A stretch of DNA of 64,000 bases. Source: Agromyces subbeticus DSM 16689. GTDB taxonomy: Bacteria > Actinomycetota > Actinomycetes > Actinomycetales > Microbacteriaceae. The stretch is taken from NCBI RefSeq assembly GCF_000421565.1, contig NZ_ATXG01000011.1:62001-126000 (forward strand), given 5' to 3'. Positions 1 to 64,000 of this stretch are shown here, in pieces. Position numbers and translations under genes: made by a program. Below the pieces are notes generated by a model. It ran no database searches. It worked only from the letters and a program-made list of their open reading frames with translations, and was not told the DNA's origin. Position 1 is the stretch's first letter, and each line of letters begins with the position of its first letter.

Positions 1-951
1 GCCGTCGAAGCCGTAGCGCTCGCGCAGCAGGCCGGTGATGACCGACTTGTTGAAGCCGAAGCCGACCTCTTCGTATTCGGTGCCGACCGGCATGCCGTAG
101 TAGGGCATGATCTGGCTGGTGCCCGCCTCGAAGGCGGCTTCGAACGGCTTCAGGTGCAGCTCGAACTCGCCACCGGGGTAGACCTGCTCGCGACCGTGTG
201 CGAAGTGCGGGTCCTCACCGTCTTTCTGCGGGCCGCCGCCGGGGAAGTGCTTCGTCATCGTGGCGACCGAGTCGGGGCCGAGCTCCGCGCCCTGGAACCC
301 GCGGATGTACGCGGCACCGAGTCGCGAGGCGAGCTCGACGTCTTCGCCGAAGGTCTGCAGCGCGCGCGACCAGCGCGGCTCCGTCGCGAGGTCGATCTGG
401 GGATGCAGCGCGACGCGGATGCCGACGGCGGTGTACTCCTGCCGCGCGATGTCGCCGAATCGCTCGACGAGGGCCTCATCTCCGATGGCGGCCAGCCCCA
501 TGGTCTCGGGCCAGACCGAGAACGAGCCCGTGAGCATGCCCGAGAGCGGGTTGTCGGTGTAGGAGTGGCGCGGGTCGGTCGAGATGGTCACGGGGATGCC
601 GAGGCGGGTCGCGGCTGCGGCCTCCTGCAGGCGGTTGTGCCATTCGGCGATGAGCTCCGCCGTGGGCGGGGTCTGCAGCACGTTGAAGTGGTTCATGAGG
701 CGACCCGCGACGTAGTCGTCGGTCGCGGGCAGGCCGAACATGTCGTCGCCCTGCGAGAGCGTGCCGTCTTCACCGGCGGCGATCATCGTCTGGAAGAAGA
801 GGCCTGCCTTCTCTTCGAGCGTCATCTGCGAGAGGAGGATCTCGACGCGCTCGGCGACCGGCAGGCTCGCGTCGCGATAGCGCAGGTCGAGGTCACCGGC
901 GGTGTCGACGGGCACCGCGGCATCCGTCTCGTGGTTCAGCTGATCGGTCAT
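1..951 (-). CDS. Glycoside hydrolase family 3 beta-glucosidase, C-terminus beyond window
   Basis: This is the first 317 residues of a GH3 enzyme, which removes non-reducing-end glucose or xylose from beta-linked oligosaccharides with a retaining mechanism. The GH3 N-terminal barrel signature is visible: an early LSQMTLEEKAGL stretch, STDPRHSY, LHPQIDLATEPRWSR, RTFGED-like LQTFGEDVELASR, and the MTKHFPGGGP loop. No signal peptide is seen, so it probably acts inside the cell on imported sugars. The catalytic Asp region lies beyond the window edge. The start at 951 has a good ribosome binding site (GAAGGAG) eight bases upstream. An inverted repeat about 60 bases upstream (1009-1029) is a likely operator. 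Family assignment is firm; substrate is not known. Confidence 0.9.
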   Translation of the reverse strand, partial: MTDQLNHETDAAVPVDTAGDLDLRYRDASLPVAERVEILLSQMTLEEKAGLFFQTMIAAGEDGTLSQGDDMFGLPATDDYVAGRLMNHFNVLQTPPTAELIAEWHNRLQEAAAATRLGIPVTISTDPRHSYTDNPLSGMLTGSFSVWPETMGLAAIGDEALVERFGDIARQEYTAVGIRVALHPQIDLATEPRWSRALQTFGEDVELASRLGAAYIRGFQGAELGPDSVATMTKHFPGGGPQKDGEDPHFAHGREQVYPGGEFELHLKPFEAAFEAGTSQIMPYYGMPVGTEYEEVGFGFNKSVITGLLRERYGFDG

Positions 952-1008
952 GCCAGCACTCCTTCATGCTTCGAGAATCGGGCCGCGACGCGGCATCCAG
1001 TTCATCAT

Positions 1009-1029
1009 AAACCGAATGACGCTTGGTTT
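1009..1029 (-). promoter_or_regulatory. Candidate operator upstream of the GH3 gene
   Basis: AAACC and GGTTT form an inverted repeat separated by 11 bases (AAACCGA...TTGGTTT), placed between the GH3 start and the terminator of the neighbouring ABC operon. A repressor site for the sugar gene is the natural reading; the regulator is not in the window. Confidence 0.3.
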
Positions 1030-1051
1030 TCGAGTCCTCGGCGGAAACGCA

Positions 1052-1087
1052 CAGGCACGGCCGCATGCCTGGATGCGGCCGTGCCTG
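1052..1087 (-). terminator. Terminator of the ABC-2 exporter operon
   Basis: A perfect 15-bp stem (CAGGCACGGCCGCAT and its complement) with a six-base loop lies 45 bases after the permease stop codon at 1132. It separates the exporter operon from the GH3 gene. No long U-tract follows, as is usual in high-GC actinobacteria. Confidence 0.75.
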
Positions 1088-1131
1088 GTCCTCTCGCGTC
1101 GGGTCGGGCTTCGGGTCGAGGCTCGGGTCGG

Positions 1132-1962
1132 CTATGTGCTCCGCTGGTACACGCGGAACGCGCGCGTCGCCACCCAGGCGAGCACCGCGGTGAACACGGC
1201 GAGGAGGCCCAGGTGACCCCACACGCTCGCCCAGTCGGGGCTCGCGCCGAGCGCCTCGCGGCCGGCCACGACGGCCCACTCGAACGGGTTGAACCGCGCG
1301 ACCTCGGCGACCCAGTCGGCCGACAGGCTCGTGTCCATGAGCGCAGAGCTCAGGAACATGAGCGGGATCGTGATGAGTTGCGAGATGCCGATCAGCACGT
1401 TCTGGTTGCGCGCGAGCAGCGCCGCCGCGTTCGACAGCGCCGAGAACGATGCCGTCAGCAGCATCGCCGCGAGCAGCAGGATCAGGATGCCGCCGAGGCC
1501 GCCGTCGAACCTCGCCCCGCCGAGCCAAGCGACGCCGAGCACGATGAGCGACTGCACGAGGGTGAGCAGCGCCTGGTAGACGAGCGTCGAGACCATCATC
1601 GCGCCGCGACTCGTCGGCGAGGTGAGGAAGCGGTCCATGACGCCGCGGTCCATGTCCTGGATGTAGCTCGTGCCGGCCCAGGCGCTGCCGAACAGGGCCA
1701 TCATCATGACGATGCCGGGCGTGAGGAACTCGAGGTAGTTGTCCCCGCCCGTGAATCCCGGGATGTCGACGACCGAGGTGAAGAGCTGGCCGAACAGCAG
1801 CAGCCAGATGAGGGGCTGCACGACGTTCATGACGACGAACGCCGGGACTCGCGCTGCGGCCCGCAACTGCCGGAGCGTGAGGTAGGCGGTGTGGCGGAAG
1901 AAGCTCGGCCGGGCAGTTGCGGGCGGGGCCGCGACGCGGGCCTGGTTCGTGAGCGCGGTCAT
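1132..1962 (-). CDS. ABC-2 type (daunorubicin-like) transporter permease
   Basis: A 276-residue inner membrane protein that would form the channel of a drug- or lipid-type ABC exporter with the ATPase encoded just upstream. Six hydrophobic segments are visible: about residues 40-62, 80-105, 118-145, 150-175, 180-200 and 245-268. The FGSAWAGTSYIQDMDRGVMDRFLTSP region is typical of the DrrB/ABC-2 group. Its start overlaps the ATPase stop codon by four bases (ATGA), so the pair is translationally coupled. The PadR gene upstream probably controls the operon. Family and partner are well supported; the exported substrate cannot be told. Confidence 0.9.
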   Translation of the reverse strand: MTALTNQARVAAPPATARPSFFRHTAYLTLRQLRAAARVPAFVVMNVVQPLIWLLLFGQLFTSVVDIPGFTGGDNYLEFLTPGIVMMMALFGSAWAGTSYIQDMDRGVMDRFLTSPTSRGAMMVSTLVYQALLTLVQSLIVLGVAWLGGARFDGGLGGILILLLAAMLLTASFSALSNAAALLARNQNVLIGISQLITIPLMFLSSALMDTSLSADWVAEVARFNPFEWAVVAGREALGASPDWASVWGHLGLLAVFTAVLAWVATRAFRVYQRST

Positions 1963-2990
1963 GATGCGACCTCCTCGAGCTCGGTGCGGGCATCTGCGGA
2001 CGAGCCGGCGTGCACCGCGGCGAAGGAGTGCCCGGTGTGGGCGAGGTAGACGTCGTCGAGGCTCGGCCGCGACACGGTCGCGGACGCCACGGCGATGCCC
2101 TCGGCGTCGAGCGCCGCGAGCAGGAGCGGCAATGCCGCGCCGCCGTCATCGGCCCTGGCGCGCACCGCACGCCCCTCGGCCGCGGCGTCGCGGAACCCGC
2201 CGAGGCGGCCGAGCGACTCGAGCACCCGAGAGATGACGGATGCCTCGTGCAATTCGATCACCACGGCATCGCCGCGCAGCTCGCTCTTCAGCTGTTCGGG
2301 CGTGCCCTCGGTCACGACGCGCCCGGCATCGACGATCGCCAGCCGGCTCGCCAGCCGATCGGCCTCCTCGAGGTAGTGCGTCGTCAGCAGCACGGTCATG
2401 CGCTCCTCACGGGACATCCGCTCGATCTCGGCCCACATCTCGGCGCGCGCCTCGGGGTCGAGACCGGTCGTCGGCTCGTCGAGGAACAGCACCTGCGGGC
2501 GGTGCATCAGGCCGATCGCGACGTCGAGCTTGCGCGCCATGCCGCCCGAGTAGGTCTTCACCTGGCGGCGGGCTGCACTCGTGAGCGCGAACCGCTCGAG
2601 CAGCTCGCCCGCCCGGCTGCGTGCGGCACGCGTCGACATGCCGTGCAACTGACCGGCGAGCACCAGGTTCTCGACGCCCGTGTCCATGGGGTCGGAGACC
2701 TGCTTCTGGGCGACGAAGCCGATCGCGCTGCGAGCGCGACCGGGGTGGCGCCCCACGTCGATGCCGGCCACCATGGCGGTGCCGGAGTCCGGGCGCGCGA
2801 GGGTCGAGAGGATCTTGACGGTCGTCGATTTGCCGGCGCCGTTCGGTCCCAGTAGGCCGAAGACCGTGCCCTCCTCGGTCTGGAACGTGAGCCCGTCGAG
2901 GGCTCGGAGCGGGGGCGTGCCGCGCCCCTGCGAATAGGTCTTGACGAGATCGGCGGCCACGAGGGCCATCCCGTCGGATGATGCAGCCAT
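1959..2990 (-). CDS. ABC transporter ATP-binding protein, DrrA-like
   Basis: A 343-residue ATPase driving the ABC-2 permease encoded directly downstream. Visible motifs are Walker A (GPNGAGKSTT, about residues 48-57), the Q-loop near VAQKQ, the signature YSGGMARKLD, and Walker B with catalytic Glu (VLFLDEPTTGLD). The C-terminal 90 residues after the H-loop (LLTTHYLEEADRL) match the accessory domain of daunorubicin-resistance ATPases. The chosen start is at 2990 (MAASSDGM), preceded by GAAGGAGAG; longer in-frame starts up to 3125 lack a binding site and would add non-conserved residues. PadR at 3141-3818 lies upstream in the same direction, a common arrangement for inducible drug exporters. 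Confidence 0.92.
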   Translation of the reverse strand: MAASSDGMALVAADLVKTYSQGRGTPPLRALDGLTFQTEEGTVFGLLGPNGAGKSTTVKILSTLARPDSGTAMVAGIDVGRHPGRARSAIGFVAQKQVSDPMDTGVENLVLAGQLHGMSTRAARSRAGELLERFALTSAARRQVKTYSGGMARKLDVAIGLMHRPQVLFLDEPTTGLDPEARAEMWAEIERMSREERMTVLLTTHYLEEADRLASRLAIVDAGRVVTEGTPEQLKSELRGDAVVIELHEASVISRVLESLGRLGGFRDAAAEGRAVRARADDGGAALPLLLAALDAEGIAVASATVSRPSLDDVYLAHTGHSFAAVHAGSSADARTELEEVAS

Positions 2991-3140
2991 GAGGCTCTCC
3001 TTCGGTGGGGAGCCGTTCGGTCGTGAGGGCGCGCCGATAGAATGGCGGCACGCACTGGGATGGATTCGATTCACGTTGAACGACTCGGTTGCGAGATGGC
3101 TCGGGTGTTGCCGCATCCGGGCCATCGATCTGTGTACTGG

Positions 3141-3818
3141 TCAGTGCTGCTGCTGGTCTGCGGCTCCTTCCGCCAGGTACTGCGCGAGCTTCGCTTCGAG
3201 CTCTTCGGCGCTCGCGCCGGACTCGATCAGCTCGTGCATGGCCCTCCACGCGTCGAGACCGCCGAGCTCGCCCGCCTCGAGGCGCTCGAGCATGCCGGCC
3301 ACGAACTCGCGCTCGGCGCGGGTCATCGCCACCCGGTAGTGGGACTCGACGAGGAACAGTTCGGGCAGGCCGACCTCGTCGGACTGCTCGGCGAGCTTCG
3401 CCCGGGAGGCGAGCTCGGCGTCGAGCCGCTCGAGGCGTTCGCGCAGGAGCGCGATGGCCTCGTCGGGCGCGAGCAGCGCGATGAGCGAGAGGCCGGACTC
3501 GAAGGCCGGGTACTCCTTGGCCGGCACCGCGATGAGCTCCCGCATCCAGTCGTGCGCCTCGGCACGGCCTGCGTCGGTGATCGCGTAGACGATGCGCTCG
3601 GGCCGGTTGCCCTCGCGCTCGACGCGCGCCTCTTCGATGAGGCCGTGCTTCTCGAGCGACTTGATGATCGCGTAGAGCGAGCCGAAGTTCAGCTTGATGC
3701 TGTCTTCCTTGCCGCGCTCCCGCAGGGTCGTCGTGATCTCGTAGGGGTACATCGGGCGCTCCCACAGGCTCGCCAGCACTGCGAGTGCGAGCGGGTTGCT
3801 CACCGGCCGACGCGACAT
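3141..3818 (-). CDS. PadR family transcriptional regulator
   Basis: A 225-residue repressor of the PadR family. The winged helix occupies about residues 5-85 (ALAVLASLWERPMYPYEITTTL, then LNFGSLYAIIKSLEKHGLI), and a helical C-terminal dimerisation domain follows to about residue 190. PadR proteins usually repress a neighbouring exporter or detoxification gene and release DNA on binding a small ligand; here the ABC-2 exporter genes lie 150 bases downstream. The start at 3818 follows GGAGGTGAG; a TTG at 3830 is possible but would place the binding site inside the gene. A PadR-type inverted repeat sits directly upstream, which suggests autoregulation. Confidence 0.92.
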   Translation of the reverse strand: MSRRPVSNPLALAVLASLWERPMYPYEITTTLRERGKEDSIKLNFGSLYAIIKSLEKHGLIEEARVEREGNRPERIVYAITDAGRAEAHDWMRELIAVPAKEYPAFESGLSLIALLAPDEAIALLRERLERLDAELASRAKLAEQSDEVGLPELFLVESHYRVAMTRAEREFVAGMLERLEAGELGGLDAWRAMHELIESGASAEELEAKLAQYLAEGAADQQQH

Positions 3819-3830
3819 ACTCACCTCCAA

Positions 3831-3870
3831 ATACTTTGTTCAGAGTATATCGCGAGTTATCGGACGTCAA
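3831..3870 (-). promoter_or_regulatory. padR promoter with PadR-type operator
   Basis: ATACT-N8-AGTAT (3831-3848) is a perfect inverted repeat with the 8-base spacing expected for PadR dimers. It overlaps a -10 hexamer TATACT (3844-3849, minus strand). A TTGACG (3865-3870) could be the -35, though the spacing of 15 is short. Binding here would block the promoter, so autorepression is likely. Confidence 0.6.
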
Positions 3871-3938
3871 GCGCGGCCTCGCCCCGGGTCTGGCAACCGC
3901 GTCAACACGACCTCAGTCGCTGGGCGCTCAGCGGGCGT

Positions 3939-4952
3939 TCAATGGGACGGCGACGACGCCGCCATCATGCCGAGCGAGTCGACGACCCGGTTCGAGAAGC
4001 CCCACTCGTTGTCGTACCAGGCCACCACCTTCACGTGGCGCCCGAGCACCCTCGTGAGTTCGGCGTCGTAGACGGCTGACGCGGGGTTGCCCACGATGTC
4101 GGTGGAGACGAGCGGATCGGTCGAGTACTCGAGGATCCCCGCGAGGCGCCCCGCTGCCGCGCTCCGGTACGCCTCGTCGAGCGCGTCGACCGAGACCTGC
4201 CGCTCGACGGTCACCGCGAGTTCGACGAGCGAGCCGACCGGCACCGGAACGCGCACCGAGTCGCCCGCGAGCCGTCCGTCGAGCCGCGGCAACACGAGGC
4301 CGATCGCCGCAGCCGCACCCGTCGTCGTCGGCGCGATGTTGACCGCTGCCGCCCGCGCCCGGCGCAGGTCGCGGTGCGGGCCGTCCTGCAGGTTCTGCTC
4401 CTGCGTGTACGCGTGCACCGTCGTCATGAAGCCCGCCTCGATCGTCGCGGTCTCATCGAGCACCTGGGCGAGCGGCGCGAGCGCATTCGTCGTGCACGAC
4501 GCATTCGAGACGATGTCGTGCACCGCCGGGTCGTAGGCGTCGTGGTTCACGCCGAACGCGATCGTCACGTCGGCTCCCTTGGCTGGCGCGCTCACGAGCA
4601 CCTTCGCCGCACCAGCATCGAGATGGCGACGCGCGTCGCCGGCCGCGGTGAACCGGCCCGTCGATTCGAGCACGAGGTCGACGCCGAGCTCGGCCCACGG
4701 CAGTCGCTCGGGCTCGCGCTCGGCGAGCACGGTGAGCTTCGCGCCGTCGACGACGAGGCCGTCGTCGGCCACCTCGACCGCGCGACCGAGGCGGCCGAGC
4801 GTGCTGTCGTACCTGAGCAGCTGCGCCAGCGTCGCGGGCGCGGCGAGGTCGTTGACCGCGACGATCTCGAAGTCGGTCTCGCGTTCGAGTGCTGCGCGGA
4901 AGACGTTGCGGCCGATGCGGCCGAAGCCGTTGATGGCGACACGGGTGGTCAT
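3939..4952 (-). CDS. gap: Type I glyceraldehyde-3-phosphate dehydrogenase
   Basis: A 337-residue cytoplasmic enzyme converting glyceraldehyde 3-phosphate, NAD and phosphate to 1,3-bisphosphoglycerate. The N-terminal Rossmann signature INGFGRIGRNVFRA is followed by VNDLAAP, whose Asp favours NAD over NADP. The catalytic Cys lies in SNASCTTNALAP and the activating His in MTTVHAYTQEQNLQDGPH. The C-terminal WYDNEWGFSNRVVD motif is intact. The start at 4952 has GGAG upstream; earlier starts are not conserved. It is not next to pgk and tpi, so it may be an extra copy rather than the main glycolytic gene. A GlxA-type regulator gene lies 183 bases upstream in the same direction. Confidence 0.93.
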   Translation of the reverse strand: MTTRVAINGFGRIGRNVFRAALERETDFEIVAVNDLAAPATLAQLLRYDSTLGRLGRAVEVADDGLVVDGAKLTVLAEREPERLPWAELGVDLVLESTGRFTAAGDARRHLDAGAAKVLVSAPAKGADVTIAFGVNHDAYDPAVHDIVSNASCTTNALAPLAQVLDETATIEAGFMTTVHAYTQEQNLQDGPHRDLRRARAAAVNIAPTTTGAAAAIGLVLPRLDGRLAGDSVRVPVPVGSLVELAVTVERQVSVDALDEAYRSAAAGRLAGILEYSTDPLVSTDIVGNPASAVYDAELTRVLGRHVKVVAWYDNEWGFSNRVVDSLGMMAASSPSH

Positions 4953-5060
4953 GGGCGGTACTCCTTCAGTCGGTGGTGTCCACCAACCACACTGCCGAGA
5001 CGCTCGCGCCGCCGGCAGGTGGCCGGAAGACAGATTGCGAAAGGATCGGGACAGCCGAGA

Positions 5061-5089
5061 CATCCGCTCGCCTTCGAACGAGACGGATG
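5061..5089 (-). terminator. Possible weak terminator after the GlxA-type gene
   Basis: CATCCG-CTCG pairs with CGAG-A-CGGATG (one bulged A, eight-base loop). It stands between the regulator stop at 5136 and the gap start at 4952. The stem is short, so read-through into gap remains possible. Confidence 0.35.
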
Positions 5090-5135
5090 CCGCTTCGCCG
5101 GCGATCGCCCGCCGGGTGCGCGACCCACCCGCGCC

Positions 5136-6086
5136 CTACGCCGCCGAGTCGGCGAACGTCTTGCAGTAGTCGCTCGGCGATGTGCCGAGGATGCGGCGGA
5201 AGTGCAAGCGCAGATTGGCACCCGTGCCGAGGCCGACCCTGGCCGAGACCTGGTCGATGCCGAGGTCGGTGCCCTCGAGGAGTTCACGAGCGAGATCCAC
5301 TCGCGCGCGAAGCACCCATTGCAGCGGCGTGTAGCCCGCGTCCTCGACGAAGCGGCGCGCGAATGTGCGGCTCGAGACGCGCGCGTGACGGGCGAGATCG
5401 GCCACGGTCCGCGGCTCCTCGAGACGGGCGAGCGCCCATTGGCGGGTCGCGGCGAACACCTCGCCGAGCGATTCCGGCACAGATCTCGGGACGAACTGCA
5501 ACTGCCCGCCGCTGCGGTACGGTGCCGCGACGAGTCGGCGTGCGACGTCATTCGAGAGGCGCACGCCGTGATCGCGGCGGATGAGGTGCAGGCAGACGTC
5601 GATGCCCGCGGCGACTCCCGCCGATGTGAGCACCTGACCCTCGTCGATGAAGAGCACCGTGCCGTCGACTCGGACCGCGGGGTACCGGCGGGCGAGCTCC
5701 TCGGCGCTCGCCCAGTGCGTGGTCGCCCGCAGGCCGTCGAGCAGCCCTGCTTCGGCGAGCGCGAAGGCGCCGGTGCAGATCGAGACCATCCGGGCGCCGC
5801 GCCGATGGGCGGCCTGCAGCGCCGCAAGCACCCTCGCGTCGACGCCACCGCCGCGCGGCCGGTAGCCGGGGACGATGATCGTGTCGGCCTCGGCGAGCGC
5901 TTCGAGGCCGTGCTCGACGTGGAAGGCGAGCCCATCGCGGGAACCCACCCGGCCCGCGGCGACACCGCACAAGCGCAACTCGTAGGGAAGCCATGGGCGC
6001 GGATGGAAGACCTGCGCGGGAATGCCCACGTCGATCGACACCGCGCCCTCGAGCACGAGCACCACGACCCGGTGCTGCTGCATCAT
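5136..6086 (-). CDS. GlxA family transcriptional regulator (DJ-1/PfpI plus AraC HTH)
   Basis: A 316-residue regulator with an N-terminal class I glutamine amidotransferase-like (DJ-1/PfpI) domain, about residues 5-180, and a C-terminal AraC-type double helix-turn-helix, about 205-305 (TVADLARHARVSSRTFARRFVEDAG, then VSARVGLGTGANLRLHFRRILGTSPSDY). The ICTGAFALAEAGLL elbow is typical of GlxA proteins, where the first domain senses rather than catalyses. Start at 6086 (MMQQHRV) is chosen because of GTGAGGGG just upstream; 6113 (MTGSTSEG) is also possible. Such proteins usually activate nearby metabolic genes; the gap gene follows it, but a functional link is only a guess. Confidence 0.88.
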   Translation of the reverse strand: MMQQHRVVVLVLEGAVSIDVGIPAQVFHPRPWLPYELRLCGVAAGRVGSRDGLAFHVEHGLEALAEADTIIVPGYRPRGGGVDARVLAALQAAHRRGARMVSICTGAFALAEAGLLDGLRATTHWASAEELARRYPAVRVDGTVLFIDEGQVLTSAGVAAGIDVCLHLIRRDHGVRLSNDVARRLVAAPYRSGGQLQFVPRSVPESLGEVFAATRQWALARLEEPRTVADLARHARVSSRTFARRFVEDAGYTPLQWVLRARVDLARELLEGTDLGIDQVSARVGLGTGANLRLHFRRILGTSPSDYCKTFADSAA

Positions 6087-6143
6087 CGACCCCTCACTCG
6101 TGCTGCCAGTCATCTCACCAGCATGAGCCCGGTCGCCGCCGAG

Positions 6144-6165
6144 GTGCCATTGGCGAGAATGCCAT
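6144..6165 (-). promoter_or_regulatory. Possible AraC-type direct repeat upstream of the GlxA gene
   Basis: GTGCCAT (6144-6150) and ATGCCAT (6159-6165) are direct repeats 15 bases apart, close to the one-and-a-half helical turns at which AraC-family proteins bind paired half sites. They lie 60 bases upstream of the regulator start and could mediate autoregulation. Confidence 0.25.
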
Positions 6166-6198
6166 GCACCGAAAGATTCCCGCCACGGATGATGCGGC

Positions 6199-6693
6199 CT
6201 AACGGGGTCGGCCGTCGGGCGCTGCATCGTCAGCATCGATGTACGCGTCGGCGACGCGCCGGGTGAACTCGTCGATCATTGTGCGAGTCTGCTCGGCAGC
6301 GTCTTCGGGGGGCGCGGCCTCCCACAGTCCGGCCACCCGGTGCTCGAGATCGCGGATCTGGGCGCGCACCGCTTCGTCGGCTCGGATGCGCGCCTCCTTC
6401 GTGGCATCCTGCACCACCCGCACCGCCGTGCCGATGATGCGGCGCTCGAGCAACACCACGATGCCCACGAGCAGCAGCGTGGTGCCGACGCCGGCGAACA
6501 CGCCTCCGACGTAGCCGAGCCGGCTTTCGGGCGAGACGAGGAACCATCCCGCGATGATGGCGGCGAGGCCGAGCACGATGCAACCGAGGAACCAGCCCCA
6601 GCGGATACGGATGCGGTGCGGAATCGGGCCGCTCTCGGTTCCGCCGGTCGTTGCCTGCGCGGCGGCGGCCTCGATGCTCGGTTCGCTGGTCAT
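6199..6693 (-). CDS. Hypothetical two-helix membrane protein
   Basis: A 164-residue protein not recognised as a known family. A polar N-terminus of about 30 residues is followed by two transmembrane helices (about 31-52 and 63-85: WGWFLGCIVLGLAAIIAGWF and GGVFAGVGTTLLLVGIVVLL). An amphipathic, charged C-terminal helix (about 86-150) looks like a short coiled coil. The start at 6693 has GGAG seven bases upstream. The gene lies between recQ and glxA in the same direction but with gaps of 79 and 112 bases, so co-transcription is uncertain. Function unknown. Confidence 0.7.
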   Translation of the reverse strand: MTSEPSIEAAAAQATTGGTESGPIPHRIRIRWGWFLGCIVLGLAAIIAGWFLVSPESRLGYVGGVFAGVGTTLLLVGIVVLLERRIIGTAVRVVQDATKEARIRADEAVRAQIRDLEHRVAGLWEAAPPEDAAEQTRTMIDEFTRRVADAYIDADDAAPDGRPR

Positions 6694-6772
6694 CGCTCCA
6701 GCTTCGTGGCGCGCGCGCCGTGCGTCAAACACCCGCGGGTCGATGCACCCGCACCGGGAACCCGCGGGCGCT

Positions 6773-8779
<2,007 letters not shown>

Positions 8780-8785
8780 CCGTCG

Positions 8786-8791
8786 AGTGTA
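8786..8791 (-). promoter_or_regulatory. -10 element for a leaderless recQ transcript
   Basis: TACACT fits TANNNT and ends six bases before the recQ ATG, placing the expected transcription start on or beside the start codon. There is no purine-rich binding site between. Confidence 0.5.
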
Positions 8792-8793
8792 AC

Positions 8794-8831
8794 GAGCGCC
8801 GCTGACCATGCCGCCCGATCAGCGGGCGCTC
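8794..8831 (-). terminator. Terminator after the RpiR-type gene
   Basis: GAGCGCC-GCTGA pairs with TCAGC-GGGCGCTC with one bulged base and a 13-base loop. It lies 43 bases after the RpiR stop codon and just before the recQ promoter. Confidence 0.6.
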
Positions 8832-8874
8832 GATGCGGGCCATGAGCAGGCGACCCTGTGGAGGACGGGCGGAC

Positions 8875-9777
8875 TCAGTACCCGAGCCGCGAGCGGAGCA
8901 CCGTGAGCGCGTGCGAGGTCTCGACCGCGAGGTCGGGCGCGAGCGCAGAGACCGACTGCGCGAGCACGTCGGCGACGAGGATCGAGGTCAGCACCTCGGC
9001 GGTCAGCCCGGTGGGCGTGTGCGGCGCGGTGAGCGTGACGGCGACCCTCGGCGCGAGCCGCTCGCGCAGTTCATCGGTGATGAGCACGGTGTGCGCGCCG
9101 ACCTCGCGCGCTCGCCCGACGATCGCCTCGAGCTCGGAGTTGACGCGCCCCGGGGCGAAGAGCACCACGACGTCACCGCTCCGCAGCGGCAGCAGCGCAT
9201 CGGCCAGCCGGAAGCCGTCGGCGTCGAGATGCCGGGCCGATCGGCCCGCTCGACCGAGCCGCAGGCACAAGTGGGTGGCGGCGACGGCCGAGGCGCCGAC
9301 GCCGTAGGCGTAGACCTGACCCGCACGGGCGATGAGCGCGGCGGCGGCGGTGACGTCGTCGACCGAGAGCGCCCGCCGAGCGAGCTCGATCTGATCGCGC
9401 GCCTCGTCCCAGACGCTCGCGGCGATGCGGCCGGTGTCTTCACCTGCGTGGTCGAGCCGTTGCCGCACGCGCTCCTCGGGCGAGACCGCCTCGGTGAAGG
9501 GCGCGGCGACCTGGCGCTTCAGGTCGGCGAGGCCGGCGTACTCCAGCTTCTGCAACGTTCGGATGACGGTGGCATTGCTCGTGCCCGTCTCGGCGCCGAG
9601 CTCGGCCGCGGTTGCGAAGAGCAGGCGTTCGGCCGGGCTGCCGGCGAGCAGGCCACCGACGGCCTGTTCGGCCTTGGACATGGTCTCCCACGCGCCACGC
9701 ACGCGGCTTCGCAGCTCGATCACACCGGGGTTGCGTGTATCGGTTGTTACAGATTGCAGGTCGTGTGTATCATTCAT
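8875..9777 (-). CDS. MurR/RpiR family regulator with SIS domain
   Basis: A 300-residue transcription factor. The N-terminal HTH_6 domain (about 15-90, with TAAELGAETGTSNATVIRTLQKLEYAGL as recognition helices) is followed by a sugar-isomerase (SIS) fold, about 125-270 (YAYGVGASAVAATHLCLRLGRAG, then LRSGDVVVLFAPGR). In this family SIS domains sense phosphosugars such as N-acetylmuramic acid 6-phosphate or other small ligands. It is divergently transcribed from the C45 hydrolase/ABC importer operon, with a shared 88-base control region carrying an inverted repeat. The most likely job is local repression of that operon. The ligand is not known. Confidence 0.9.
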   Translation of the reverse strand: MNDTHDLQSVTTDTRNPGVIELRSRVRGAWETMSKAEQAVGGLLAGSPAERLLFATAAELGAETGTSNATVIRTLQKLEYAGLADLKRQVAAPFTEAVSPEERVRQRLDHAGEDTGRIAASVWDEARDQIELARRALSVDDVTAAAALIARAGQVYAYGVGASAVAATHLCLRLGRAGRSARHLDADGFRLADALLPLRSGDVVVLFAPGRVNSELEAIVGRAREVGAHTVLITDELRERLAPRVAVTLTAPHTPTGLTAEVLTSILVADVLAQSVSALAPDLAVETSHALTVLRSRLGY

Positions 9778-9798
9778 TCCACGAGCATCCTATCTCGT
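9744..9798 (+). promoter_or_regulatory. Promoter and operator of the C45/peptide importer operon
   Basis: TTGTTA (9744-9749) and TATCAT (9768-9773), 18 bases apart, form a plausible promoter reading rightwards. The expected start near 9780 falls at a perfect inverted repeat ACGAG-N8-CTCGT (9781-9798), well placed for repression by the divergently encoded RpiR protein. Confidence 0.45.
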
Positions 9799-9865
9799 AA
9801 CGATCATTCCAACGAAGACGCCGGTGATCCACATGCTAACCGGCGCAGAGAGAACGCCGCCGGAC

Positions 9866-11053
9866 ATGAGCACCACCATCCGCACGATCGAGATCAGCGG
9901 CGCCCCATTCGAACGCGGCACGCAATACGGCGAGGCCGCCACCGATCTCATCTCGTCGGCCATCGAGTACTACGAGGCTGCGTTCGGCCAGCAGGCCGGC
10001 CTCACCTGGTCGGCGGTGCGCGATCAGGCCGCGAGCTGGATTCCCGCCTGTCGAGACGCGGCGCCCGACGTCGTGCGAGAGCTCGAAGGCGTCGCCGCCG
10101 GCAGTGGGCGCGACCTGCTCGACCTGATGGCCCTGAACCTCCGCGGCGAGATCATCTACGACCAGGGTTCGACGCGCACCCGGCCGATGGACCCCGAAGA
10201 GGAGCGCGATTCGAGCGACGGCTGCACGAGCTTCTCGCTCACCGGGGCTGCCGCCGGCGACGGCCACACCTACGCCGGCCAGAACTGGGACTGGCGAGCA
10301 GGAACCCAGCACACCGTCGTCATCGTGCGGGTCGTGCAGGACCCGCTGCCGACGCTCATCATGCAACTCGAGGCGGGCCAGATCGGGCGGCACGGAGTGA
10401 ACTCCGCGGGGCTCGCGCTGAACGCCAACGGGCTCGGCGGCCGCTTCGGCGCCTCGGTCGGACTCCCCCAGACCTTCATCCGGCGCATGACGCTGAACCA
10501 GAGCGAACTGCCCGACGCGATCAACACGCTCGTGCGCACGAACGCCCACATCTCGAGCAACGCGCTGCTCACCGACCGCTCGGGCTTCTCGATCGACCTC
10601 GAGATCACGCCCACGGGAATCGACTGGGTCTACCCCGACGACGGCCTGCTCGTGCACGGCAACCACTACCAGGCATCCGTGCCCCCGCAGCTCGCCGGCC
10701 ACTACCGCCCGGTCTCGGCCGACTCGCTCTTCCGCGTGCCGCAGGCACGATCCGGCCTCGAGCGTGTGCGACATGCCAACGGCCGCGACGAGACCCTCGC
10801 CGGCATCCGCGCCGCGATGAGCGACCACCTCGGCTACCCCGAATCCGTCTGCACCCACCCCGACGAACGACGTCCGGCGGTGCGGCAGTGGTCGACGCTC
10901 CTCTCCAGTTGCGTCGACCTCACGACCGGCGACTACTTCGTCACGAACGGAACGCCGTGCGACCACCCCTATGAGATCCTGCCCTGGAACGCCTTCGACG
11001 GACCGGGCTCCCGCTTCACCACCCCCACCCTGCCAATGGAGGCACACCGATGA
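9866..11053 (+). CDS. C45 family autoproteolytic acyltransferase/hydrolase
   Basis: A 395-residue Ntn-hydrolase of the C45 (acyl-CoA:6-aminopenicillanate acyltransferase-like) group. These enzymes cut themselves before a cysteine, which then hydrolyses or transfers acyl-amide bonds. The cleavage site is seen as SDGCTSF, with Cys120 as predicted nucleophile, followed by YAGQNWDWRAG, a hallmark of the family. No signal peptide, so it should act in the cytoplasm. It opens an operon of six overlapping genes with a complete peptide-type ABC importer; its stop overlaps the next start by four bases. Start 9866 is chosen from family alignment by eye; ATG at 9833 is in frame. A hydrolase for an imported N-acylated peptide is the simplest role. 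Confidence 0.85.
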   Translation: MSTTIRTIEISGAPFERGTQYGEAATDLISSAIEYYEAAFGQQAGLTWSAVRDQAASWIPACRDAAPDVVRELEGVAAGSGRDLLDLMALNLRGEIIYDQGSTRTRPMDPEEERDSSDGCTSFSLTGAAAGDGHTYAGQNWDWRAGTQHTVVIVRVVQDPLPTLIMQLEAGQIGRHGVNSAGLALNANGLGGRFGASVGLPQTFIRRMTLNQSELPDAINTLVRTNAHISSNALLTDRSGFSIDLEITPTGIDWVYPDDGLLVHGNHYQASVPPQLAGHYRPVSADSLFRVPQARSGLERVRHANGRDETLAGIRAAMSDHLGYPESVCTHPDERRPAVRQWSTLLSSCVDLTTGDYFVTNGTPCDHPYEILPWNAFDGPGSRFTTPTLPMEAHR

Positions 11054-12696
11054 ACATCAGCCACCGACCCAGACGAGCCGCCTGGCTCGCGATCGCCGCG
11101 GGCGCGGCCATCGCACTCACCGGATGCACCGCAGACGGCGGTGACCCGTCGACCGCCCCGGCCATCGACATCCCGTTCGGGGCGACGACGCCCGCGGCAT
11201 CCGGGCCCGTCGACTCCGTCGCCTGGATGCTCCCGGCCGAGCCCGCGACCTTCGACTTCGACATCGACAGCGGCGCCGCCGAGAACACCGTCTTCGCGAA
11301 CGTCTGCGAGCGGCTCATGGCCGTGCAGCCCGACCTCACCACGGTGCCGCACCTCGCCGAGAGCGCCGAGTGGGTCGACGACACGCACGTCGTGTTCACG
11401 ATCCGCACCGATGCGACGTTCCACGACGGCAGCCCCGTCACCGCCGACGACGTGCTGTGGAGCATGCAGCGACACGCGGCGGAGGGCGCCGATGAATCCG
11501 ACGAGTACGCGAACGTCACCGCGATGGAGAAGACGGGAGCGAACGAGATCACGGTCACGCTCGCGCAGCGCGACGCGATCTTCATCCAGGCGATGGCCGG
11601 CAACGGCGGCATGGTGCTGAACCCGCGCGTCGTCGAGGCGCAGGGCGAGAACTTCGGCGCCCCGGGAACGCCCGACGCGTGCTCGGGGCCGTACACGCTC
11701 GGCGAGTGGAAGCCCGGCACGAGCCTCACGATCGAGAAGGCCGAGAACTACTGGGATGCCTCGCGCGAGGTGCTCGCCTCCGAGGTCGTGTTCCGCTGGG
11801 CCGACCAGTCGGCCGTGGTGAACGCACTGACCGCGGGCGAGGCCGATGGCTCCTACCTCGATTCGCCGGCCTCCGCTATCCCACTGCAGTCGGTCGACTC
11901 CGTCTCGCTCGCACAGGGACCGTCGACGAACGCGTGGGTACTGCTCGCGACCGAGCGCGGCGCCCTCGCCGATGAGCGCATCCGCCAGGCCCTCTCGCTG
12001 GCCCTCGACCGCGCCGGCATCGCCAAGGCCGCGTTCGGCGACCTCGCCGAGCCGTCCAAGACGCCGATCGGATCGGGAGCCTGGGGCTACGAGCGCGACG
12101 CCTTCGAAGCCGCGTACGAAGCGCTCGAAGGTGCGCCCGCGAGCCCGAGTGCGAGCGACCTCGAGGCGGCGAAGGAACTCGTCGCCGAGGCCGGTGCACC
12201 CGATGAGCCCATCGTGATCGCGAGCGACGGCGGTTCTGTGCGCAACGTCGTCTCCAACGCGCTCGTCGCCGCCGCGAAGAGCATCGGCCTCGAAGCCGAG
12301 ATCGCGACCATCCCGTCGGCGCAGTACGGCGACTTCTACTCCGATGCCGAGCTGCGCGGCCAGGCCGACCTGTTCTCCGACGAGTACTACATCTCCAAGA
12401 ACGACCCCGTCGGCTTCTACAAGAACGGCGCATCCACCGCATCGGTGAACTTCGTCGGCTTCGACGACCCCGAGTACGACGAGCTCGTCACCCAGGCCTT
12501 CGCGGCGACGGATGACGCGGAGCGCGCCGAGCTCGCGATCGAGCTGCAGCGCCGCTGGGTCGAGGCGACGCCGTGGCTGCCCGTCACGCAGAGCCCGTCG
12601 ACGGTCGCCTACTCCTCGAAGCTCACCGGTCTGCCGTCATCGGCCGCGTACCTCTACTACCCCTGGGCCGCCGACCTCGGCTCCTCGCAGGGCTGA
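11050..12696 (+). CDS. Peptide ABC transporter substrate-binding lipoprotein (SBP family 5)
   Basis: A 548-residue extracellular solute-binding protein of the DppA/OppA family. The N-terminus has basic residues, a hydrophobic stretch and a lipobox LTGC (Cys near residue 21), so it should be lipid-anchored to the outer face of the membrane. The SBP_bac_5 domain spans about 75-460, with the ERLMAVQPDLTTVPHLAESAEW and FTIRTDATFHDGSPVTADDVLWSM segments typical of the family. It delivers the substrate to the two permeases encoded next. Its ATG overlaps the stop of the C45 gene. Peptide or acyl-peptide binding is inferred from family only. Confidence 0.93.
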   Translation: MNISHRPRRAAWLAIAAGAAIALTGCTADGGDPSTAPAIDIPFGATTPAASGPVDSVAWMLPAEPATFDFDIDSGAAENTVFANVCERLMAVQPDLTTVPHLAESAEWVDDTHVVFTIRTDATFHDGSPVTADDVLWSMQRHAAEGADESDEYANVTAMEKTGANEITVTLAQRDAIFIQAMAGNGGMVLNPRVVEAQGENFGAPGTPDACSGPYTLGEWKPGTSLTIEKAENYWDASREVLASEVVFRWADQSAVVNALTAGEADGSYLDSPASAIPLQSVDSVSLAQGPSTNAWVLLATERGALADERIRQALSLALDRAGIAKAAFGDLAEPSKTPIGSGAWGYERDAFEAAYEALEGAPASPSASDLEAAKELVAEAGAPDEPIVIASDGGSVRNVVSNALVAAAKSIGLEAEIATIPSAQYGDFYSDAELRGQADLFSDEYYISKNDPVGFYKNGASTASVNFVGFDDPEYDELVTQAFAATDDAERAELAIELQRRWVEATPWLPVTQSPSTVAYSSKLTGLPSSAAYLYYPWAADLGSSQG

Positions 12697-12698
12697 GC

Positions 12699-13649
12699 AT
12701 GACGACGGCGCTCAGGCGGCTCGCGGGCATGGCCGTGACGTTGGTGGTGGCATCCTTCATCATCTTCGCGGCCATGTACGCGGCGCCCGGCGACCCGGTG
12801 ACGTTCCTCATCGGCAACCCGGAGAACCTCACGCCCGAGCGCATCGCCGCCGTGCGGGCCGAGTACCACCTCGACGAACCGCTATTCGTGCAGTATTGGC
12901 TCTGGCTGAGCGGTGCCGTCACGGGTGATCTCGGCACCTCGTTCCAGTACCACCAGCCCGTCGCGGCGATCATGTCGAGTCGGCTGCCCGCCACCCTGTC
13001 GCTCGTCGCCTACGCCGCCGTGCTGTTCACCGTCGCCGGTGTCGGCCTCGGCATCTGGGCGGCCGTGCGCCGGGGCCGGGTCGCCGACTCGGCGGTCGTC
13101 GGAGCGACGACGCTCGCGGCATCCGTGCCCTCGTTCGTCGTGGGCATCGTGCTCGTCTCCTTCTTCTCGGTGCAGCTCGGCTGGTTCCCGGTGACGGGCG
13201 CCGGCGAGGGCTTCGCCGATCGGATGCACCACCTCACGCTGCCCGCGATCGCCCTGTCGGTCGGGGCGCTCGCGATCGTCAGCCGGGTGACCCGGCAGAC
13301 GATGGTCGAACAGTTCGACTCGGAACACGTCGAAGCGGCCCGGAGCACCGGCCTGGCCGAGCGACTCGTCGTGCTGCGCCACGTGCTGCGCAATGCATGG
13401 GGGCCGATCATCACCATGATCGCGCTCGTCATCGCGAGCATGCTCGCGGGCACCGTCGTCGTCGAGAGCGTCTTCGGCATCAGCGGCATCGGCTCGCTGC
13501 TCGTCGACGCCATCAACACGCACGACTTCCCGATCGTGCAGGCGGTGCTGCTCTACATGGTCGTCGCCTACATGATCGTGACGACCCTCGTCGATCTCCT
13601 CCTGCCCCTGCTCGACCCACGCATCGGAAGCCGGGTGAAGACCTCATGA
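12699..13649 (+). CDS. Peptide ABC transporter permease, DppB-like
   Basis: A 316-residue membrane subunit of the importer. The first helix (about 10-30) is followed by the APGDPVTFLIGNPENLTPERIAAVRAEYHLDEPL extracellular loop characteristic of DppB/OppB proteins, then five more helices. The ATPase-coupling EAA loop appears near residues 205-235 (EHVEAARSTGLAERLVVLRHVLRNA). The start at 12699 lies two bases after the binding-protein stop. Its own stop overlaps the next permease start (ATGA). Longer in-frame starts upstream lie inside the previous gene and are rejected. Confidence 0.92.
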   Translation: MTTALRRLAGMAVTLVVASFIIFAAMYAAPGDPVTFLIGNPENLTPERIAAVRAEYHLDEPLFVQYWLWLSGAVTGDLGTSFQYHQPVAAIMSSRLPATLSLVAYAAVLFTVAGVGLGIWAAVRRGRVADSAVVGATTLAASVPSFVVGIVLVSFFSVQLGWFPVTGAGEGFADRMHHLTLPAIALSVGALAIVSRVTRQTMVEQFDSEHVEAARSTGLAERLVVLRHVLRNAWGPIITMIALVIASMLAGTVVVESVFGISGIGSLLVDAINTHDFPIVQAVLLYMVVAYMIVTTLVDLLLPLLDPRIGSRVKTS

Positions 13650-14503
13650 CCACGACCACGGCAGACGCCCTGCTGACCCGCACCGGCCTCACCGGGCGAC
13701 GACGCGACCCGCTCTTCTGGATCTCGACCGGGTTCCTCGCGGTCGTGGTGCTCGTGGCCGCGTTCGCCCCGCTCATCGCGCCCTACGACCCGGAGGCCAT
13801 CGACTTCGCGGCGATCTGGGCGCCACCGAGCCTCGCGCATCCGTTCGGCACCGACCAGCTCGGCCGCGACCTGCTCTCACGGCTGCTGCTCGGCACTCGT
13901 GAGAGCCTGATCGGCCCGTTCCTGCTGCTCGTCGGCGCAACCGTGCTCGGCGTCGCGATCGGCATCGTCGCGGCCTGGAACGGCGGCTGGATCGACGTGC
14001 TGCTCGCACGCATCACCGACGTGATGTTCGCCTTTCCCGGCCTGCTCTTCGTCGTGCTCGTCATCGCCGTGTTCGGCGAGGGCCCAGCGACGGCGGTTGT
14101 GGCGCTCGCCCTCGCGTACGCCCCGGTCATCGCGAAGTTCACGAGGAGCATCGCGCTCTCCGAGCTCGCCCGGCCCTACGTCGACGCGTATCGCGTGCAG
14201 GGCGTCGGCGGCGGGGTGATCGCGGCACGATACGTCGTGCCGAACATGGCGCCCGCGCTGCTCGGTTACCTCGTCGTGCTGTTCGGCGAGGGCCTCATGG
14301 GACTCGCGACCCTCAGCTACCTCGGCTTCGGCGCACAGCCCCCGAGCTCGGAATGGGGCCTCATGGTGCAGGAAGGACAGGACGGCATCGTGCTCGGCCA
14401 CTTCGGGCCGACGCTCGTGCCCGGCCTCGCCATCTCGGCGGTGGTCGTCGCGGTGAACATCGTCGGCGTTCGCCTCTCGGAGCGGATGGGGGCCCGCGCA
14501 TGA
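13646..14503 (+). CDS. Peptide ABC transporter permease, DppC-like
   Basis: A 285-residue second membrane subunit. A cytoplasmic N-terminus leads to a first helix at about 27-48, then PHPFGTDQLGRD-like SLAHPFGTDQLGRDLLSRLLLGTR, the hallmark of DppC/OppC proteins. Four or five further helices and an EAA-type loop (ARPYVDAYRVQGVGGGVIAARYVVPN) follow. It pairs with the product of the preceding gene to form the channel. Four-base ATGA overlaps at both ends show tight translational coupling through the operon. Confidence 0.93.
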   Translation: MTTTTADALLTRTGLTGRRRDPLFWISTGFLAVVVLVAAFAPLIAPYDPEAIDFAAIWAPPSLAHPFGTDQLGRDLLSRLLLGTRESLIGPFLLLVGATVLGVAIGIVAAWNGGWIDVLLARITDVMFAFPGLLFVVLVIAVFGEGPATAVVALALAYAPVIAKFTRSIALSELARPYVDAYRVQGVGGGVIAARYVVPNMAPALLGYLVVLFGEGLMGLATLSYLGFGAQPPSSEWGLMVQEGQDGIVLGHFGPTLVPGLAISAVVVAVNIVGVRLSERMGARA

Positions 14504-15288
14504 CCGGGCCGCTGCTCGACATCGCCGATCTCTCGCTCCGCTACGGCGACACCCGCATCCTCGACCGCGTGAGCCTTCGCGTCGATACCGGCGAGACGGT
14601 CGGCCTCGTCGGCGAGTCGGGCTCGGGCAAGTCGAGCACGGTGCGCGCGGCGCTGCGACTGCTGCCCCCGACCGCGCAGCTCGACGGCAGCGTGCGCATC
14701 GCCGGGCGCGACGTGCTCGGTGCCGACGCGCGCGAACTCCGCGACATCCGCTCGTCAGAGGTGGCCCTGATCCAGCAAGACCCCCGAGGCGCGCTCAACC
14801 CGGTGCGGCGCATCGGCGATTCGCTCATCGAGCGCCTCGTGCTCGTGCACGGCGTGGCTCGGCCCGAGGCGAAGCGCCGCGGTCTCGAACTGCTCGAAGC
14901 GGTGGGCATCTCACGGCCTGAGCTCCGATTCCGCCAGTATCCGCACGAGCTGTCGGGCGGCATGCTGCAGCGAGTCGTCATCGCGGCTGCGCTGACCACG
15001 CGACCGGCGCTGCTGCTGGCCGACGAGGCGACGAGCGCACTCGACGTCACGACACAGGCCGAAGTGCTCGCCATCCTGCGCGACCTGCAACGCGAGCGCG
15101 GACTCGGTCTGCTCTTCATCACCCACGACCTGCACCTCGCGGCGGCGTACTGCGACCGGGTGTACGTGATGCTCAGCGGCGAGATCGTCGAGGAGCTGCA
15201 GGGCGCCGACCTCTTCGCAGGAGCGCGCGACACGTACACGCGTTCGTTGCTCGACGCCGTGCCGACGATCAGGGAGCACCACGCATGA
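14500..15288 (+). CDS. Peptide ABC transporter ATP-binding protein, DppD-like
   Basis: A 262-residue ATPase. Walker A is GESGSGKSST (about 36-45), the Q-loop VALIQQDPRGALNPVRRIGDSL is typical of Dpp/Opp ATPases, the signature is LSGGMLQRV and Walker B is LLLADEATSALD. The H-loop His is in FITHDLHLAA. Many DppD proteins have a C-terminal Cys-rich iron-sulfur extension; this one is shorter and lacks it. It works as a heterodimer with the ATPase encoded next, with which it overlaps by four bases. Confidence 0.92.
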   Translation: MTGPLLDIADLSLRYGDTRILDRVSLRVDTGETVGLVGESGSGKSSTVRAALRLLPPTAQLDGSVRIAGRDVLGADARELRDIRSSEVALIQQDPRGALNPVRRIGDSLIERLVLVHGVARPEAKRRGLELLEAVGISRPELRFRQYPHELSGGMLQRVVIAAALTTRPALLLADEATSALDVTTQAEVLAILRDLQRERGLGLLFITHDLHLAAAYCDRVYVMLSGEIVEELQGADLFAGARDTYTRSLLDAVPTIREHHA

Positions 15289-16142
15289 GCACTGCCAGCA
15301 CTCCCCTCGTCGTCGCCGACTCGCTTCGACGCACGTTCCAGCCCGCCCGTGGCGCCGACCCCGTGGTCGCCGTCGACGACGTCTCGTTCACCATCTCCGC
15401 CGGCGAGTCGCTCGGCCTCGTCGGCGAATCGGGATCGGGCAAGTCGACCATCGCCCGCATCCTCGCCGGCCTCGAACGAGCGGATGCCGGAAGCCTCACG
15501 GTCGACGGTCGCGACCGGCTCGTTCGGGGCCGTGGGCGACGCGCTCGACTGCATCGGGCACGTCAGGTGCAGATGGTCTTCCAGGACCCGTACGGATCGC
15601 TCGACCGGCGTCTCACCGTCGAGCAGACCCTCGTGCACGCCATGCGGCTGCACGGCCTGGCGGCGCGGGCCGACGCCGGGGCTCGCGTCGCGGAACTGCT
15701 CGACCGAGTGCGGTTGGCTTCGGCACAGGGCGCGCTCAAGCCGCACCAGTTGAGCGGCGGGCAGCGCCAGCGCGTCGCGATCGCGCGAGCGATCGCGGTG
15801 TCGCCGTCGGTGCTCGTGCTCGACGAGGCGGTTTCGGCCCTCGACGTCTCGGTGCAGGCGCAGATCCTCGAGCTGCTCGGCGAGATCCGCCGCGACTCCG
15901 GCATCGCACTGCTCTTCGTCAGCCACGACCTCGCCGTCGTCGACGAGGTGACCGACCGCACGCTCGTGCTGTTCCACGGCCGGGTGGTCGAGCACGGGGC
16001 GACGCGCGAGGTGCTCAGGGCACCACGGCACGCGTACACGCAATTGCTCGTCTCCTCGGTGGCCGGCCCCGGCTGGGACCCGCACGAGGTGATCGAGCGG
16101 CGTGCCGCGTTCGAGCGCCAGTCGGATGCGCCGCTGCGCTGA
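15285..16142 (+). CDS. Peptide ABC transporter ATP-binding protein, DppF-like
   Basis: A 285-residue ATPase that closes the importer operon. Walker A is GESGSGKSTI, the Q-loop is MVFQDPYGSLDRRLTVEQTL, the signature LSGGQRQRVAIARA and Walker B LVLDEAVSALDVSVQAQIL. Together with the preceding gene it supplies the two nucleotide sites of the transporter. A strong terminator hairpin begins 32 bases after the stop codon, marking the operon end. Confidence 0.92.
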   Translation: MSTASTPLVVADSLRRTFQPARGADPVVAVDDVSFTISAGESLGLVGESGSGKSTIARILAGLERADAGSLTVDGRDRLVRGRGRRARLHRARQVQMVFQDPYGSLDRRLTVEQTLVHAMRLHGLAARADAGARVAELLDRVRLASAQGALKPHQLSGGQRQRVAIARAIAVSPSVLVLDEAVSALDVSVQAQILELLGEIRRDSGIALLFVSHDLAVVDEVTDRTLVLFHGRVVEHGATREVLRAPRHAYTQLLVSSVAGPGWDPHEVIERRAAFERQSDAPLR

Positions 16143-16173
16143 GGCCGACCGGCGCCGAGCGTTGGTACACAGA

Positions 16174-16209
16174 AGTGGGGCGGCAGTCGAGATCGACTGC
16201 CGCCCCACT
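16174..16209. terminator. Strong bidirectional terminator between convergent genes
   Basis: A perfect 17-bp inverted repeat (AGTGGGGCGGCAGTCGA and its complement, two bases between) lies between the importer operon and the nuclease/nucleotidase gene coming from the other side. It can stop transcription in both directions. Confidence 0.9.
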
Positions 16210-16223
16210 CGCGTTGTGCGCTG

Positions 16224-19200
16224 TTACCAGACCAGGATCGGCACCGCGAACGACTCGGAGTCGGCATATGGCGCCGCTCCGTCGAAGCTCGATCGCAGCA
16301 CGTGCACGCCCCGGGTGAGCGGGGGCAGGTTCACCGTGAACCGGCCCTTGTCGGCGGCGTCGAGCTCGACCGTTGCGAGCACGGTCTCACCGTCGGTGAT
16401 CGTCACCGTGCCCACCGGGCGCGACCCGTCGTGCGAGATCACGACGCCCTGGTACTTGAGCTTCGAGCCGGCCTTCGCGAACAGCTTGTTCGGAACACCG
16501 ACGATCGTCGTGTCGACCTCGTCGATCGCCACCTCGATCATGATCGGCACCTCGACGCTCGTGCCGGTCGATGCGACCGAGACCACGAGTTGCTGCGCAC
16601 CCTCGAGACCCTCGGGAATGGTGACCGAGAGGCTGGCCCGACCGATCTCGTCGAACTTCTCGAGCAGCGTGCGGTCGACCGGGGCGGTGCCCAGCACGGT
16701 GTCGCCGATCGACACCGCGACCTCGCCCGCAGCGACCTCGGTCGTGCTGAAGTCGAGCGAGCTCAGCGAGAGCTGCACCGATTCACCCGCCACGTACTCG
16801 GTGCCGTTCGCCGGAGCCGAGATCGTGACGCCCACCGACCGCTGAGCGAGATCGGGGGTGGCGACGCCGTTCGCGGCGAACCATTCGACCGTCGATGCGA
16901 GGTCGACCTTGCCCGTGTCGGAGCGGTTGGTGCCCGACGCGAAGGTGGTGAAGCTGTCGCCGCCACCCGCGAGGAACGAGTTGGCCACCACGCGGTACGT
17001 CGCCGCCGGGTCGATCGGCGTGCCGTTCAGCGTGATCGACGTGACGTGCGAGCCGGTCGGTGCCGTCGGGTCGTAGACGACCTCGACGCCCTTGTTCACG
17101 CCGAGCTTCAGCAGCGGACGGGTCGGGCTCGTCTGCCACTGCTCCTCGAACACCTGCTTGACCTGTGCGCCCGTGAGGTCGAGCGTGACCAGGGTGTTGG
17201 CGAACGGCTGCACGGTCGCAGCCTCCCGGTAGGTCACGTTGCCTGCGGGGTCGTCGACTCCTCCCGATGCGTACTTGAGATCGGCACGGATGCCGCCGGG
17301 GTTCATGAACGCGATGTCGGCGTGACCGTCGACGTTCGCCGCCCACAGGTGCACATCGGCGATGAAGTTGCCGATCGTCGACTCACCGCCACGGTTCTCG
17401 ACGAGCACCGGGTTGCCGTTCGCGTCGAGCCCGGGCTGCTGCGCACGGTTGAGGTCGCCGGTGATCTCACCGACTTTCTGCTTGCCCAGCACATCGGCCT
17501 TAGCCGTGGCGTCAGCCACGATCGCCGCCACCTCGGGAACCGGCTGGTAGACCGAGACCCACGGCGACGTCGGGGTCGCGCGGGTCATGAGGGGCTTCAG
17601 CTCGTTGGTGATCGAGAGGAGCTCCTTCGTGACCGGGTCGACCTGCAGCTGCATGAGCCCGAACTGCTCGCCGTACTGACCGGCCGAGACGACCGGGCGG
17701 CCGTCGACCGTGTGGTTGTACGGCAGGTGCGTGTGCGCCGAGACGATCGCCGACACCGAGTCGTCGACGCCCGCGACGATCTGCGCGAACGGCGAACCGT
17801 CGGTGAGGGCCGAGATATTCGTCGATGATGCACCCTCGTGCACGAGCAGGATGAGCACGTCGGCCTCGCCGTTGGCGGGGTCGCCGTCTTTCAGCTCGGC
17901 AGCGGCCGCGTTCACCGAGTCGACGACGCTGCGCACCTCGAGCTCGGCGATGCCGGCCGGGCTCACGAGCGAGTCGAGGTCTTCGGTCACGGCGCCGATG
18001 AACCCGACGGTCACGCCCTCGAAGGTCTGCGTGAACGTGGGCGCGAGCGCCGTGTCGTCGGTTCCCTTCAGGAACACGTTGGAGCTGATGTACTCCCAGT
18101 CGGCGCGGTCTTGCACGCGGTCGCGCAGGTCCGCCCAGCCCTGGTCGAACTCGTGGTTGCCGGCGGCGCTCACGTCGAGGCCGGCGGCGTTCAGCGCGTC
18201 GATCGTCGGAGTGTCGTTCTGGATGAACGACGTGAACGTCGAGGCGCCGATGAGGTCACCGGCGGCCGCGAACACCGTGTTGGGGTTCTCGGCACGGACC
18301 TGCTCGACGGCTCCCGCGAGCTCGGCGATGCCGGCCGAGGGTGCGGCCTTCTCGATGCGCCCGTGGAAGTCGTTGATCGTCACGACCGAGATGTCGACGA
18401 CGTTCTCGAGTTCGGCCAGGTCGATGCCGATCAGCGTCGGGTCGTGGTCGCTCGAACGGAAGACCGAACCGTCATCGGCTGCCTCGCGGCCGTACTCGCG
18501 GGCGCCCCACTCGGGCGAGTTGATCGCCCAGCGGCCGATGCCGGTGACGGCCTCGGTGCCCTCGGCGTTCGCGAGTGCGTGGTCGAGCGAGCCGAGCTCG
18601 CCGTCGAAGGAGTACGTGTACTCCCCCGGTGCGAGGGCCGGCAGCAGGTCGGTGTAGCCGGCCGCGGTGAGCACCTGGATCGGGTCCTCTTGCGCGTACG
18701 CGTTGAAGTCGCCGAGCAGGAAGACCTCGTCGGCCGCCGCGTCGAGCTGGCCCGCGAGCGTGAGCAGCGAGTTCGCCTGCGCGACCCGGTCGGCATTGAA
18801 GTGGCCCTGGCCGTCGGCCGGCTCGGTGCCGCTTCCGCTCTTGGACTTGAAGTGGTTGGCGATCACGGCGAGGTCGGTGCCGTTCGCGAGCTCGAAGCTC
18901 TGGCCGATCGGCTCGCGGGCGTTGCCCCAGACGGCCTCATCGGTGATCGTCAGCGCCTCGCCCTTGGGCGAGACCGCGTCGGAGCGGTAGATGATCGCGT
19001 TCTGGATGACGTCGGTCGTGGCCGCCGTCAGCGCGGCGGGCGTCGGAACGAAGCTCCACACCTGCGAGCCCTCTGCTGCGTTGAGTGCGGCGACCAGCGC
19101 GCCGATCGCCTCGTCGGCTGTGCCATCGACCTTCAGGGAGTTCTCGATCTCCTGCAGCGCGACGATCTCGGCGTCGAGCGCCGTGATCGCCTCGACGATC

Positions 19201-20774
19201 TTCTCCTCCTGCAGCGCGAACTCCTCGGCGGTGTCCGCACCGCGGGCCTCGGGGTTCTGGCTCGTCAGGGTGGTGAAGTAGTTGAGCACGTTGAAGACGC
19301 CGATCTGCACGTCGCCGCCCACCGCGGGCACGCCGCTCGGGCGCGCGTTCTGCGCCTCGAAGGTCGGCTTCGCCACGGCGCTCACGTTGTCGATCGGCGT
19401 CGCCGGCTGCAGGCGCCATGCGTTGAAGCCGTAGCTCAGCACGTAGGGCGTCGCGGGGAAGACGACGCGGTCGCCGTTGCGAACGATCGTCTCTTCGGTG
19501 AGGTACGGCTGCTCGTTCGGGTGCGCGGCGTTGTCGGCACGGGTGTTCCAGCCGTCGTCGAGCACGAGCAGGCGCGCGCGGTTCGCAGCGGCGATCTCGG
19601 CGGCGGCGGGGCCGGCGTCGACCTGCTCGGTGCTCTTGACCGGCAGCGTCTCGCCGGCGGCGAGCCAGACCGAGCCGAAGCTCGTGGACTCATGGGTGCT
19701 CGACACGAGGTACGAGCCGGTCGGGGCGACGAGCATGCTCTCGAGCGGCTCGCGAGCCGAGCCGACGAGGCTCGACGGCAGCTCGGCCGGAGCCGGCACG
19801 CCGGCCGCGGGGGTCACGACCTCTGCACCATCGGCGACCGCGGTGACCTGGGTGAGGCCGAAGTACTCGCTCACGGTGCCGGTGACCCGCACGAGGTCGC
19901 CGATCGCTCCGACAGCGGGCATCTGGAAGACGAACAGGCCGTCGGATGCACCGGGGGTGGTGTCGGTGTCTGGCGTCTGGATGGTCACGCCGCCGTAGCC
20001 GCCGGAGCGGTAGTCGCCGGTGATGACGCCCTCGACGGTGACCGCGGTGCCGACGAGCGGGCTCGCGTCACCCGTGCCCTGCACCTCGGCGATGGTCGCG
20101 GCGGTGGGGTCGGGCGGTTCGACGACGCCGCCGGAACCCTGCGGTGTGACCGTCTCGGTGAACGTGAAGTCGGCCGAGTTGACATCGGTGTCGGCGAAGT
20201 CGGTGCGCACGATGCTGCCGGGAACCGAGTTGGTGCCGGGGTACGCGGCGACCGCGCCCTCGAAGTTCAGCGATGCGCCGTAGCCGACGTAGTCGACGAC
20301 TTCGGCGTGGTTGACGATCGAGCCGGTGCCGGGGTTGATCGCGCCAGCGACGTTCGCGAGGAACAGCGACCCCGTGGTGCCGCTCGGGCCCCAGGTGAAC
20401 GCGGCGTCGGTCGCGGGGAGTGCGGCGCCGCTCGCGCCGTTGCTGTTGAGGCCGATCAGGTAGTGGCTGTTCGCCGCGATCTCGCCGCTCAGTGCGCCGA
20501 CGTTGCTGGCGGCGCCCGTGCTCGTGGCGCTGCGGTACTGCAGCGACCATCCGTCGAGCTGCACCGCGGAGTCGGTGGGGTTGTAGAGCTCGACGAACTT
20601 GTTGACGAACGGCTGATTGGCACTGCCGCCACGGGCGTACACCTCGTTGATGACGACACCGGTGCCGTCGACCGAGGCGAGGGCCGGCGGCGCGGCCAGA
20701 AGGCCGGCGACGAGTGCCCCGGCAGACGCGGCCGCCACGGCCGCGAGACGTTGGATGGTGCGGCGACGATGCAT
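16224..20774 (-). CDS. Secreted ExeM/NucH-type nuclease fused to 5'-nucleotidase
   Basis: A 1516-residue exported protein with a Sec signal peptide (about 1-33, ending PPALA). Order of domains: lamin-tail domain (about 35-190), an OB-like region (225-350), an endonuclease/exonuclease/phosphatase domain (about 485-780, with VALQEIENS, LGDFNAYAQED and SSDHDPTLIG), a calcineurin-like phosphatase (about 795-1080, with TINDFHGR, AGDLIGAS, AGNHEFDQGW and SAHTHLPYNH), a 5'-nucleotidase C-terminal domain (about 1110-1300) and Ig-like sequence to the end. All metal ligands seem present. It would cut extracellular DNA and then free phosphate and nucleosides. There is no sortase or membrane anchor, so it is probably released. 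A PHO-box-like repeat upstream fits phosphate scavenging. Confidence 0.93.
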   Translation of the reverse strand: MHRRRTIQRLAAVAAASAGALVAGLLAAPPALASVDGTGVVINEVYARGGSANQPFVNKFVELYNPTDSAVQLDGWSLQYRSATSTGAASNVGALSGEIAANSHYLIGLNSNGASGAALPATDAAFTWGPSGTTGSLFLANVAGAINPGTGSIVNHAEVVDYVGYGASLNFEGAVAAYPGTNSVPGSIVRTDFADTDVNSADFTFTETVTPQGSGGVVEPPDPTAATIAEVQGTGDASPLVGTAVTVEGVITGDYRSGGYGGVTIQTPDTDTTPGASDGLFVFQMPAVGAIGDLVRVTGTVSEYFGLTQVTAVADGAEVVTPAAGVPAPAELPSSLVGSAREPLESMLVAPTGSYLVSSTHESTSFGSVWLAAGETLPVKSTEQVDAGPAAAEIAAANRARLLVLDDGWNTRADNAAHPNEQPYLTEETIVRNGDRVVFPATPYVLSYGFNAWRLQPATPIDNVSAVAKPTFEAQNARPSGVPAVGGDVQIGVFNVLNYFTTLTSQNPEARGADTAEEFALQEEKIVEAITALDAEIVALQEIENSLKVDGTADEAIGALVAALNAAEGSQVWSFVPTPAALTAATTDVIQNAIIYRSDAVSPKGEALTITDEAVWGNAREPIGQSFELANGTDLAVIANHFKSKSGSGTEPADGQGHFNADRVAQANSLLTLAGQLDAAADEVFLLGDFNAYAQEDPIQVLTAAGYTDLLPALAPGEYTYSFDGELGSLDHALANAEGTEAVTGIGRWAINSPEWGAREYGREAADDGSVFRSSDHDPTLIGIDLAELENVVDISVVTINDFHGRIEKAAPSAGIAELAGAVEQVRAENPNTVFAAAGDLIGASTFTSFIQNDTPTIDALNAAGLDVSAAGNHEFDQGWADLRDRVQDRADWEYISSNVFLKGTDDTALAPTFTQTFEGVTVGFIGAVTEDLDSLVSPAGIAELEVRSVVDSVNAAAAELKDGDPANGEADVLILLVHEGASSTNISALTDGSPFAQIVAGVDDSVSAIVSAHTHLPYNHTVDGRPVVSAGQYGEQFGLMQLQVDPVTKELLSITNELKPLMTRATPTSPWVSVYQPVPEVAAIVADATAKADVLGKQKVGEITGDLNRAQQPGLDANGNPVLVENRGGESTIGNFIADVHLWAANVDGHADIAFMNPGGIRADLKYASGGVDDPAGNVTYREAATVQPFANTLVTLDLTGAQVKQVFEEQWQTSPTRPLLKLGVNKGVEVVYDPTAPTGSHVTSITLNGTPIDPAATYRVVANSFLAGGGDSFTTFASGTNRSDTGKVDLASTVEWFAANGVATPDLAQRSVGVTISAPANGTEYVAGESVQLSLSSLDFSTTEVAAGEVAVSIGDTVLGTAPVDRTLLEKFDEIGRASLSVTIPEGLEGAQQLVVSVASTGTSVEVPIMIEVAIDEVDTTIVGVPNKLFAKAGSKLKYQGVVISHDGSRPVGTVTITDGETVLATVELDAADKGRFTVNLPPLTRGVHVLRSSFDGAAPYADSESFAVPILVW

Positions 20775-20846
20775 GACTCTCCCCTGAGCGATCGGATTCC
20801 CAGCAGGGGCTCGCTTGCGCGCGCCTTGCAGGGGGACACTGCCCGT

Positions 20847-20875
20847 AGCCTATGTGCGGCCTGTGACCCTGCCAA
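20847..20875 (-). promoter_or_regulatory. Promoter of the nuclease/nucleotidase gene
   Basis: On the minus strand TTGGCA (20870-20875) and TAGGCT (20847-20852) are spaced by 17 bases, a good housekeeping-type promoter. It would give a leader of about 65 bases before the ATG at 20774, which itself follows GGGGAGAG. Confidence 0.6.
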
Positions 20876-20902
20876 GGGGTATCCCCATGCCGAGAACCCT
20901 GA

Positions 20903-20924
20903 TTTCACGCGGTGTTCACACGGT
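20903..20924 (-). promoter_or_regulatory. PHO-box-like direct repeat
   Basis: Two adjacent 11-base units, TTTCACGCGGT and GTTCACACGGT, match the form of actinobacterial PhoP sites (GTTCACC-type units every 11 bases). They start 27 bases upstream of the -35 element of the nucleotidase gene and lie in inverse orientation to it. Phosphate control is inferred from the repeat and from the gene's function. Confidence 0.45.
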
Positions 20925-20983
20925 TGCGCTCAGATGAGCAGGCGCGAGGATTCCGTCCGCTCGAATGAGCGAACGCCGGGTGA

Positions 20984-23657
20984 TCAGAGCCGAACGAGCC
21001 CGATCACGCGCACCACTGCGACGCCCTCTTCGACCGAGGCGTCGAGGTCGACCTCGGCACGGATGCGCCAGTCGTGGTCGCCGGCCGGGTCGTCGATCGT
21101 CTGCTCGACGCGCCACACGCCCTCGGCGGCATCCGTCTCGTCGATCGTGACCAGTTTCGGCGATCGCGCCGCGGGGCCGATGCCGATCTCGTCGTGCTCG
21201 GCGTAGTAGCGATCGAGCGCGTCCGGCCAGCCGGCGTCGGGGTCGAGCTCGGCGAGCTCGTCGTCGCGCTCGAGCGCCGCGAGCTGCACCCGCCGGAACA
21301 GCTCGTTGCGCACGAGCACGGTGAAGGCGCGCCGATTCGTGAGCACCGACGGCGGCGCCGGCGGCACCACGGCGGTCTCGTCTTCGGGCAGGTGCGACGA
21401 GGGGTCGATGAGTTCGTTCCACTCGTCGACGAGGCTCGAGTCGACCTGGCGCACGACCTCGCCGAGCCACTCGATGATGTCGAGCAGCTCTTCGTTCTTC
21501 GCCTCGGTCGGCACCGTCTGGCGGATCGCCCGGAAGGCGTCTGAGAGGTAGCGGAGCACGAGGCCCTCGCTGCGCGCCAGCTGGTAAGCGCCGACGTATT
21601 CCCCGAACGACATGCTGCGCTCGAACATGTCTCGCACCACCGATTTCGGTGACAGTTCGAAGTCGCGAACCCATGGCTGACTCGACGCGAAGACCTCGAA
21701 CGACTGCGCGAGCAGCTCGTCGAGCGGCTTGGGCCAGGTGACCTGCTCGACGAGCTCCATGCGCTCGTCGTATTCGATGCCCTCTTGCTTCATGCGGCCG
21801 ATTGCCTCGCCCCTGGCCTTGAACTGCTGCTGCGAGAGGATCGGTCGCGGGTCGTCGAGCGTCGACTCGATGACGCTCACGACATCGAGCGCGTAGTGGC
21901 CGGTTCCCGCGCCGTTCTCGGCGGTCGCCTCGGGGTCGAGCAGCTCGATCGCGGCGAGCGCGAATGGCGACAGCGGCTGGTTGAGCGCGAAGTTCGGCTG
22001 CAGGTCGACCGTGAGGCGTACGGACGGCATCGAGGTTCTGTCGGCGTTCGGCACGAGTTCGACGACGCCCGCCTCGCGCAGCGTGCGAAAGATCTCGAGG
22101 GCGCGTCGGGCGAGCTCGAACTGTCGAGCGCGCGGCTCGTGGTTGTCGAACACGAGCGAGCGGATGTCGCCGATGACGTCGCCCCCGCGGCCGATCACGT
22201 TGATCAGCATCGCCGCCGTGAGCTTCAGCTGCGGCACGAGCGGCTCGGGCTCGGCGGCGACGCGCCGGGGGGGCCCGGCCGGCCCCCCCCCGCTCAGGCC
22301 CCGCGGCGGCCCCCCCCCCCCGCCGCCCGCCGCGGTCGCCCCGCCCCGCCCCGGCGTGCTCCGGCGGCGGCCGGGGGGCCGGGGGGGGGGGGGGGGGGAG
22401 CCGGTCGTACGAGGCCTCGCCCCACGTGATCTGGCCGGCCGGCGCCTTCTTGCGCACGATCTTCTTGATCTTCTTCGGGTCGTCGCCCGCCTTGCGCACG
22501 GCGGCGTCGTTCTCGATCTCGTGCTCGGGCGCGAGCACCACCACGGTGCCCGCGGTGTCGTAGCCGGCCCGCCCGGCCCGCCCCGCGACCTGGTGGAACT
22601 CGCGGGCGCTCAGCTGCCGCATCCGCTGCCCGTCGAACTTCACGAGCGCCGTGATCAGCACGGTGCGAATGGGCACGTTGATGCCGACGCCGAGGGTGTC
22701 GGTGCCGCAGATGACCCGCAGCAGCCCCCGTTGCGCGAGCGTCTCGACGAGGCGGCGATACCGCGGCAGCATGCCGGCGTGGTGCACGCCGATGCCCGAG
22801 CGCACGAGTCGCGAGAGGGTCTTGCCGAAGGCCGTGTTGAAGCGGAAGCCGCCGAGCGCCTCGGCGATCTCGTCGCGCTGCTCACGCGTGATCACGCGGA
22901 TCGAGGAGAGCGCCTGCGCCCGCTCCATGGCGGCGGCCTGCGAGAAGTGCACGATGTAGACGGGTGCCTGCCGGGTCTCGATGAGCTCTTCGACCGTCTC
23001 TTGCACGGGTGTCTTCGCGTACGAGAAGTGCAGCGGCACCGGACGGTCGACTCCCGTGACGAGCGCCGTCTCGCGGCCCGTGCGGCGCTTCAGGTCGGCC
23101 GCGATGCCGGTGACGTCGCCGAGCGTGGCCGACATGAGGATGAACTGCGCCCGGTGCAGCGTGAGCAGCGGCACCTGCCACGCCCAGCCGCGATCGGGGT
23201 CGCCGTAGTAGTGGAACTCGTCCATCACGACCTGGTCGACGTCGGCGTCGGGCCCGTGGCGCAGGGCGAGGTTCGCGAGGATCTCGGCGGTGCAGCAGAT
23301 GATGGGGGCATCGGGGTTCACCGAGCTGTCACCCGTGACCATGCCCACGTTCGCGGCGCCGAAGATGTCGGCGAGCTGGAAGAACTTCTCGGAGACGAGC
23401 GCCTTGATCGGCGCGGTGTAGTAGCTGCGACCGCCGCGAGCGAGGGATGCCGCGTGGGCGGCGACCGCGACGAGCGACTTGCCGGTGCCCGTGGGCGTGG
23501 AGAGCACGACGTTGGCGCCCGAGACGATCTCGATGACGGCCTCGTCTTGCGCGGGGTAGAGCGGCAGACCGCGCCCCTCGGCCCAGCCGACGAAGGCGTC
23601 GTACATCGCATCGGCGTTGTACGGGCTCGGGGCGAGCTCGGGCAGGGTCTGCGTCAT
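20984..23657 (-). pseudogene. DEAD/DEAH-box helicase with DUF3516 domain, interrupted
   Basis: The two halves of one Ski2-like helicase lie in different frames. Residues 1-420 (23657-22398) carry Walker A (STPTGTGKSLVAV), the DEFH box (MDEFHYYGDPDRGWAWQ), GTDTLGVGINVP and QVAGRAGRAGYD, and end in GEASYDRL. The second half (22261-20984, 425 residues) begins VAAEPEPLVPQLKLTAAML and is the DUF3516 region. Between them are 136 bases of nearly pure G+C. Removing exactly these joins DRL to VAAEPEP in frame and gives 845 residues, about the family's usual size. So the gene is probably intact in the organism and broken by an assembly or sequencing fault, though a real insertion cannot be excluded. 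CAGACT lies six bases before the ATG with no binding site. Confidence 0.85.
22262..22397. other. 136-bp GC-only block, probable sequence artefact
   Basis: Only about six of 136 bases are A or T. The block contains a run of 18 G (22381-22398, its last base just outside the block) and one of 12 C (22310-22321), unlike anything else in the window. It splits the helicase gene, and 136 is one more than a multiple of three, which causes the frameshift. Poly-G from two-colour sequencing or a mis-joined read end is the simplest cause. Confidence 0.7.
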
Positions 23658-23699
23658 CCGTCGAGTCTGTCACGCGCTCGGGATGCCCCGGGCCGCCGC

Positions 23700-24356
23700 C
23701 TACTGCGCGTCGATGATGACGATCGGGCCGGTCGACGACGACCACTCGACCGTGCCGTGCTCGAAGACGCCGCGCAGCATTCCGGACTCGGGAGCGGGCT
23801 CGACGTCACACACCGGCAGGCCGAGCGGCGATCGCTCCCACCCGAGCAGCGCCCAGATGTCGCGCACCATGCCGAATACGATCGCGGATCCGTGCGCCGG
23901 GGTCCAGTAGATCGAACCGCCCTCGAAGTGGCCGACGCCGCCCGCGAGCCGGCCGCCGTGCTCCGACTCGGCGAGCGGCTGCTCGTCGGTCGTCGGGAAG
24001 CCGAGGAACGAGGCTTCGGCGCCCACGCCGTACCAGTGCTCGGCGACGAGTCCGTGCACCTCGTGTGCACCGGTGCGCTCCGACCAGTAGACGGCCCCGT
24101 GCTCGTACTCGCGTCGATACAGTTCACCCGAACCGATGCGCGTGTGGGGTGCGATCGCCTCGCCGAGCACCGGGTGCTCGGCTCGCTTGGCGCTGATCGC
24201 CGGCACGGCGAGCAGCAGCTGGTTCGCCCGGTCGTAGCGCACGGCGCTGCGGAAGTCGCTCCAGCTCAGGGCCTGCTCGGCATGGCTCGACCGCACCTCG
24301 CCGCGTGCCGCAGGCACGTGGCCGGGTCGCGTGGGCCGCGTCATCCGCTCGATCAT
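23700..24356 (-). CDS. LGFP repeat-containing protein
   Basis: A 218-residue protein whose second half contains LGFP-type repeats, a motif of about 50 residues often found in actinobacterial cell-wall proteins and esterases. Units are recognisable around VHGLVAEHWYGVGAEASFLGFP, HFEGGSIYWTPAHGSAIVFG, IWALLGWERSPLGLPVCD and VFEHGTVEWSSSTG. No signal peptide or membrane helix precedes them with the chosen start at 24356 (AGAAGGG upstream), so either it stays in the cytoplasm or it leaves by another route; a longer frame exists to 24521 but gives no signal sequence either. Role unknown. Confidence 0.75.
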   Translation of the reverse strand: MIERMTRPTRPGHVPAARGEVRSSHAEQALSWSDFRSAVRYDRANQLLLAVPAISAKRAEHPVLGEAIAPHTRIGSGELYRREYEHGAVYWSERTGAHEVHGLVAEHWYGVGAEASFLGFPTTDEQPLAESEHGGRLAGGVGHFEGGSIYWTPAHGSAIVFGMVRDIWALLGWERSPLGLPVCDVEPAPESGMLRGVFEHGTVEWSSSTGPIVIIDAQ

Positions 24357-24546
24357 CGCTCGAACCCTTCTCTGCCTGGAGCCACCGGCGCGCCACCCGG
24401 CGCCGAAACGGGGGAAGCCGGCCTGCACCTCGTGTTCGGAACGCGATGCCGGCCGGCTGCCAGATCTCCACCGCGCGGTGACAGTTCCCCCTGCGGTCCA
24501 CGAGTGGTGATCGCTCATCACGATACGAAGCGAAGCGGATGTCGCG

Positions 24547-24566
24547 GATCAGGGGTATCCCTGATC
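24547..24566 (-). terminator. Terminator of the TetR gene
   Basis: GATCAGGG-GTAT-CCCTGATC is a perfect 8-bp hairpin beginning nine bases after the TetR stop codon at 24575. Confidence 0.7.
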
Positions 24567-24574
24567 TTCGCGGG

Positions 24575-25186
24575 TCAGGCGCGGGCGGCAGCCTCGGCTT
24601 GTGCGGCGCTCGCGAGCACTTCGACGGAGCGCACGATCACGTTGCGCCGTGCGGCTGCGCGGTCACCCGGCGCACCGGTGGCGCCGACGACGAGCAGCGT
24701 GTCGAGGTGCCCGAGCACGGGCCATCCGTTCACGAGCGTCACGATCGTGAGGAGCAGTTCGGCCGCTTGCTCCAGATCGATGCCGGGCAGCAACTCGCGG
24801 AACCGCTCGGCCTTCACCCGGTGGTACTCGATGCGCGCGGCGTCGGCGGCCGCGCCGGCACCGCGCTCGAGGCCCTCCCAGAACAGCAGGCGCGGAATCG
24901 TGGACTGGATGATGTGGTGGTCGAAGAGGCGACCCGCGTAGTCGCCGGCGGCGGCCGGCCCCGTGCCCGACAACGGCACGGCGTCCATCGTCTCGCGCAA
25001 TTGGGTGGCGAGCACGGTGGCGAAGAGCTCGTCCTTCTTGCCGAAGTACTGGTAGATGCGCTCCTTGTTGACCCCGGCCGACGTCGCGATGCGATCCATG
25101 CGGGCGCCTGCGAGCCCGTGCTCGCTGAACTCGGCGGTCGCCGCCTCGAGCAGCAGGCGTTTCGTGCGCTCGGTGTCCCAGGCCAT
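24575..25186 (-). CDS. TetR family transcriptional regulator
   Basis: A 203-residue repressor. The N-terminal helix-turn-helix (about 8-55: RLLLEAATAEFSEHGLAGARMDRIATSAGVNKERIYQYFGKKDELF) is clear; the ligand-binding half follows, with a C-terminal region resembling TetR_C_35-type proteins. It is divergent from a small membrane protein gene and a long near-perfect inverted repeat lies between them, so it probably represses that gene and itself. The start at 25186 has no binding site, but TAGAGT lies seven bases upstream, consistent with a leaderless transcript. Ligand unknown. Confidence 0.9.
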   Translation of the reverse strand: MAWDTERTKRLLLEAATAEFSEHGLAGARMDRIATSAGVNKERIYQYFGKKDELFATVLATQLRETMDAVPLSGTGPAAAGDYAGRLFDHHIIQSTIPRLLFWEGLERGAGAAADAARIEYHRVKAERFRELLPGIDLEQAAELLLTIVTLVNGWPVLGHLDTLLVVGATGAPGDRAAARRNVIVRSVEVLASAAQAEAAARA

Positions 25187-25193
25187 GTTTGCC

Positions 25194-25199
25194 ACTCTA
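25194..25199 (-). promoter_or_regulatory. -10 element for a leaderless tetR transcript
   Basis: TAGAGT on the minus strand ends seven bases before the ATG at 25186, with no ribosome binding site in between. Confidence 0.45.
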
Positions 25200-25244
25200 G
25201 CAATTCTCCAACCGGGTGGTTGTGAAATGAGTCTGGGCATGGTT

Positions 25245-25270
25245 CAATTGCAACTAATCAGTTGGAATTG
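25245..25270. promoter_or_regulatory. Probable TetR operator
   Basis: Left arm CAATTGCAACT (25245-25255) and right arm AGTTGGAATTG (25260-25270) form an 11-4-11 inverted repeat with one mismatch, in the control region shared by tetR and the small membrane gene. A further half-site-like CAATTCTCCAAC starts at 25201, next to the tetR -10. Confidence 0.65.
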
Positions 25271-25283
25271 ACCGAGGAGTCGC

Positions 25284-25619
25284 ATGAGCACCACCGCATC
25301 CACCCCCGCCATCACGAGCGACACGACCGCGCTGTCGGTCGCCGCCGCACCGCTCGCACCCGCAGCTCCGCTCGCACCCGCGGCTCCGCCGTCGGTGCAC
25401 GCTCGCGCCGTCATCACCTGGCTCGCGATCTTTCCACTCGTCGCGATCGGCATGATGCTGCTCGGCCCGGTCTCGGAGTCGTGGCATCCCGTGCTTCGAG
25501 CCTTCGTGCTGACGCTCGTGGTCGTGCCGCTCGCGGTCTACCTCGTGGTGCCGCGGCTGATGAGCGCCTACGGCTCGCTCCGTCGCCGGGCAGCGCGCCG
25601 GGTCGCCCGTCAGGGGTGA
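25284..25619 (+). CDS. Small two-helix membrane protein, TetR-controlled
   Basis: A 111-residue protein of unknown function. A low-complexity N-terminus with the repeat LAPAAPLAPAAP (about 24-35) precedes two transmembrane helices (about 42-62 and 70-92) and a basic C-terminal tail (RRRAARRVARQG). Two-helix proteins of this size next to a TetR gene recur in actinobacteria. The start has GAGGAG seven bases upstream. The operator at 25245-25270 lies just before it, so its expression probably depends on the divergent TetR protein. Confidence 0.75.
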   Translation: MSTTASTPAITSDTTALSVAAAPLAPAAPLAPAAPPSVHARAVITWLAIFPLVAIGMMLLGPVSESWHPVLRAFVLTLVVVPLAVYLVVPRLMSAYGSLRRRAARRVARQG

Positions 25620-25709
25620 CCCTGACGGGGATCTCCACGGCGGCACAGGCGACACCGCATGCCGCCAGCCGCTAGCGTTCGCTCAGACGCACTCGCCCGA
25701 GGAGAACCC

Positions 25710-27860
25710 ATGCGCATCGCGCCCAGTCCGACGCCCGACGCGGCACCCGACTTCGATGAACGCGCAGCCGACTCGAGCGCCGACGCGAGCGGCGACGCCG
25801 GCACGTACGACCGCGCGCTCGTGGTCGTGCACGGCATGGGCAACGCGTACCGCAGCCAGATCCTGCTCGAGTGGGCCGAACCGCTGCTCGGCCGCATGGA
25901 CTGGCTCGCCCGCGACAAGGTCATCGGCGGCGAAGAGCGGCACGGGGTGCAGATCCACTCCTCCGACCTGTCGGGCGACGTGCCGATCGTCACGGCGACC
26001 GTGCGCTACCCGGGGCTGCGGGCGCAGCAGCAAGCACAGGAGCAGGCGCGAGCGGGCGGCTCGGCGGCGGCCGATGCGACCTCCGACCCCGCCGACGACG
26101 TGCTGCTGAAGATCGCCATCCTCGAGGCGCGCTGGTCGGAGTCGTTCGTGCCGATGAGCCGCGGGCAGGTCTTCCAGTGGGCCGTCGTGTTCATGTGGCG
26201 CATGATCTGGCGCGTGCTCGACCTCTTTCTCGGCACCATGGTGCTCGTGCCGTGGTACACCCTCGTGCGGCACGTGACCGCGCCGCGAGGTGCGCCCCGT
26301 GAACTGCCGAGACTCGTCGACCTCGTCATCGATCTCGTGCGGCTCATCGTCTGCAGCTTCGGCTTCGCCGTCACCTGGCTCTTCCTCGTGCTGCTCGCCA
26401 CGGTGCTCACGCCCGTGCTGCCGCTGCTCAGCCCGCTGCTCATCATTCCCTGGTTCAAGAACCTCGCGCAGAACGCGATCGACGGCATCATCGAGTCGAT
26501 CGGCGATGTCGCGGCGTGGAAGGAGCGGCCGCTCCGCGCCTCGGCGATGCGACTCGTGGTGCGCAACGCCCTCGACCACGCCAAGGAGCTCGTCGGCGAC
26601 GGTGACGTGCACCTCTTCGCGCACTCGCAGGGCGCCGCCGTCGCGACCTACACGCTCTTCGAAGAGCTGACGCCGAGCGACTACAACGTCACCCGGCTCA
26701 CGACGGTGGGCGCCGCGGTCGTCCTGCTCGGCCGTGACAAGTGGCTCGGCCGGCCCGACGAGTACACGCCCGTCGCGAAGTGGATCGAGCGCAACACGGG
26801 CGTCGCCGACGATCGCCAGGTCGCATGGGCCAACCACTGGGCCATCTGGGACCCGTTCTCGGCCGGCCCCATCGCCGACACCGCGCCCGGTCGCCGCGAG
26901 CGCTGGCGCAACGCCTACTTTCCGGGCCGGGCGAGCGTGCGCGGGCCAGAGGAGCATGCCGTGCACAACACGAGCCAGCCGTTCCTCGACCACTCCGTCT
27001 ACTTCGAGAACACGATCCAGGTGGTCGAGCCGACCGCGCGGCACCTGCTCGGCCCGGAGTTTCCGCCGGCGCCGGCCACCGTCGCCTACGTCGAGAACCG
27101 GCTCTCGGTGATCGACAAGAAGTCGCTCGGCATCAACATGCTCGCCGCCGTCGTGATCGCGGCGATCCTGCCCGGGCTACCGGGCGTGCCTGCACTCGTG
27201 GCCACCCTCGCGAGCTGGGTCGCCGGCGCGATCGGGTTCGTCATCGGCATCTTTCCGGGCGGGCAGGATGTCGCCGAGACGGTGCCGGCCGCGATCGCCT
27301 CGGCCTCGATCATCACCGACCCGGCGTCGTTCGGGCCCTGGAGCTGGCTGCTCGCCTCGGCGCTCACCCTCGCGGTGCTGATCTGGCTGAACCAGTTGCT
27401 CTCACGAGTGACCCGTCGTTCGCGCGAGTGGGATCGCTGCCCGGTCGAGCCGAGGCACTGGCTCGTGCTGAGCTCGATTCCGCGCGCCATCTTCGTCGCC
27501 GGCGCGTTCCTCTGCGTGTGGTTCGCGATCCGCGCGTGGGCAGCGCCGCCGCTCGAGTGGTTGCTCGTCGACGCCGTCGTGCTCGCCATCGTGGCGGTGT
27601 TCGTCTTCGTCGAGCCGCTCTACTCCCCCGTTCCGGTCGTCGTCGAGGCCCGCACCAGTGACGACGACGCCGGCGGCCCGACGATCGTCGCGGCATCGCG
27701 GCCGATGAAGCTCCGCGACGCCGTGCTCACCGAGGAGTTCACCCGCGATCTCGAACGCCGGCGCAGCCTGCTGCGTCCGCAGGGCTGGCGCGCGCGAATC
27801 TGGGCGCGCTGGTTCCACGACTGGAAGCCGCCGGTCAGCGCGAACGAGCCGTCGGCCTGA
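25710..27860 (+). CDS. Predicted membrane-bound alpha/beta hydrolase
   Basis: A 716-residue protein I cannot name. The first third holds DRALVVVHGMGNAYR (about 32-46) and, near residue 300, VHLFAHSQGAAVATYTLFEEL, whose GHSQG-like AHSQGA is the nucleophile elbow of lipases, with Ser as nucleophile. Hydrophobic helices interrupt this domain (about 155-190 and 210-250), and four to six more follow in the second half (about 470-520, 530-560, 590-650). The protein thus looks like a lipase fold embedded in the membrane. The chosen start at 25710 has GAGGAG upstream, 90 bases after the small membrane gene, possibly in one operon with it. The 3' end overlaps the opposite gene by 26 bases. Confidence 0.75.
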   Translation: MRIAPSPTPDAAPDFDERAADSSADASGDAGTYDRALVVVHGMGNAYRSQILLEWAEPLLGRMDWLARDKVIGGEERHGVQIHSSDLSGDVPIVTATVRYPGLRAQQQAQEQARAGGSAAADATSDPADDVLLKIAILEARWSESFVPMSRGQVFQWAVVFMWRMIWRVLDLFLGTMVLVPWYTLVRHVTAPRGAPRELPRLVDLVIDLVRLIVCSFGFAVTWLFLVLLATVLTPVLPLLSPLLIIPWFKNLAQNAIDGIIESIGDVAAWKERPLRASAMRLVVRNALDHAKELVGDGDVHLFAHSQGAAVATYTLFEELTPSDYNVTRLTTVGAAVVLLGRDKWLGRPDEYTPVAKWIERNTGVADDRQVAWANHWAIWDPFSAGPIADTAPGRRERWRNAYFPGRASVRGPEEHAVHNTSQPFLDHSVYFENTIQVVEPTARHLLGPEFPPAPATVAYVENRLSVIDKKSLGINMLAAVVIAAILPGLPGVPALVATLASWVAGAIGFVIGIFPGGQDVAETVPAAIASASIITDPASFGPWSWLLASALTLAVLIWLNQLLSRVTRRSREWDRCPVEPRHWLVLSSIPRAIFVAGAFLCVWFAIRAWAAPPLEWLLVDAVVLAIVAVFVFVEPLYSPVPVVVEARTSDDDAGGPTIVAASRPMKLRDAVLTEEFTRDLERRRSLLRPQGWRARIWARWFHDWKPPVSANEPSA

Positions 27861-28575
27861 GCACCCCGACCGGGTCGCCACCGGTCACGAGCTCGACGAG
27901 CGCCTCGACCAGGCGGAACGGCACGATCGCGAGCAGTTGCACCGCCACGAACGGCCCGAGCCAGGCGATCGAGAAGCTCAGCACGAGCATCGCCCCGCCG
28001 AGGCGGCCCCACACGAGTGCGGCGAGCACGACGACGACGAGAAGCACGAGCCACAGCGGGTTCCAGAACGCGGCGACGGATGCCCCGAGCACGACCAGGC
28101 CGCCGAGCACCGCCTGCGCGACGAAGACGAGCCCGGCGGCACCGCCGAACTCGCGCTCCCGATCGGCCGAGATCCACGCCCACATGAGCCACGCCCGCAC
28201 GAGCGGCACGCCCTGCTCGCGCAGCGCGGTGCGGAAGACCCGGTCGTCGAACCGGCGCTGCGCGAGGGCGGCGCGCCGGTCGCCGAGCCCGGCCGCGATC
28301 ACCGAGCGCGAGTCGTGCAGCAGCGCCGGTGCCGACTGCCGGCCGTAGCTCGCGATGAGCCCCCACAGCCACGACGGCACGGACGCGAGATCGGAGTCGG
28401 AGGGCGACACGGCCTCGCCCGCTCGCGCGACGTGCACGGGCACTTCGTACGCCCTGCCGCTGACCGGGTCGAGATAGTGGAACGGTCGCCGCAGCTCGAA
28501 GCGGTGCCCGTCGGCGGGCCGCTGGGCGAGCAGCAGCTCGTCGAGCGGCCGGCCGTCGTCGGTGAGGAATGGCAT
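27835..28575 (-). CDS. DUF1353 domain membrane protein
   Basis: A 246-residue protein. The N-terminal 130 residues carry DUF1353 features (FHYLDPVSGRAYEVPVHV, DLASVPSWLWGLIASYGRQSAPALLHD, with the conserved Asp/Pro and Leu-His-Asp near the end), a domain often found in phage and membrane-associated proteins. The rest has three hydrophobic segments (about 145-168, 172-192 and 198-222). The start at 28575 has GAAGGAG upstream. It runs convergently into the membrane hydrolase gene, overlapping 26 bases. Function unknown. Confidence 0.8.
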   Translation of the reverse strand: MPFLTDDGRPLDELLLAQRPADGHRFELRRPFHYLDPVSGRAYEVPVHVARAGEAVSPSDSDLASVPSWLWGLIASYGRQSAPALLHDSRSVIAAGLGDRRAALAQRRFDDRVFRTALREQGVPLVRAWLMWAWISADREREFGGAAGLVFVAQAVLGGLVVLGASVAAFWNPLWLVLLVVVVLAALVWGRLGGAMLVLSFSIAWLGPFVAVQLLAIVPFRLVEALVELVTGGDPVGVLRPTARSR

Positions 28576-28624
28576 CGCGGGTCTCCTTCGCTCACGCCCA
28601 TCCTGCCGCGCCCCACGGCGGTCG

Positions 28625-28663
28625 GCGCTCAACCGAGGCGCTCAACCGAGCATCTCAACCCAG
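28625..28663. repeat. Three tandem 13-bp units over the AEC gene stop
   Basis: GCGCTCAACCGAG occurs twice in a row, then a diverged third copy CATCTCAACCCAG. The third copy contains the stop codon of the AEC transporter gene. Confidence 0.6.
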
Positions 28664-29575
28664 CAGCAGCGCCACCGCGAAGAGCACCGGAACCGAGCCG
28701 ACGGTCGTGAGGAACACCGTGTCGCGAGCCACGACCTCGGCCGTCTCGTAGCGCTGCGCGAAGTTGAAGACGTTCTGCGCTGTGGGCAGGGCGGCCAGCA
28801 CCGTCACGGCGTAGAGCTCGATGCCGTCGAGCCCGAAGACGAAGCGGCCGACGGCCCACGCTGCCACGGGCATCGCGACGAGTTTCAGCACGGTCGCGAG
28901 CAGCACCTCGCGGCGGCCGCTGCCGGCCTCGAAGAGCCGCTGCCCGTGCAGCGAGAGCCCGTAGGCGATGAGCATGAGCGGCACCGCGGCGTGGCCGATG
29001 AGCTCGATCGGCTCGAGCACGATCGGCGGCAACTCGAGGCCGGAGACCGAGACCAGCACGCCCGCGAGCGAGCCGACGATGATCGGGTTCGTGACCGTGG
29101 TGCGCACGATCGCCGCGACCGAGGTGTGGCCGTTCACGCGAGCACCGAGCACCGCGAGCGCCACCGGCGCGAAGAGCAGCAGTTGCAGCAGCACGACGGG
29201 CGCCGAGTAGGCCGCGTCGCCGAGCATGTAGACGGCGATCGGGATGCCGAAGTTGTTGCCGTTGACGTATCCAGACGCGAGCGAGCCGATGACCGTGCGC
29301 TCGAGGCTCGAACGCCAGACGAGCATCGCCACGAGCCCGAAGAGCAGCATCATCGCGGCCGCCGCGATCGCCGAGACCGGCAGCAGTGCGGAGAAGAGCG
29401 CGCCCACATCGGCCGTGGCGAGCACCGAGAACAGCAAAAACGGCGCCAGCACGTTGAAGTTCAGCCGGGCGAGCATGGGCTTCGCCTCGGGGCCGAGCAC
29501 GCCCGTGCGGCCGGCGATCCAGCCGACGAACACGGCGAGCGCGATGACCGCGAACCCGGTGAAGATCTGGATCAC
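28655..29575 (-). CDS. AEC family transporter (auxin efflux carrier fold)
   Basis: A 306-residue transporter with ten predicted membrane helices in two groups of five. The opening IQIFTGFAVIALAVFVGWIAGR, the NGNNFGIPIAVYMLG segment after helix 4 and the C-terminal LAALPTAQNVFNFAQRYE motif are typical of the family, whose bacterial members export or import small organic anions such as malate. The start is a GTG at 29575, ten bases after AGGGG; GTG at 29584 is also in frame but too close to that site. Substrate cannot be told. Confidence 0.88.
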   Translation of the reverse strand: MIQIFTGFAVIALAVFVGWIAGRTGVLGPEAKPMLARLNFNVLAPFLLFSVLATADVGALFSALLPVSAIAAAAMMLLFGLVAMLVWRSSLERTVIGSLASGYVNGNNFGIPIAVYMLGDAAYSAPVVLLQLLLFAPVALAVLGARVNGHTSVAAIVRTTVTNPIIVGSLAGVLVSVSGLELPPIVLEPIELIGHAAVPLMLIAYGLSLHGQRLFEAGSGRREVLLATVLKLVAMPVAAWAVGRFVFGLDGIELYAVTVLAALPTAQNVFNFAQRYETAEVVARDTVFLTTVGSVPVLFAVALLLG

Positions 29576-29641
29576 GCTCGGCACGCCCCTTCGTCGGGGT
29601 GCTGCACGGCGCTCATCGCCTTCGACCCTACCGGTGATGAC

Positions 29642-29671
29642 GATGGGCGCCCGGTCTCCCGGACGCCCATC
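29642..29671 (-). terminator. Terminator after the secreted Cys-tailed protein gene
   Basis: A 14-bp stem with one mismatch (GATGGGCG-CCCGG, three-base loop, then the complement) starts 18 bases after the stop codon at 29689. Confidence 0.7.
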
Positions 29672-29688
29672 GACTGCGGTGCTCGCCG

Positions 29689-30495
29689 TTACGCGTTGCA
29701 GCCCCACACATACTTGCCGTTGTAGTACACGGGGTGCATCTCCTTGCCGGTGCACGGACCGCAGTCCTCATCGCGAGGCGCAGCGGGCAGGCCCGGGTAG
29801 GACTCGGCGGTGTAGGGGTTCGCAGCGGCCTCCGCGGGAGCCTCGCCGGCACTGCCGGAGCTCGCTCCCGCGTCGGAACCCGATGCGGCGTCCGAGCTTT
29901 CCGACCACGACCCGGTGTCGTCGGACTGCTCGGCTGCCACTCGGGCGGCCTCGGCGGCGGCCTCGGCCGCGGCGGCCTCGGCCGCGACCTGCGCGGCGAC
30001 CGCCTCGCGGTGAGCCGTGAGCGCTGCGGACAGCGCACCGTGCTCGGCCCGCAGCGATGCCACTGCCGTGGTGACGGCAGCGGCGGAGCCGCCCGAAGCC
30101 ACCTCGGCGATCACGCCGTTGCGCAACGACACGAGGGTCGCCGCGGCACCGGCGCCGAGTTCGGCACCCGCCTCTGAGATGAGCCCGTGTGCACCGTGCA
30201 GCGCACTCGTGGCGAAGCTCGTCGCCGCGGCATCCCGAATGCCGTTGACGTCGACGCCCGCGGCACCGATGCCGACGCGGTCGCCCACTTGCGCCACCGC
30301 GAGCTCGTGCGCCCTGGTGAGGTCGGCCGAGGCCCGCGCGCTCTGCGCCTGACTGGCCACGCCGAGCGTGACCACGATCAGGCCGGCGAACGCGAGGCCG
30401 AGCATTCGATGCACCTGGGTGCGACTCTTGCGGCCCCCGAGTTGCAGGGCCGTCGCCCCCTCATGGTCGAACGCCATGTCTCGTCGAGTGATCAT
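29689..30495 (-). CDS. Exported or anchored Ala-rich protein with Cys-containing tail
   Basis: A 268-residue protein of no recognised family. One hydrophobic segment (about 31-50, MLGLAFAGLIVVTLGVASQA) serves as signal peptide or anchor after a long basic N-terminus. The middle, about 55-195, is helical and Ala-rich, with an AAEAAAAEAAAEAARVAAEQ stretch that looks like a coiled coil. A Ser/Ala/Gly linker (about 197-235) leads to a compact tail DCGPCTGKEMHPVYYNGKYV with a final WGC, three cysteines in a CxxC...C arrangement. The start at 30495 has GGAAGGAA upstream. A surface protein with a small disulfide or metal-binding tip is a guess. Confidence 0.75.
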   Translation of the reverse strand: MITRRDMAFDHEGATALQLGGRKSRTQVHRMLGLAFAGLIVVTLGVASQAQSARASADLTRAHELAVAQVGDRVGIGAAGVDVNGIRDAAATSFATSALHGAHGLISEAGAELGAGAAATLVSLRNGVIAEVASGGSAAAVTTAVASLRAEHGALSAALTAHREAVAAQVAAEAAAAEAAAEAARVAAEQSDDTGSWSESSDAASGSDAGASSGSAGEAPAEAAANPYTAESYPGLPAAPRDEDCGPCTGKEMHPVYYNGKYVWGCNA

Positions 30496-30815
30496 TCGAT
30501 TCCTTCCTTCATACGACCGATGTTGCGATCTGAGCCCGTCGTGTCGACGGGTCGAAGGAGGGAGATGTGGCGACCCCGCGGTCTCGTGCAGCACCGAGCA
30601 GGCCTGCGCCCCCACGGTGCCCCGATGTCGTCACTGTCAGCCCCCCGCTAACACCACACTCGTGAGCGTATCGACGTTGCGGGGTGTTCGGGGGGAGTTC
30701 TCGAATTTTCGCCGTGGCGTGGTCGCTCGCTCAGGACCACTCGTATCGCGCAGGACACTCGATATCCACGGTCCCGTGCGACACGAGTGGTCCCGATCGG
30801 GGGCGAGTCAGCGGG
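30496..30815. other. 320-bp intergenic region
   Basis: No credible gene. It holds the leader and presumed promoter of the Cys-tailed protein gene and, nearer the aldo/keto reductase, a long imperfect inverted repeat described separately. No clear -35/-10 pair was found. Confidence 0.6.
30734..30793 (-). repeat. Long inverted repeat (23-14-23) after the aldo/keto reductase gene
   Basis: The arms at 30734-30756 and 30771-30793 match at 20 of 23 positions. Two of the three differences become G-U pairs when transcribed from the minus strand, as expected if it folds as RNA after the reductase stop at 30816. It is longer than the usual terminator and lacks a U-tract. Confidence 0.65.
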
Positions 30816-31805
30816 CTACCAGCGCTCGTGCACCGAGGGGCGGATGTCGCGGTCGTAGAGGTCTCGCACGACGGCGTCGACCGAAGCCGGCAGGTGCAGC
30901 GACCCGGCCGCGGCGTTCGAGCGCGCCTGCTCGGGCGAACGGGCACCGGGAATCACCGAGCTCACGCCGGGCTGCGCCGCGATCCAGGCGAGGGCGGCCT
31001 GCGCCGTCGTCGCAGCGGGCACGGCCTCACGGGCCACCGCGGCGAACTCGGCGGCGGCGCGCACGCCCGTCTCGTAGTCGACGCCCGAGAAGGTCTCGCC
31101 CACGTCGAAGGACTCGCCGTGCCGGTTGTAGGTGCGGTGGTCGTTCGCGGCGAAGAGCGTCTCGCTCGTGTACCGCCCCGAGAGCAGCCCGCTCGCGAGC
31201 GGAACCCGGGCGATGATGCCGACGCCGGCCGCGTCGGCGGCCGGCAGCACCTCGTCGAGCGGCTTCAGCCGGAACGCGTTCAGAATGATCTGCACGGATG
31301 CCACGTGCGGCCGAGCGATCGCGGCGAGGGCCTCGTCGACCCGCTCGACGCTGACGCCGTAGTTCGTGATCGCACCCTCGGCGACGAGCGCGTCGAGCGC
31401 GTCGTAGACGGCGTCGTCGCCGTAGACCGACGTCGGCGGGCAGTGCAGCTGCACGAGGTCGAGCGTGTCGACGCCGAGGTTCGCCCGCGAGCGGTCGGTC
31501 CACGCCCGGTAGTTCGCGAGCGAGTAGTTGGCGTGCTCCTGCGGCATCCGTCGCCCCATCTTGGTGGCGACCGTGACGCCCGAGTCGGGGTTCGCCCGAA
31601 GCCAGGTGCCGATGAGCGATTCGCTACGACCATCGCCGTACACGTCGGCGGTGTCGAAGAAGGTGACGCCCGCCGCGTATGCGGCGTCGAGCACGGCGAG
31701 CGCGTCGGCCTCGTCGACCTCGCCCCAGTCGGCGCCGAGCTGCCAGGTGCCGAGTCCGATGATCGAGACGGTGCGGCCGGTGCGGCCGAGGGTGCGAGTC
31801 TGCAT
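30816..31805 (-). CDS. Aldo/keto reductase
   Basis: A 329-residue NADPH-dependent oxidoreductase with a TIM-barrel fold that reduces aldehydes and ketones. The catalytic tetrad is visible: Asp and Tyr in FFDTADVYGDGRSE, Lys in VATKMGRR and His in LVQLHCPP. The phosphate-binding end is SSVIPGARSPEQARSN. The group resembles the YajO/PdxI-like and general stress reductases. The start at 31805 has GGAG six bases upstream. The gene stands alone with 105 bases to phzF upstream; a long hairpin follows it. Substrate unknown. Confidence 0.92.
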   Translation of the reverse strand: MQTRTLGRTGRTVSIIGLGTWQLGADWGEVDEADALAVLDAAYAAGVTFFDTADVYGDGRSESLIGTWLRANPDSGVTVATKMGRRMPQEHANYSLANYRAWTDRSRANLGVDTLDLVQLHCPPTSVYGDDAVYDALDALVAEGAITNYGVSVERVDEALAAIARPHVASVQIILNAFRLKPLDEVLPAADAAGVGIIARVPLASGLLSGRYTSETLFAANDHRTYNRHGESFDVGETFSGVDYETGVRAAAEFAAVAREAVPAATTAQAALAWIAAQPGVSSVIPGARSPEQARSNAAAGSLHLPASVDAVVRDLYDRDIRPSVHERW

Positions 31806-31909
31806 GGTGCTCCAAGTGGTGAGGTGCGTGCGGGTGGATCGTGATGAATCAGTGGTGACGGTGGTGGCAATGGCACCGGACCGCGAGTTGGATGCTGGGC
31901 GCTGGGCGC

Positions 31910-32818
31910 TCAAGCGCCGGTCGGCGCCGTGATCGGCACGGCTCGCCCGCTCACGACGATGCCGCCGCTCGCCGGGATGTCGACCGTGAGCTCGCCCGGC
32001 CGGCCGACGTGCCGGCCCTGCTCGATCACGATTCGGGCGGGCGGTTCGACGAGTCCGAGGCCGCGCAGATACCCGCCGACCGCGGCAGCGGCGGAACCGG
32101 TGGCCGGGTCTTCGGTGATGCGCCCGACGGGGAAGAGGTTGCGCGCCCCGAAGCGTTGCGGCGGGACGACTGGGCCGGTGTCGGCGTCGGCCGCAGCGAG
32201 CGGGTGCAGCACGGTGATGGTCGCCGGCCAGCCCTGTGCGTCCATGAAGGCTCGCACGGCCGTGGGCTCGAAGCCGAACCCGTCGAACACGGCGGACTCG
32301 GCGATCACGAGCACCGGATGCCAGTTGCCCGCGAAGGCGAGTCGCGGCGGGTACCGTTCGGCGATCTGCGAGCGGTCGAGGCCGAGCAGGTCGAGCAGTG
32401 CGTCGAGCACGAACTCGGGAATCGGCGCGAGTTGCGTATCGACGCTCGTGAACGCCGCGCGGATGCCGCCGTCGGGGTGCTCGCTCGTCTCGATGACGAT
32501 CTCGCCGACGGGCGTCGAGAATCGCACCGTGCGTGCTCCTGCACCGACGCCGTCTCGCGCTGCGAGGGCCACCGCGGTCGCGACGGTGGCGTGCCCGCAG
32601 AACGGCACCTCGGCGATCGGCGAGAAGTACCGAACGACGTGCGCGTCGCCGGCGCGGCCGGTCACGAACGCGGTCTCGGCGTCGTCGACCTCTGCGGCGA
32701 TGCGCTGCATGGCCGCGTCGTCGAGCGCCGACGCATCGAGCACGACGCCGGCCGGGTTGCCGCCCGACGCATCGCCGGTGAACGCCGCGTAGCGGAGTAC
32801 CTGTGGAGATTCGGTCAT
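31910..32818 (-). CDS. PhzF family phenazine biosynthesis-like isomerase
   Basis: A 302-residue protein with the duplicated diaminopimelate-epimerase-like fold of PhzF. The catalytic Glu is in VDDAETAFV (about residue 48) and the conserved GHATVATAVAL and EDPATGSAAAAVGGYL motifs are intact. Members isomerise small hydrophobic acids, but most, as here, stand outside phenazine clusters and have unknown substrates. No other phenazine gene is nearby. The start at 32818 lacks a binding site; CAGCAT lies six bases upstream, as in other leaderless candidates of this window. Divergent from the GyrI-like gene. Confidence 0.9.
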   Translation of the reverse strand: MTESPQVLRYAAFTGDASGGNPAGVVLDASALDDAAMQRIAAEVDDAETAFVTGRAGDAHVVRYFSPIAEVPFCGHATVATAVALAARDGVGAGARTVRFSTPVGEIVIETSEHPDGGIRAAFTSVDTQLAPIPEFVLDALLDLLGLDRSQIAERYPPRLAFAGNWHPVLVIAESAVFDGFGFEPTAVRAFMDAQGWPATITVLHPLAAADADTGPVVPPQRFGARNLFPVGRITEDPATGSAAAAVGGYLRGLGLVEPPARIVIEQGRHVGRPGELTVDIPASGGIVVSGRAVPITAPTGA

Positions 32819-32895
32819 GTCTCGATGCTGTCATGAGCACGCCGGAGCGTGCATCACGTCCGCCGATGTCGCCGGGCGGTGCCAGACTGGCCGGC

Positions 32896-33507
32896 ATGGC
32901 GGCGAAGTACGATCCCAAGCGCGAGATCTCGAGCTACACCGCACGATCGGGGCGCTTCGACGTCATCGACGTGCCCGAGCTCGCGTACTGCATGATCGAC
33001 GGTCATGGCGACCCCAACACCGCGCCCGAATACGCCGCGGCCGTCGAGGCGCTCTACGCCATCTCGTACACGGTGAAGTTCCGCAGCAAGCGCGAGCTCG
33101 ACCGCGACTACGTCGTGGGCCCGCTCGAGGGTCTCTGGAGCGCCGACGACCCTTCGACGTTCGTCACGCGCGAGAAGTCGGCGTGGTCGTGGACCATGAT
33201 GATCTGGCAACCCGACTGGCTCACGTCCGAGCTCGTCGCCGAGGCGACGTCGGCTGCCACGGCCAAGGCCGCAGCCGCCGAGCGAGTGCGGTTCGAGCGA
33301 CTCACCGAGGGGCGGTCGGTGCAGACCCTGCACCTCGGCTCCTACGACGACGAAGGGCCAACGCTCGCTCGGCTGCACGACGAGTTCATGCCAGAGCACG
33401 GACTGCGCTTCAACGGCCGGCACCACGAGGTCTACCTCGGCGACCCGCGGCGCACAGCCCCCGAGAAGCTGCGCACCATCTTGCGGCAGCCGGTCGCCGA
33501 GGGCTGA
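32896..33507 (+). CDS. GyrI-like small-molecule-binding domain protein
   Basis: A 203-residue protein of the GyrI-like superfamily (SOUL/GyrI fold) that binds small ligands. The segments FDVIDVPELAYCMIDGHGDPNTAPEYAAAVEALYAISYTVKF-type start, VVGPLEGLWSADD and VQTLHLGSYDDEGPTLARLHDEF are characteristic of the stand-alone group. It lacks the AraC DNA-binding domain that often precedes GyrI domains in regulators. The start at 32896 (MAAKYDPKR) matches family ends and has CAGACT seven bases upstream but no binding site; earlier in-frame starts at 32803 and 32833 would overlap phzF control DNA. Role unknown, possibly drug or metabolite binding. Confidence 0.85.
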   Translation: MAAKYDPKREISSYTARSGRFDVIDVPELAYCMIDGHGDPNTAPEYAAAVEALYAISYTVKFRSKRELDRDYVVGPLEGLWSADDPSTFVTREKSAWSWTMMIWQPDWLTSELVAEATSAATAKAAAAERVRFERLTEGRSVQTLHLGSYDDEGPTLARLHDEFMPEHGLRFNGRHHEVYLGDPRRTAPEKLRTILRQPVAEG

Positions 33508-33601
33508 ACCGGCCGATCGCGGCTCGCGCCACGCCCGGCCGGCGGCGCCGAACTCAGTGCTCCTGATCGGCGCCGAACCGCCCGCGAGCCTCGACCGGAA
33601 T

Positions 33602-33994
33602 CTACGGCTGCTCGGCACGGGCCTTGATCTGCTGCACGACCCACGTGTTGCCGTCGAGATCGGCGAAGCCGAAGAAGGTGCCGCCGTCGCGCGGGTCGAA
33701 GCCGGTGATCTCACCCGCCTCGATGCCCCGGCTCAGCAGCTCTTCGCGGGCGGCGACGGCGTCGGCGACCACGAGCTGCAGGCCGTGCATCGAGCCCGGT
33801 GCCATCTCGTTCTGCGAGGGAAGCGAGCCGATCACGATCGAGCAACCCGAGCCCCGCGGGGTGAGTTGCGCAACGTGCATGTGCTCGTTCGTGGTCTCGT
33901 GATCGAGGTCGAATCCCACCTTGTCGCGGTAGAACTCGATCGCGCGGCCGAGGTCGCTCACCGGAACGATGACGACTTCAAGTGTCCAGTCCAT
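33602..33994 (-). CDS. VOC family protein (glyoxalase-like)
   Basis: A 130-residue vicinal-oxygen-chelate protein made of two beta-alpha-beta-beta-beta modules. WTLEVVIVPVSDLGRAIEFYRDKVGFDLDHE and the C-terminal GGTFFGFADLDGNTWVVQQ are typical of the group annotated as glyoxalase/bleomycin resistance/dioxygenase. The start at 33994 has GGAG upstream. A long inverted repeat lies between it and the upstream SRPBCC gene, so it likely has its own transcript. Substrate unknown. Confidence 0.9.
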   Translation of the reverse strand: MDWTLEVVIVPVSDLGRAIEFYRDKVGFDLDHETTNEHMHVAQLTPRGSGCSIVIGSLPSQNEMAPGSMHGLQLVVADAVAAREELLSRGIEAGEITGFDPRDGGTFFGFADLDGNTWVVQQIKARAEQP

Positions 33995-34045
33995 GACGTG
34001 ATCTCCATTCACTTGGTCGGTGCTCGCTACTGCGGGCTGCGGGTG

Positions 34046-34105
34046 CTCGAGTGGGCGAATTTGGTCGTGTTCGATCGCGAAATCGACCAACTTCGCCCAC
34101 TCGAG
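34046..34105 (-). repeat. Long inverted repeat (22-16-22) between SRPBCC and VOC genes
   Basis: The arms at 34046-34067 and 34084-34105 match at 21 of 22 positions, starting CTCGAGTGGGCGAA. The loop contains a further short TTCG/CGAA pairing. It lies 34 bases after the SRPBCC stop and would terminate the arsR-SRPBCC operon. Confidence 0.75.
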
Positions 34106-34138
34106 GCATGAATCGGGCGGATCGAGTGGATCCGGCAC

Positions 34139-34612
34139 TCAGGCGGCGAGCACGCCGTCGAGGCGCTCGTAGCCTTCGCGCAGTCCCAGCTCCATGTTCG
34201 ACTGCACCATGCCGTCGCGTGCCTCGACGCTCGGGTAGGTGGAGTGGATGCGGAGCTTGGTGCGCCCGTTGCCGAGGTCTTCGAACGTCATGGCCTCGAT
34301 GGCCACGACGTCGGGAAAGCCCTCGAACTCGAAGGTCTGGATCGCGAACTCGTTCTCGCGCACCGAGTGGAAGGTGCCGTTGAACGCGTAGGTCTCGCCG
34401 TCGGTGCCCGTGTGCAGGTAGCGGTACCCGCCCTGCGGCACGAAGTCCCAGCGCTCGATCTGCATCTCGTAGCCGTTCGGGCCGAGCCACTGCTTGACGA
34501 GCTCTGGATCGCGGTGCGCGTTGAAGAGGGCGGCGACGGGAGCGTCGAACTCGCGCTCGATGTCGATGAAGGGCAGCCCCTCGGGGACGGTGATGGTGAC
34601 GGGGTTCGTCAT
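34139..34612 (-). CDS. SRPBCC family protein (AHSA1-like)
   Basis: A 157-residue START/Bet v1-fold protein of the activator-of-Hsp90 homologue 1 group. The opening IDIEREFDAPVAALFNAHRDPELVKQWLGPNGYEM, the WDFVPQGGYRYLHTG strand and the C-terminal GMVQSNMELGLREGYERLDGVL helix are characteristic. These proteins have a hydrophobic cavity and often stand beside ArsR regulators, as here: its start overlaps the arsR stop by four bases. Its ligand is unknown; the pair probably responds to a small hydrophobic compound. Confidence 0.92.
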   Translation of the reverse strand: MTNPVTITVPEGLPFIDIEREFDAPVAALFNAHRDPELVKQWLGPNGYEMQIERWDFVPQGGYRYLHTGTDGETYAFNGTFHSVRENEFAIQTFEFEGFPDVVAIEAMTFEDLGNGRTKLRIHSTYPSVEARDGMVQSNMELGLREGYERLDGVLAA

Positions 34613-35061
34613 TGTTCCGACTCTTTCGTGTTGGTGCCGGCGGGCTCGCCGGCAGCGGAGGTGACAGTGCTGCCGCCGCGAGACTCGGTGAGTACGTCAC
34701 GGGCGACGGATGCCGCGGCGTCGTGGCCGCGGTCGGTGGCGAGCAGCGCGTCCAATGCGCGGAACTGCTGCTCGTGGATCAACCGGTAGCGGTCGATCCA
34801 CGCGGTGAGCGCTTCGAGCTGGGCCGCCTCGAGGTGCACGGGTCGGCGCTGAGCATCGCGGGTTCGCGTGACGAGCCCGGCGTGCTCGAGCACCTGGATG
34901 TGCTTCGACACGGCCTGCTTGGTGATCTGGAACGGTTCGGCGAGCTCGTTGACCGTGGCCGGCCCGCGGCTCAGGCGGGCGATGATGCCGCGGCGCACCG
35001 GGTCGGCCAGCGCCATGAAGGCCCGGTCGAGGCGGTCGTCTGCGCTCGGATCGACGATCAT
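34609..35061 (-). CDS. ArsR family regulator of the SRPBCC operon
   Basis: A 150-residue winged-helix repressor (about 10-95: LADPVRRGIIARLSRGPATVNELAEPFQITKQAVSKHIQVLEHAGLV). It has no Cys pair for metal binding, so it belongs to the non-metal group that is usually encoded with AHSA1 proteins. The start at 35061 has AAGGAG upstream; ATG at 35088 is in frame but lies in operator sequence. A strong promoter and repeated CAACCA sites precede it, so it most likely represses its own operon. The C-terminal 40 residues are Ser/Thr/Gly-rich and not conserved. Confidence 0.92.
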   Translation of the reverse strand: MIVDPSADDRLDRAFMALADPVRRGIIARLSRGPATVNELAEPFQITKQAVSKHIQVLEHAGLVTRTRDAQRRPVHLEAAQLEALTAWIDRYRLIHEQQFRALDALLATDRGHDAAASVARDVLTESRGGSTVTSAAGEPAGTNTKESEQ

Positions 35062-35076
35062 CACCTGCTCCTTTCT

Positions 35077-35108
35077 CAACCAATTCATTGATCAACCATT
35101 TGGTTGAT
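35077..35108 (-). promoter_or_regulatory. ArsR operator cluster
   Basis: ATCAACCA-TT-TGGTTGAT (35091-35108) is a perfect inverted repeat. A further CAACCA begins at 35077, and TTGATCAA (35088-35095) is a palindrome. All lie just downstream of the promoter -10, in the early transcribed region. Confidence 0.65.
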
Positions 35109-35112
35109 TACA

Positions 35113-35141
35113 ACTGTACGACGGTCGAATGCCGCTGTCAA
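35113..35141 (-). promoter_or_regulatory. Promoter of the arsR-SRPBCC operon
   Basis: On the minus strand TTGACA (35136-35141) and TACAGT (35113-35118) are exactly 17 bases apart, one of the best promoter matches in the window. The start would fall near 35106, inside the operator. Confidence 0.7.
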
Positions 35142-35225
35142 CACCTCATCCCGTGAAGCCTTGCCGACCCGCCGCCGAGCGAGGAGGATGCCCTCACACG
35201 CACCGACACCTCGAAAGGCTGCATC

Positions 35226-35660
35226 ATGGTCACGCTCAACCCGTACCTCAACTTCCGCGACAACGCGCGGGAGGCGATGGAGTTCTACCACTCGGTATTC
35301 GGCGGGGAACTCACGTCGAGCACGTTCGCCGACTTCGGCCAAGCCGACGACCCCGCCGATGCCGACAAGATCATGCACAGTCAGCTCGAAGCGGAGAACG
35401 GCCTCGTCCTGATGGGCGCAGACACCCCGAGCTCGATGCCCGACCCGGGTTCGAGCGGGCCCATCTCGGTCTCGCTCTCCGGCGATGCCGGCGACGATGC
35501 CACGCTGCGCGGCTACTGGCAGAAGCTGCTCGACAGCGGCTCCGAGATCGTGCCGCTCGAGGTCGCTCCCTGGGGCGACGCCTTCGGCATGTGCACCGAT
35601 CGCTACGGCATCACCTGGCTCGTGAACATCGGCGGCCCCGAAGGCACGCCGGTCGAGTAG
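35226..35660 (+). CDS. VOC family protein (PhnB-like)
   Basis: A 144-residue protein of the PhnB-like VOC group. LNPYLNFRDNAREAMEFYHSVFGGEL at the start and EVAPWGDAFGMCTDRYGITWLVNI near the end are diagnostic. Despite the name such proteins are not part of phosphonate breakdown and their substrates are mostly unknown. It is divergent from the arsR-SRPBCC operon, a common neighbourhood of VOC and AHSA1 genes in actinobacteria. The start has AAAGG upstream. Confidence 0.92.
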   Translation: MVTLNPYLNFRDNAREAMEFYHSVFGGELTSSTFADFGQADDPADADKIMHSQLEAENGLVLMGADTPSSMPDPGSSGPISVSLSGDAGDDATLRGYWQKLLDSGSEIVPLEVAPWGDAFGMCTDRYGITWLVNIGGPEGTPVE

Positions 35661-35819
35661 GAGCGCCGGCGCAGTATCGAGACCAGCCCCAACCCAGCCA
35701 GCGGTGAAGGCGCCGCTGTCAATCCCCTCGTGCTTGGGTTCGTCCGTGCGTACCGTGAATCGGTGTGACCGGCGTCGCGAGCATGGCGCCGGTCGGTCGC
35801 TCACCCGAAGGGCTGACTC

Positions 35820-37940
35820 ATGACGGGCTGGAACACGGACACGCTTGCGCAGTCGGCGGGAGCCGGCGCCATCACGATCGTCGAGGGCTCGTCGTTCTGC
35901 GTATCCCACGCGAACGGCGACATCGTTCCCGAACTGCCGCACGGGATGTTCTTCCGTGATACCCGGCTCGTGTCGCGCTCGACCCTGCTCATCGACGGCG
36001 CACCCATCGAACCGCTGTCGGCGATGACCCCTGAACCCTTCCGGGCGCTCATCGTCGGGCGCGCCGGACACCTGCCCGACCGAGCCGACACGCCGCTCAC
36101 CGTCGAGCGCGACCGCCGCGTCGACAGCGGGCTTCGCGAGAAGATCACGATCCACAACTACTCGCGCGAACCGATGTCCTGCCGAGTCGAGCTCGCGCTC
36201 GAGTCCGACTTCGCCGACATCTTCGAGGTGAAGGAGGAACGTGCCGGCGGCGCCGCCCACCCGCTCCTCGCCGGCTCAGACGGGCGGTTGCGCGCCGAGT
36301 CGGAGCACACCCCCGCTCGTCTCGGTCTCGTCGTCACTGCCGCCGGTGCATCAGTCGACGCCGCGCGCCTCGTCTTCGACGTCAGCCTGCCGCCGCACGG
36401 AAGCTGGACGCAACGCATCGTGATCACCCCGACGCTCGATGGCGACGAGGTCGTGCTCGACCCGATCGGGGCTCCCCTGCACGAGACGAGGCCTGCCCGC
36501 AGACTCACCCAGTGGCAGTCCTCCATCTGGGTGCCGACGATCGACGACGACGACGTCGAGCGCATCATCCTGCAGAGCCAGCGCGACCTCGGCTCGCTCC
36601 GCATCTTCAATCCCCGGCATCCCGAGCGTGCTGTCGTCGCCGCCGGTGTGCCGTGGTTCATGGCGCTCTTCGGCCGCGACTCACTGATCGCCTCGTATAT
36701 GACCCTCGGCCTCGATCCGACGCTCGCCGTCGGCACATTGCAGACCCTCGCCGAGCTGCAGGGCACGACGTTCGACGCGGCATCCGAGGAGCAACCGGGC
36801 CGCATCCTGCACGAGGTTCGCCTGGGCGCGACCACGAACCTCGCCCTCGGCGGCGAGTCGGTGTACTACGGCACCGTCGACGCCACGCCACTGTTCGTGT
36901 TCCTGCTCGGCGAGCTCGCCGCATGGGGCGCCCTGCCCGACGACGCCGACGAACTCGTCGCGGCGGCCGATCGTGCGCTCGAGTGGATCGAACGCGACGG
37001 CGATCGTGACGGCGACGGCTTCGTCGAATACGCACGGCTCAACGACTTCGGCCTGATCAACCAGGGCTGGAAGGACTCGTGGGACGGCATCAACTTCGCC
37101 GACGGCGCCCTCGCCGAGGCGCCGATCGCGCTGTGCGAGGTGCAGGGATACGTGTATGCCGCCTACCGCGCGCGGGCGACGATCGCCGAGTCCCGCGGCG
37201 ATGTCGAGGGCATCGCCCGGTGGAACGCGAAGGCCGCCGAGCTGAAGGTGCGTTTCAACGAGCGGTTCTGGATCCCCGAGCGCCAGTGCTTCGCCGTCGC
37301 ACTCGACCGCGACAAGCGACAGGTCGACGCATGCGCCTCGAACATGGGCCACTGCCTGTGGAGTGGCATCGTCGACGACGACAAGGCTGCGGCCGTGGCC
37401 GAATTGCTGCTCTCAGAGACGATGTTCACTGGCTGGGGCGTGCGCACCCTCGCCTCCGACATGGGCGCTTACAACCCGGCGAGCTATCACAACGGCTCGG
37501 TCTGGCCGCACGACAGCGCCATCGTCGCCGCCGGCCTCATGCGCTACGGCTTCGTCGAGCAGGCCCACCGCGTCATCGTCGGGCTGCTCGACGCGGCGAC
37601 CCACTTCGGCGGGCGCCTGCCCGAGCTGTTCTGCGGCTTCGATCGCGAGCAGTACGCGGAGCCCGTCGTGTACCCGGCGTCGTGCTCACCGCAGGCCTGG
37701 GCCGCTGCCGCGCCGTTCCTGCTGCTGCGCAGCATGCTGCGGCTCGATCCCTCTGTTCCCACGGGCGAGCTCTGGCTCGCTCCGGCGATCCCGCCCGAGT
37801 TCGGTGGCATCCACCTCGTGAACGTGCCGTTCGCGGGGGCGCGCGTCTCCCTCGACATCGGCGGCGACGACACCTCGGTGACGGGGCTGCCCGAGCACAT
37901 CACCCTGCACACGGCTCCGCGCGGTGCCTCCCGCGCCTGA
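35820..37940 (+). CDS. Glycogen debranching-like protein (amylo-alpha-1,6-glucosidase fold)
   Basis: A 706-residue cytoplasmic protein. The first 220 residues are the glycogen-debranching N-terminal beta domain (ITIVEGSSFCVSHANGDIVPELPHGMFFRDTRLVSR), and residues about 260-690 form an (alpha/alpha)6 barrel like those of GH15/GH63 and amylo-1,6-glucosidases. Likely active-site acids lie in WFMALFGRDSLIASYMT, INQGWKDSWDGI and YNPASYHNGSVWPHDSAI. The start has GAAGGG upstream. The GT4 gene follows 14 bases later, a pairing frequent in actinobacteria whose glycan is not established. Involvement in storage or stress-related alpha-glucan is inferred. Confidence 0.9.
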   Translation: MTGWNTDTLAQSAGAGAITIVEGSSFCVSHANGDIVPELPHGMFFRDTRLVSRSTLLIDGAPIEPLSAMTPEPFRALIVGRAGHLPDRADTPLTVERDRRVDSGLREKITIHNYSREPMSCRVELALESDFADIFEVKEERAGGAAHPLLAGSDGRLRAESEHTPARLGLVVTAAGASVDAARLVFDVSLPPHGSWTQRIVITPTLDGDEVVLDPIGAPLHETRPARRLTQWQSSIWVPTIDDDDVERIILQSQRDLGSLRIFNPRHPERAVVAAGVPWFMALFGRDSLIASYMTLGLDPTLAVGTLQTLAELQGTTFDAASEEQPGRILHEVRLGATTNLALGGESVYYGTVDATPLFVFLLGELAAWGALPDDADELVAAADRALEWIERDGDRDGDGFVEYARLNDFGLINQGWKDSWDGINFADGALAEAPIALCEVQGYVYAAYRARATIAESRGDVEGIARWNAKAAELKVRFNERFWIPERQCFAVALDRDKRQVDACASNMGHCLWSGIVDDDKAAAVAELLLSETMFTGWGVRTLASDMGAYNPASYHNGSVWPHDSAIVAAGLMRYGFVEQAHRVIVGLLDAATHFGGRLPELFCGFDREQYAEPVVYPASCSPQAWAAAAPFLLLRSMLRLDPSVPTGELWLAPAIPPEFGGIHLVNVPFAGARVSLDIGGDDTSVTGLPEHITLHTAPRGASRA

Positions 37941-37954
37941 ACAGGAGGTGCCCC

Positions 37955-38995
37955 ATGCGGATCGGCATCATCGCCCCGCCGTGGATTCCCGTGCCACCCC
38001 CGGCCTACGGCGGCATCGAATCGTTCATCGACACGCTCGCCCAGGCGATCGTGCGAGCCGGCCACCAGGCCGTGCTCGCGGCATCCGGCGACAGCACGTC
38101 GCCCGTCGAGCGGCTGCCCGGCTTCCCGCCCTCGGGCTCCGACACGATGGGTCTCACGACGCACGAACTCCGGCACCTCATTCGGGCGTACGCGCAGCTC
38201 GACGACGTCGACGTGATCGTCGACAACACGCTAGCGGGCCCGATCCTGGCCCGCACGGCAGCCACCGCACCGGTCGTCACGATCGCACACGGCCCGTTCA
38301 TCCCGCTCGTGCAGGAGCTCTACGGTGCCGCGTCGCCCGACATGACCTTCGTCGCGATCTCACACCACCACGCCTCGACGGCCGGGACGGTCCGCATCGC
38401 ACGGGTCATCCATCACGGCATCTGCGTCGCCGACGTGCCGATCGGCCCGGGCGGGAACGACGCCTGCTTCGTCGGACGCATGAATCCGACGAAGGGCGTG
38501 GTCGAGGCGATCCTCGTCGCGGAGCGCGCCGGCATTCCGTTGCGCATCGCCGCGAAGATGCGGGAACCTGCCGAGCGGGCGTACTTCAACGAGGCGGTGC
38601 GCCCGATTCTCGGCCGCAACGCGGAGTACATCGGCGAGCTGTCGACCGCCGATGCCTGCGCGCTGATGGGTGCGTCGTGCGCGCTCGTCAACCCGATCCA
38701 ATGGGACGAGCCCTTCGGTCTCGTGATGATCGAATCGCTCGCCGCTGGAACCCCGGTCGTGGCGACGCCGCGCGGGTCGGTTCCCGAGCTCGTCGACGAC
38801 GGCGTCACCGGCTTCGTGCGGGCCGGCATCGACGAACTCGCGGCCGCGCTCGGCGATGTCACTGCGCTCGACCGAGCCGATTGCCGGGCGAGGGCCGAAG
38901 CCGACTTCACCGATGCCCGGATGGCGCGGGACTACCTCGACCTCTTCGCCGACGTCATCTCGGCCGACCCGTTGGCGCGCCTGGAGACGGCATGA
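37955..38995 (+). CDS. Glycosyltransferase family 4 protein
   Basis: A 346-residue GT-B fold enzyme. The N-terminal glycine loop PVPPPAYGGIESFIDTLA and the C-terminal donor-site motif EPFGLVMIESLAAGTPVVATPRGSVPELV, with the E-x7-E arrangement, are typical of GT4. VGRMNPTKGVVEAI begins the second domain. It transfers a sugar from a nucleotide donor. It follows the debranching-like gene after 14 bases with AGGAGGTG as ribosome binding site, so the two are co-expressed and probably act on the same glycan. The C-terminus nearly touches the opposite gene (six bases). Confidence 0.92.
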   Translation: MRIGIIAPPWIPVPPPAYGGIESFIDTLAQAIVRAGHQAVLAASGDSTSPVERLPGFPPSGSDTMGLTTHELRHLIRAYAQLDDVDVIVDNTLAGPILARTAATAPVVTIAHGPFIPLVQELYGAASPDMTFVAISHHHASTAGTVRIARVIHHGICVADVPIGPGGNDACFVGRMNPTKGVVEAILVAERAGIPLRIAAKMREPAERAYFNEAVRPILGRNAEYIGELSTADACALMGASCALVNPIQWDEPFGLVMIESLAAGTPVVATPRGSVPELVDDGVTGFVRAGIDELAAALGDVTALDRADCRARAEADFTDARMARDYLDLFADVISADPLARLETA

Positions 38996-39001
38996 CCCCG
39001 A

Positions 39002-39379
39002 TCAGTCGAAGAGTTCGGAGAGCCAGCTCTCCTTCTTCTTCTTGCGGTACCCCTGGTCGCCGTAGCCGCGGTTGTCGTAGCCACGGTTGTCGCCGCGGTT
39101 GTCGTAGCCACGGTCGTCGTAGGGCTGCTGGTACCCCTGCTGTCCGTACGCCGGGGCGGCGGGCTGCGCCGGCCGGGCGGGCTGCGCCGGGGCGGCGGGC
39201 GGCGTCGGTGCCGCCGGTGCCGCCGGTGCGGCGCCCGAGAACTCGCGAGAGCCGCGCTCGATGATCTTGTCGAGTTCACCGCGGTCGAGCCACACGCCGC
39301 GACAGGTCGGGCAGTAGTCGATCTCGATGCCGCTCCGCTCGCTCATCACGAGCACGGTTCCATCACTGGGGCACTGCAT
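39002..39379 (-). CDS. Zinc-ribbon (zf-TFIIB) protein with repetitive tail
   Basis: A 125-residue protein. The first 45 residues are a TFIIB-type zinc ribbon: MQCPSDGTVL, then YCPTCRGVWLDRGELDKIIE. The first pair has only one Cys (the usual second position is Asp-Gly), so the metal site is incomplete or uses another ligand. The rest is a Pro/Ala-rich linker (APAAPTPPAAPAQPARPAQP) and a Gly-Tyr-Asp-Arg repeat (RGYDNRG, DNRGYDNRGYGDQGY) ending in KKKKESWLSELFD. The repeats suggest a disordered, RNA- or protein-binding tail. Strong GGAGGAG site before the start. Function unknown. Confidence 0.85.
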   Translation of the reverse strand: MQCPSDGTVLVMSERSGIEIDYCPTCRGVWLDRGELDKIIERGSREFSGAAPAAPAAPTPPAAPAQPARPAQPAAPAYGQQGYQQPYDDRGYDNRGDNRGYDNRGYGDQGYRKKKKESWLSELFD

Positions 39380-39491
39380 TGGGGGCTCCTCCTTCGGGGC
39401 CGACCGTGACCGATCGGGACTGATCGGGATGTTCGACGAGTCGAGCCTACGGAGCGAAGCTTTGAGGAAGCTCAGCGGCCCGAAACGCACA

Positions 39492-39546
39492 GAGCGGATG
39501 CCGCGGCGCTTGCCTCACGAAGAGGCGGCTGCCGCGACATCCGCTC
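39492..39546 (-). terminator. Terminator after the first cold shock gene
   Basis: The arms 39492-39516 and 39522-39546 pair at 20 of 25 positions (GAGCGGATG at the base, five-base loop). It begins 62 bases after the cold shock stop codon. Confidence 0.55.
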
Positions 39547-39607
39547 GTTGATCAGGTTCGACGTGCTCGTTGAGCGCGCCCACCCCGATCGAAAGGGATG
39601 CGAGAAC

Positions 39608-39814
39608 TTACGAAATGACCGTGATGTTCTCAGCCTGCAGGCCCTTGGGGCCGCGGGCGGTCTCGAATTCGACCTTCTGGTTCTCCTCGAGCGAGCGGTA
39701 GCCGCCCGATGCGATCGCGCTGAAGTGCGCGAAGACGTCGGCCGAGCCGTCGTCAGGAGCGATGAAGCCGAAGCCCTTGTCGGCGTTGAACCACTTGACG
39801 GTTCCGGTAGCCAT
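39608..39814 (-). CDS. Cold shock protein (CspA family), copy 1
   Basis: A 68-residue single cold shock domain, a five-stranded OB-fold that binds single-stranded RNA and DNA and melts mRNA structure. The RNA-binding motifs KGFGFI (RNP1) and VFAHFSAI (RNP2) are intact, preceded by [14 protein letters not shown]. It is a close paralogue of the protein at 41885-42088. GAAGGAAAAG precedes the start. The leader is long and structured (hairpins at 39861-39879 and 39884-39910), as in many cold shock mRNAs. Confidence 0.95.
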
Positions 39815-40264
39815 ATTCTTTTCCTTCTGTAAAGCCGAGCCGCCGAAACGGCTGCGACGTGCACGACCTCAGGTCGTGCGGGGTTCCGACGGCGACGTCC
39901 GCCGCCGGAAGTTGATGGTGCGAGTGAATCGCACGTGATGCGCCCGCGCTGCCCCGACTGAACGGTCGGTGGCGCGAGTAGCGACGATGATGGATCTGCG
40001 GGAGAGGTGTGATCGCTTCGGCTCGACGACACTCGACGAGCACGCGATGTCGCTTCTCGTGACGAGTGTGGAACGGGTGCGGGGCGTCTTCGCCTGCATC
40101 GCACCGAGAGCTTCGGCGTGAGAGATGTTTACTTCGTCCCGACTTGTCGTTGACTTCCCAGCCGTGTCACGCGGGGAGAAGACCCCCACTGCAGATATCA
40201 CCACTCTAGCCCCATCGCATGTGCGCCCGCTGAGAAAACTTCGACGACTTCGGAACGAACGCCA
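39815..40264. other. 450-bp intergenic region with cold shock leader
   Basis: The part next to the cold shock gene carries two hairpins and should be its 5' untranslated leader. The rest contains open frames (for example 39869-40204) without family features, binding sites or normal composition. Its promoter was not located. No other feature was seen. Confidence 0.6.
39861..39910 (-). ncRNA. Structured leader of cold shock copy 1
   Basis: A 19-base perfect palindrome GCACGACCTCAGGTCGTGC (39861-39879), 47 bases upstream of the start codon, and a second hairpin at 39884-39910 (11-bp stem, one mismatch, five-base loop). Possible temperature-sensing leader, by analogy with cspA mRNAs. Confidence 0.45.
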
Positions 40265-40921
40265 TCAGACCGCCGCGGATGCCGCTGTGCGGAGGTCGTC
40301 GACGAGTGCTGTGAACGCGGCTGCGCGGTCGTCGGCATCCTCGATGCGCAGGAGTGCAGAGGGGTGCGTGGTGACGAGGATCGGCGCCGGGAGCGCCGAC
40401 GCAGACCCCGCGGCATCCGGCAGCAGCACCTTGCCCCGCAGCTGGCCGATGCGCACCGGGCGGCCGAGCACCGCTCGCGCCGCAGTGGCGCCGAGCGCCA
40501 CGACGATCGACGGATCGACCGCCTCGAACTCGGCCTCGAGCCAGGGATGACAGGCGACGATATGGCCGACGGCGGGCTTCTCGTGGATGCGGCGCTTGCC
40601 GCGGCGCTCGAACCGGAAGTGCTTGACCGCGTTCGTCAGGTAGATGCCCTCGCGCGGGATGCCGGCGGCATCAACCGCATCGGCGAGCACTCGCCCGGCC
40701 GGGCCGACGAAGGGCTCGCCCTCGAGGTCTTCGCGGTCGCCGGGCTGCTCGCCGACGAGCATCATCGACGCGCTCGCCCGGCCGCGTGAGAAGACCACCT
40801 GCGTGGCATCTCGCCAGAGCTCGCAGCCCCGGCACTGCGGCGCGGCCAGCCGCAGTTCGTCGACTCCCGCGGCCGCCGGCACCCACTGTTCGGCGCCCGG
40901 GCGTGCTTCGAGCTCAGCCAT
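40265..40921 (-). CDS. udgX: UdgX family uracil-DNA binding protein
   Basis: A 218-residue iron-sulfur member of the uracil-DNA glycosylase superfamily. The loop RGKRRIHEKP carries the KRRIH motif whose His forms a covalent bond with the abasic sugar in UdgX after uracil removal, so the enzyme stays fixed to DNA. Motif 1 is GEQPGDREDLEGEPFVGPAGR, and the C-terminal motif is THPSALLR. Cysteines for the 4Fe-4S cluster are in CRGCELW, TNAVKHF-adjacent and VACHPWL regions. Start at 40921: TAGGCT lies six bases upstream and no binding site is seen, so the transcript is probably leaderless. Confident by motif. Confidence 0.92.
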   Translation of the reverse strand: MAELEARPGAEQWVPAAAGVDELRLAAPQCRGCELWRDATQVVFSRGRASASMMLVGEQPGDREDLEGEPFVGPAGRVLADAVDAAGIPREGIYLTNAVKHFRFERRGKRRIHEKPAVGHIVACHPWLEAEFEAVDPSIVVALGATAARAVLGRPVRIGQLRGKVLLPDAAGSASALPAPILVTTHPSALLRIEDADDRAAAFTALVDDLRTAASAAV

Positions 40922-40927
40922 GCGTCG

Positions 40928-40933
40928 AGCCTA
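40928..40933 (-). promoter_or_regulatory. -10 element for a leaderless udgX transcript
   Basis: TAGGCT on the minus strand ends six bases before the ATG. The following CTCGACGC is nearly the same as in front of recQ and the DUF3516 helicase. Confidence 0.5.
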
Positions 40934-40981
40934 GGCACGCAGGCGCGCGCCGTCAGGGGGTTGCGGTGCAAGACTTGACCC

Positions 40982-41824
40982 ATGCGCATCGTCGTCACCG
41001 GAGGCTCGGGCAAGCTCGGCCGCACCGTCGTCCGCACGCTCCGCGACGAGGGCCACGAGGTCGTGAACCTCGATCGCTTCGGCGAGCGCGAGAGCGTCAC
41101 TCGCGTCGACCTCACCGACTACGGCCAGGTGATCGACGCGATCGCCGGTGTCGACGACCGGCACTCGGGAACCGACGCGATCGTGCATCTCGCGGCGATC
41201 CCCGCACCCGGCATCGCGAGCGACGTCGAGACGTTCCACAACAACATCACGTCGACGTTCAACGTCTTCCAGGCGGCACGCCGGCTCGGCATCACCCGCA
41301 TCGTGTACGCCTCGAGCGAGACCGTGCTCGGCCTGCCGTTCGACGTACCGCCGCCGTACATCCCCGTCGACGAGGAGTACCCGGCGCGGCCCGAGAGCAC
41401 CTATTCGCTCGTGAAGCACCTCGAAGAGCAGCTCGCGATCGAGCTCGTGCGCTGGAATCCCGAACTCTCGATCACGGCGCTGCGGTTCTCGAACGTCATG
41501 GACCCCGACGACTACGCCGCGTTCCCGTCGTTCGACGGCGACGCGAGCCTGCGCAAGTGGAACCTGTGGGGCTACATCGACGGCCGCGACGGCGCCCAGG
41601 CCGTGAGTCGCGCGCTCGCGAACGCCGGGCCCGGCTTCGAGCGGTACATCATCGCCGCGGCCGACACCGTGATGTCGCGATCGAACGCGGAACTCGTCGC
41701 CGAGATGTTCCCCGGCGTATCGATCCGCGGCGAGCTCGGCGTCAACGACACGCTGCTGTCGATCGAGAAGGCGCGACGCGAGCTCGGCTTCGCACCCGAG
41801 CACTCCTGGCGCGACGCGAGCTGA
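40982..41824 (+). CDS. NAD-dependent epimerase/dehydratase family oxidoreductase
   Basis: A 280-residue extended short-chain dehydrogenase. The cofactor loop is VTGGSGKLGRTVV and the catalytic pair is in STYSLVKHLEEQ (Tyr and Lys four residues apart); an upstream Ser/Thr is in VYASSETVLG. An Asp after the second strand (NLDRFGE) favours NAD. Family members act on nucleotide sugars or uronic acids, but the substrate here is unclear. The ATG at 40982 has AAGACT six bases upstream and no good binding site. It is divergent from udgX and followed by a strong terminator. Confidence 0.88.
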   Translation: MRIVVTGGSGKLGRTVVRTLRDEGHEVVNLDRFGERESVTRVDLTDYGQVIDAIAGVDDRHSGTDAIVHLAAIPAPGIASDVETFHNNITSTFNVFQAARRLGITRIVYASSETVLGLPFDVPPPYIPVDEEYPARPESTYSLVKHLEEQLAIELVRWNPELSITALRFSNVMDPDDYAAFPSFDGDASLRKWNLWGYIDGRDGAQAVSRALANAGPGFERYIIAAADTVMSRSNAELVAEMFPGVSIRGELGVNDTLLSIEKARRELGFAPEHSWRDAS

Positions 41825-41830
41825 AGACGA

Positions 41831-41866
41831 CGAACGCCCCCGCGGCCGAGGCTGCGGGGGCGTTCG
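41831..41866. terminator. Bidirectional terminator between epimerase and cold shock genes
   Basis: A perfect 13-bp stem (CGAACGCCCCCGC and its complement) with a 10-base loop lies between two convergent genes. Confidence 0.85.
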
Positions 41867-41884
41867 CGTCGTGAGTTCCGAGGC

Positions 41885-42088
41885 TTAGAGGCCGCGGATG
41901 TTCTCAGCCTGCAGACCCTTCGGGCCCTGCGCGACCTCGAACTCGACCTTCTGGCCCTCTTCGAGCGAACGGTAGCCGTTGCCCGAGATGGCGCTGAAGT
42001 GCGCGAAGACGTCGGCAGAGCCGTCGTCGGGAGCGATGAAGCCGAAGCCCTTTTCGGCGTTGAACCACTTGACGGTTCCGGTTGCCAT
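41885..42088 (-). CDS. Cold shock protein (CspA family), copy 2
   Basis: A 67-residue cold shock domain, nearly the same as copy 1 (39608-39814) in its first 35 residues and diverging around [23 protein letters not shown]1 (KGFGFI) and RNP2 (VFAHFSAI) are intact. GAAGGACAG precedes the start at 42088; an open frame reaching 42211 is not used. A 17-base perfect palindrome lies 46 bases upstream, almost the same distance as in copy 1. The two genes are 2.1 kb apart in the same direction. Confidence 0.95.
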
Positions 42089-42454
42089 ACTGCTGTCCTT
42101 CTGTCGTCTAGGGCTGCTGGTGCAAGCCCGATGCGATCGACGGTCGATCGCTGCCCCGCACGGCGGGTTGCCGACGGAGCGGGGGCGAGGGGCGGGTGTG
42201 CGCTCAGGCATCCGCCGTCTCGTATCGGGTCATGCCACGCGGATGGGTCCGCCTCCGGGCAATCAGATGGAGGCACGGGCGAGCGCCCGCCTGATGGAGG
42301 AATCAGTGAACACACCCTATCGGGTGACGTTCAGCTTCACACGGTACGCGACCGAATCGTGATCTAGGAAGAGTCGGGCGCGAAATTCGCCGTCGTGAGC
42401 GGACACTCGGAAGGATGCCAGCGCGCTTGCAGTCAAAGGGTGCAGAATCGTGGG
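42089..42454. other. 366-bp intergenic region with cold shock leader
   Basis: Holds the leader of cold shock copy 2 and the presumed promoters of that gene and of vanZ. A perfect palindrome lies at 42134-42150 and CACCC-TATC-GGGTG at 42313-42326. No gene was recognised. Confidence 0.6.
42134..42150 (-). ncRNA. Palindrome in the leader of cold shock copy 2
   Basis: CGATCGAC-G-GTCGATCG is a perfect 17-base odd palindrome 46 bases before the start codon. It parallels the 19-base palindrome 47 bases before copy 1, although the sequences differ. Confidence 0.4.
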
Positions 42455-43021
42455 ATGAACCGCCGCCCCCTCGGTCTCGTCGCCGCTGCCTACGCAGCCG
42501 TCGTGCTGTGGGCGACCATCGGTCCGGCGCCGTGGCGCACGGCGGGCAACCAGGTCGACGGCGGCATCCTGAACCCCGACGCGTGGACCGCTCCGGTCAC
42601 GTGGACCACCGGGTACTTCTCGGAGATCGCGCTCAACGTCGTGATCTTCGTGCCGATCGGCGTGATCGCGGCACTGCTCCTGCCCCGACGGCGCTGGCCG
42701 CTCGCACTGCTCATCGGCTTCGGCTTCACGACGTTCATCGAGCTCGTGCAGTTGCCCGAGCTCGATCGCATCTCCGACCCCCGCGATCTCGTGATGAACA
42801 CCTCGGGCGCGATGCTCGGCGTGCTGCTCGTGCTGCTCGCCCGCGGCGTGCGTCGCGCCGGCCTCGTCGCCGACGAGTTGCGCGAGGCCGGGTTCGCGCC
42901 GGCCGACGAGATCGACGCGCTCGACGCCCCACTCGAGCCCGCCCTCGTCGCGGAGCCCTCGGTCGTGACCGCCGACCCCGCGCCCGACCTCGTCACCGCT
43001 CGCTCCGAGCAGGCTGCGTAG
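42455..43021 (+). CDS. VanZ family protein
   Basis: A 188-residue membrane protein with four helices (about 7-24, 47-70, 75-94 and 108-128). The VanZ domain is recognised by ALNVVIFVPIGVIAALLLP, FTTFIELVQLPELDRISDPRDLVMNTSGAMLG, which carry the conserved Asn, Glu-Gln and Arg-Asp positions. VanZ gives low-level teicoplanin resistance in enterococci, but most relatives have no known role in resistance. A 55-residue acidic tail follows the last helix. CAGAAT lies six bases before the ATG at 42455; an upstream frame from 42395 is not conserved. Confidence 0.88.
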   Translation: MNRRPLGLVAAAYAAVVLWATIGPAPWRTAGNQVDGGILNPDAWTAPVTWTTGYFSEIALNVVIFVPIGVIAALLLPRRRWPLALLIGFGFTTFIELVQLPELDRISDPRDLVMNTSGAMLGVLLVLLARGVRRAGLVADELREAGFAPADEIDALDAPLEPALVAEPSVVTADPAPDLVTARSEQAA

Positions 43022-43061
43022 CCCCAGGCGCACCCAGACCGCCGCGGCCATTGCACCCCAG

Positions 43062-43067
43062 TACAGT
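43062..43067 (+). promoter_or_regulatory. -10 element for a leaderless TauE/SafE transcript
   Basis: TACAGT ends six bases before the GTG at 43074; no ribosome binding site lies between. Confidence 0.5.
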
Positions 43068-43073
43068 AGGCGG

Positions 43074-43910
43074 GTGACCTCCGTCGAGCCGCCCGTTCCG
43101 AAGGCGCACGCACCCGTCTCCTGGCTGCGGCTCGCCCTCATCGGCGCGATCGGCGGCCTGCTCTCGGGCGCGTTCGGGGTCGGCGGCGGCATCCTGATGG
43201 TGCCCCTGTTCGTGGCCTTCGCGGGCATGGATCAGCGGCGCGCCTCGGCCACCTCGCTCGCCGCGATCGTGCCCACCGCGATCGCCGGCTCGATCACCTA
43301 CTTCCTGAGCGGCGAGGTCGCCCTGATTCCCGCCTTGTTCGTCGCTGCGGGCGGCATCGTCGGATCGTGGCTCGGCGCGCTGCTGCTGCGGCGCCTGCCG
43401 CTCGGCTGGCTGCGCTGGCTCTTCATCGCGCTGCTCGTGGCGGTTGCCGTGCGCATGCTGCTCGTCGTGCCCGAGCGGGCTGCCGCGCAGGTCGAACTCG
43501 ACGCCCTCACGATCGTCGGCATGGTGGGCCTCGGCCTCGTGATCGGCGTCGCCTCGGGTCTCTTCGGCATCGGCGGCGGGCTCGTCATGGTGCCGGCCTT
43601 CATCGTCTTCTTCGGCATGAGCGATCTCGTCGCCAAGGGCACCTCGCTCGCGGTCATGATCCCCACCGCCGTCAGCGGCACCATCACGAACGCCCGCGGC
43701 GGCGTCGTCGACCTGCGCGCCGGTCTCATCGCCGGCGTCGCGGCCACCGCGGCCTCGTTCGGCGGCGTCGCGCTCGCGCACCTGCTGTCGCCCGAGTGGT
43801 CGACGTGGCTCTTCGCGGCACTCGTCGTGATCGCCGCTGTGCAGCTCACGGTGCGCGCCGTACGGTTGCAGAAGAAGGAGCAGAAAGAGAGGGGCGAGCG
43901 TGTCGCTTGA
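43074..43910 (+). CDS. TauE/SafE family anion exporter
   Basis: A 278-residue membrane transporter of the TSUP family, whose members export sulfite, sulfoacetate or other organosulfur anions. Eight helices form two similar halves, each opening with the family motif: SGAFGVGGGILMVPLFVAF (about 24-42) and ASGLFGIGGGLVMVPAFIVF (about 158-177). The start is a GTG with TACAGT six bases upstream, so the transcript is probably leaderless. The next gene overlaps the 3' end by 11 bases. Substrate cannot be told. Confidence 0.9.
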   Translation: MTSVEPPVPKAHAPVSWLRLALIGAIGGLLSGAFGVGGGILMVPLFVAFAGMDQRRASATSLAAIVPTAIAGSITYFLSGEVALIPALFVAAGGIVGSWLGALLLRRLPLGWLRWLFIALLVAVAVRMLLVVPERAAAQVELDALTIVGMVGLGLVIGVASGLFGIGGGLVMVPAFIVFFGMSDLVAKGTSLAVMIPTAVSGTITNARGGVVDLRAGLIAGVAATAASFGGVALAHLLSPEWSTWLFAALVVIAAVQLTVRAVRLQKKEQKERGERVA

Positions 43911-44787
43911 GCCTGAGTCCGAGCGTGCCGCCGGTTGGTACGACGACGAATCGGATGCCGCGCTGCTGCGCTACTGGGACGGCAGCGCCTGGAGCCCGCA
44001 CACGGCGCCGAAGCCCGCGGATGCCGCGCCGCGCCCGTTGCCCGCCGCCTCCGGCCCGACCGCCTCTTCGTCTGCTCCACCCGCTCCCCCGGCAGCGCCC
44101 CCGGCGCCCGTCTTCGTGCCTGCGGCGGCACCGCCGCCACGCTTCGGCTCCGGTTCGACCCCAGTTCCCGCCTTCGACGACATCGACGAGTCGACGACCG
44201 CCCGACCCGCGCGCGCCACCCCCGCCGCCGATGCAGCGACCGCAGCATCAGCACCGTTCGCGCCGGCGGCGCCGCCCGTCTTCCCGGGCACTGCGCCCGC
44301 GTTTCCGGGCGCGGCCGTGCCGCCGCCTCCGCCGGCCCCGGCGCTCGTCTTCCCGTCGCACACCCTGCCGGCTCCGCCGCCGCCCTACGGCGTCGAGGAG
44401 CAGACGACGGCACCCCTTCCTCCGGGGTACAGCGCCGACGCGGCATCCGGCCCGCAGTTCTCCTACGACGCCTACCGCTCGGCCGGTCGCACCTTCGTCG
44501 CGACCTGGCTCTTCGCCATGCTGCTCGGCTTCTGGGGCGCCGACCGCTTCTACCTCGGCAAGTACGGCACTGCGATCGCCAAGCTGCTGACCCTCGGCGG
44601 GCTCGGCATCTGGGTGCTCGTCGACCTGCTGCTCGTGCTCACGGGCGCGCAGCGCGATCGCGACGGCCGGGCGCTCGAGGGATACGAGGAGCACAAGCGC
44701 ATCGCCTGGATCGTGACCGGTGGGCTCGTGGCTCTCTCGTTGCTCTCGAGCATCGTGTCGACGACCGTCGGCCTGCTCGGGCGCTGA
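43900..44787 (+). CDS. DUF2510 and TM2 domain-containing protein
   Basis: A 295-residue protein. DUF2510 at the N-terminus (about 8-42: AAGWYDDESDAALLRYWDGSAWSPHTA) is a short tryptophan-rich module of actinobacterial surface-related proteins. A Pro/Ala-rich linker of about 150 residues follows, then a TM2 domain (about 200-255: ATWLFAMLLGFWGADRFYLGK, GTAIAKLLTLGGLGIWVLVDLLLVLTG) and a third helix at the end. The start is a GTG at 43900 with GAGAGGGG upstream, inside the end of the TauE/SafE gene, so the two are coupled. Function unknown. Confidence 0.88.
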   Translation: MSLEPESERAAGWYDDESDAALLRYWDGSAWSPHTAPKPADAAPRPLPAASGPTASSSAPPAPPAAPPAPVFVPAAAPPPRFGSGSTPVPAFDDIDESTTARPARATPAADAATAASAPFAPAAPPVFPGTAPAFPGAAVPPPPPAPALVFPSHTLPAPPPPYGVEEQTTAPLPPGYSADAASGPQFSYDAYRSAGRTFVATWLFAMLLGFWGADRFYLGKYGTAIAKLLTLGGLGIWVLVDLLLVLTGAQRDRDGRALEGYEEHKRIAWIVTGGLVALSLLSSIVSTTVGLLGR

Positions 44788-44813
44788 TCAGGCGCTGACG
44801 CGAGCGGTGCAGC

Positions 44814-46262
44814 TCAGGTGCACCAGTCGGAGAACCCGCCCGACATCGTCAGTACCGTGTGGCCGCTCGCGATCTCGACGACCGAGGTCATCGTCTCGGT
44901 GAACCCGGGATTGTCGGAGTAGCCGTCAGGGCGCCCGCTCTCGGCCGAGGCCGCGACGGCGACGTACTGTCCGTTGGGCGAGACGCAGTACTCGCGGATG
45001 ATGCTCGTCTCGCTCGCAGGCGCGTACACCTCGCGCAGTTCGCCCTCGTCGCCGACCTCGGCGAGCATCGACGTGCGAACGTTGCGATCGCCCTCGACCG
45101 CGAGCGCCACGAGCGAGATGAGGTACGTCGAGTCACGGTCGAGCATCGTGATCGGCCCGGGATAGACGTTCTCGGCGATGTCGGCGGAGGCCAGCTCGAG
45201 CGTCGTGGTGGTGCCGTCGGCCAGGTCGATGCGCGCGCCGCGATCGGGATCCGCGACGATCAGCTGCGAAGTGCCCGGCACGAAGCCGCGCAGCTCGGTG
45301 TGCACGCCGAGCGGTGACGCCGGCTGCTGGGTGATGACGTCGACCATGAAGACCGATTGCTCGAAGTCCTGCGCCACGAGCGAGGTCGTGCCCGGAACGA
45401 ACATCCACGACGAGACGTTCGACTTCTCGCCGTCGAGGCCGAGCACCGGCAGCAGGTCCATGCCGCCGTTCGGCGAGAGGTCGATCACGATGAGCTCGCT
45501 GTCGAATTCGCGCACGCCGTCGATCTCGGGCGAGCTGAGCACCAACGCGGCGAGCTGGTTGGTGGTCGAGACCGCGAGATCGCGAATCGAGGCGCCCCTG
45601 GGGATTCCGAACTGCTGCGGCTCGCCGTCGCGCGCATCGGTGACGAAGAGCAGGTTCGACCCGTCCTCCTCGATGGTCACGGCGAGCACCAGATCGCCGT
45701 GGTGGGCGAACTCCTGGATGCGCGGCGCCTCGAACACCGTCTCGGGGTCGCCGCCGTCGAGCGGCTTGCGCTGCACCACGTCGGGCTCGCCCTGGTCGCT
45801 GCGCCGCGTGAGCGTGTAGACGTCGACCCCGGGCGTCGTGAATTCGTATTCGATGGTCGACGGCGTGGGCTGCACCGCACCGACGACCCCGGGCACTCGC
45901 ACCGTGTAGTCGGTCGAATAGGCGAGCGGCGCATCGAAGGTGAGCATGATCGTGCGGTCGTCGATCTCGGCGGTCACCGCGGCTGCGGGCTCGACCGCGA
46001 TTCCGGTCTCGTCGATCGAGGCCACGGGCTGGTTGACCTCGAGGGTGAGTCTCTGCCCGGCGAGCACTGTCGTGCGCTGCACATCGAGTTGCGCGTCGTT
46101 CAGCCGCGGGCCCTGGGTGATGTTCGCGAACGCGAACGCTCCAGCCGCGAGCGCGAGCACCGCGATGCTGCCGGCCAGCCGCCGCGCGAATGTATTTGCC
46201 CGCGCGGCACCGGGCTCGTCGGTCGGCCGCGCGTCAGAGGACAACTGCGTGTCAGTAGACAT
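44814..46262 (-). CDS. Membrane-anchored beta-propeller-like protein
   Basis: A 482-residue protein with an N-terminal membrane segment (about 30-50, AGSIAVLALAAGAFAFANI) and the rest outside. Residues about 60-145 read as a bacterial Ig-like domain (VLAGQRLTLEVNQPVASI, IMLTFDAPLAYSTDYTVRVPG). The remaining 330 residues show repeated strands typical of a WD40/YncE-like propeller (GTSQLIVADPDRGARIDLADG, REYCVSPNGQYVAVAAS). It is the third gene of an operon: its start overlaps the end of the TIGR03943 gene by 11 bases. A role in the metal-related function of that operon is possible but not shown. Confidence 0.78.
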   Translation of the reverse strand: MSTDTQLSSDARPTDEPGAARANTFARRLAGSIAVLALAAGAFAFANITQGPRLNDAQLDVQRTTVLAGQRLTLEVNQPVASIDETGIAVEPAAAVTAEIDDRTIMLTFDAPLAYSTDYTVRVPGVVGAVQPTPSTIEYEFTTPGVDVYTLTRRSDQGEPDVVQRKPLDGGDPETVFEAPRIQEFAHHGDLVLAVTIEEDGSNLLFVTDARDGEPQQFGIPRGASIRDLAVSTTNQLAALVLSSPEIDGVREFDSELIVIDLSPNGGMDLLPVLGLDGEKSNVSSWMFVPGTTSLVAQDFEQSVFMVDVITQQPASPLGVHTELRGFVPGTSQLIVADPDRGARIDLADGTTTTLELASADIAENVYPGPITMLDRDSTYLISLVALAVEGDRNVRTSMLAEVGDEGELREVYAPASETSIIREYCVSPNGQYVAVAASAESGRPDGYSDNPGFTETMTSVVEIASGHTVLTMSGGFSDWCT

Positions 46263-47061
46263 AGGGATCGCTCGGCTCCTCGATGCGCTCGAGTTCCTCG
46301 GGCACCAGCACGAGTGGATCGGTTCCCGTCTGCGCCGGGTTCGCGGCCAGTGCTCCGGATGCCTCGACCCATTGATCAGCCTCGTAGTCGTCTTGCCAGC
46401 CGGGCAGGTAGACCGGCACTCCGACCGGCTGGGCGTCGATGGCGCAATGGGTCACGACGAACCGCGTGATGAAGAAGACGTTCTCGGAGTCCTCGGCCGA
46501 GGCGAGCACGAATCCGCTCGCAGTGACGGGGGTGCCGGTGTAGGCGTCGACGTCGGGGTTCTGTCGAAGCAGGACAGCCCAGTCCTTCACGGTGAAGCTC
46601 GAGGTGTCGGCGCCGACGAGGGTGGTGCCTCCCTGGTTGATCGCCGAGGTGTCGCTGTTGATGCTGCGCTGGGCGGCGACCGCCGAGGTCAGCGTCGCCG
46701 GCGGGAGCACGAGGAGCGCCAGGGTCGCGCCGACGACGATCATCGCCGCCAGCGCGGTACGGATCTTGCCGGGCGGTGTCGACGATGCGTGCTCGTGCTC
46801 GTGCTCGTGCTCGTGCAGCTTGCCGTGAGGCACGGGCGATGCGGCATCTGCCTCGCTCACATGCTCGTCGTCGAGCGGGGGGAAGGCGAACGCGGCGACC
46901 ACGAATACGGCTCCGATGCTCGCCATGAGGATCGCGAACCACGAGGTGTCGGGATTGATGTAGAGCCCGAGCTGGCCGGTCAACGCGAGCCAGACCGTGG
47001 CGACGATGCCGACGAGGGCGAGCACGACGCCCTGCCAGCGCGCGATGAGTCGTCTACGCAA
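46252..47061 (-). CDS. TIGR03943 family putative permease subunit
   Basis: A 269-residue protein of the TIGR03943/DUF1980 family, nearly always encoded next to an UPF0718-type permease, as here. Helices at about 8-28, 40-60 and 103-125; the C-terminal 140 residues face outside and hold the conserved FVVTHCAIDAQPVGVPVYLPG motif with one Cys. A cytoplasmic or exposed loop HGKLHEHEHEHEHA is His-rich and likely binds zinc or copper. The apparent start is a TTG at 47061, overlapping the permease stop by eight bases, so translation is probably coupled. Confidence 0.85.
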   Translation of the reverse strand: MRRRLIARWQGVVLALVGIVATVWLALTGQLGLYINPDTSWFAILMASIGAVFVVAAFAFPPLDDEHVSEADAASPVPHGKLHEHEHEHEHASSTPPGKIRTALAAMIVVGATLALLVLPPATLTSAVAAQRSINSDTSAINQGGTTLVGADTSSFTVKDWAVLLRQNPDVDAYTGTPVTASGFVLASAEDSENVFFITRFVVTHCAIDAQPVGVPVYLPGWQDDYEADQWVEASGALAANPAQTGTDPLVLVPEELERIEEPSDPYVY

Positions 47062-48139
47062 GGGTGTTCACCGCCAATCCGAGTGCTGCACTCGCGAGAC
47101 CCACCACGACCGTGACCTGCACCAGGGTCTTGGCCGTGAACGTCGTGCGCATGAGCGCGAGCATCTTGACGTCGATCATCGGCCCGAACACGAGGAAGGC
47201 GACGATCGCGCCCGGCATGAAGGTCGAGCCGAACGCGAGGATGAAGAACGCGTCGACGTTCGAGCAGATCGCGACGACGAAGGCGAGCGCCATGAGCGCG
47301 AACACCGAGAGGATCGGGTTCTGGCCGAGCGTCAGGAGCACGTCTCGGGAGACCGCGACCTGGATGAGGCCGGCGACCGCCGACCCCACGAAGAGCGCCG
47401 GCAGCATCGCCCCGGTCTCCTTCGCGAACATGTCGACGCTGCGCCGGCTGCGCGTGGCCGGCACCTCGTCGTGGGCATGGGCGCAACTCGCCTGGAACTT
47501 CGGGGTGAGCAGGCTCATCGGGCTCGGGTGCCGACTGTAGATCCAGCCGATGAGGTTCGCGATGACGAAGCCGCCGAGGATGCGCGAGACGAGGATGCCG
47601 TCGGACCAGCCGAACGCCTGATACGTCGTGATGATCGTGACCGGGTTGAGGATCGGCGCTGCGAGGAGGAACGTCATCGACTCCCCGACGGTCAGCCCGC
47701 GCATGATCAGCCCGCGAGTGAGGGGCACGTTGCCGCACTCGCAGACGGGCAGCAGCACTCCGAGGAGCGAGAGCGTCACTCGCCGCACCACCGCATTCTT
47801 CGGCAGGTGGCGCAGCAGGAACCCATCGGGCAGCCAGACCTGCACCCCGATCGAGAGCAGGATGCCGAGGAAGACGAACGGCAGGCTCTCGATGATGACG
47901 CTGATCGAGAGGGTGAAGAAGTCTTGCACCGTGTTCGAGAGCACATCGCCGAGCGCCTCGGGTGCGAAGACGCGGATGCCGAAGAAGAGCAGCACGAGGC
48001 CGAGACCGAGCGCGAGACCGAGGCCCGCGCGGCCGCGCGGCCGCTCGAGGCGACCGTGATGGTGCTGGTGCCCCGGCGCGTGCGGTCGCGACGGAGATCG
48101 CGGTGCGCGGCGCGGATCACGGAGCTGGGGGCGACTCAT
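47054..48139 (-). CDS. UPF0718-type permease (metal efflux-like)
   Basis: A 361-residue membrane protein of the ArsP/DUF318 permease family with eight or more helices. After a His-rich cytoplasmic N-terminus (PGHQHHHGR) come FLGILLSIGVQVWLP and LLPVCECGNVPLTRGLIMRG, where the Cys-x-Cys pair marks the group linked to copper, zinc or arsenical export. APILNPVTIITTY and ICSNVDAFFILAF form the second half. It starts the operon continued by TIGR03943 and the propeller protein. Only five bases separate it from the sigma factor gene, but TACGCT seven bases before the ATG suggests its own leaderless transcript. Confidence 0.88.
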   Translation of the reverse strand: MSRPQLRDPRRAPRSPSRPHAPGHQHHHGRLERPRGRAGLGLALGLGLVLLFFGIRVFAPEALGDVLSNTVQDFFTLSISVIIESLPFVFLGILLSIGVQVWLPDGFLLRHLPKNAVVRRVTLSLLGVLLPVCECGNVPLTRGLIMRGLTVGESMTFLLAAPILNPVTIITTYQAFGWSDGILVSRILGGFVIANLIGWIYSRHPSPMSLLTPKFQASCAHAHDEVPATRSRRSVDMFAKETGAMLPALFVGSAVAGLIQVAVSRDVLLTLGQNPILSVFALMALAFVVAICSNVDAFFILAFGSTFMPGAIVAFLVFGPMIDVKMLALMRTTFTAKTLVQVTVVVGLASAALGLAVNTLA

Positions 48140-48144
48140 CGGGT

Positions 48145-49395
48145 CTAGCGTAGACGTTCGGCCTTGGCGGCGAGATAGCGCTGCTCGGGCCCGTTGAGTG
48201 TGCGGCGAGCCGCTTCGGCGAACGCGAGCGATGCGGCATCCGTCGCCCCCGACCGCTCGAGCAGGTGGGCGCGCACCGCCCAGGTGCGGTGATGCTCGGC
48301 GAGCGCGGTGCCACCGGCCGCCGACTCGGATGCCTCGAGCTCGGCGAGCCCGGCTGCTGGTCCCTCGACCATGGCGAGTGCGACGATGCGACCGAGCGCG
48401 ACCATGGGCCCCGGCGCGAGGTGGTCGAGCAGTGCGTAGAGGCCGAGGATCTCGATCCAGTCGGTCTCGGCGCTCGACGGCGCCTCGTCGTGCACCGCGG
48501 CGATCGCCGCCTGCACCTGGTACGGCCCGATCGGCGCGCGGTCGAGCACCGCCGTGACGAGCGCGACGCCCTCGTCGATCATGTCGTGGTTCCAGCGGGT
48601 TCGATCCTGCTCGTCGAGCGGCACGAGGCCGCCCGAGCCGTCGGAGCGCGCGGCCCGTCGCGCGTCGGTCAGGAGCATGAGGGCGAGCAGGCCCGTGGTC
48701 TCCCCCGAGGCATCGGGCCCCGACGCCTGCAGCTGCCGCGTGAGCCGGATCGCCTCGGCCGAGAGGTCGACCCGTGCGAGCTCGTCGCCCGAACTCGCCG
48801 TGTGGCCCTCGGTGAAGATGAGGTAGAGCACCTGCCGCAGAGCGGCGAGTCGCTCGTCGAGCTCGGTCGGCTGCGGCATCCGGAACCCGTCGCCGCTCGC
48901 CCGGATGCGCGCCTTCGCGCGCGAGATGCGCTGCGCGATCGTGGCCTCGGGCAGGAACAGGGCCCGCCCGATCTCGGCCGTGGTCAGGCCGCCGACTGCG
49001 CGCAGCGTGAGTGCGAGTTGCGCGGGCCGCCCGAGTGCGGGGTGGCAGCACAGTAGAAAGAGCGTGAGCGTGTCGTCGACCGCGGCGACCGGCGCCGCAT
49101 CGACGGGCTCGAGATCGACGGCGTGCGACTCACGGCGGCGCCGGGCGACATCCGACCGCACCTCGTCGATGTAGCGTCGCGAGCCGACCCGCACGAGCCA
49201 CGCCCGCGGACTGTCGGGCAACCCTTCGCGCGGCCACTGGCTCGCGGCAGCGATGAGGGCCTCCTGCATGGCGTCTTCGCACGCGGCGAAGTCGCCGTAG
49301 CGCCGCACGAGCACCGCGAGCGCCGACGGTGCGGCGGCTCGCAGTGCCCGTACGGCCTCGGCCTCAGCCCCAGCCCCGGCCTCAGCCCGAGACAT
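48145..49395 (-). CDS. ECF sigma factor, SigJ/ECF42-like with long C-terminal domain
   Basis: A 416-residue sigma factor, much longer than ordinary ECF sigmas (about 180). Region 2 (about 20-90: LVRRYGDFAACEDAMQEALIAAASQWPREGLPDSPRAWLVRVGSRRYIDEVRS) and region 4 (about 110-165: LTLRAVGGLTTAEIGRALFLPEATIAQRISRAKARIR) precede a 240-residue helical C-terminal domain beginning DERLAALRQVLYLIFTEGHTASSGDELAR. This build, together with a DGPF (YCII-like) gene just upstream, defines the ECF42 group, which has no anti-sigma factor and is controlled through its own C-terminal domain. The DGPF gene ends six bases before it. Confidence 0.92.
   Translation of the reverse strand: MSRAEAGAGAEAEAVRALRAAAPSALAVLVRRYGDFAACEDAMQEALIAAASQWPREGLPDSPRAWLVRVGSRRYIDEVRSDVARRRRESHAVDLEPVDAAPVAAVDDTLTLFLLCCHPALGRPAQLALTLRAVGGLTTAEIGRALFLPEATIAQRISRAKARIRASGDGFRMPQPTELDERLAALRQVLYLIFTEGHTASSGDELARVDLSAEAIRLTRQLQASGPDASGETTGLLALMLLTDARRAARSDGSGGLVPLDEQDRTRWNHDMIDEGVALVTAVLDRAPIGPYQVQAAIAAVHDEAPSSAETDWIEILGLYALLDHLAPGPMVALGRIVALAMVEGPAAGLAELEASESAAGGTALAEHHRTWAVRAHLLERSGATDAASLAFAEAARRTLNGPEQRYLAAKAERLR
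48147..48152 (-). promoter_or_regulatory. -10 element for a leaderless permease transcript
   Basis: TACGCT on the minus strand ends seven bases before the permease ATG at 48139 and overlaps the last codons of the sigma gene. Confidence 0.4.
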
Positions 49396-49401
49396 CCGTC
49401 G

Positions 49402-49776
49402 TCACACGTCGGAGCCCGAGGCCATCTCGAGCACCGGCCGAACCTCGACGAGGCCGAACTGCGCCTCGGGGAACCGGCCCGCGATCTCGACGGCGCGCGC
49501 CTCGCTCTCGCAATCGACGAGGTAGAAGCCGGCGAGCAGCTCCTTCGTCTCGGCGAACGGGCCGTCGCTCGCGACCGTGCCGCTGTCGCTGTGCGTCACG
49601 CGCTTGGCGAGGGAGGCGTCGGCGAGCGCCTCGCCGGCGACGAACTCGCCGCTCGACACGAGCTCGTTGCTGATGCCCTCGTAGTACGCGTAGCCCTCGG
49701 CCTGCTCTTCGGGCGTGAAGCCCTCCCACACCGCGCGCGATGCGGGGTTGCTGTAGATCTGGATCAGGTACTTCAT
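49402..49776 (-). CDS. YCII-related (DGPF domain) protein, ECF42 partner
   Basis: A 124-residue ferredoxin-like dimeric protein. MKYLIQIYSNPASR at the start and SDGPFAETKELLAGFYLVDCES in the middle are the signature of DGPF proteins, which are conserved neighbours and main targets of ECF42 sigma factors. Their biochemical role is not known; the fold resembles YciI and could bind a small ligand. The start at 49776 has AAGGAGCG upstream. It is the first gene of the pair with the sigma factor and divergent from the YbdK-type gene. Confidence 0.92.
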   Translation of the reverse strand: MKYLIQIYSNPASRAVWEGFTPEEQAEGYAYYEGISNELVSSGEFVAGEALADASLAKRVTHSDSGTVASDGPFAETKELLAGFYLVDCESEARAVEIAGRFPEAQFGLVEVRPVLEMASGSDV

Positions 49777-49912
49777 CGGAATCGCTCCTTCGATCTCGGG
49801 AGGCGGAATCGCGCTCCCATCAGTATGTCGAGGCTGCGCTCTCGATCTCGACGATCTGCTCGCCGAGACTGGCCGAGTCTCAGCAGCAGAACTGCGCGGC
49901 CGTGCCAAGGGC

Positions 49913-49941
49913 TTGACACCCCTCGGCGCGATGAGCAGAGT
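49913..49941 (+). promoter_or_regulatory. Promoter of the YbdK-type ligase gene
   Basis: TTGACA (49913-49918) and CAGAGT (49936-49941) are 17 bases apart. Transcription would begin near 49948, about 22 bases before the ATG, leaving room for the GAGGGGG binding site. Confidence 0.55.
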
Positions 49942-49969
49942 TCGGAATGAACGTGAGGGGGCGACTGCG

Positions 49970-51094
49970 ATGACGACGCAAACCACGACGTTCGGCATCG
50001 AGGAGGAGTTCGTCTTCCTCGAGGCCGAGAACCTGCGCCCCGCGGATGTCGGTGCGCGCGCGTTCCAAGACCTCACCGCCCGACCGGGATTGCAGCCGCT
50101 GACGCACCGCGAGTTCCTCGCTGCGCAGGTGGAGCACGCCTCGGCCGTCTTCACGTCGATGAGCGAAGCGCAGACGGCGCTCGTCGATTTTCGCCGCGAG
50201 CTGGTCGATGCGGCAGCGCACCTCGGGGTCGTCGTCGCGAGTGTCGGCACGCCGCCGGATGCGCCGCCGTTCCCGACGGTCTCCGAGCTGCCCCGCTACC
50301 TGCGCATCGTCGACGACATGGGTGGGGTGATCGCGGACCATCAGATCCAGGGGTTGCATGTGCACGTCGGCGTGCCAGATCGCGATGCCGGCATTCGGGC
50401 GCTCAATGCGTGTCGCACGTGGCTGCCGCTGTTGTCGGCGATGACCGGCAACTCGCCGATCTGGCGCGGGTACGACACCGGGTTCGAGAGCTGGCGCAAC
50501 GTCACCCAGCGTCGGTGGACGACGACGGGGTGCCCGCCGATCTTCCGTGACGGCGCCGACTACGACCGCAGGCTCGAACGGCTCATCGGCATCGGGGGCA
50601 TGAAGGACCGCGCGATCATCATGTGGAATGCGCGGCTCTCGACCCACGTGCCGACGATCGAGTTCCGCATCTTCGATGCGCAGCTCGAGGCGTGGTCGTC
50701 GGTGCTGCTGGCGGCGATCTGTCGTGCCTTCGTCGCGTGCGTGCTCGACGAGCGGTTCAATCGTGCCGACGCCGTGCAGCCCGTGAGCGGGGCGGAACCC
50801 GGCCCCGAGTTGCTGAACGCGTCGCTGCTCCACTCCGCGCACACCGGGCTCAGCGCCGAGGTGCTCGATCCACTGCTCGCCGAACTGCGGCCGGCCGAAG
50901 AGACGCTCGAGCGCGTGATCCGCGTCTTGGAGCCCGCCCTCGAGGACGCCGGCGATCTCGAACTCGTGCGCGACGGCGTCGCCCGGTTGCTGCGCGAGGG
51001 CACGGGCGCGGCGCGGCAGCGCGCGGCGTTCGCTGCGGGCGGGGTCGACGGATTGCGAGAGCTGTACGAGCGGAGCCTCACGGCCGACGCGTGA
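49970..51094 (+). CDS. YbdK family carboxylate-amine ligase (glutamate-cysteine ligase 2-like)
   Basis: A 374-residue ATP-grasp-like enzyme of the GCS2 family. FGIEEEFVFLEAENL at the start supplies the metal-binding acids, DHQIQGLHVHVGVPD the conserved His-x-His, and ITMWNARLSTH-like IIMWNARLSTHVPTIEFRIFD the C-terminal active-site strand. E. coli YbdK has weak gamma-glutamylcysteine synthetase activity; actinobacteria use mycothiol, so the true product may be another amide. The start at 49970 has GAGGGGG upstream, and a -35/-10 pair precedes it. Divergent from the ECF42/DGPF pair. Confidence 0.92.
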   Translation: MTTQTTTFGIEEEFVFLEAENLRPADVGARAFQDLTARPGLQPLTHREFLAAQVEHASAVFTSMSEAQTALVDFRRELVDAAAHLGVVVASVGTPPDAPPFPTVSELPRYLRIVDDMGGVIADHQIQGLHVHVGVPDRDAGIRALNACRTWLPLLSAMTGNSPIWRGYDTGFESWRNVTQRRWTTTGCPPIFRDGADYDRRLERLIGIGGMKDRAIIMWNARLSTHVPTIEFRIFDAQLEAWSSVLLAAICRAFVACVLDERFNRADAVQPVSGAEPGPELLNASLLHSAHTGLSAEVLDPLLAELRPAEETLERVIRVLEPALEDAGDLELVRDGVARLLREGTGAARQRAAFAAGGVDGLRELYERSLTADA

Positions 51095-51147
51095 GGCGCG
51101 CGCGATCTCGGGGCTCGCGGTACGTCGCAAGCACTGCGCGACGGAGT

Positions 51148-52005
51148 TCAGCAGCCGGGGCCGGAGGGGTTGGCCCGGCAGTCGCCGTTCGTGAGCACGG
51201 TGTCGAACTCCCCGACGAGCACGCGTTGCGGGTCGCCCGCCACCGCGAGGGTGCCCGCGATTGCGCGCCAGCCGGATCCCGCGAAGCGGTACTCGGCGCG
51301 AAGCACGACCTCGAGCGTCACGGTGTACTCGCCGGATTCGGCAAAGATGTGGCTCGTGTCGGTCGGCGTGAACTCGCGCTGCCCGAGGGCCGTCCAGGTT
51401 GCGCCGGGCGCAGTTCGATCGATCACGGCGCCGTCGCTGTGCGTCCAGCGGTACCCGACGGGCGTGAACCGCACATCGGCCGGCTGGCCGAGCAGTGTGC
51501 CCGACACGACCTGGGCGGATGCCGCGGCCACGAAGTTCGCCGGAAGATCTTCGACCGCCCAGCCGCCCGGCTCCATGTCGCTGCCGGGCTTCGCCGGTAC
51601 GAACGACGCGATGTCGCGGAGGGTCACGATGACAGCGGGTGTCGGGGCCTGAGGATCAGGCGCCGGCTCCGCCGCCGGTGGCCCGGCGCATAACGCGGTG
51701 TTCAAGGGGCTGCAGAACTCTGGAAGCTTCGGGTCGGCATCCAGGTTGCCCGAGTCGGACTCCGAAACATTATCGTCCTCGTCCTCGTCGAGTACGAGCT
51801 CTGGGCTCTCGGGCTCTTCGTCTCCGACTCCCGAAATTCCTTCCAATATCGCCTCGGCTTGACCGACGGAGCCTGAAACACCGCTCGGGCAACCGACATA
51901 GCCAACAGCAGGGCTGCAGGCGATCGCCGGAGATACGCCAAGCGTTAGTGCCGCCAACGCGCCAATAACGACCCCGGCCGTCAGCAGAAGTCGTCGCCTG
52001 GCCAC
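51148..52005 (-). CDS. Secreted PKD-like domain protein
   Basis: A 285-residue exported protein. The signal peptide (about 1-30) ends near SPAIACS, and Cys residues in the mature N-terminus may form disulfides. An acidic stretch (about 60-90, LVLDEDEDDNVSESDSG) precedes a Pro-rich linker and a PKD/Ig-like C-terminal half (FTPVGYRWTHSDGAVIDR, HIFAESGEYTVTLEVVLRAEYRF). It overlaps by 25 bases the lipoprotein gene upstream and is the second of the pair. The N-terminal third has noticeably lower GC than neighbours. Function unknown; probably a surface protein. Confidence 0.78.
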   Translation of the reverse strand: MARRRLLLTAGVVIGALAALTLGVSPAIACSPAVGYVGCPSGVSGSVGQAEAILEGISGVGDEEPESPELVLDEDEDDNVSESDSGNLDADPKLPEFCSPLNTALCAGPPAAEPAPDPQAPTPAVIVTLRDIASFVPAKPGSDMEPGGWAVEDLPANFVAAASAQVVSGTLLGQPADVRFTPVGYRWTHSDGAVIDRTAPGATWTALGQREFTPTDTSHIFAESGEYTVTLEVVLRAEYRFAGSGWRAIAGTLAVAGDPQRVLVGEFDTVLTNGDCRANPSGPGC

Positions 52006-52568
52006 AGTTCAACTCCATTGACGAGCAAATTGTCAGCGCCATCCTTGCTCACTAGATCGGCTACCAATGGCGTGCGCAGCTGACGATCGGCTGGCGTTAC
52101 ATCCACACCGGCTGCATCGATCACACGCACACCAGAGACGTCACGACAGACATATAGCGTGACGCTCACCCGATCCGCTCCGCCGGAGTGCTCGGCGAGC
52201 CTAAACGAATCAAGTGAAGCAGATCCGGTGATGCGGAGCCCGAGTTCCTGATACTGCGCAAACTCCTCCAGCAAGCCCGGCATGTATTCAGAAGTAACGG
52301 ACCGTTCGATCCGCTCGGGTTCGATTCCGCCTTCCGCAGCTATCGTCTGCGAGAGTTCCTCAAAGGCTGTGTACGCCGCGACCGCCGCCGCCAGCGCCTC
52401 CTCATCCGTCGCGAAGATCGGCTCCGCGGCATCCGTCGAAGCGCTCGGTGTCGGCGACGGCTCGCCGCCGCCCGTGCACCCGCTCAATAACAGCACGAGG
52501 GCACCGCCCGCGGCGAGCGCGGTGAGCGCACATCGGCGAGGATGCTTCGCGAGCCGGGAGAAGGACAT
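51981..52568 (-). CDS. Putative lipoprotein of unknown function
   Basis: A 195-residue protein with a type II signal peptide: basic start, hydrophobic ALTALAAGGALVLL and lipobox LSGC (Cys near residue 31), then a Ser/Thr/Pro linker. The mature part, about 50-195, looks like an NTF2-like or tetrameric alpha+beta domain (DEEALAAAVAAYTAFEELSQ, DRVSVTLYVCRDVSGVRVIDAAG), as in many small actinobacterial lipoproteins. The start at 52568 is the only one giving a proper signal sequence. GC content drops over 52000-52400 compared with the rest of the window. Coupled with the PKD-like gene downstream. Confidence 0.78.
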   Translation of the reverse strand: MSFSRLAKHPRRCALTALAAGGALVLLLSGCTGGGEPSPTPSASTDAAEPIFATDEEALAAAVAAYTAFEELSQTIAAEGGIEPERIERSVTSEYMPGLLEEFAQYQELGLRITGSASLDSFRLAEHSGGADRVSVTLYVCRDVSGVRVIDAAGVDVTPADRQLRTPLVADLVSKDGADNLLVNGVELWPGDDFC

Positions 52569-52629
52569 GGCGTTCACCCTAAGCGAGCCGAGACAGCGAT
52601 CGGGCGGGTTATCCACAGGCCGCGCACCT

Positions 52630-54369
52630 TCACACCCGCGCGATCACCGCACCTACATCCGTGCCGCGCGGCAGCACTCCGTACTGCGCACCGCCCTCGC
52701 CGCCCAGCCGGGCGCGCACGAATGCGTCGGCGACCGGCTCGGGTGCGAAGCGCAGCATGAGCGAGCCCTGCAGCACGAGAGCGAGGCGTTCGGTCAGCTC
52801 CCGGGCGCGGGCGGCGGCGGTCTCGGCAACAGTCGCCGATAACTCGCGCGCGAGCCCCTGCGCCGCAGCGAGCGCACCGTCGAATGCCGGCGAACGGCCA
52901 GCCGCCGAGCCGACCTCGGTGAAGAACGCCTCGAACGCCTCGGGTTCCCGGTCGAGCACGCGCAGCACGTCGAGCGCGATGATGTTGCCCGAGCCCTCCC
53001 AGATCGCGAGCAGCGGTTGCTCCCGGTAACGCCGTGCGAGCGGGAACGCCTCGGTGTACCCGTTGCCGCCGAGGCACTCGAGCGCCTCGGCCGCGTGGCC
53101 CGCGCCGCGCTTGCAGACCCAGTACTTCGAGACGGCCGTCGCCAGCCGCCGGAACGCCTGCTCGGCACCATCCGCATCGACGTCGTACGCCCGCGCGAGG
53201 CGCATCGCGGTGAGGGTCGCGGCCTCCGACTCGAGCGCGAGGTCGGCGACGACCGCCGCCATCGCGGGCTGGTCGACGAGCATCGAGCCGAACGCCCGGC
53301 GGTCCCGCACGTGCCAGGCGGCCTCGGCGATCGCCTGGCGCATGCCCGCGGCAGAGCCGATCATGCAGTCGAGCCGGGTGCGCGTCACCATCTGTACGAT
53401 GGTCGCGACGCCGCGTCCTTCCTCGCCGATGAGCCAGCCCGCCGTGCCGTCGAGCTCGATCTCGCTCGAGGCGTTGGAGCGATTGCCGAGCTTGTCCTTC
53501 AGCCGTTGGATGCGGAAGACGTTGCGCGAGCCGTCGGGCAGCACCCGCGGCACGAAGAAGCAGCTGAGCCCCTGCGGCGCCTGGGCGAGCACGAGAAAAG
53601 CGTCGCTCATCGGCGCGCTGCAGAACCACTTGTGGCCCGTCAGGCCGTACTCGGCTCCCCACGAGTCCGGGCCGCCGCCGGCACCGCCGTCACCGTCTCG
53701 CCGCTCGGCGCGCGTCGTGTTCGCGCGCACGTCGGAGCCGCCTTGCTTCTCGGTCATCGCCATGCCCACGAGCGCCGACTGCTTCGCTGCGTCGCCCCCG
53801 CCGGCCACGCGCGCTCCGCCGAGCGCCGGCTCGTACGAGCGGCTCAGCAGCCGCGGCATCCATTCGTCTTGCAAGCCGGATGCCGCGAGCTCGAGCGTCG
53901 GCACCGCAGCGTGCGTCATCGACACCGGGCAGGCGTGACCGGGCTCGACCTGCGCGAACAGGAAGAACGCGACGGCCCGGTCGACGTTCGCCCCCGGCCC
54001 GGGCGACGCCGCGGCCCCGGTGTGCGCGCCCGCGCCGACCGCCGCCGCGATGACTCGGTGATAGGCGTCGTCGTACTCGACCTCGTCGATGCGCCGGCCC
54101 CAGCGGTCGTGGGTGCGCAGCACAGGGATGTGCGTGTTCGCCCGCTCGGCGTCGCGCTGGAACGCGGCCGAACCGACGAGCCTGCCGACCTCGACGAGCG
54201 CAGCGGATGCCGCAGGGCCGGCGCCATCACTCGAGGGCTCGTCCCCCGCGACATCCGTGCCCCCGCGCCCCCAGCGCGCGACGGCCTCGACGAGCGGCAC
54301 GTTCGACGTGTACTCGTCGACGCCCTCGCGCGGCGGCGGCTGGTTCTCGACCTCGTGCGTGTTGATCAT
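52630..54369 (-). CDS. AidB-like acyl-CoA dehydrogenase
   Basis: A 579-residue FAD enzyme of the AidB group. The N-terminal part (NVPLVEAVARWG, THDRWGRRIDEVEYDDAYH) and the FAD-contact motif MTEKQGGSDVRANTT are characteristic; the C-terminal helical domain contains ECLGGNGYTEAFPLARRYREQPLLAIWEGSGNI. E. coli AidB is part of the alkylation stress response and binds DNA, with weak dehydrogenase activity; actinobacterial relatives are usually metabolic enzymes of unknown substrate. GGAGGTCG precedes the ATG. It is a single gene, divergent from the ABC exporter operon. Confidence 0.9.
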   Translation of the reverse strand: MINTHEVENQPPPREGVDEYTSNVPLVEAVARWGRGGTDVAGDEPSSDGAGPAASAALVEVGRLVGSAAFQRDAERANTHIPVLRTHDRWGRRIDEVEYDDAYHRVIAAAVGAGAHTGAAASPGPGANVDRAVAFFLFAQVEPGHACPVSMTHAAVPTLELAASGLQDEWMPRLLSRSYEPALGGARVAGGGDAAKQSALVGMAMTEKQGGSDVRANTTRAERRDGDGGAGGGPDSWGAEYGLTGHKWFCSAPMSDAFLVLAQAPQGLSCFFVPRVLPDGSRNVFRIQRLKDKLGNRSNASSEIELDGTAGWLIGEEGRGVATIVQMVTRTRLDCMIGSAAGMRQAIAEAAWHVRDRRAFGSMLVDQPAMAAVVADLALESEAATLTAMRLARAYDVDADGAEQAFRRLATAVSKYWVCKRGAGHAAEALECLGGNGYTEAFPLARRYREQPLLAIWEGSGNIIALDVLRVLDREPEAFEAFFTEVGSAAGRSPAFDGALAAAQGLARELSATVAETAAARARELTERLALVLQGSLMLRFAPEPVADAFVRARLGGEGGAQYGVLPRGTDVGAVIARV

Positions 54370-54704
54370 CGACGACCTCCGCCCCCATTGTCACCGCTCG
54401 GGGCGCAGTCGTCACTGCTCACCGCGACGTCGGGCGCCGTTTCGATGCGAACGCAACGAACGTGCGCCAAAGCGCTGACCCCGGCCGATTTCGCTCTTGG
54501 TGAACGCGCCCCACGGATGCCCCGTTGCGCTTGCGTCGGATTCCTTACCATGTGAGGCTGAATCGCTGCAATGTCGTACGGGGGTGCGATGCTGCAGGTC
54601 GAGCGACAGGGTGCAGGTGCTCTGGTCGCCGTCGTCGTGCGCGCATGAATGCGTCGCGCCTGCGGCATCCGCTCGATTCACTGACTCCTCGCACTGGAGA
54701 CGCC
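54370..54704. other. 335-bp control region before the ABC exporter operon
   Basis: Divergent control region between the AidB-like gene and the ABC exporter. It contains open frames without family features. No convincing -35/-10 pair or operator was found. Confidence 0.5.
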
Positions 54705-56438
54705 ATGCTCGGAAAAATCCTCGTCCGTTACCTCAAACCCTATAAGTGGCTCCTGCTCGGCGTGCTGGTCTTCCAGTTCGTCTCGGCACTGGCCACGTTC
54801 AATCTGCCGAGCCTCAACGCGGCGATCATCGACAACGGCGTCGCCAAGGGCGACACCGCGTACATCTGGTCGACCGGCTCGCTGATGCTGGTGATCTCCC
54901 TCGGGCAGATCACCGCGTCGATCATCGCCACCTACTTCGCCGCGCGTGCAGCGATGAAGGCCGGCCGCGATATCCGCGACGACGTGTTCGAGCGGGTCTC
55001 GACCTTCTCCGAACGCGAAGTCTCGGTCTTCGGCCCCGGCTCACTCATCACGCGCAACACCAACGACGTGCAGCAGGTGCAGATGCTCGCGATGATGGGC
55101 GGCACGTTCCTCGTGACCGCGCCGATCCTCGCGATCGGCGGCATCATCATGGCCCTGCAGCAAGACGTCGGCCTCTCGTGGATCATCGCGGTCGCGGTGC
55201 CGGTCCTGCTCGTCGTCGCCGTGCTCATCATCGGCCGCATGGTGCCGCTGTTCCGGAGCTACCAGACGAAGCTCGACAACGTGAACCGCATCATGCGCGA
55301 GCAGCTCACCGGCATCCGGGTGGTTCGCGCCTTCGTGCGCGAGCCCATCGAAGAAGAGCGCTTCCGCGGCGCGAACACCGACATCCTCGTCGTCGGCCGC
55401 AAGGTCGGTTCGCTCTTCGTGCTGCTCTTCCCCCTCTTCATGCTGATCCTGAACGTCACCGTCGTGGGCGTCGTCTGGTTCGGTGCGATCGAGGTCGACG
55501 CGGGCACCGTGCAGATCGGCACGCTCTTCGCGTTCATGCAGTACGTCATGCTCATCCTCACGGGTGTGCTCATGGCGAGCTTCATGACGATGATGATCCC
55601 GCGCGCCGCCGTCTCGGCCGAGCGCATCTCCGAGGTGCTCGACGCAGACACGTCGCTCGTGCGGCCCGAGAACCCCGTGACCGAGCTGCCGACGCCCGGC
55701 ACCGTCGAGTTCGCCGACGCCGAGTTCACCTACCCCGGCGCGCAGCACCCAGTGCTGTCGGGCATCACCTTCTCGGCAGCACCGGGCGAGACCGTCGCGA
55801 TCGTCGGCTCGACCGGCGCCGGCAAGACGACGCTCATCTCGCTGATCCCCCGCCTCTTCGACGTGACCGGCGGCAGCGTCAAGGTCAACGGCGTCGACGT
55901 GCGCGAAGCCGACCTCGAACACTTGTGGTCGACGATCGGCCTCGTGCCGCAGCGTCCGTTCCTCTTCAGCGGCACCGTCGCGTCGAACCTGCGGTTCGGG
56001 CGCGAAGAGGCCACCGATGAAGAGCTGTGGCACGCACTCGAGATCGCCCAGGGTCGCGACTTCGTCGAAGAGATGGAGGGCGGCCTCGACGCGAAGATCT
56101 CGCAGGGCGGCACCAACGTCTCGGGTGGCCAGCGCCAGCGGCTCGCGATCGCCCGTGCGATCGTGCACAACCCCGGCATCCTCGTGTTCGACGACTCGTT
56201 CTCGGCGCTCGATCTCACGACCGACGCCAGACTCAGGCAAGCACTCTGGAGGGAGTTGCCGCAGGTGACGAAGATCGTCGTGGCACAGCGCGTGTCGACC
56301 ATCACCGACGCCGACCGCATCGTCGTGCTCGACGACGGCGGCATGGTGGGCATCGGCACGCACGAGCAGTTGCTCGAGTCGAGCAGCACCTACCGCGAGA
56401 TCGTCGAAAGCCAGCTCGGAGTGGAGGCAAGCGCATGA
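54705..56438 (+). CDS. Heterodimeric ABC exporter subunit 1 (degenerate ATP site)
   Basis: A 577-residue half-transporter with six membrane helices (about 1-320) fused to an ATPase domain (about 335-577). Walker A is GSTGAGKTT and the signature VSGGQRQR is intact, but Walker B reads LVFDDSFSALD with Asp in place of the catalytic Glu. This is the degenerate type found in heterodimeric exporters such as TM287/288 and LmrCD. Start 54705 follows GGAG; the longer frame from 54525 has no support. Its stop overlaps the start of subunit 2 (ATGA). A multidrug or lipid exporter is likely. Confidence 0.93.
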   Translation: MLGKILVRYLKPYKWLLLGVLVFQFVSALATFNLPSLNAAIIDNGVAKGDTAYIWSTGSLMLVISLGQITASIIATYFAARAAMKAGRDIRDDVFERVSTFSEREVSVFGPGSLITRNTNDVQQVQMLAMMGGTFLVTAPILAIGGIIMALQQDVGLSWIIAVAVPVLLVVAVLIIGRMVPLFRSYQTKLDNVNRIMREQLTGIRVVRAFVREPIEEERFRGANTDILVVGRKVGSLFVLLFPLFMLILNVTVVGVVWFGAIEVDAGTVQIGTLFAFMQYVMLILTGVLMASFMTMMIPRAAVSAERISEVLDADTSLVRPENPVTELPTPGTVEFADAEFTYPGAQHPVLSGITFSAAPGETVAIVGSTGAGKTTLISLIPRLFDVTGGSVKVNGVDVREADLEHLWSTIGLVPQRPFLFSGTVASNLRFGREEATDEELWHALEIAQGRDFVEEMEGGLDAKISQGGTNVSGGQRQRLAIARAIVHNPGILVFDDSFSALDLTTDARLRQALWRELPQVTKIVVAQRVSTITDADRIVVLDDGGMVGIGTHEQLLESSSTYREIVESQLGVEASA

Positions 56439-58693
56439 GCAACGACACCAAGCTGACAGCTGAAGAGCAACTCGAGATCGAGCTCGGCGAGCAGGCGCGC
56501 ATCAACGCCGACGACTGGAGCGGTGCGGTCGCACCGGGTAAGGCGAAGAACTTCGGTCAGAGCTTCGGCCGATTGATCGGCCTGCTGAAGCCGCACGCCT
56601 TCGCGTTCATCTTCGTGTCGATCCTCGGCGCACTCGGCGTCGTGCTCACGGTGCTCGCACCGAAGGTGCTCGGCGAGGCGACGAACATCATCTTCGAGGG
56701 CGTCGCCTCCGCGGGGCTCGGCGCGCAGTTCCCGGCGGGCACCCCGCAGGCCGATGTGGTCGAGGCGCTGCGCGCGTCAGGTCAGACCGACTTCGCGAAC
56801 ATGGTCGCGGCCATGGACAACTTCCAGGTCGGGGCGGGCGTCGACTTCGTCGCCCTCAGTCAGGTCATCGTGCTGGTGCTCGGGCTGTACTTCCTGGCCT
56901 CCGTGCTCACCTGGCTGCAGGGCTACGTGATCAACATCGTCATGGTGAAGACCATGTGGCGCCTGCGCGAGTCGGTCGAGGCGAAGATCAACCGTCTGCC
57001 GCTGAGCTACTTCGACAAGGTGCAGCGCGGTGAGCTGATCTCGCGGGTCACGAACGACATCGACAACATCACACAGGCGATGCAGCAGTCGCTGTCGACG
57101 GTGGTCACCTCGGTGCTCACGGTCATCGGCGTGATGATCATGATGTTCTCGATCTCGTGGCAGCTCGCGCTCGTCGCCCTCGTCTCGCTGCCGCTCATGG
57201 CCGTGATCTTCGGCGTCATCGGTCCGAAGTCGCAGAAGGCCTTCGGCATCCAGTGGCGCAAGGTCGGCCGCCTGAACGCTCGCGTCGAAGAGTCGTTCTC
57301 GGGTCACGCGCTCGTCAAGGTCTTCGGTCGCGAAGAGACGTCGCGCGAGGCCTTCAAGAAGGAGAACCAGGAGCTGTTCGAGGCCTCCTTCAAGGCGCAG
57401 TTCCTCTCGGGCATCATCATGCCCGGCATGATGTTCATCGGAAACCTGACGTACGTCGGCATCGCGGTGCTCGGCGGGCTCATGGTCACGACCGGCCAGC
57501 TGCGCCTCGGTGATGTGCAGGCGTTCATCCAGTACTCGCAGCAGTTCACGCAGCCGCTCTCGGAACTGGGCGGCATGGCAGCGGTCGTGCAGTCGGGCAC
57601 CGCCTCGGCCGAGCGGGTCTTCGAACTGCTCGACGCCGAAGAGCAAGAGCCCGATGCAGCGGATGCCCCGGCGCCGGTCGACGGCGACGGCACGATCGAG
57701 TTCGAGCACGTGTCGTTCTCGTACACCCCCGAGCGCCCGCTGATCACCGACCTGTCGTTCCGGGTGGAGCCCGGGCAGACGGTCGCGATCGTCGGGCCGA
57801 CGGGTGCCGGCAAGACGACGCTCGTGAATCTCATCATGCGGTTCTACGAGCTCGACGGCGGGCGCATCCTGCTCGACGGGCAGAACATCGCCGACCTGAC
57901 GCGTCGCGATGTGCGCGACCGCACCGGCATGGTGCTGCAGGACCCGTGGCTGTTCGCCGGCACGATCCGCGAGAACATCCGGTACGGTCGCCAGACGGCG
58001 ACCGACGAAGAGGTGCTCGCGGCCGCGCAGGCGACGTACGTCGACCGTTTCGTGCACTCGCTGCCCGACGGTTACGACACCGTGCTCGACGAAGACGCCT
58101 CCAACGTCTCGGCGGGTGAGAAGCAGCTCATCACGATCGCCCGTGCGTTCGTGGCGCAGCCGTCGGTGCTGATCCTCGACGAGGCGACCTCGTCGGTCGA
58201 CACCCGCACCGAGCTGTTGCTGCAGCACGCGATGGCGGCGCTCCGCGAGGGGCGCACGTCGTTCGTGATCGCGCACCGTCTCTCGACGATCCGCGACGCC
58301 GACCTCATCCTCGTGATGGAGCACGGCGACATCGTCGAGAAGGGCAACCACGACGAGCTCATCGCGGCGAAGGGCGCCTACTACCGCCTGTACAACTCGC
58401 AGTTCGAGCAGGCGGCGACCGACATCGACGCCGAACTCGCGGCCGAAGACGGCACGGTCGTGTCGTCGGCCGATGGCGCTGAGGGTGGCGACGAGGGCGA
58501 GCATGACGGCGTCGAATCGGCGCTGACCGCGGCGACGGTCGCGGCACCGAACGTCGCCGGAGGCATGGGCGGATTCGGCGAAGCCGAGAGCATCGCCGAT
58601 GGCGGAGCAGGCGCCGGCAGCGGCTCGGCTTCGGGCTCGGCCGCGGGCTCGGCGTCCGGATCGGATTCCGGCTCGGAAGCACCGCGGTCGTAG
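56435..58693 (+). CDS. Heterodimeric ABC exporter subunit 2 (catalytic ATP site)
   Basis: A 752-residue half-transporter, partner of subunit 1. Six helices (about 45-370) precede the ATPase domain (about 420-660) with Walker A GPTGAGKTT and a proper Walker B LILDEATSSVD with Glu. The signature, however, is SAGEKQL instead of LSGGQ. Paired with subunit 1 this makes one complete ATP site and one degenerate site. An extra extracellular loop (about 85-130) between helices 1 and 2 and a 90-residue acidic, then Gly/Ser/Ala-rich tail (about 665-752) are unusual. A terminator follows the stop codon. Confidence 0.93.
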   Translation: MSNDTKLTAEEQLEIELGEQARINADDWSGAVAPGKAKNFGQSFGRLIGLLKPHAFAFIFVSILGALGVVLTVLAPKVLGEATNIIFEGVASAGLGAQFPAGTPQADVVEALRASGQTDFANMVAAMDNFQVGAGVDFVALSQVIVLVLGLYFLASVLTWLQGYVINIVMVKTMWRLRESVEAKINRLPLSYFDKVQRGELISRVTNDIDNITQAMQQSLSTVVTSVLTVIGVMIMMFSISWQLALVALVSLPLMAVIFGVIGPKSQKAFGIQWRKVGRLNARVEESFSGHALVKVFGREETSREAFKKENQELFEASFKAQFLSGIIMPGMMFIGNLTYVGIAVLGGLMVTTGQLRLGDVQAFIQYSQQFTQPLSELGGMAAVVQSGTASAERVFELLDAEEQEPDAADAPAPVDGDGTIEFEHVSFSYTPERPLITDLSFRVEPGQTVAIVGPTGAGKTTLVNLIMRFYELDGGRILLDGQNIADLTRRDVRDRTGMVLQDPWLFAGTIRENIRYGRQTATDEEVLAAAQATYVDRFVHSLPDGYDTVLDEDASNVSAGEKQLITIARAFVAQPSVLILDEATSSVDTRTELLLQHAMAALREGRTSFVIAHRLSTIRDADLILVMEHGDIVEKGNHDELIAAKGAYYRLYNSQFEQAATDIDAELAAEDGTVVSSADGAEGGDEGEHDGVESALTAATVAAPNVAGGMGGFGEAESIADGGAGAGSGSASGSAAGSASGSDSGSEAPRS

Positions 58694-58708
58694 TTCGAAA
58701 CGCTCGAT

Positions 58709-58747
58709 GAGACGCCCGCCCGAATCACTGATTCGGGCGGGCGTCTC
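58709..58747 (+). terminator. Terminator of the ABC exporter operon
   Basis: A perfect 17-bp stem (GAGACGCCCGCCCGAAT and its complement) with a five-base loop begins 15 bases after the stop codon and is followed by GTGTTT. Confidence 0.88.
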
Positions 58748-58795
58748 GTGTTTCACGGTGCGTTCCGCAGGCCCGGTCGGGCAGAGGCGCTCGGA

Positions 58796-58801
58796 TACGC
58801 T
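58796..58801 (+). promoter_or_regulatory. -10 element for a leaderless MFS transcript
   Basis: TACGCT ends six bases before the GTG at 58808. The intervening GGAGAC could also act as a very close binding site. Confidence 0.4.
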
Positions 58802-58807
58802 GGAGAC

Positions 58808-60193
58808 GTGACGACACTGCCTCCGCCGGCCCGCCCGTGGCGGCTCTGGCTGGTGTGGGGTGTCGGGGTCGCGGCCTACATGCTGTCGGTGACGAACCGC
58901 ACCTCGCTCGCCGCGGTCGGCGTCGACGCGGCCGTGCGCTTCGATGCGGATGCCTCGACGCTGTCGATGTTCGCGGTCATCCAGCTCTTCGTCTACGGCG
59001 CGATGCAGATTCCGGTCGGCATCCTGCTCGATCGCTTCGGTGCGCGACCGATCATCACAGCCGGCATGTTCCTCATGGCCATCGGCCAGCTCGTGATGGC
59101 GTTCGCGCCCGATGTCGGCACGGCGATCTTCGCCCGCATGCTGCTGGGCGCGGGCGACGCCGCGATCTTCCCGAGCGTGCTGCGCGTGGTCGCGGTGTGG
59201 TTCCCCGAGAAGCGCGCGCCGTTCATGGTGCAGCTGACGGGCATCGTCGGGCAATCGGGGCAGCTGCTCGCGATTCTGCCGATGGCGGCACTGCTGCACG
59301 CGACGAGCTGGACCGTCGCGTTCGGCAGTCTCGCCGGCCTCGGTGTGCTCTTCACGGTGCTGACGTTCGCCGTGATCCGCAACCGACCACCCGGGCTCGC
59401 CGCCGACGTGAGCGTCGACACCGCGACCGGTGCGATGCACGCCGTGACGTCATCGGCCGACCTGCGCAAGGGGTTCCGCGAGTCGTGGGCGCACCCCGCG
59501 ACGCGGCTCGCGTTCTGGTCGCACTTCACGACCCCGTTCTCGGGCACCGCGTTCATGCTGCTGTGGGGGTTCCCGTTCCTCACGGTCGGCGAGGGCCTCT
59601 CCCCCGCGATGGCCTCGCTCATCTTCACGATCTACGTCGTCGCCGGCATGCTGGTCGGCCCCGTCATCGGTGCGCTCTCGAGCCGGCACCCGATGCGGCG
59701 CTCGCGCATGCTCGTGCTGCCGATCGTCGCCATCCAGATGGCCGCCTGGCTCGCCGTGATCGCGTGGCCGGACTCGGCGCCGCTGTGGCTGCTCTTCGTG
59801 CTGGCCCTCGCCCTGAGCCTCGGCGGGCCGGCATCGATGATCGGCTTCGATCACGCTCGCACCTACAACCCGCGCCACCGCCTCAGCACCGCGACCGGCA
59901 TCGTCAACGTCGGCGGCTTCCTCGCCGCGCTGCTCGCCATCCTGCTCATCGGCATCGCGATGGATGCCCAGGGCGCGGGCACCCCCGACACCTACACCCT
60001 CGAGGCGTTCCGGCTCGCGTTCCTCACCCAAGTGCCACTGTGGCTCCTCGGCGCCGGGTTCGTCATCTTCGAGCGCCGTCGTACGCGCGTGCATCTCGGG
60101 CTCGAGCAGCCTCGCACGCGTCGGGGCGACCGCCGGACGACCGGGCCCCTTGACGAGCCGATGCTCGGCGAGAAAGATGAGGAAGGTTCGTGA
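58808..60193 (+). CDS. MFS transporter
   Basis: A 461-residue major facilitator with 12 predicted helices and a charged tail. The first cytoplasmic loop motif is GILLDRFGARPIITAG, and ARMLLGAGDAAIFPSVLRVVAVWFPEKRAPFM follows helix 4, resembling nitrate/sugar-acid type facilitators. The start is a GTG at 58808, which fits both the family N-terminus and the -10 placed six bases before it; the frame extends upstream to 58748 within terminator sequence, so that start is rejected. It lies 36 bases before the M14 peptidase gene. Substrate unknown. Confidence 0.9.
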   Translation: MTTLPPPARPWRLWLVWGVGVAAYMLSVTNRTSLAAVGVDAAVRFDADASTLSMFAVIQLFVYGAMQIPVGILLDRFGARPIITAGMFLMAIGQLVMAFAPDVGTAIFARMLLGAGDAAIFPSVLRVVAVWFPEKRAPFMVQLTGIVGQSGQLLAILPMAALLHATSWTVAFGSLAGLGVLFTVLTFAVIRNRPPGLAADVSVDTATGAMHAVTSSADLRKGFRESWAHPATRLAFWSHFTTPFSGTAFMLLWGFPFLTVGEGLSPAMASLIFTIYVVAGMLVGPVIGALSSRHPMRRSRMLVLPIVAIQMAAWLAVIAWPDSAPLWLLFVLALALSLGGPASMIGFDHARTYNPRHRLSTATGIVNVGGFLAALLAILLIGIAMDAQGAGTPDTYTLEAFRLAFLTQVPLWLLGAGFVIFERRRTRVHLGLEQPRTRRGDRRTTGPLDEPMLGEKDEEGS

Positions 60194-60229
60194 CCGCATC
60201 TGGTTCGTGAATGTACAAGGGGGTACATC

Positions 60230-63200
60230 GTGTTCCACGCTCGCACCATTCGTCAGCTCGCCGTCGCCACCGCGGCGGCGCTGCTCGTCACCGCCATCAG
60301 CGCAGCTCCGGCCGGCGCGGCGCCACCGCCACCGGCGGCCGACGACCATCTCGCGGTCTATACGGGCACCGTCGACGCCGACGGGCTCGCCGCGATCGTC
60401 GACCTCGGCATCGACCGGCACGACATCGTCGCGGCACCGGTCGACGGCGATCCGAACGAACTCGCCGTCGAGGTGATCATCTCGGGCGAGCAGGCAGCGG
60501 CACTCGCCGAGACCGGCACGGCGTTGGAACAGAAGACTCCGGATGCCGCGAGGCGCTCGTTGCAGGTCGACCCGACGGTGTTCCGGCGCTACGCCGGCGC
60601 GGGCGGGCTGCAGGAGGAACTGCAGTCGCAAGCCGCGGCGCATCCGACGATCGCCGAGCTCGAGGTGATCGGCCAGACCGTCATGGGGCAGGACATCACC
60701 GCCGTGCGCGTGACGAAGAACCCCGCTCGCACGAAAGACGGCAAGCGGCCGGCGACGGTGTTCATGGGCGCGCAGCACGCGCGCGAGTGGATCACGCCCG
60801 AGATGGTGCGACGCCTGCTCGACCAGGTGCTGAACGGCTACGGCTCGGACCCGAAGATCACCGAGCTCGTGAACTCCACCGAGATGTGGTTCATCCCCGT
60901 CGCGAACCCTGACGGCTACGACTTCACCTTCGAGGAGGATCAGCGGCTCTGGCGCAAGAACCTGCGCGACAACAACGGCGACGGCATCACCACGGTGGGC
61001 GACGGCGTCGACCTGAACCGCAACTACCCGACCCGCTGGGGATACGACAACGAGGGCTCGTCGCCGAACCCGGCGAGCGACACCTATCGCGGCCCCGCGC
61101 CGGCATCCGAACCCGAGACTCAAGCACTCGACTCGCTGTTCGACCGCATCACGCCCGAGTTCCTGATCAACTACCACTCTGCCGCCGAACTGCTGCTGCA
61201 CGGCATCGGCTGGCAAGTGGCGACCCCGTCGCCCGACGACGTGATCTACGAGGCGATGGTCGGCGACGACGCGAACCCCGCGGTGCCGGGCTACGACCCC
61301 GACATCTCGGCCGAGCTCTACGTGACGAACGGCGACACGGACTCGCACATGCAGGAGGCGCACGGCACGCTCGGCTTCACGCCCGAGATGGCGACGTGCG
61401 AATCAGCATCCGATTCGGTGCCCGACGACGAGTGGGAGGCCGCCGATTGCGAGAGCGGCTTCAACTTCCCCGATGACGAAGAGCTGATCCAGACCGAGTT
61501 CGAGAAGAACGTGCCGTTCGCGCTCTCGGTCGCGGAGTCGGCGCTCGACCCGAACGACCCGGTCTCGGTCGTCGACCGCGAGGCGGCCGACTTCACGGTC
61601 GACACGTTCGACGTCTCGTACGGCGACTCCCAGCCCGTGGCCGTCGTCGCCAAGCGCGACCTGCTCGCGAAGTTCATGAGCTACCGCATCAACGGCGGTC
61701 GCACCCAGGTCGCCCTCGTCAAGGAATGGCAGGGCGGCGAACGCTACGGCGATGAGAATGATGACTACTTCGCCGAGTACCGCGGCACCGTGCGCGGCGC
61801 ATCACCGGGCGACACGGTCGAGGTGTGGTTCTCTGCCTTCCCGTCGATCCGCGACCTGTTGAAGGGCGAGAAGGTGCGCAAGATCGAGAGCGAGCACTTC
61901 ACGTACACGCTCGCGCAAGACACCGGCACCGAGGCGCTCGTGATCGCGAACGAGGATTACACGGGAGTGAACCCGACGTATCCGGCGGGCACGAACGCAC
62001 CGAAGTACCTCGACGAGCACGTCGCCGCCCTCGAGGCGAACGGCGTCACCCCCGATGTCTGGGATGTCGACGCACAGGGCGTGCCGCACGACCTCGCCGT
62101 GCTCGGGCACTACGACACCGTGCTCTGGTACCTCGGCGACAATCGTCTGACGCAAGACCCCGAAGACGAGTTGACCGAAGTGGGCAGCGGCGCGCTGCCC
62201 GATCTCTCGGTCGCCGAGCGCACGCAGTACCTCACGATCGCGGTGCGCGACTTCATGAACGAGGGCGGCAAGCTCGCCTATGCGGGAGAGACGACCGGCT
62301 ATTACGGGGTGCTCGCGGGCACGCTCGGCGGCCTCTACTACGGCCTGAATGGTGCGCCCGAAGCGCCGTGCGCGGTCACCGAAGACCTCTTCAGCGACTG
62401 CCTGCTCTACGCCGACGACTTCACGCAGTACTGGCTCGGCGCCAACAATCGCACGCCGCTCGCGGCGGGCGGCGTGCTCGGCACCGCCGACCCGTTCGGC
62501 GGATTCGAGTCGCTGTTCGGCGGCCCCGCGACATCCGACAACCCCGTGAATGAGGCGGGCGCGCTGATTCCGACGAGCGAGGTTCTACCGGCCGACGAGT
62601 TCCCGCAGTTCGAGAGCTCGGCGATCGCCGACTACCTCGACCCGCAGGGTCCGTTCATCGCGGTCGAGGGCGAGTGGGCGATGGCCGCGACGCACATCGA
62701 CGACGGGTACCAGCGCCTGGCACGCACGTACGACCTGTCGACCGTGACGGCGGCGGATGCCCCGGCATTCGAGGCGCAGTTCTCCTTCTCGACCGAGGAG
62801 GCCTACGACCACGTGATCGTCGAGGCGCGTCAGGTGGGCACGGATGCCTGGACGACGCTCGCCGACGCGAACGGCGGCACGACCTCCGACGTTCCCGCCG
62901 AGTGCGAGGCCGGGTTCTTCGTCGACGAGCATCCGCAACTCGAGCACTACCTGACGGTCGGCGACCCGTGCACGCCCACCGGGTCGAGCGGTCAGTGGAA
63001 CTCGTTCACCGCATCGTCGAACGGCTGGGTGCCGGTGTCGTTCGACCTCAGCGCGTTCGCCGGCCAGCAGGTCGAGATCGTCGTCAGCTACGTGACCGAC
63101 CCGTTCACGGGTGAGACCGGGCTGATCGTCGACGATACGAGCCTCGAGGTGGCGGGCGTGCCGACCGAGGCCGAGGGCTTCGAGTCGGGGCTCGGCGCGT

Positions 63201-63394
63201 GGACGGTGCCCGGTGCGCCCGAGACGAGCCCGGGCAACGCGAGCGACTTCGAGCGCACGCGCGGGCTCGGCGGCGTGGTCTCCGCGGTGCGCGCGGCCGA
63301 CTCGATCATGCTCGGCTTCGGTCTCGAGCAGCTCGAATCGGACGCCGCTCGAGCCGATGCGGTCGGCCGGATCCTGGCGTACCTGCAGGACTGA
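60230..63394 (+). CDS. Secreted M14 family zinc carboxypeptidase, multidomain
   Basis: A 1054-residue exported protein. A signal peptide (about 1-30, ending PAGAA) and a propeptide-like region precede the M14 domain (about 130-440): zinc ligands in GAQHAREWITPE (His and Glu, near 180), substrate Arg/Asn in LNRNYPTRWG (near 262), third zinc His in INYHSAAE (near 314) and catalytic Glu in LGFTPEMATCES (near 386). The rest has an Ig-like part, a 250-residue region and a C-terminal immune inhibitor A-like MAM/jelly-roll domain (about 800-1020). It trims C-terminal residues from extracellular peptides. Start GTG at 60230 follows AAGGGGG. No wall anchor is seen. Confidence 0.92.
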   Translation: MFHARTIRQLAVATAAALLVTAISAAPAGAAPPPPAADDHLAVYTGTVDADGLAAIVDLGIDRHDIVAAPVDGDPNELAVEVIISGEQAAALAETGTALEQKTPDAARRSLQVDPTVFRRYAGAGGLQEELQSQAAAHPTIAELEVIGQTVMGQDITAVRVTKNPARTKDGKRPATVFMGAQHAREWITPEMVRRLLDQVLNGYGSDPKITELVNSTEMWFIPVANPDGYDFTFEEDQRLWRKNLRDNNGDGITTVGDGVDLNRNYPTRWGYDNEGSSPNPASDTYRGPAPASEPETQALDSLFDRITPEFLINYHSAAELLLHGIGWQVATPSPDDVIYEAMVGDDANPAVPGYDPDISAELYVTNGDTDSHMQEAHGTLGFTPEMATCESASDSVPDDEWEAADCESGFNFPDDEELIQTEFEKNVPFALSVAESALDPNDPVSVVDREAADFTVDTFDVSYGDSQPVAVVAKRDLLAKFMSYRINGGRTQVALVKEWQGGERYGDENDDYFAEYRGTVRGASPGDTVEVWFSAFPSIRDLLKGEKVRKIESEHFTYTLAQDTGTEALVIANEDYTGVNPTYPAGTNAPKYLDEHVAALEANGVTPDVWDVDAQGVPHDLAVLGHYDTVLWYLGDNRLTQDPEDELTEVGSGALPDLSVAERTQYLTIAVRDFMNEGGKLAYAGETTGYYGVLAGTLGGLYYGLNGAPEAPCAVTEDLFSDCLLYADDFTQYWLGANNRTPLAAGGVLGTADPFGGFESLFGGPATSDNPVNEAGALIPTSEVLPADEFPQFESSAIADYLDPQGPFIAVEGEWAMAATHIDDGYQRLARTYDLSTVTAADAPAFEAQFSFSTEEAYDHVIVEARQVGTDAWTTLADANGGTTSDVPAECEAGFFVDEHPQLEHYLTVGDPCTPTGSSGQWNSFTASSNGWVPVSFDLSAFAGQQVEIVVSYVTDPFTGETGLIVDDTSLEVAGVPTEAEGFESGLGAWTVPGAPETSPGNASDFERTRGLGGVVSAVRAADSIMLGFGLEQLESDAARADAVGRILAYLQD

Positions 63395-63406
63395 GGAGTC
63401 GAGTGC

Positions 63407-63440
63407 GGGCGGGTGACGGCGGTTGCGCCGTTACCCGCCC
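63407..63440. terminator. Terminator between peptidase and DUF1801 genes
   Basis: GGCGGGTGACGGCG and CGCCGTTACCCGCC form a 14-bp stem with one mismatch, a four-base loop and one further G-C pair. It lies between convergent genes, 13 bases after the peptidase stop. Confidence 0.75.
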
Positions 63441-63478
63441 CGCCGGCCCCGCGGGCTCTGGCTCTGCTGAGCCGCTGT

Positions 63479-63871
63479 TTACGGCTCGGCGAGCCACGCC
63501 CGGATCACCCAGACGATCGCGGGGCGTTTCGCGGCGAGATCGTCATCGGCCGGCAGCGGAAGGCTCGCCCTGATGTCGGAATGCCAGGTGAGCAGGCCAT
63601 CGGGATCGCCGGTGAAGCTCGAGGCAGCGCCCTTGTCTTCTTCGCGTTCGGTGCCGAAGTGCAGGATGAGTCGCACCGGGCCCTTGCCGGCCGCGTTGAC
63701 CGTGAGACGGTCCACACCGTCGAGGATGTAGTTCGGTGAGTTCCACTTGACGACCTCGGTGAGCGAGGGGTCGGCCTCACGCACGACGGCGCGCATCGAC
63801 TCGATGTCGGCACGCCTCGCTTGCGGTTGGGCGTCGAGGTAGTCGGCAACGGTGGCGAAGCGCTCAGGCAT
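63479..63871 (-). CDS. DUF1801 domain-containing protein
   Basis: A 130-residue protein with the YdhG-like DUF1801 fold: RRADIESMRAVVREADPSLTEVVKWNSPNYILDG at the start and FGTEREEDKGAASSFTGDPDG in the middle. Members are small cytoplasmic proteins, some related to iron binding or frataxin-like folds, without a settled function. The start at 63871 has no binding site; TAGCAT lies six bases upstream, as in other leaderless candidates. Convergent with the M14 peptidase gene. Confidence 0.88.
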   Translation of the reverse strand: MPERFATVADYLDAQPQARRADIESMRAVVREADPSLTEVVKWNSPNYILDGVDRLTVNAAGKGPVRLILHFGTEREEDKGAASSFTGDPDGLLTWHSDIRASLPLPADDDLAAKRPAIVWVIRAWLAEP

Positions 63872-63877
63872 GCGGCC

Positions 63878-63883
63878 ATGCTA
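63878..63883 (-). promoter_or_regulatory. -10 element for a leaderless DUF1801 transcript
   Basis: TAGCAT on the minus strand ends six bases before the ATG at 63871, without a binding site. Confidence 0.5.
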
Positions 63884-63937
63884 GGCCGTGGCGATCAGGA
63901 GGGGGAGACCGCCTGCCCGCGGCCACGGCTCGTACCG

Positions 63938-64000
63938 TTAGCGCTCGGACCAGACGCCGAGCTCATTGCCGCTCGGATCGGTGAAGTGGAACCGCCGACC
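63938..64000 (-). CDS. VOC family protein, C-terminal end only
   Basis: Only the last 20 codons and the TAA are inside the window. They read RRFHFTDPSGNELGVWSER, the typical end of a glyoxalase/bleomycin-resistance-like protein, with the Glu of DPSGNELGVWS as a usual metal ligand. The rest lies beyond the right edge. Confidence 0.75.
   Translation of the reverse strand, partial: GRRFHFTDPSGNELGVWSER

Follow-up and report, generated by a model that had tools for sequence, protein, structure and literature searches.

What does a hydrolase, predicted to be autoproteolytic, do in an operon that provides it with its own importer and regulator? To our knowledge, bacterial C45 enzymes are numerous and the substrate of nearly all of them is unknown. 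Such an enzyme is encoded in the window analysed here, a 64-kb stretch of the genome of the soil bacterium Agromyces subbeticus DSM 16689, by a cassette that we regard as an inducible gene set, probably importing a small amide and then cutting it in the cytoplasm.

The cassette and its inheritance

The genes of the cassette are as follows:

8875..9777, minus strand: RpiR-family regulator (SIS and putative HTH domains), divergent (Pfam SIS, 4.9e-09; NCBIfam RpiR/MurR-type)
9866..11053, plus strand: predicted C45 family autoproteolytic Ntn-hydrolase, Cys120 nucleophile (NF040521, 4.6e-64; PF03417, 3.5e-15; PDB 2x1d, 6.4e-21)
11050..12696, plus strand: substrate-binding lipoprotein (SBP), SBP_bac_5 family (PF00496, 1.1e-61)
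12699..13649, plus strand: permease B, OppB/DppB type (PF00528, 2.9e-39)
13646..14503, plus strand: permease C, OppC/DppC type, ATGA overlap (PF00528, 4e-24; OppC_N, 1.1e-09)
14500..15288, plus strand: ATPase D, ATGA overlap (PF00005, 6.7e-24)
15285..16142, plus strand: ATPase F, ATGA overlap (PF00005, 1.3e-32)

All genes of the original prediction (regulator, C45 hydrolase, lipoprotein, two permeases and two ATPases) were found in place, and the SBP_bac_5 protein, the two BPD permeases and the two ATPases make up, within one operon, the complete Dpp-type importer that it had announced. The ATGA overlaps said to join the six genes occur at four of the five junctions; the exception is the SBP/permease B junction, where the sequence places the ATG start of permease B at position 12699, two bases past the SBP stop codon.

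The neighbourhood is conserved far above chance: around close C45 homologues, fetched by C45 similarity alone, the importer occurs in the same order at 73 of 75 untruncated loci and the adjoining divergent regulator at 71 of 76. The cassette spans at least ten actinobacterial genera, with differing flanks, and many of its carriers are Streptomyces. The pairwise identities of the C45 and importer proteins are correlated (rho 0.73-0.94), and the enzyme and importer trees agree, both pairing Nocardia crassostreae with Agromyces and Micromonospora with Kibdelosporangium, which indicates that the block moves as a unit. These comparisons of loci and trees support the view that the hydrolase is inherited together with the importer and the regulator, so that the earlier proposal, a hydrolase acting on the importer's cargo, is the best reading of the locus. 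A close C45 gene stands without the importer at two loci of Nonomuraea and one of Pseudonocardiaceae, suggesting that the enzyme can also serve a purpose by itself.

The C45 enzyme

The C45 protein reaches 216.7 bits with the C45 proenzyme model NF040521 (cutoff 85) and 56.8 with PF03417 (cutoff 23.2), and belongs to this family. Its residues Cys120, Asn140, Asp142, Asn266 and Arg290, invariant in 22 diverse homologues, correspond to the five catalytic residues known from the Penicillium enzyme, C103/N119/D121/N246/R268 (PMC13044924), all being present; the equivalence of Arg290 is taken from the shared DSxxR motif, knowing that the single-sequence HMMER alignment is gap-shifted there. The fold is supported by AlphaFold2/Foldseek, with penicillin V acylase and cephalosporin acylase among the neighbours, and the anticipated C45 chemistry agrees with both residues and predicted fold. 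Gly119-Cys120 is conserved in 75/76 and 76/76 homologues, and the nucleophile had been correctly positioned at Cys120, after Gly119; the protein would cleave itself between these two residues. No signal peptide was seen in it by eye.

The acyl-CoA:isopenicillin N acyltransferase of Penicillium chrysogenum (MEROPS C45, PDB 2x1d) has the same fold (TM 0.86-0.87 to the Agromyces enzyme), the same five catalytic residues and the Gly-Cys cleavage motif. However, the two proteins are only about 23% identical, and the Phe122/Phe123 residues that bind the substrate in the Penicillium enzyme (PMC13044924) are replaced by Trp143 and the conserved Arg144, which suggests a more polar pocket in the Agromyces enzyme. 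Furthermore, the Penicillium acyltransferase belongs to a biosynthetic cluster, whereas the Agromyces C45 sits in an importer operon.

The substrate-binding lipoprotein

The SBP carries an LTGC lipobox (Cys26). Among solved SBPs, AapF, a binder of the small amide HEHEAA, is the nearest and gives the top Foldseek match (profile match 8e-40; about 22% identity). The cassette shares the full gene set and the SBP_bac_5 fold with the Dpp/Opp importers. In contrast, the aspartate that holds the peptide N-terminus in these importers (Asp419 in OppA, Asp408 in DppA) is replaced, in an alignment where identity with OppA/DppA is about 20%, by Ser/Thr in 25/25 cassette SBPs, followed by an invariant Lys (Ser449-Lys450 in Agromyces). 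The proteobacterial C45-linked SBPs likewise carry a basic residue before DP. As the loss of this anchor disfavours ordinary peptides, we rejected them as the ligand, and the idea of a general peptide importer is not supported. The proposed "acyl-peptide" substrate is too specific, the data allowing "N-blocked amide", and no evidence was found for the beta-lactam-like amides also put forward.

The regulator and its operator

The divergent gene encodes a SIS-domain regulator, as predicted, and its assignment to the RpiR family relies on the SIS domain (36.5 bits; cutoff 25) and on RpiR-family models matching over about 250 residues with E-values down to 6e-17, all below the equivalog cutoffs; HTH_6 scores 20.9 bits (E 3.6e-04) for a Pfam cutoff of 28.3. 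The protein probably has the HTH and SIS architecture of HexR, MurR, AlsR, RccR and NanR, but their S-x-S-G-x-T phosphate loop has become F-x-P-G-R: aligned with E. coli HexR, MurR and AlsR, the loop is degenerate and reads F207-A-P209-G-R211-V212. In SpNanR, the ligand phosphate is bound by the hydroxyls of S179, S181 and T184 (PMC12713135), which correspond to F207, P209 and V212, so that the phosphate-binding Ser/Thr residues are missing; P209 and R211 are invariant. This replacement disfavours a sugar-phosphate or muropeptide signal. With no cell-wall genes nearby either, we rejected such an inducer, and with it the sugar-linked ligand first suggested for the SIS sensor. The nearest non-cassette RpiR proteins, encoded on rhizobial plasmids beside peptide- or iron-type importers, yielded no ligand.

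The shared operator that had been announced is present as a triplet of predicted sites:

9736..9751, unstranded: operator site 1, TGTATCGGTTGTTACA, one mismatch to TGTAAYNNNNRTTACA
9766..9781, unstranded: operator site 2, TGTATCATTCATTCCA, two mismatches, 30 bp from site 1
9796..9811, unstranded: operator site 3, CGTAACGATCATTCCA, two mismatches, 30 bp from site 2

These three copies of a 16-bp palindrome (TGTAAY-N4-RTTACA), exactly 30 bp apart, are the only matches with at most two mismatches in the window. The called rpiR gene reaches with its 5' end into two of them, which leaves its start codon uncertain. The mean best mismatch is 1.18, as compared with 4.51 ± 0.07 in shuffles, for spacer 4 only, and the exact 30-bp spacing occurs 67 times in 67 regions. 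The palindrome is of the TGTA...TACA type, like that of RccR, but RccR sites are described as lying 68 bp apart and MurR as having two sites. With at most one mismatch, the genome contains the operator at just two places: a search for other regulon members there gave one place outside the cassette, TGTCATGACAATTACA on contig C10, the reversed control pattern giving no fewer, and in nine relatives it gave, besides the cassette sites, scattered single matches at about the control level. Such near-uniqueness of the operator across the genome suggests a regulator dedicated to the cassette.

Related systems

Among open-access papers dealing with C45 enzymes alongside an importer or RpiR, we found none on this cassette; the original statement that no characterised system with this set is known has nevertheless to be tempered by the functionally similar Pip/Aap system of plant-associated Pseudomonas (PipR, Pip, AapF, HEHEAA). 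In Pip-type loci, a Dpp/Opp importer is found together with a hydrolase and a LuxR solo (PMC7301841), and the cassette likewise unites a regulator, a hydrolase and an Opp/Dpp importer, probably for a small amide. However, Pip/Aap is proteobacterial and relies on a LuxR solo and a proline iminopeptidase-like hydrolase, both missing from the cassette, which has RpiR, C45 and an SBP about 22% identical. By this likeness of logic only, the plant-amide system is a functional analogue of the cassette.

C45 also lies beside an Opp-type importer and a regulator in operons on proteobacterial plasmids (Tistrella, Phyllobacterium, Chelatococcus, Klebsiella and Pseudoroseomonas). They differ by their GntR regulator, their single long ATPase gene and a C45 only 27-30% identical, and some contain the aminotransferase AptA and an amidase. 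They have in common with some actinobacterial cassettes one alpha/beta-hydrolase family (42-67% identical), which thus accompanies C45 and the importer in both phyla. No member was detected in the Agromyces genome at E<=0.01, in a search that had no positive control there. An AptA-type omega-aminotransferase, an ornithine aminotransferase and an SSADH-like dehydrogenase are encoded beside some related cassettes; the Agromyces cassette has no aminotransferase next door. Ornithine was considered as a product from a single case, the Micromonospora ornithine aminotransferase gene beside a cassette, and was not generalised.

Proposed function

We consider it fairly probable that the cassette is an inducible catabolic system whose substrate is a small amide, N-blocked and unlike a peptide. 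The compound would be captured by the lipoprotein and taken in by the importer, and the cytoplasmic, self-cut C45 would hydrolyse its amide bond; general metabolism would then receive an acid together with an amine or amino acid. From the three palindromes, the RpiR-family protein would repress both directions of the divergent promoter and be released on binding either the compound taken up or what its hydrolysis yields, presumably something other than a standard sugar phosphate. The alpha/beta-hydrolase added in related cassettes may open a second bond, and the omega-aminotransferase may dispose of the released amino compound. Counting against this reading are the Agromyces cassette, which has neither of these two companions, and the C45 loci that do without the importer.

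An unlikely alternative is a sensing module, in which an amide signal of plant or microbial origin would enter through the importer and be cleared by the hydrolase, with the regulator reporting it. The kinship of the SBP with AapF and its plant-derived amide, and the composition of Pip-type loci (PMC7301841), speak for it; however, AapF is a distant relative at about 22% identity, the near-unique operator and seemingly cassette-only regulator give the look of a simple catabolic operon, and the aminotransferase and dehydrogenase genes of the relatives point to catabolism. It is very unlikely that the cassette scavenges acylated peptides or cell-wall fragments under a SIS domain sensing a sugar-linked inducer: the SIS domain and the MurR-like annotation would fit, and so would the murein tripeptide binder MppA, a structural neighbour of the SBP, but the phosphate loop (PMC12713135) and the N-terminus anchor are lost, and no cell-wall recycling genes stand beside the cassettes inspected.

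Two further readings concern what C45 does to its substrate. Acting as an acylase, it could inactivate an antibiotic (beta-lactam, lipopeptide) or another toxic amide after import, which would agree with the penicillin V and cephalosporin acylases among the fold neighbours and with the many carriers that are antibiotic-rich soil actinobacteria; we judge it even less probable, since the active import of a toxin for its destruction is unlikely and the Trp143/Arg144 pocket is more polar. Least probable of all, C45 would hydrolyse no amide but transfer an acyl group to an amine or amino acid that the importer supplies, as the acyl-transferring Penicillium prototype of the family might suggest; no direct discriminator separates the two activities, but a gene producing acyl-CoA is not a recurrent part of the cassette, and the presence of a dedicated importer in the operon is more in keeping with degradation.

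As a self-contained, transferable cassette couples a C45 enzyme here to a regulator with its operator and to an importer with its binding protein, the substrate becomes findable: ligands can be screened on the lipoprotein and the regulator, and the operator can be used as a reporter. If the catabolic reading is true, there is an RpiR subgroup sensing something other than a sugar phosphate. More broadly, it is conceivable, though somewhat short of probable, that this subfamily, no longer sensing sugar phosphates and using its 30-bp triple operator, controls a widespread actinobacterial pathway, catabolic or signal-removing, for N-blocked amides of an undescribed class, and that C45, the alpha/beta-hydrolase and the Opp importer may form a modular system for degrading amides, common to actinobacteria and proteobacteria.

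Gene content and conservation of the cassette

All seven predicted genes were found in the window at the predicted positions, with the following Pfam and NCBIfam assignments:

8875-9777, minus strand: RpiR-family regulator with a SIS domain
9866-11053, plus strand: C45 family autoproteolytic acyltransferase/hydrolase
11050-12696, plus strand: SBP_bac_5 lipoprotein (SBP)
from ATG 12699, plus strand: two permeases, Opp/Dpp type
downstream of the permeases, plus strand: two ATPases, Opp/Dpp type

The ATGA overlaps predicted at all junctions occur at four of the five, the exception being the first permease, which starts just past the lipoprotein stop. The closest named genome is that of Agromyces humatus (C45 protein 89% identical). 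Adjoining the cassette (16224-20774, minus strand) is a gene for a large secreted protein with lamin-tail, endonuclease/exonuclease/phosphatase, metallophosphatase, 5'-nucleotidase C-terminal and Ig-like domains, a surface nuclease-nucleotidase fusion found at the same site in four other Agromyces loci.

With the C45 protein as the sole query, a scan limited to one genome for each species yielded 80 loci. Among those whose contig extends far enough, the importer (lipoprotein, both permeases and both ATPases) lies downstream in unchanged order and strand in 73 of 75, and a divergent RpiR gene adjoins the C45 gene in 71 of 76, confirming the cassette as originally observed. The carriers include Agromyces, Nocardia, Arthrobacter, Nocardiopsis, Streptomyces, Kitasatospora, Embleya, Nonomuraea, Lentzea, Kibdelosporangium and Micromonospora, and the flanks vary from genus to genus. 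The distribution is patchy: of 200 genomes sampled from the host's family, 4 had a C45 match at E<=1e-20 (one being the window's own, and two only ~30% identical), the three other sampled members of the host's genus had none, and close orthologues were present in 1/251, 6/249 and 3/197 genomes of three other families. Pairwise identities correlate strongly across the cassette proteins (C45 versus SBP, 0.92; C45 versus permeases, 0.94), as species relatedness by itself would also produce. The C45 and importer trees both place Nocardia crassostreae beside Agromyces, within the Micrococcales branch, and Micromonospora beside Kibdelosporangium, and this concordance points to transfer of the whole cassette as one unit. 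In Streptomyces scabichelini, a TnpB-like gene, recognised by eye, sits between the two ATPase genes (locus L025, 14778-16145).

Operator array

Across 67 orthologous intergenic regions, the best site per region departs from the palindrome TGTAAY-N4-RTTACA by 1.18 mismatches on average, versus 4.51 +/- 0.07 after shuffling, an effect seen only with a spacer of four; deriving the half-site from the same regions makes the absolute value somewhat favourable but does not explain the spacer-length dependence. At <=3 mismatches, 43 regions carry three sites and 16 carry four; a spacing of exactly 30 bp occurs 67 times and one of 50 bp 27 times. The window has three (9736, 9766 and 9796), with no further site at <=2 mismatches in its 64 kb. 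With rpiR as called, two of them reach into its first codons; the gene may actually start further in. The array is a variation on a habit of the RpiR family: Pseudomonas RccR recognises TGTAGT/ACTACA palindromes, of which two lie 68 bp apart (PMC5489143), and for MurR a bridging of two neighbouring sites has been proposed (PMC12713135).

The C45 enzyme

The C45 protein matches the Penicillium isopenicillin N acyltransferase by sequence (6.4e-21) and by profile (5.1e-32). Its AlphaFold2 model (mean pLDDT 84.6) aligned best in Foldseek with 2x1c (TM 0.87), followed by acid ceramidase and NAAA. The catalytic Cys103, Asn119, Asp121, Asn246 and Arg268 of the Penicillium enzyme (PMC13044924) correspond to Cys120, Asn140, Asp142, Asn266 and Arg290, invariant in 22 diverse homologues. 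The substrate-binding Phe122 and Phe123 are replaced by Trp143 and Arg144 (the latter kept in 75 of 76 sequences), which suggests that the substrate may be more polar than that of the Penicillium enzyme. No signal peptide was seen by eye on the C45 protein, and the reaction would therefore be cytoplasmic.

Ligands of the importer and the regulator

Asp419 of OppA and Asp408 of DppA grip the free amino end of peptides. In 25 of 25 SBP orthologues this column holds Ser or Thr, followed by an invariant Lys, which contradicts the peptide importer of the original prediction. In proteobacterial C45-linked binding proteins, only 20-25% identical, a basic residue likewise precedes the DP motif. Among solved proteins, AapF is the nearest in both profile and fold; it is the binding protein of the Pip/Aap system of plant-associated Pseudomonas and was crystallised with the plant-derived amide HEHEAA. 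Together, these data favour an N-blocked small amide, perhaps anionic, as the ligand; the sequence identity is too low to propose that of AapF itself.

The SIS domain had been taken to hint at a sugar-linked ligand, such as a muropeptide. In SpNanR, Ser135, Ser179, Ser181 and Thr184 hold the ligand phosphate, at a site said to be highly conserved among RpiR proteins (PMC12713135). This phosphate loop is mostly kept in E. coli HexR (SHTGRT), AlsR (THSGRT) and MurR (SYSGSK), whereas the cassette regulator has F207-A-P209-G-R211-V212, in which P209 and R211 do not vary across 76 sequences. A standard sugar phosphate is thus an unlikely ligand, and the main reason for the muropeptide reading is gone.

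Extended and related cassettes

An alpha/beta-hydrolase gene extends the block in Kibdelosporangium, another Pseudonocardiaceae genome and Micromonospora. Members of the same family (42-67% identity among those compared) also neighbour C45 and importer genes at a divergent Microbacteriaceae locus and on Tistrella, Phyllobacterium, Chelatococcus, Klebsiella and Pseudoroseomonas plasmids. Elsewhere, the alpha/beta-hydrolase and importer accompany creatininase and N-formylglutamate amidohydrolase genes, or gamma-glutamyltransferase, another Ntn-hydrolase, as if it and C45 occupied one operon slot. Some C45 operons are flanked by the omega-aminotransferase AptA, ornithine aminotransferase and a succinate-semialdehyde dehydrogenase-like gene. 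The related cassettes read as a modular system for amide degradation that often yields an amino compound bearing a terminal amine; the Agromyces cassette is the minimal form, without alpha/beta-hydrolase, aminotransferases or dehydrogenase-like gene.

Several individual loci are worth recording. On rhizobial plasmids (L167, L170, L171), the alpha/beta-hydrolase family occurs with an Opp-type importer and gamma-glutamyltransferase, C45 being absent. C45 adjoins a PuuE-like polysaccharide-deacetylase-family gene in Streptomyces cadmiisoli, where a polyamine-type importer is also present, in one Pseudonocardiaceae and in two Micrococcaceae genomes (L097, L158, L165, L166). In Micromonospora arborensis (L084, 6673-8828), a diverged RpiR gene, translationally coupled to ornithine aminotransferase, is divergent from the C45 cassette. 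An operon of C45, importer and alpha/beta-hydrolase genes has an unexpected location on a conjugative IncHI1B plasmid of Klebsiella pneumoniae (L100, NZ_CP141562.1).

The central idea of the original prediction, that the hydrolase opens what the importer admits, is the best explanation, and the cassette is an uncharacterised variant of the regulator, importer and amidohydrolase arrangement.
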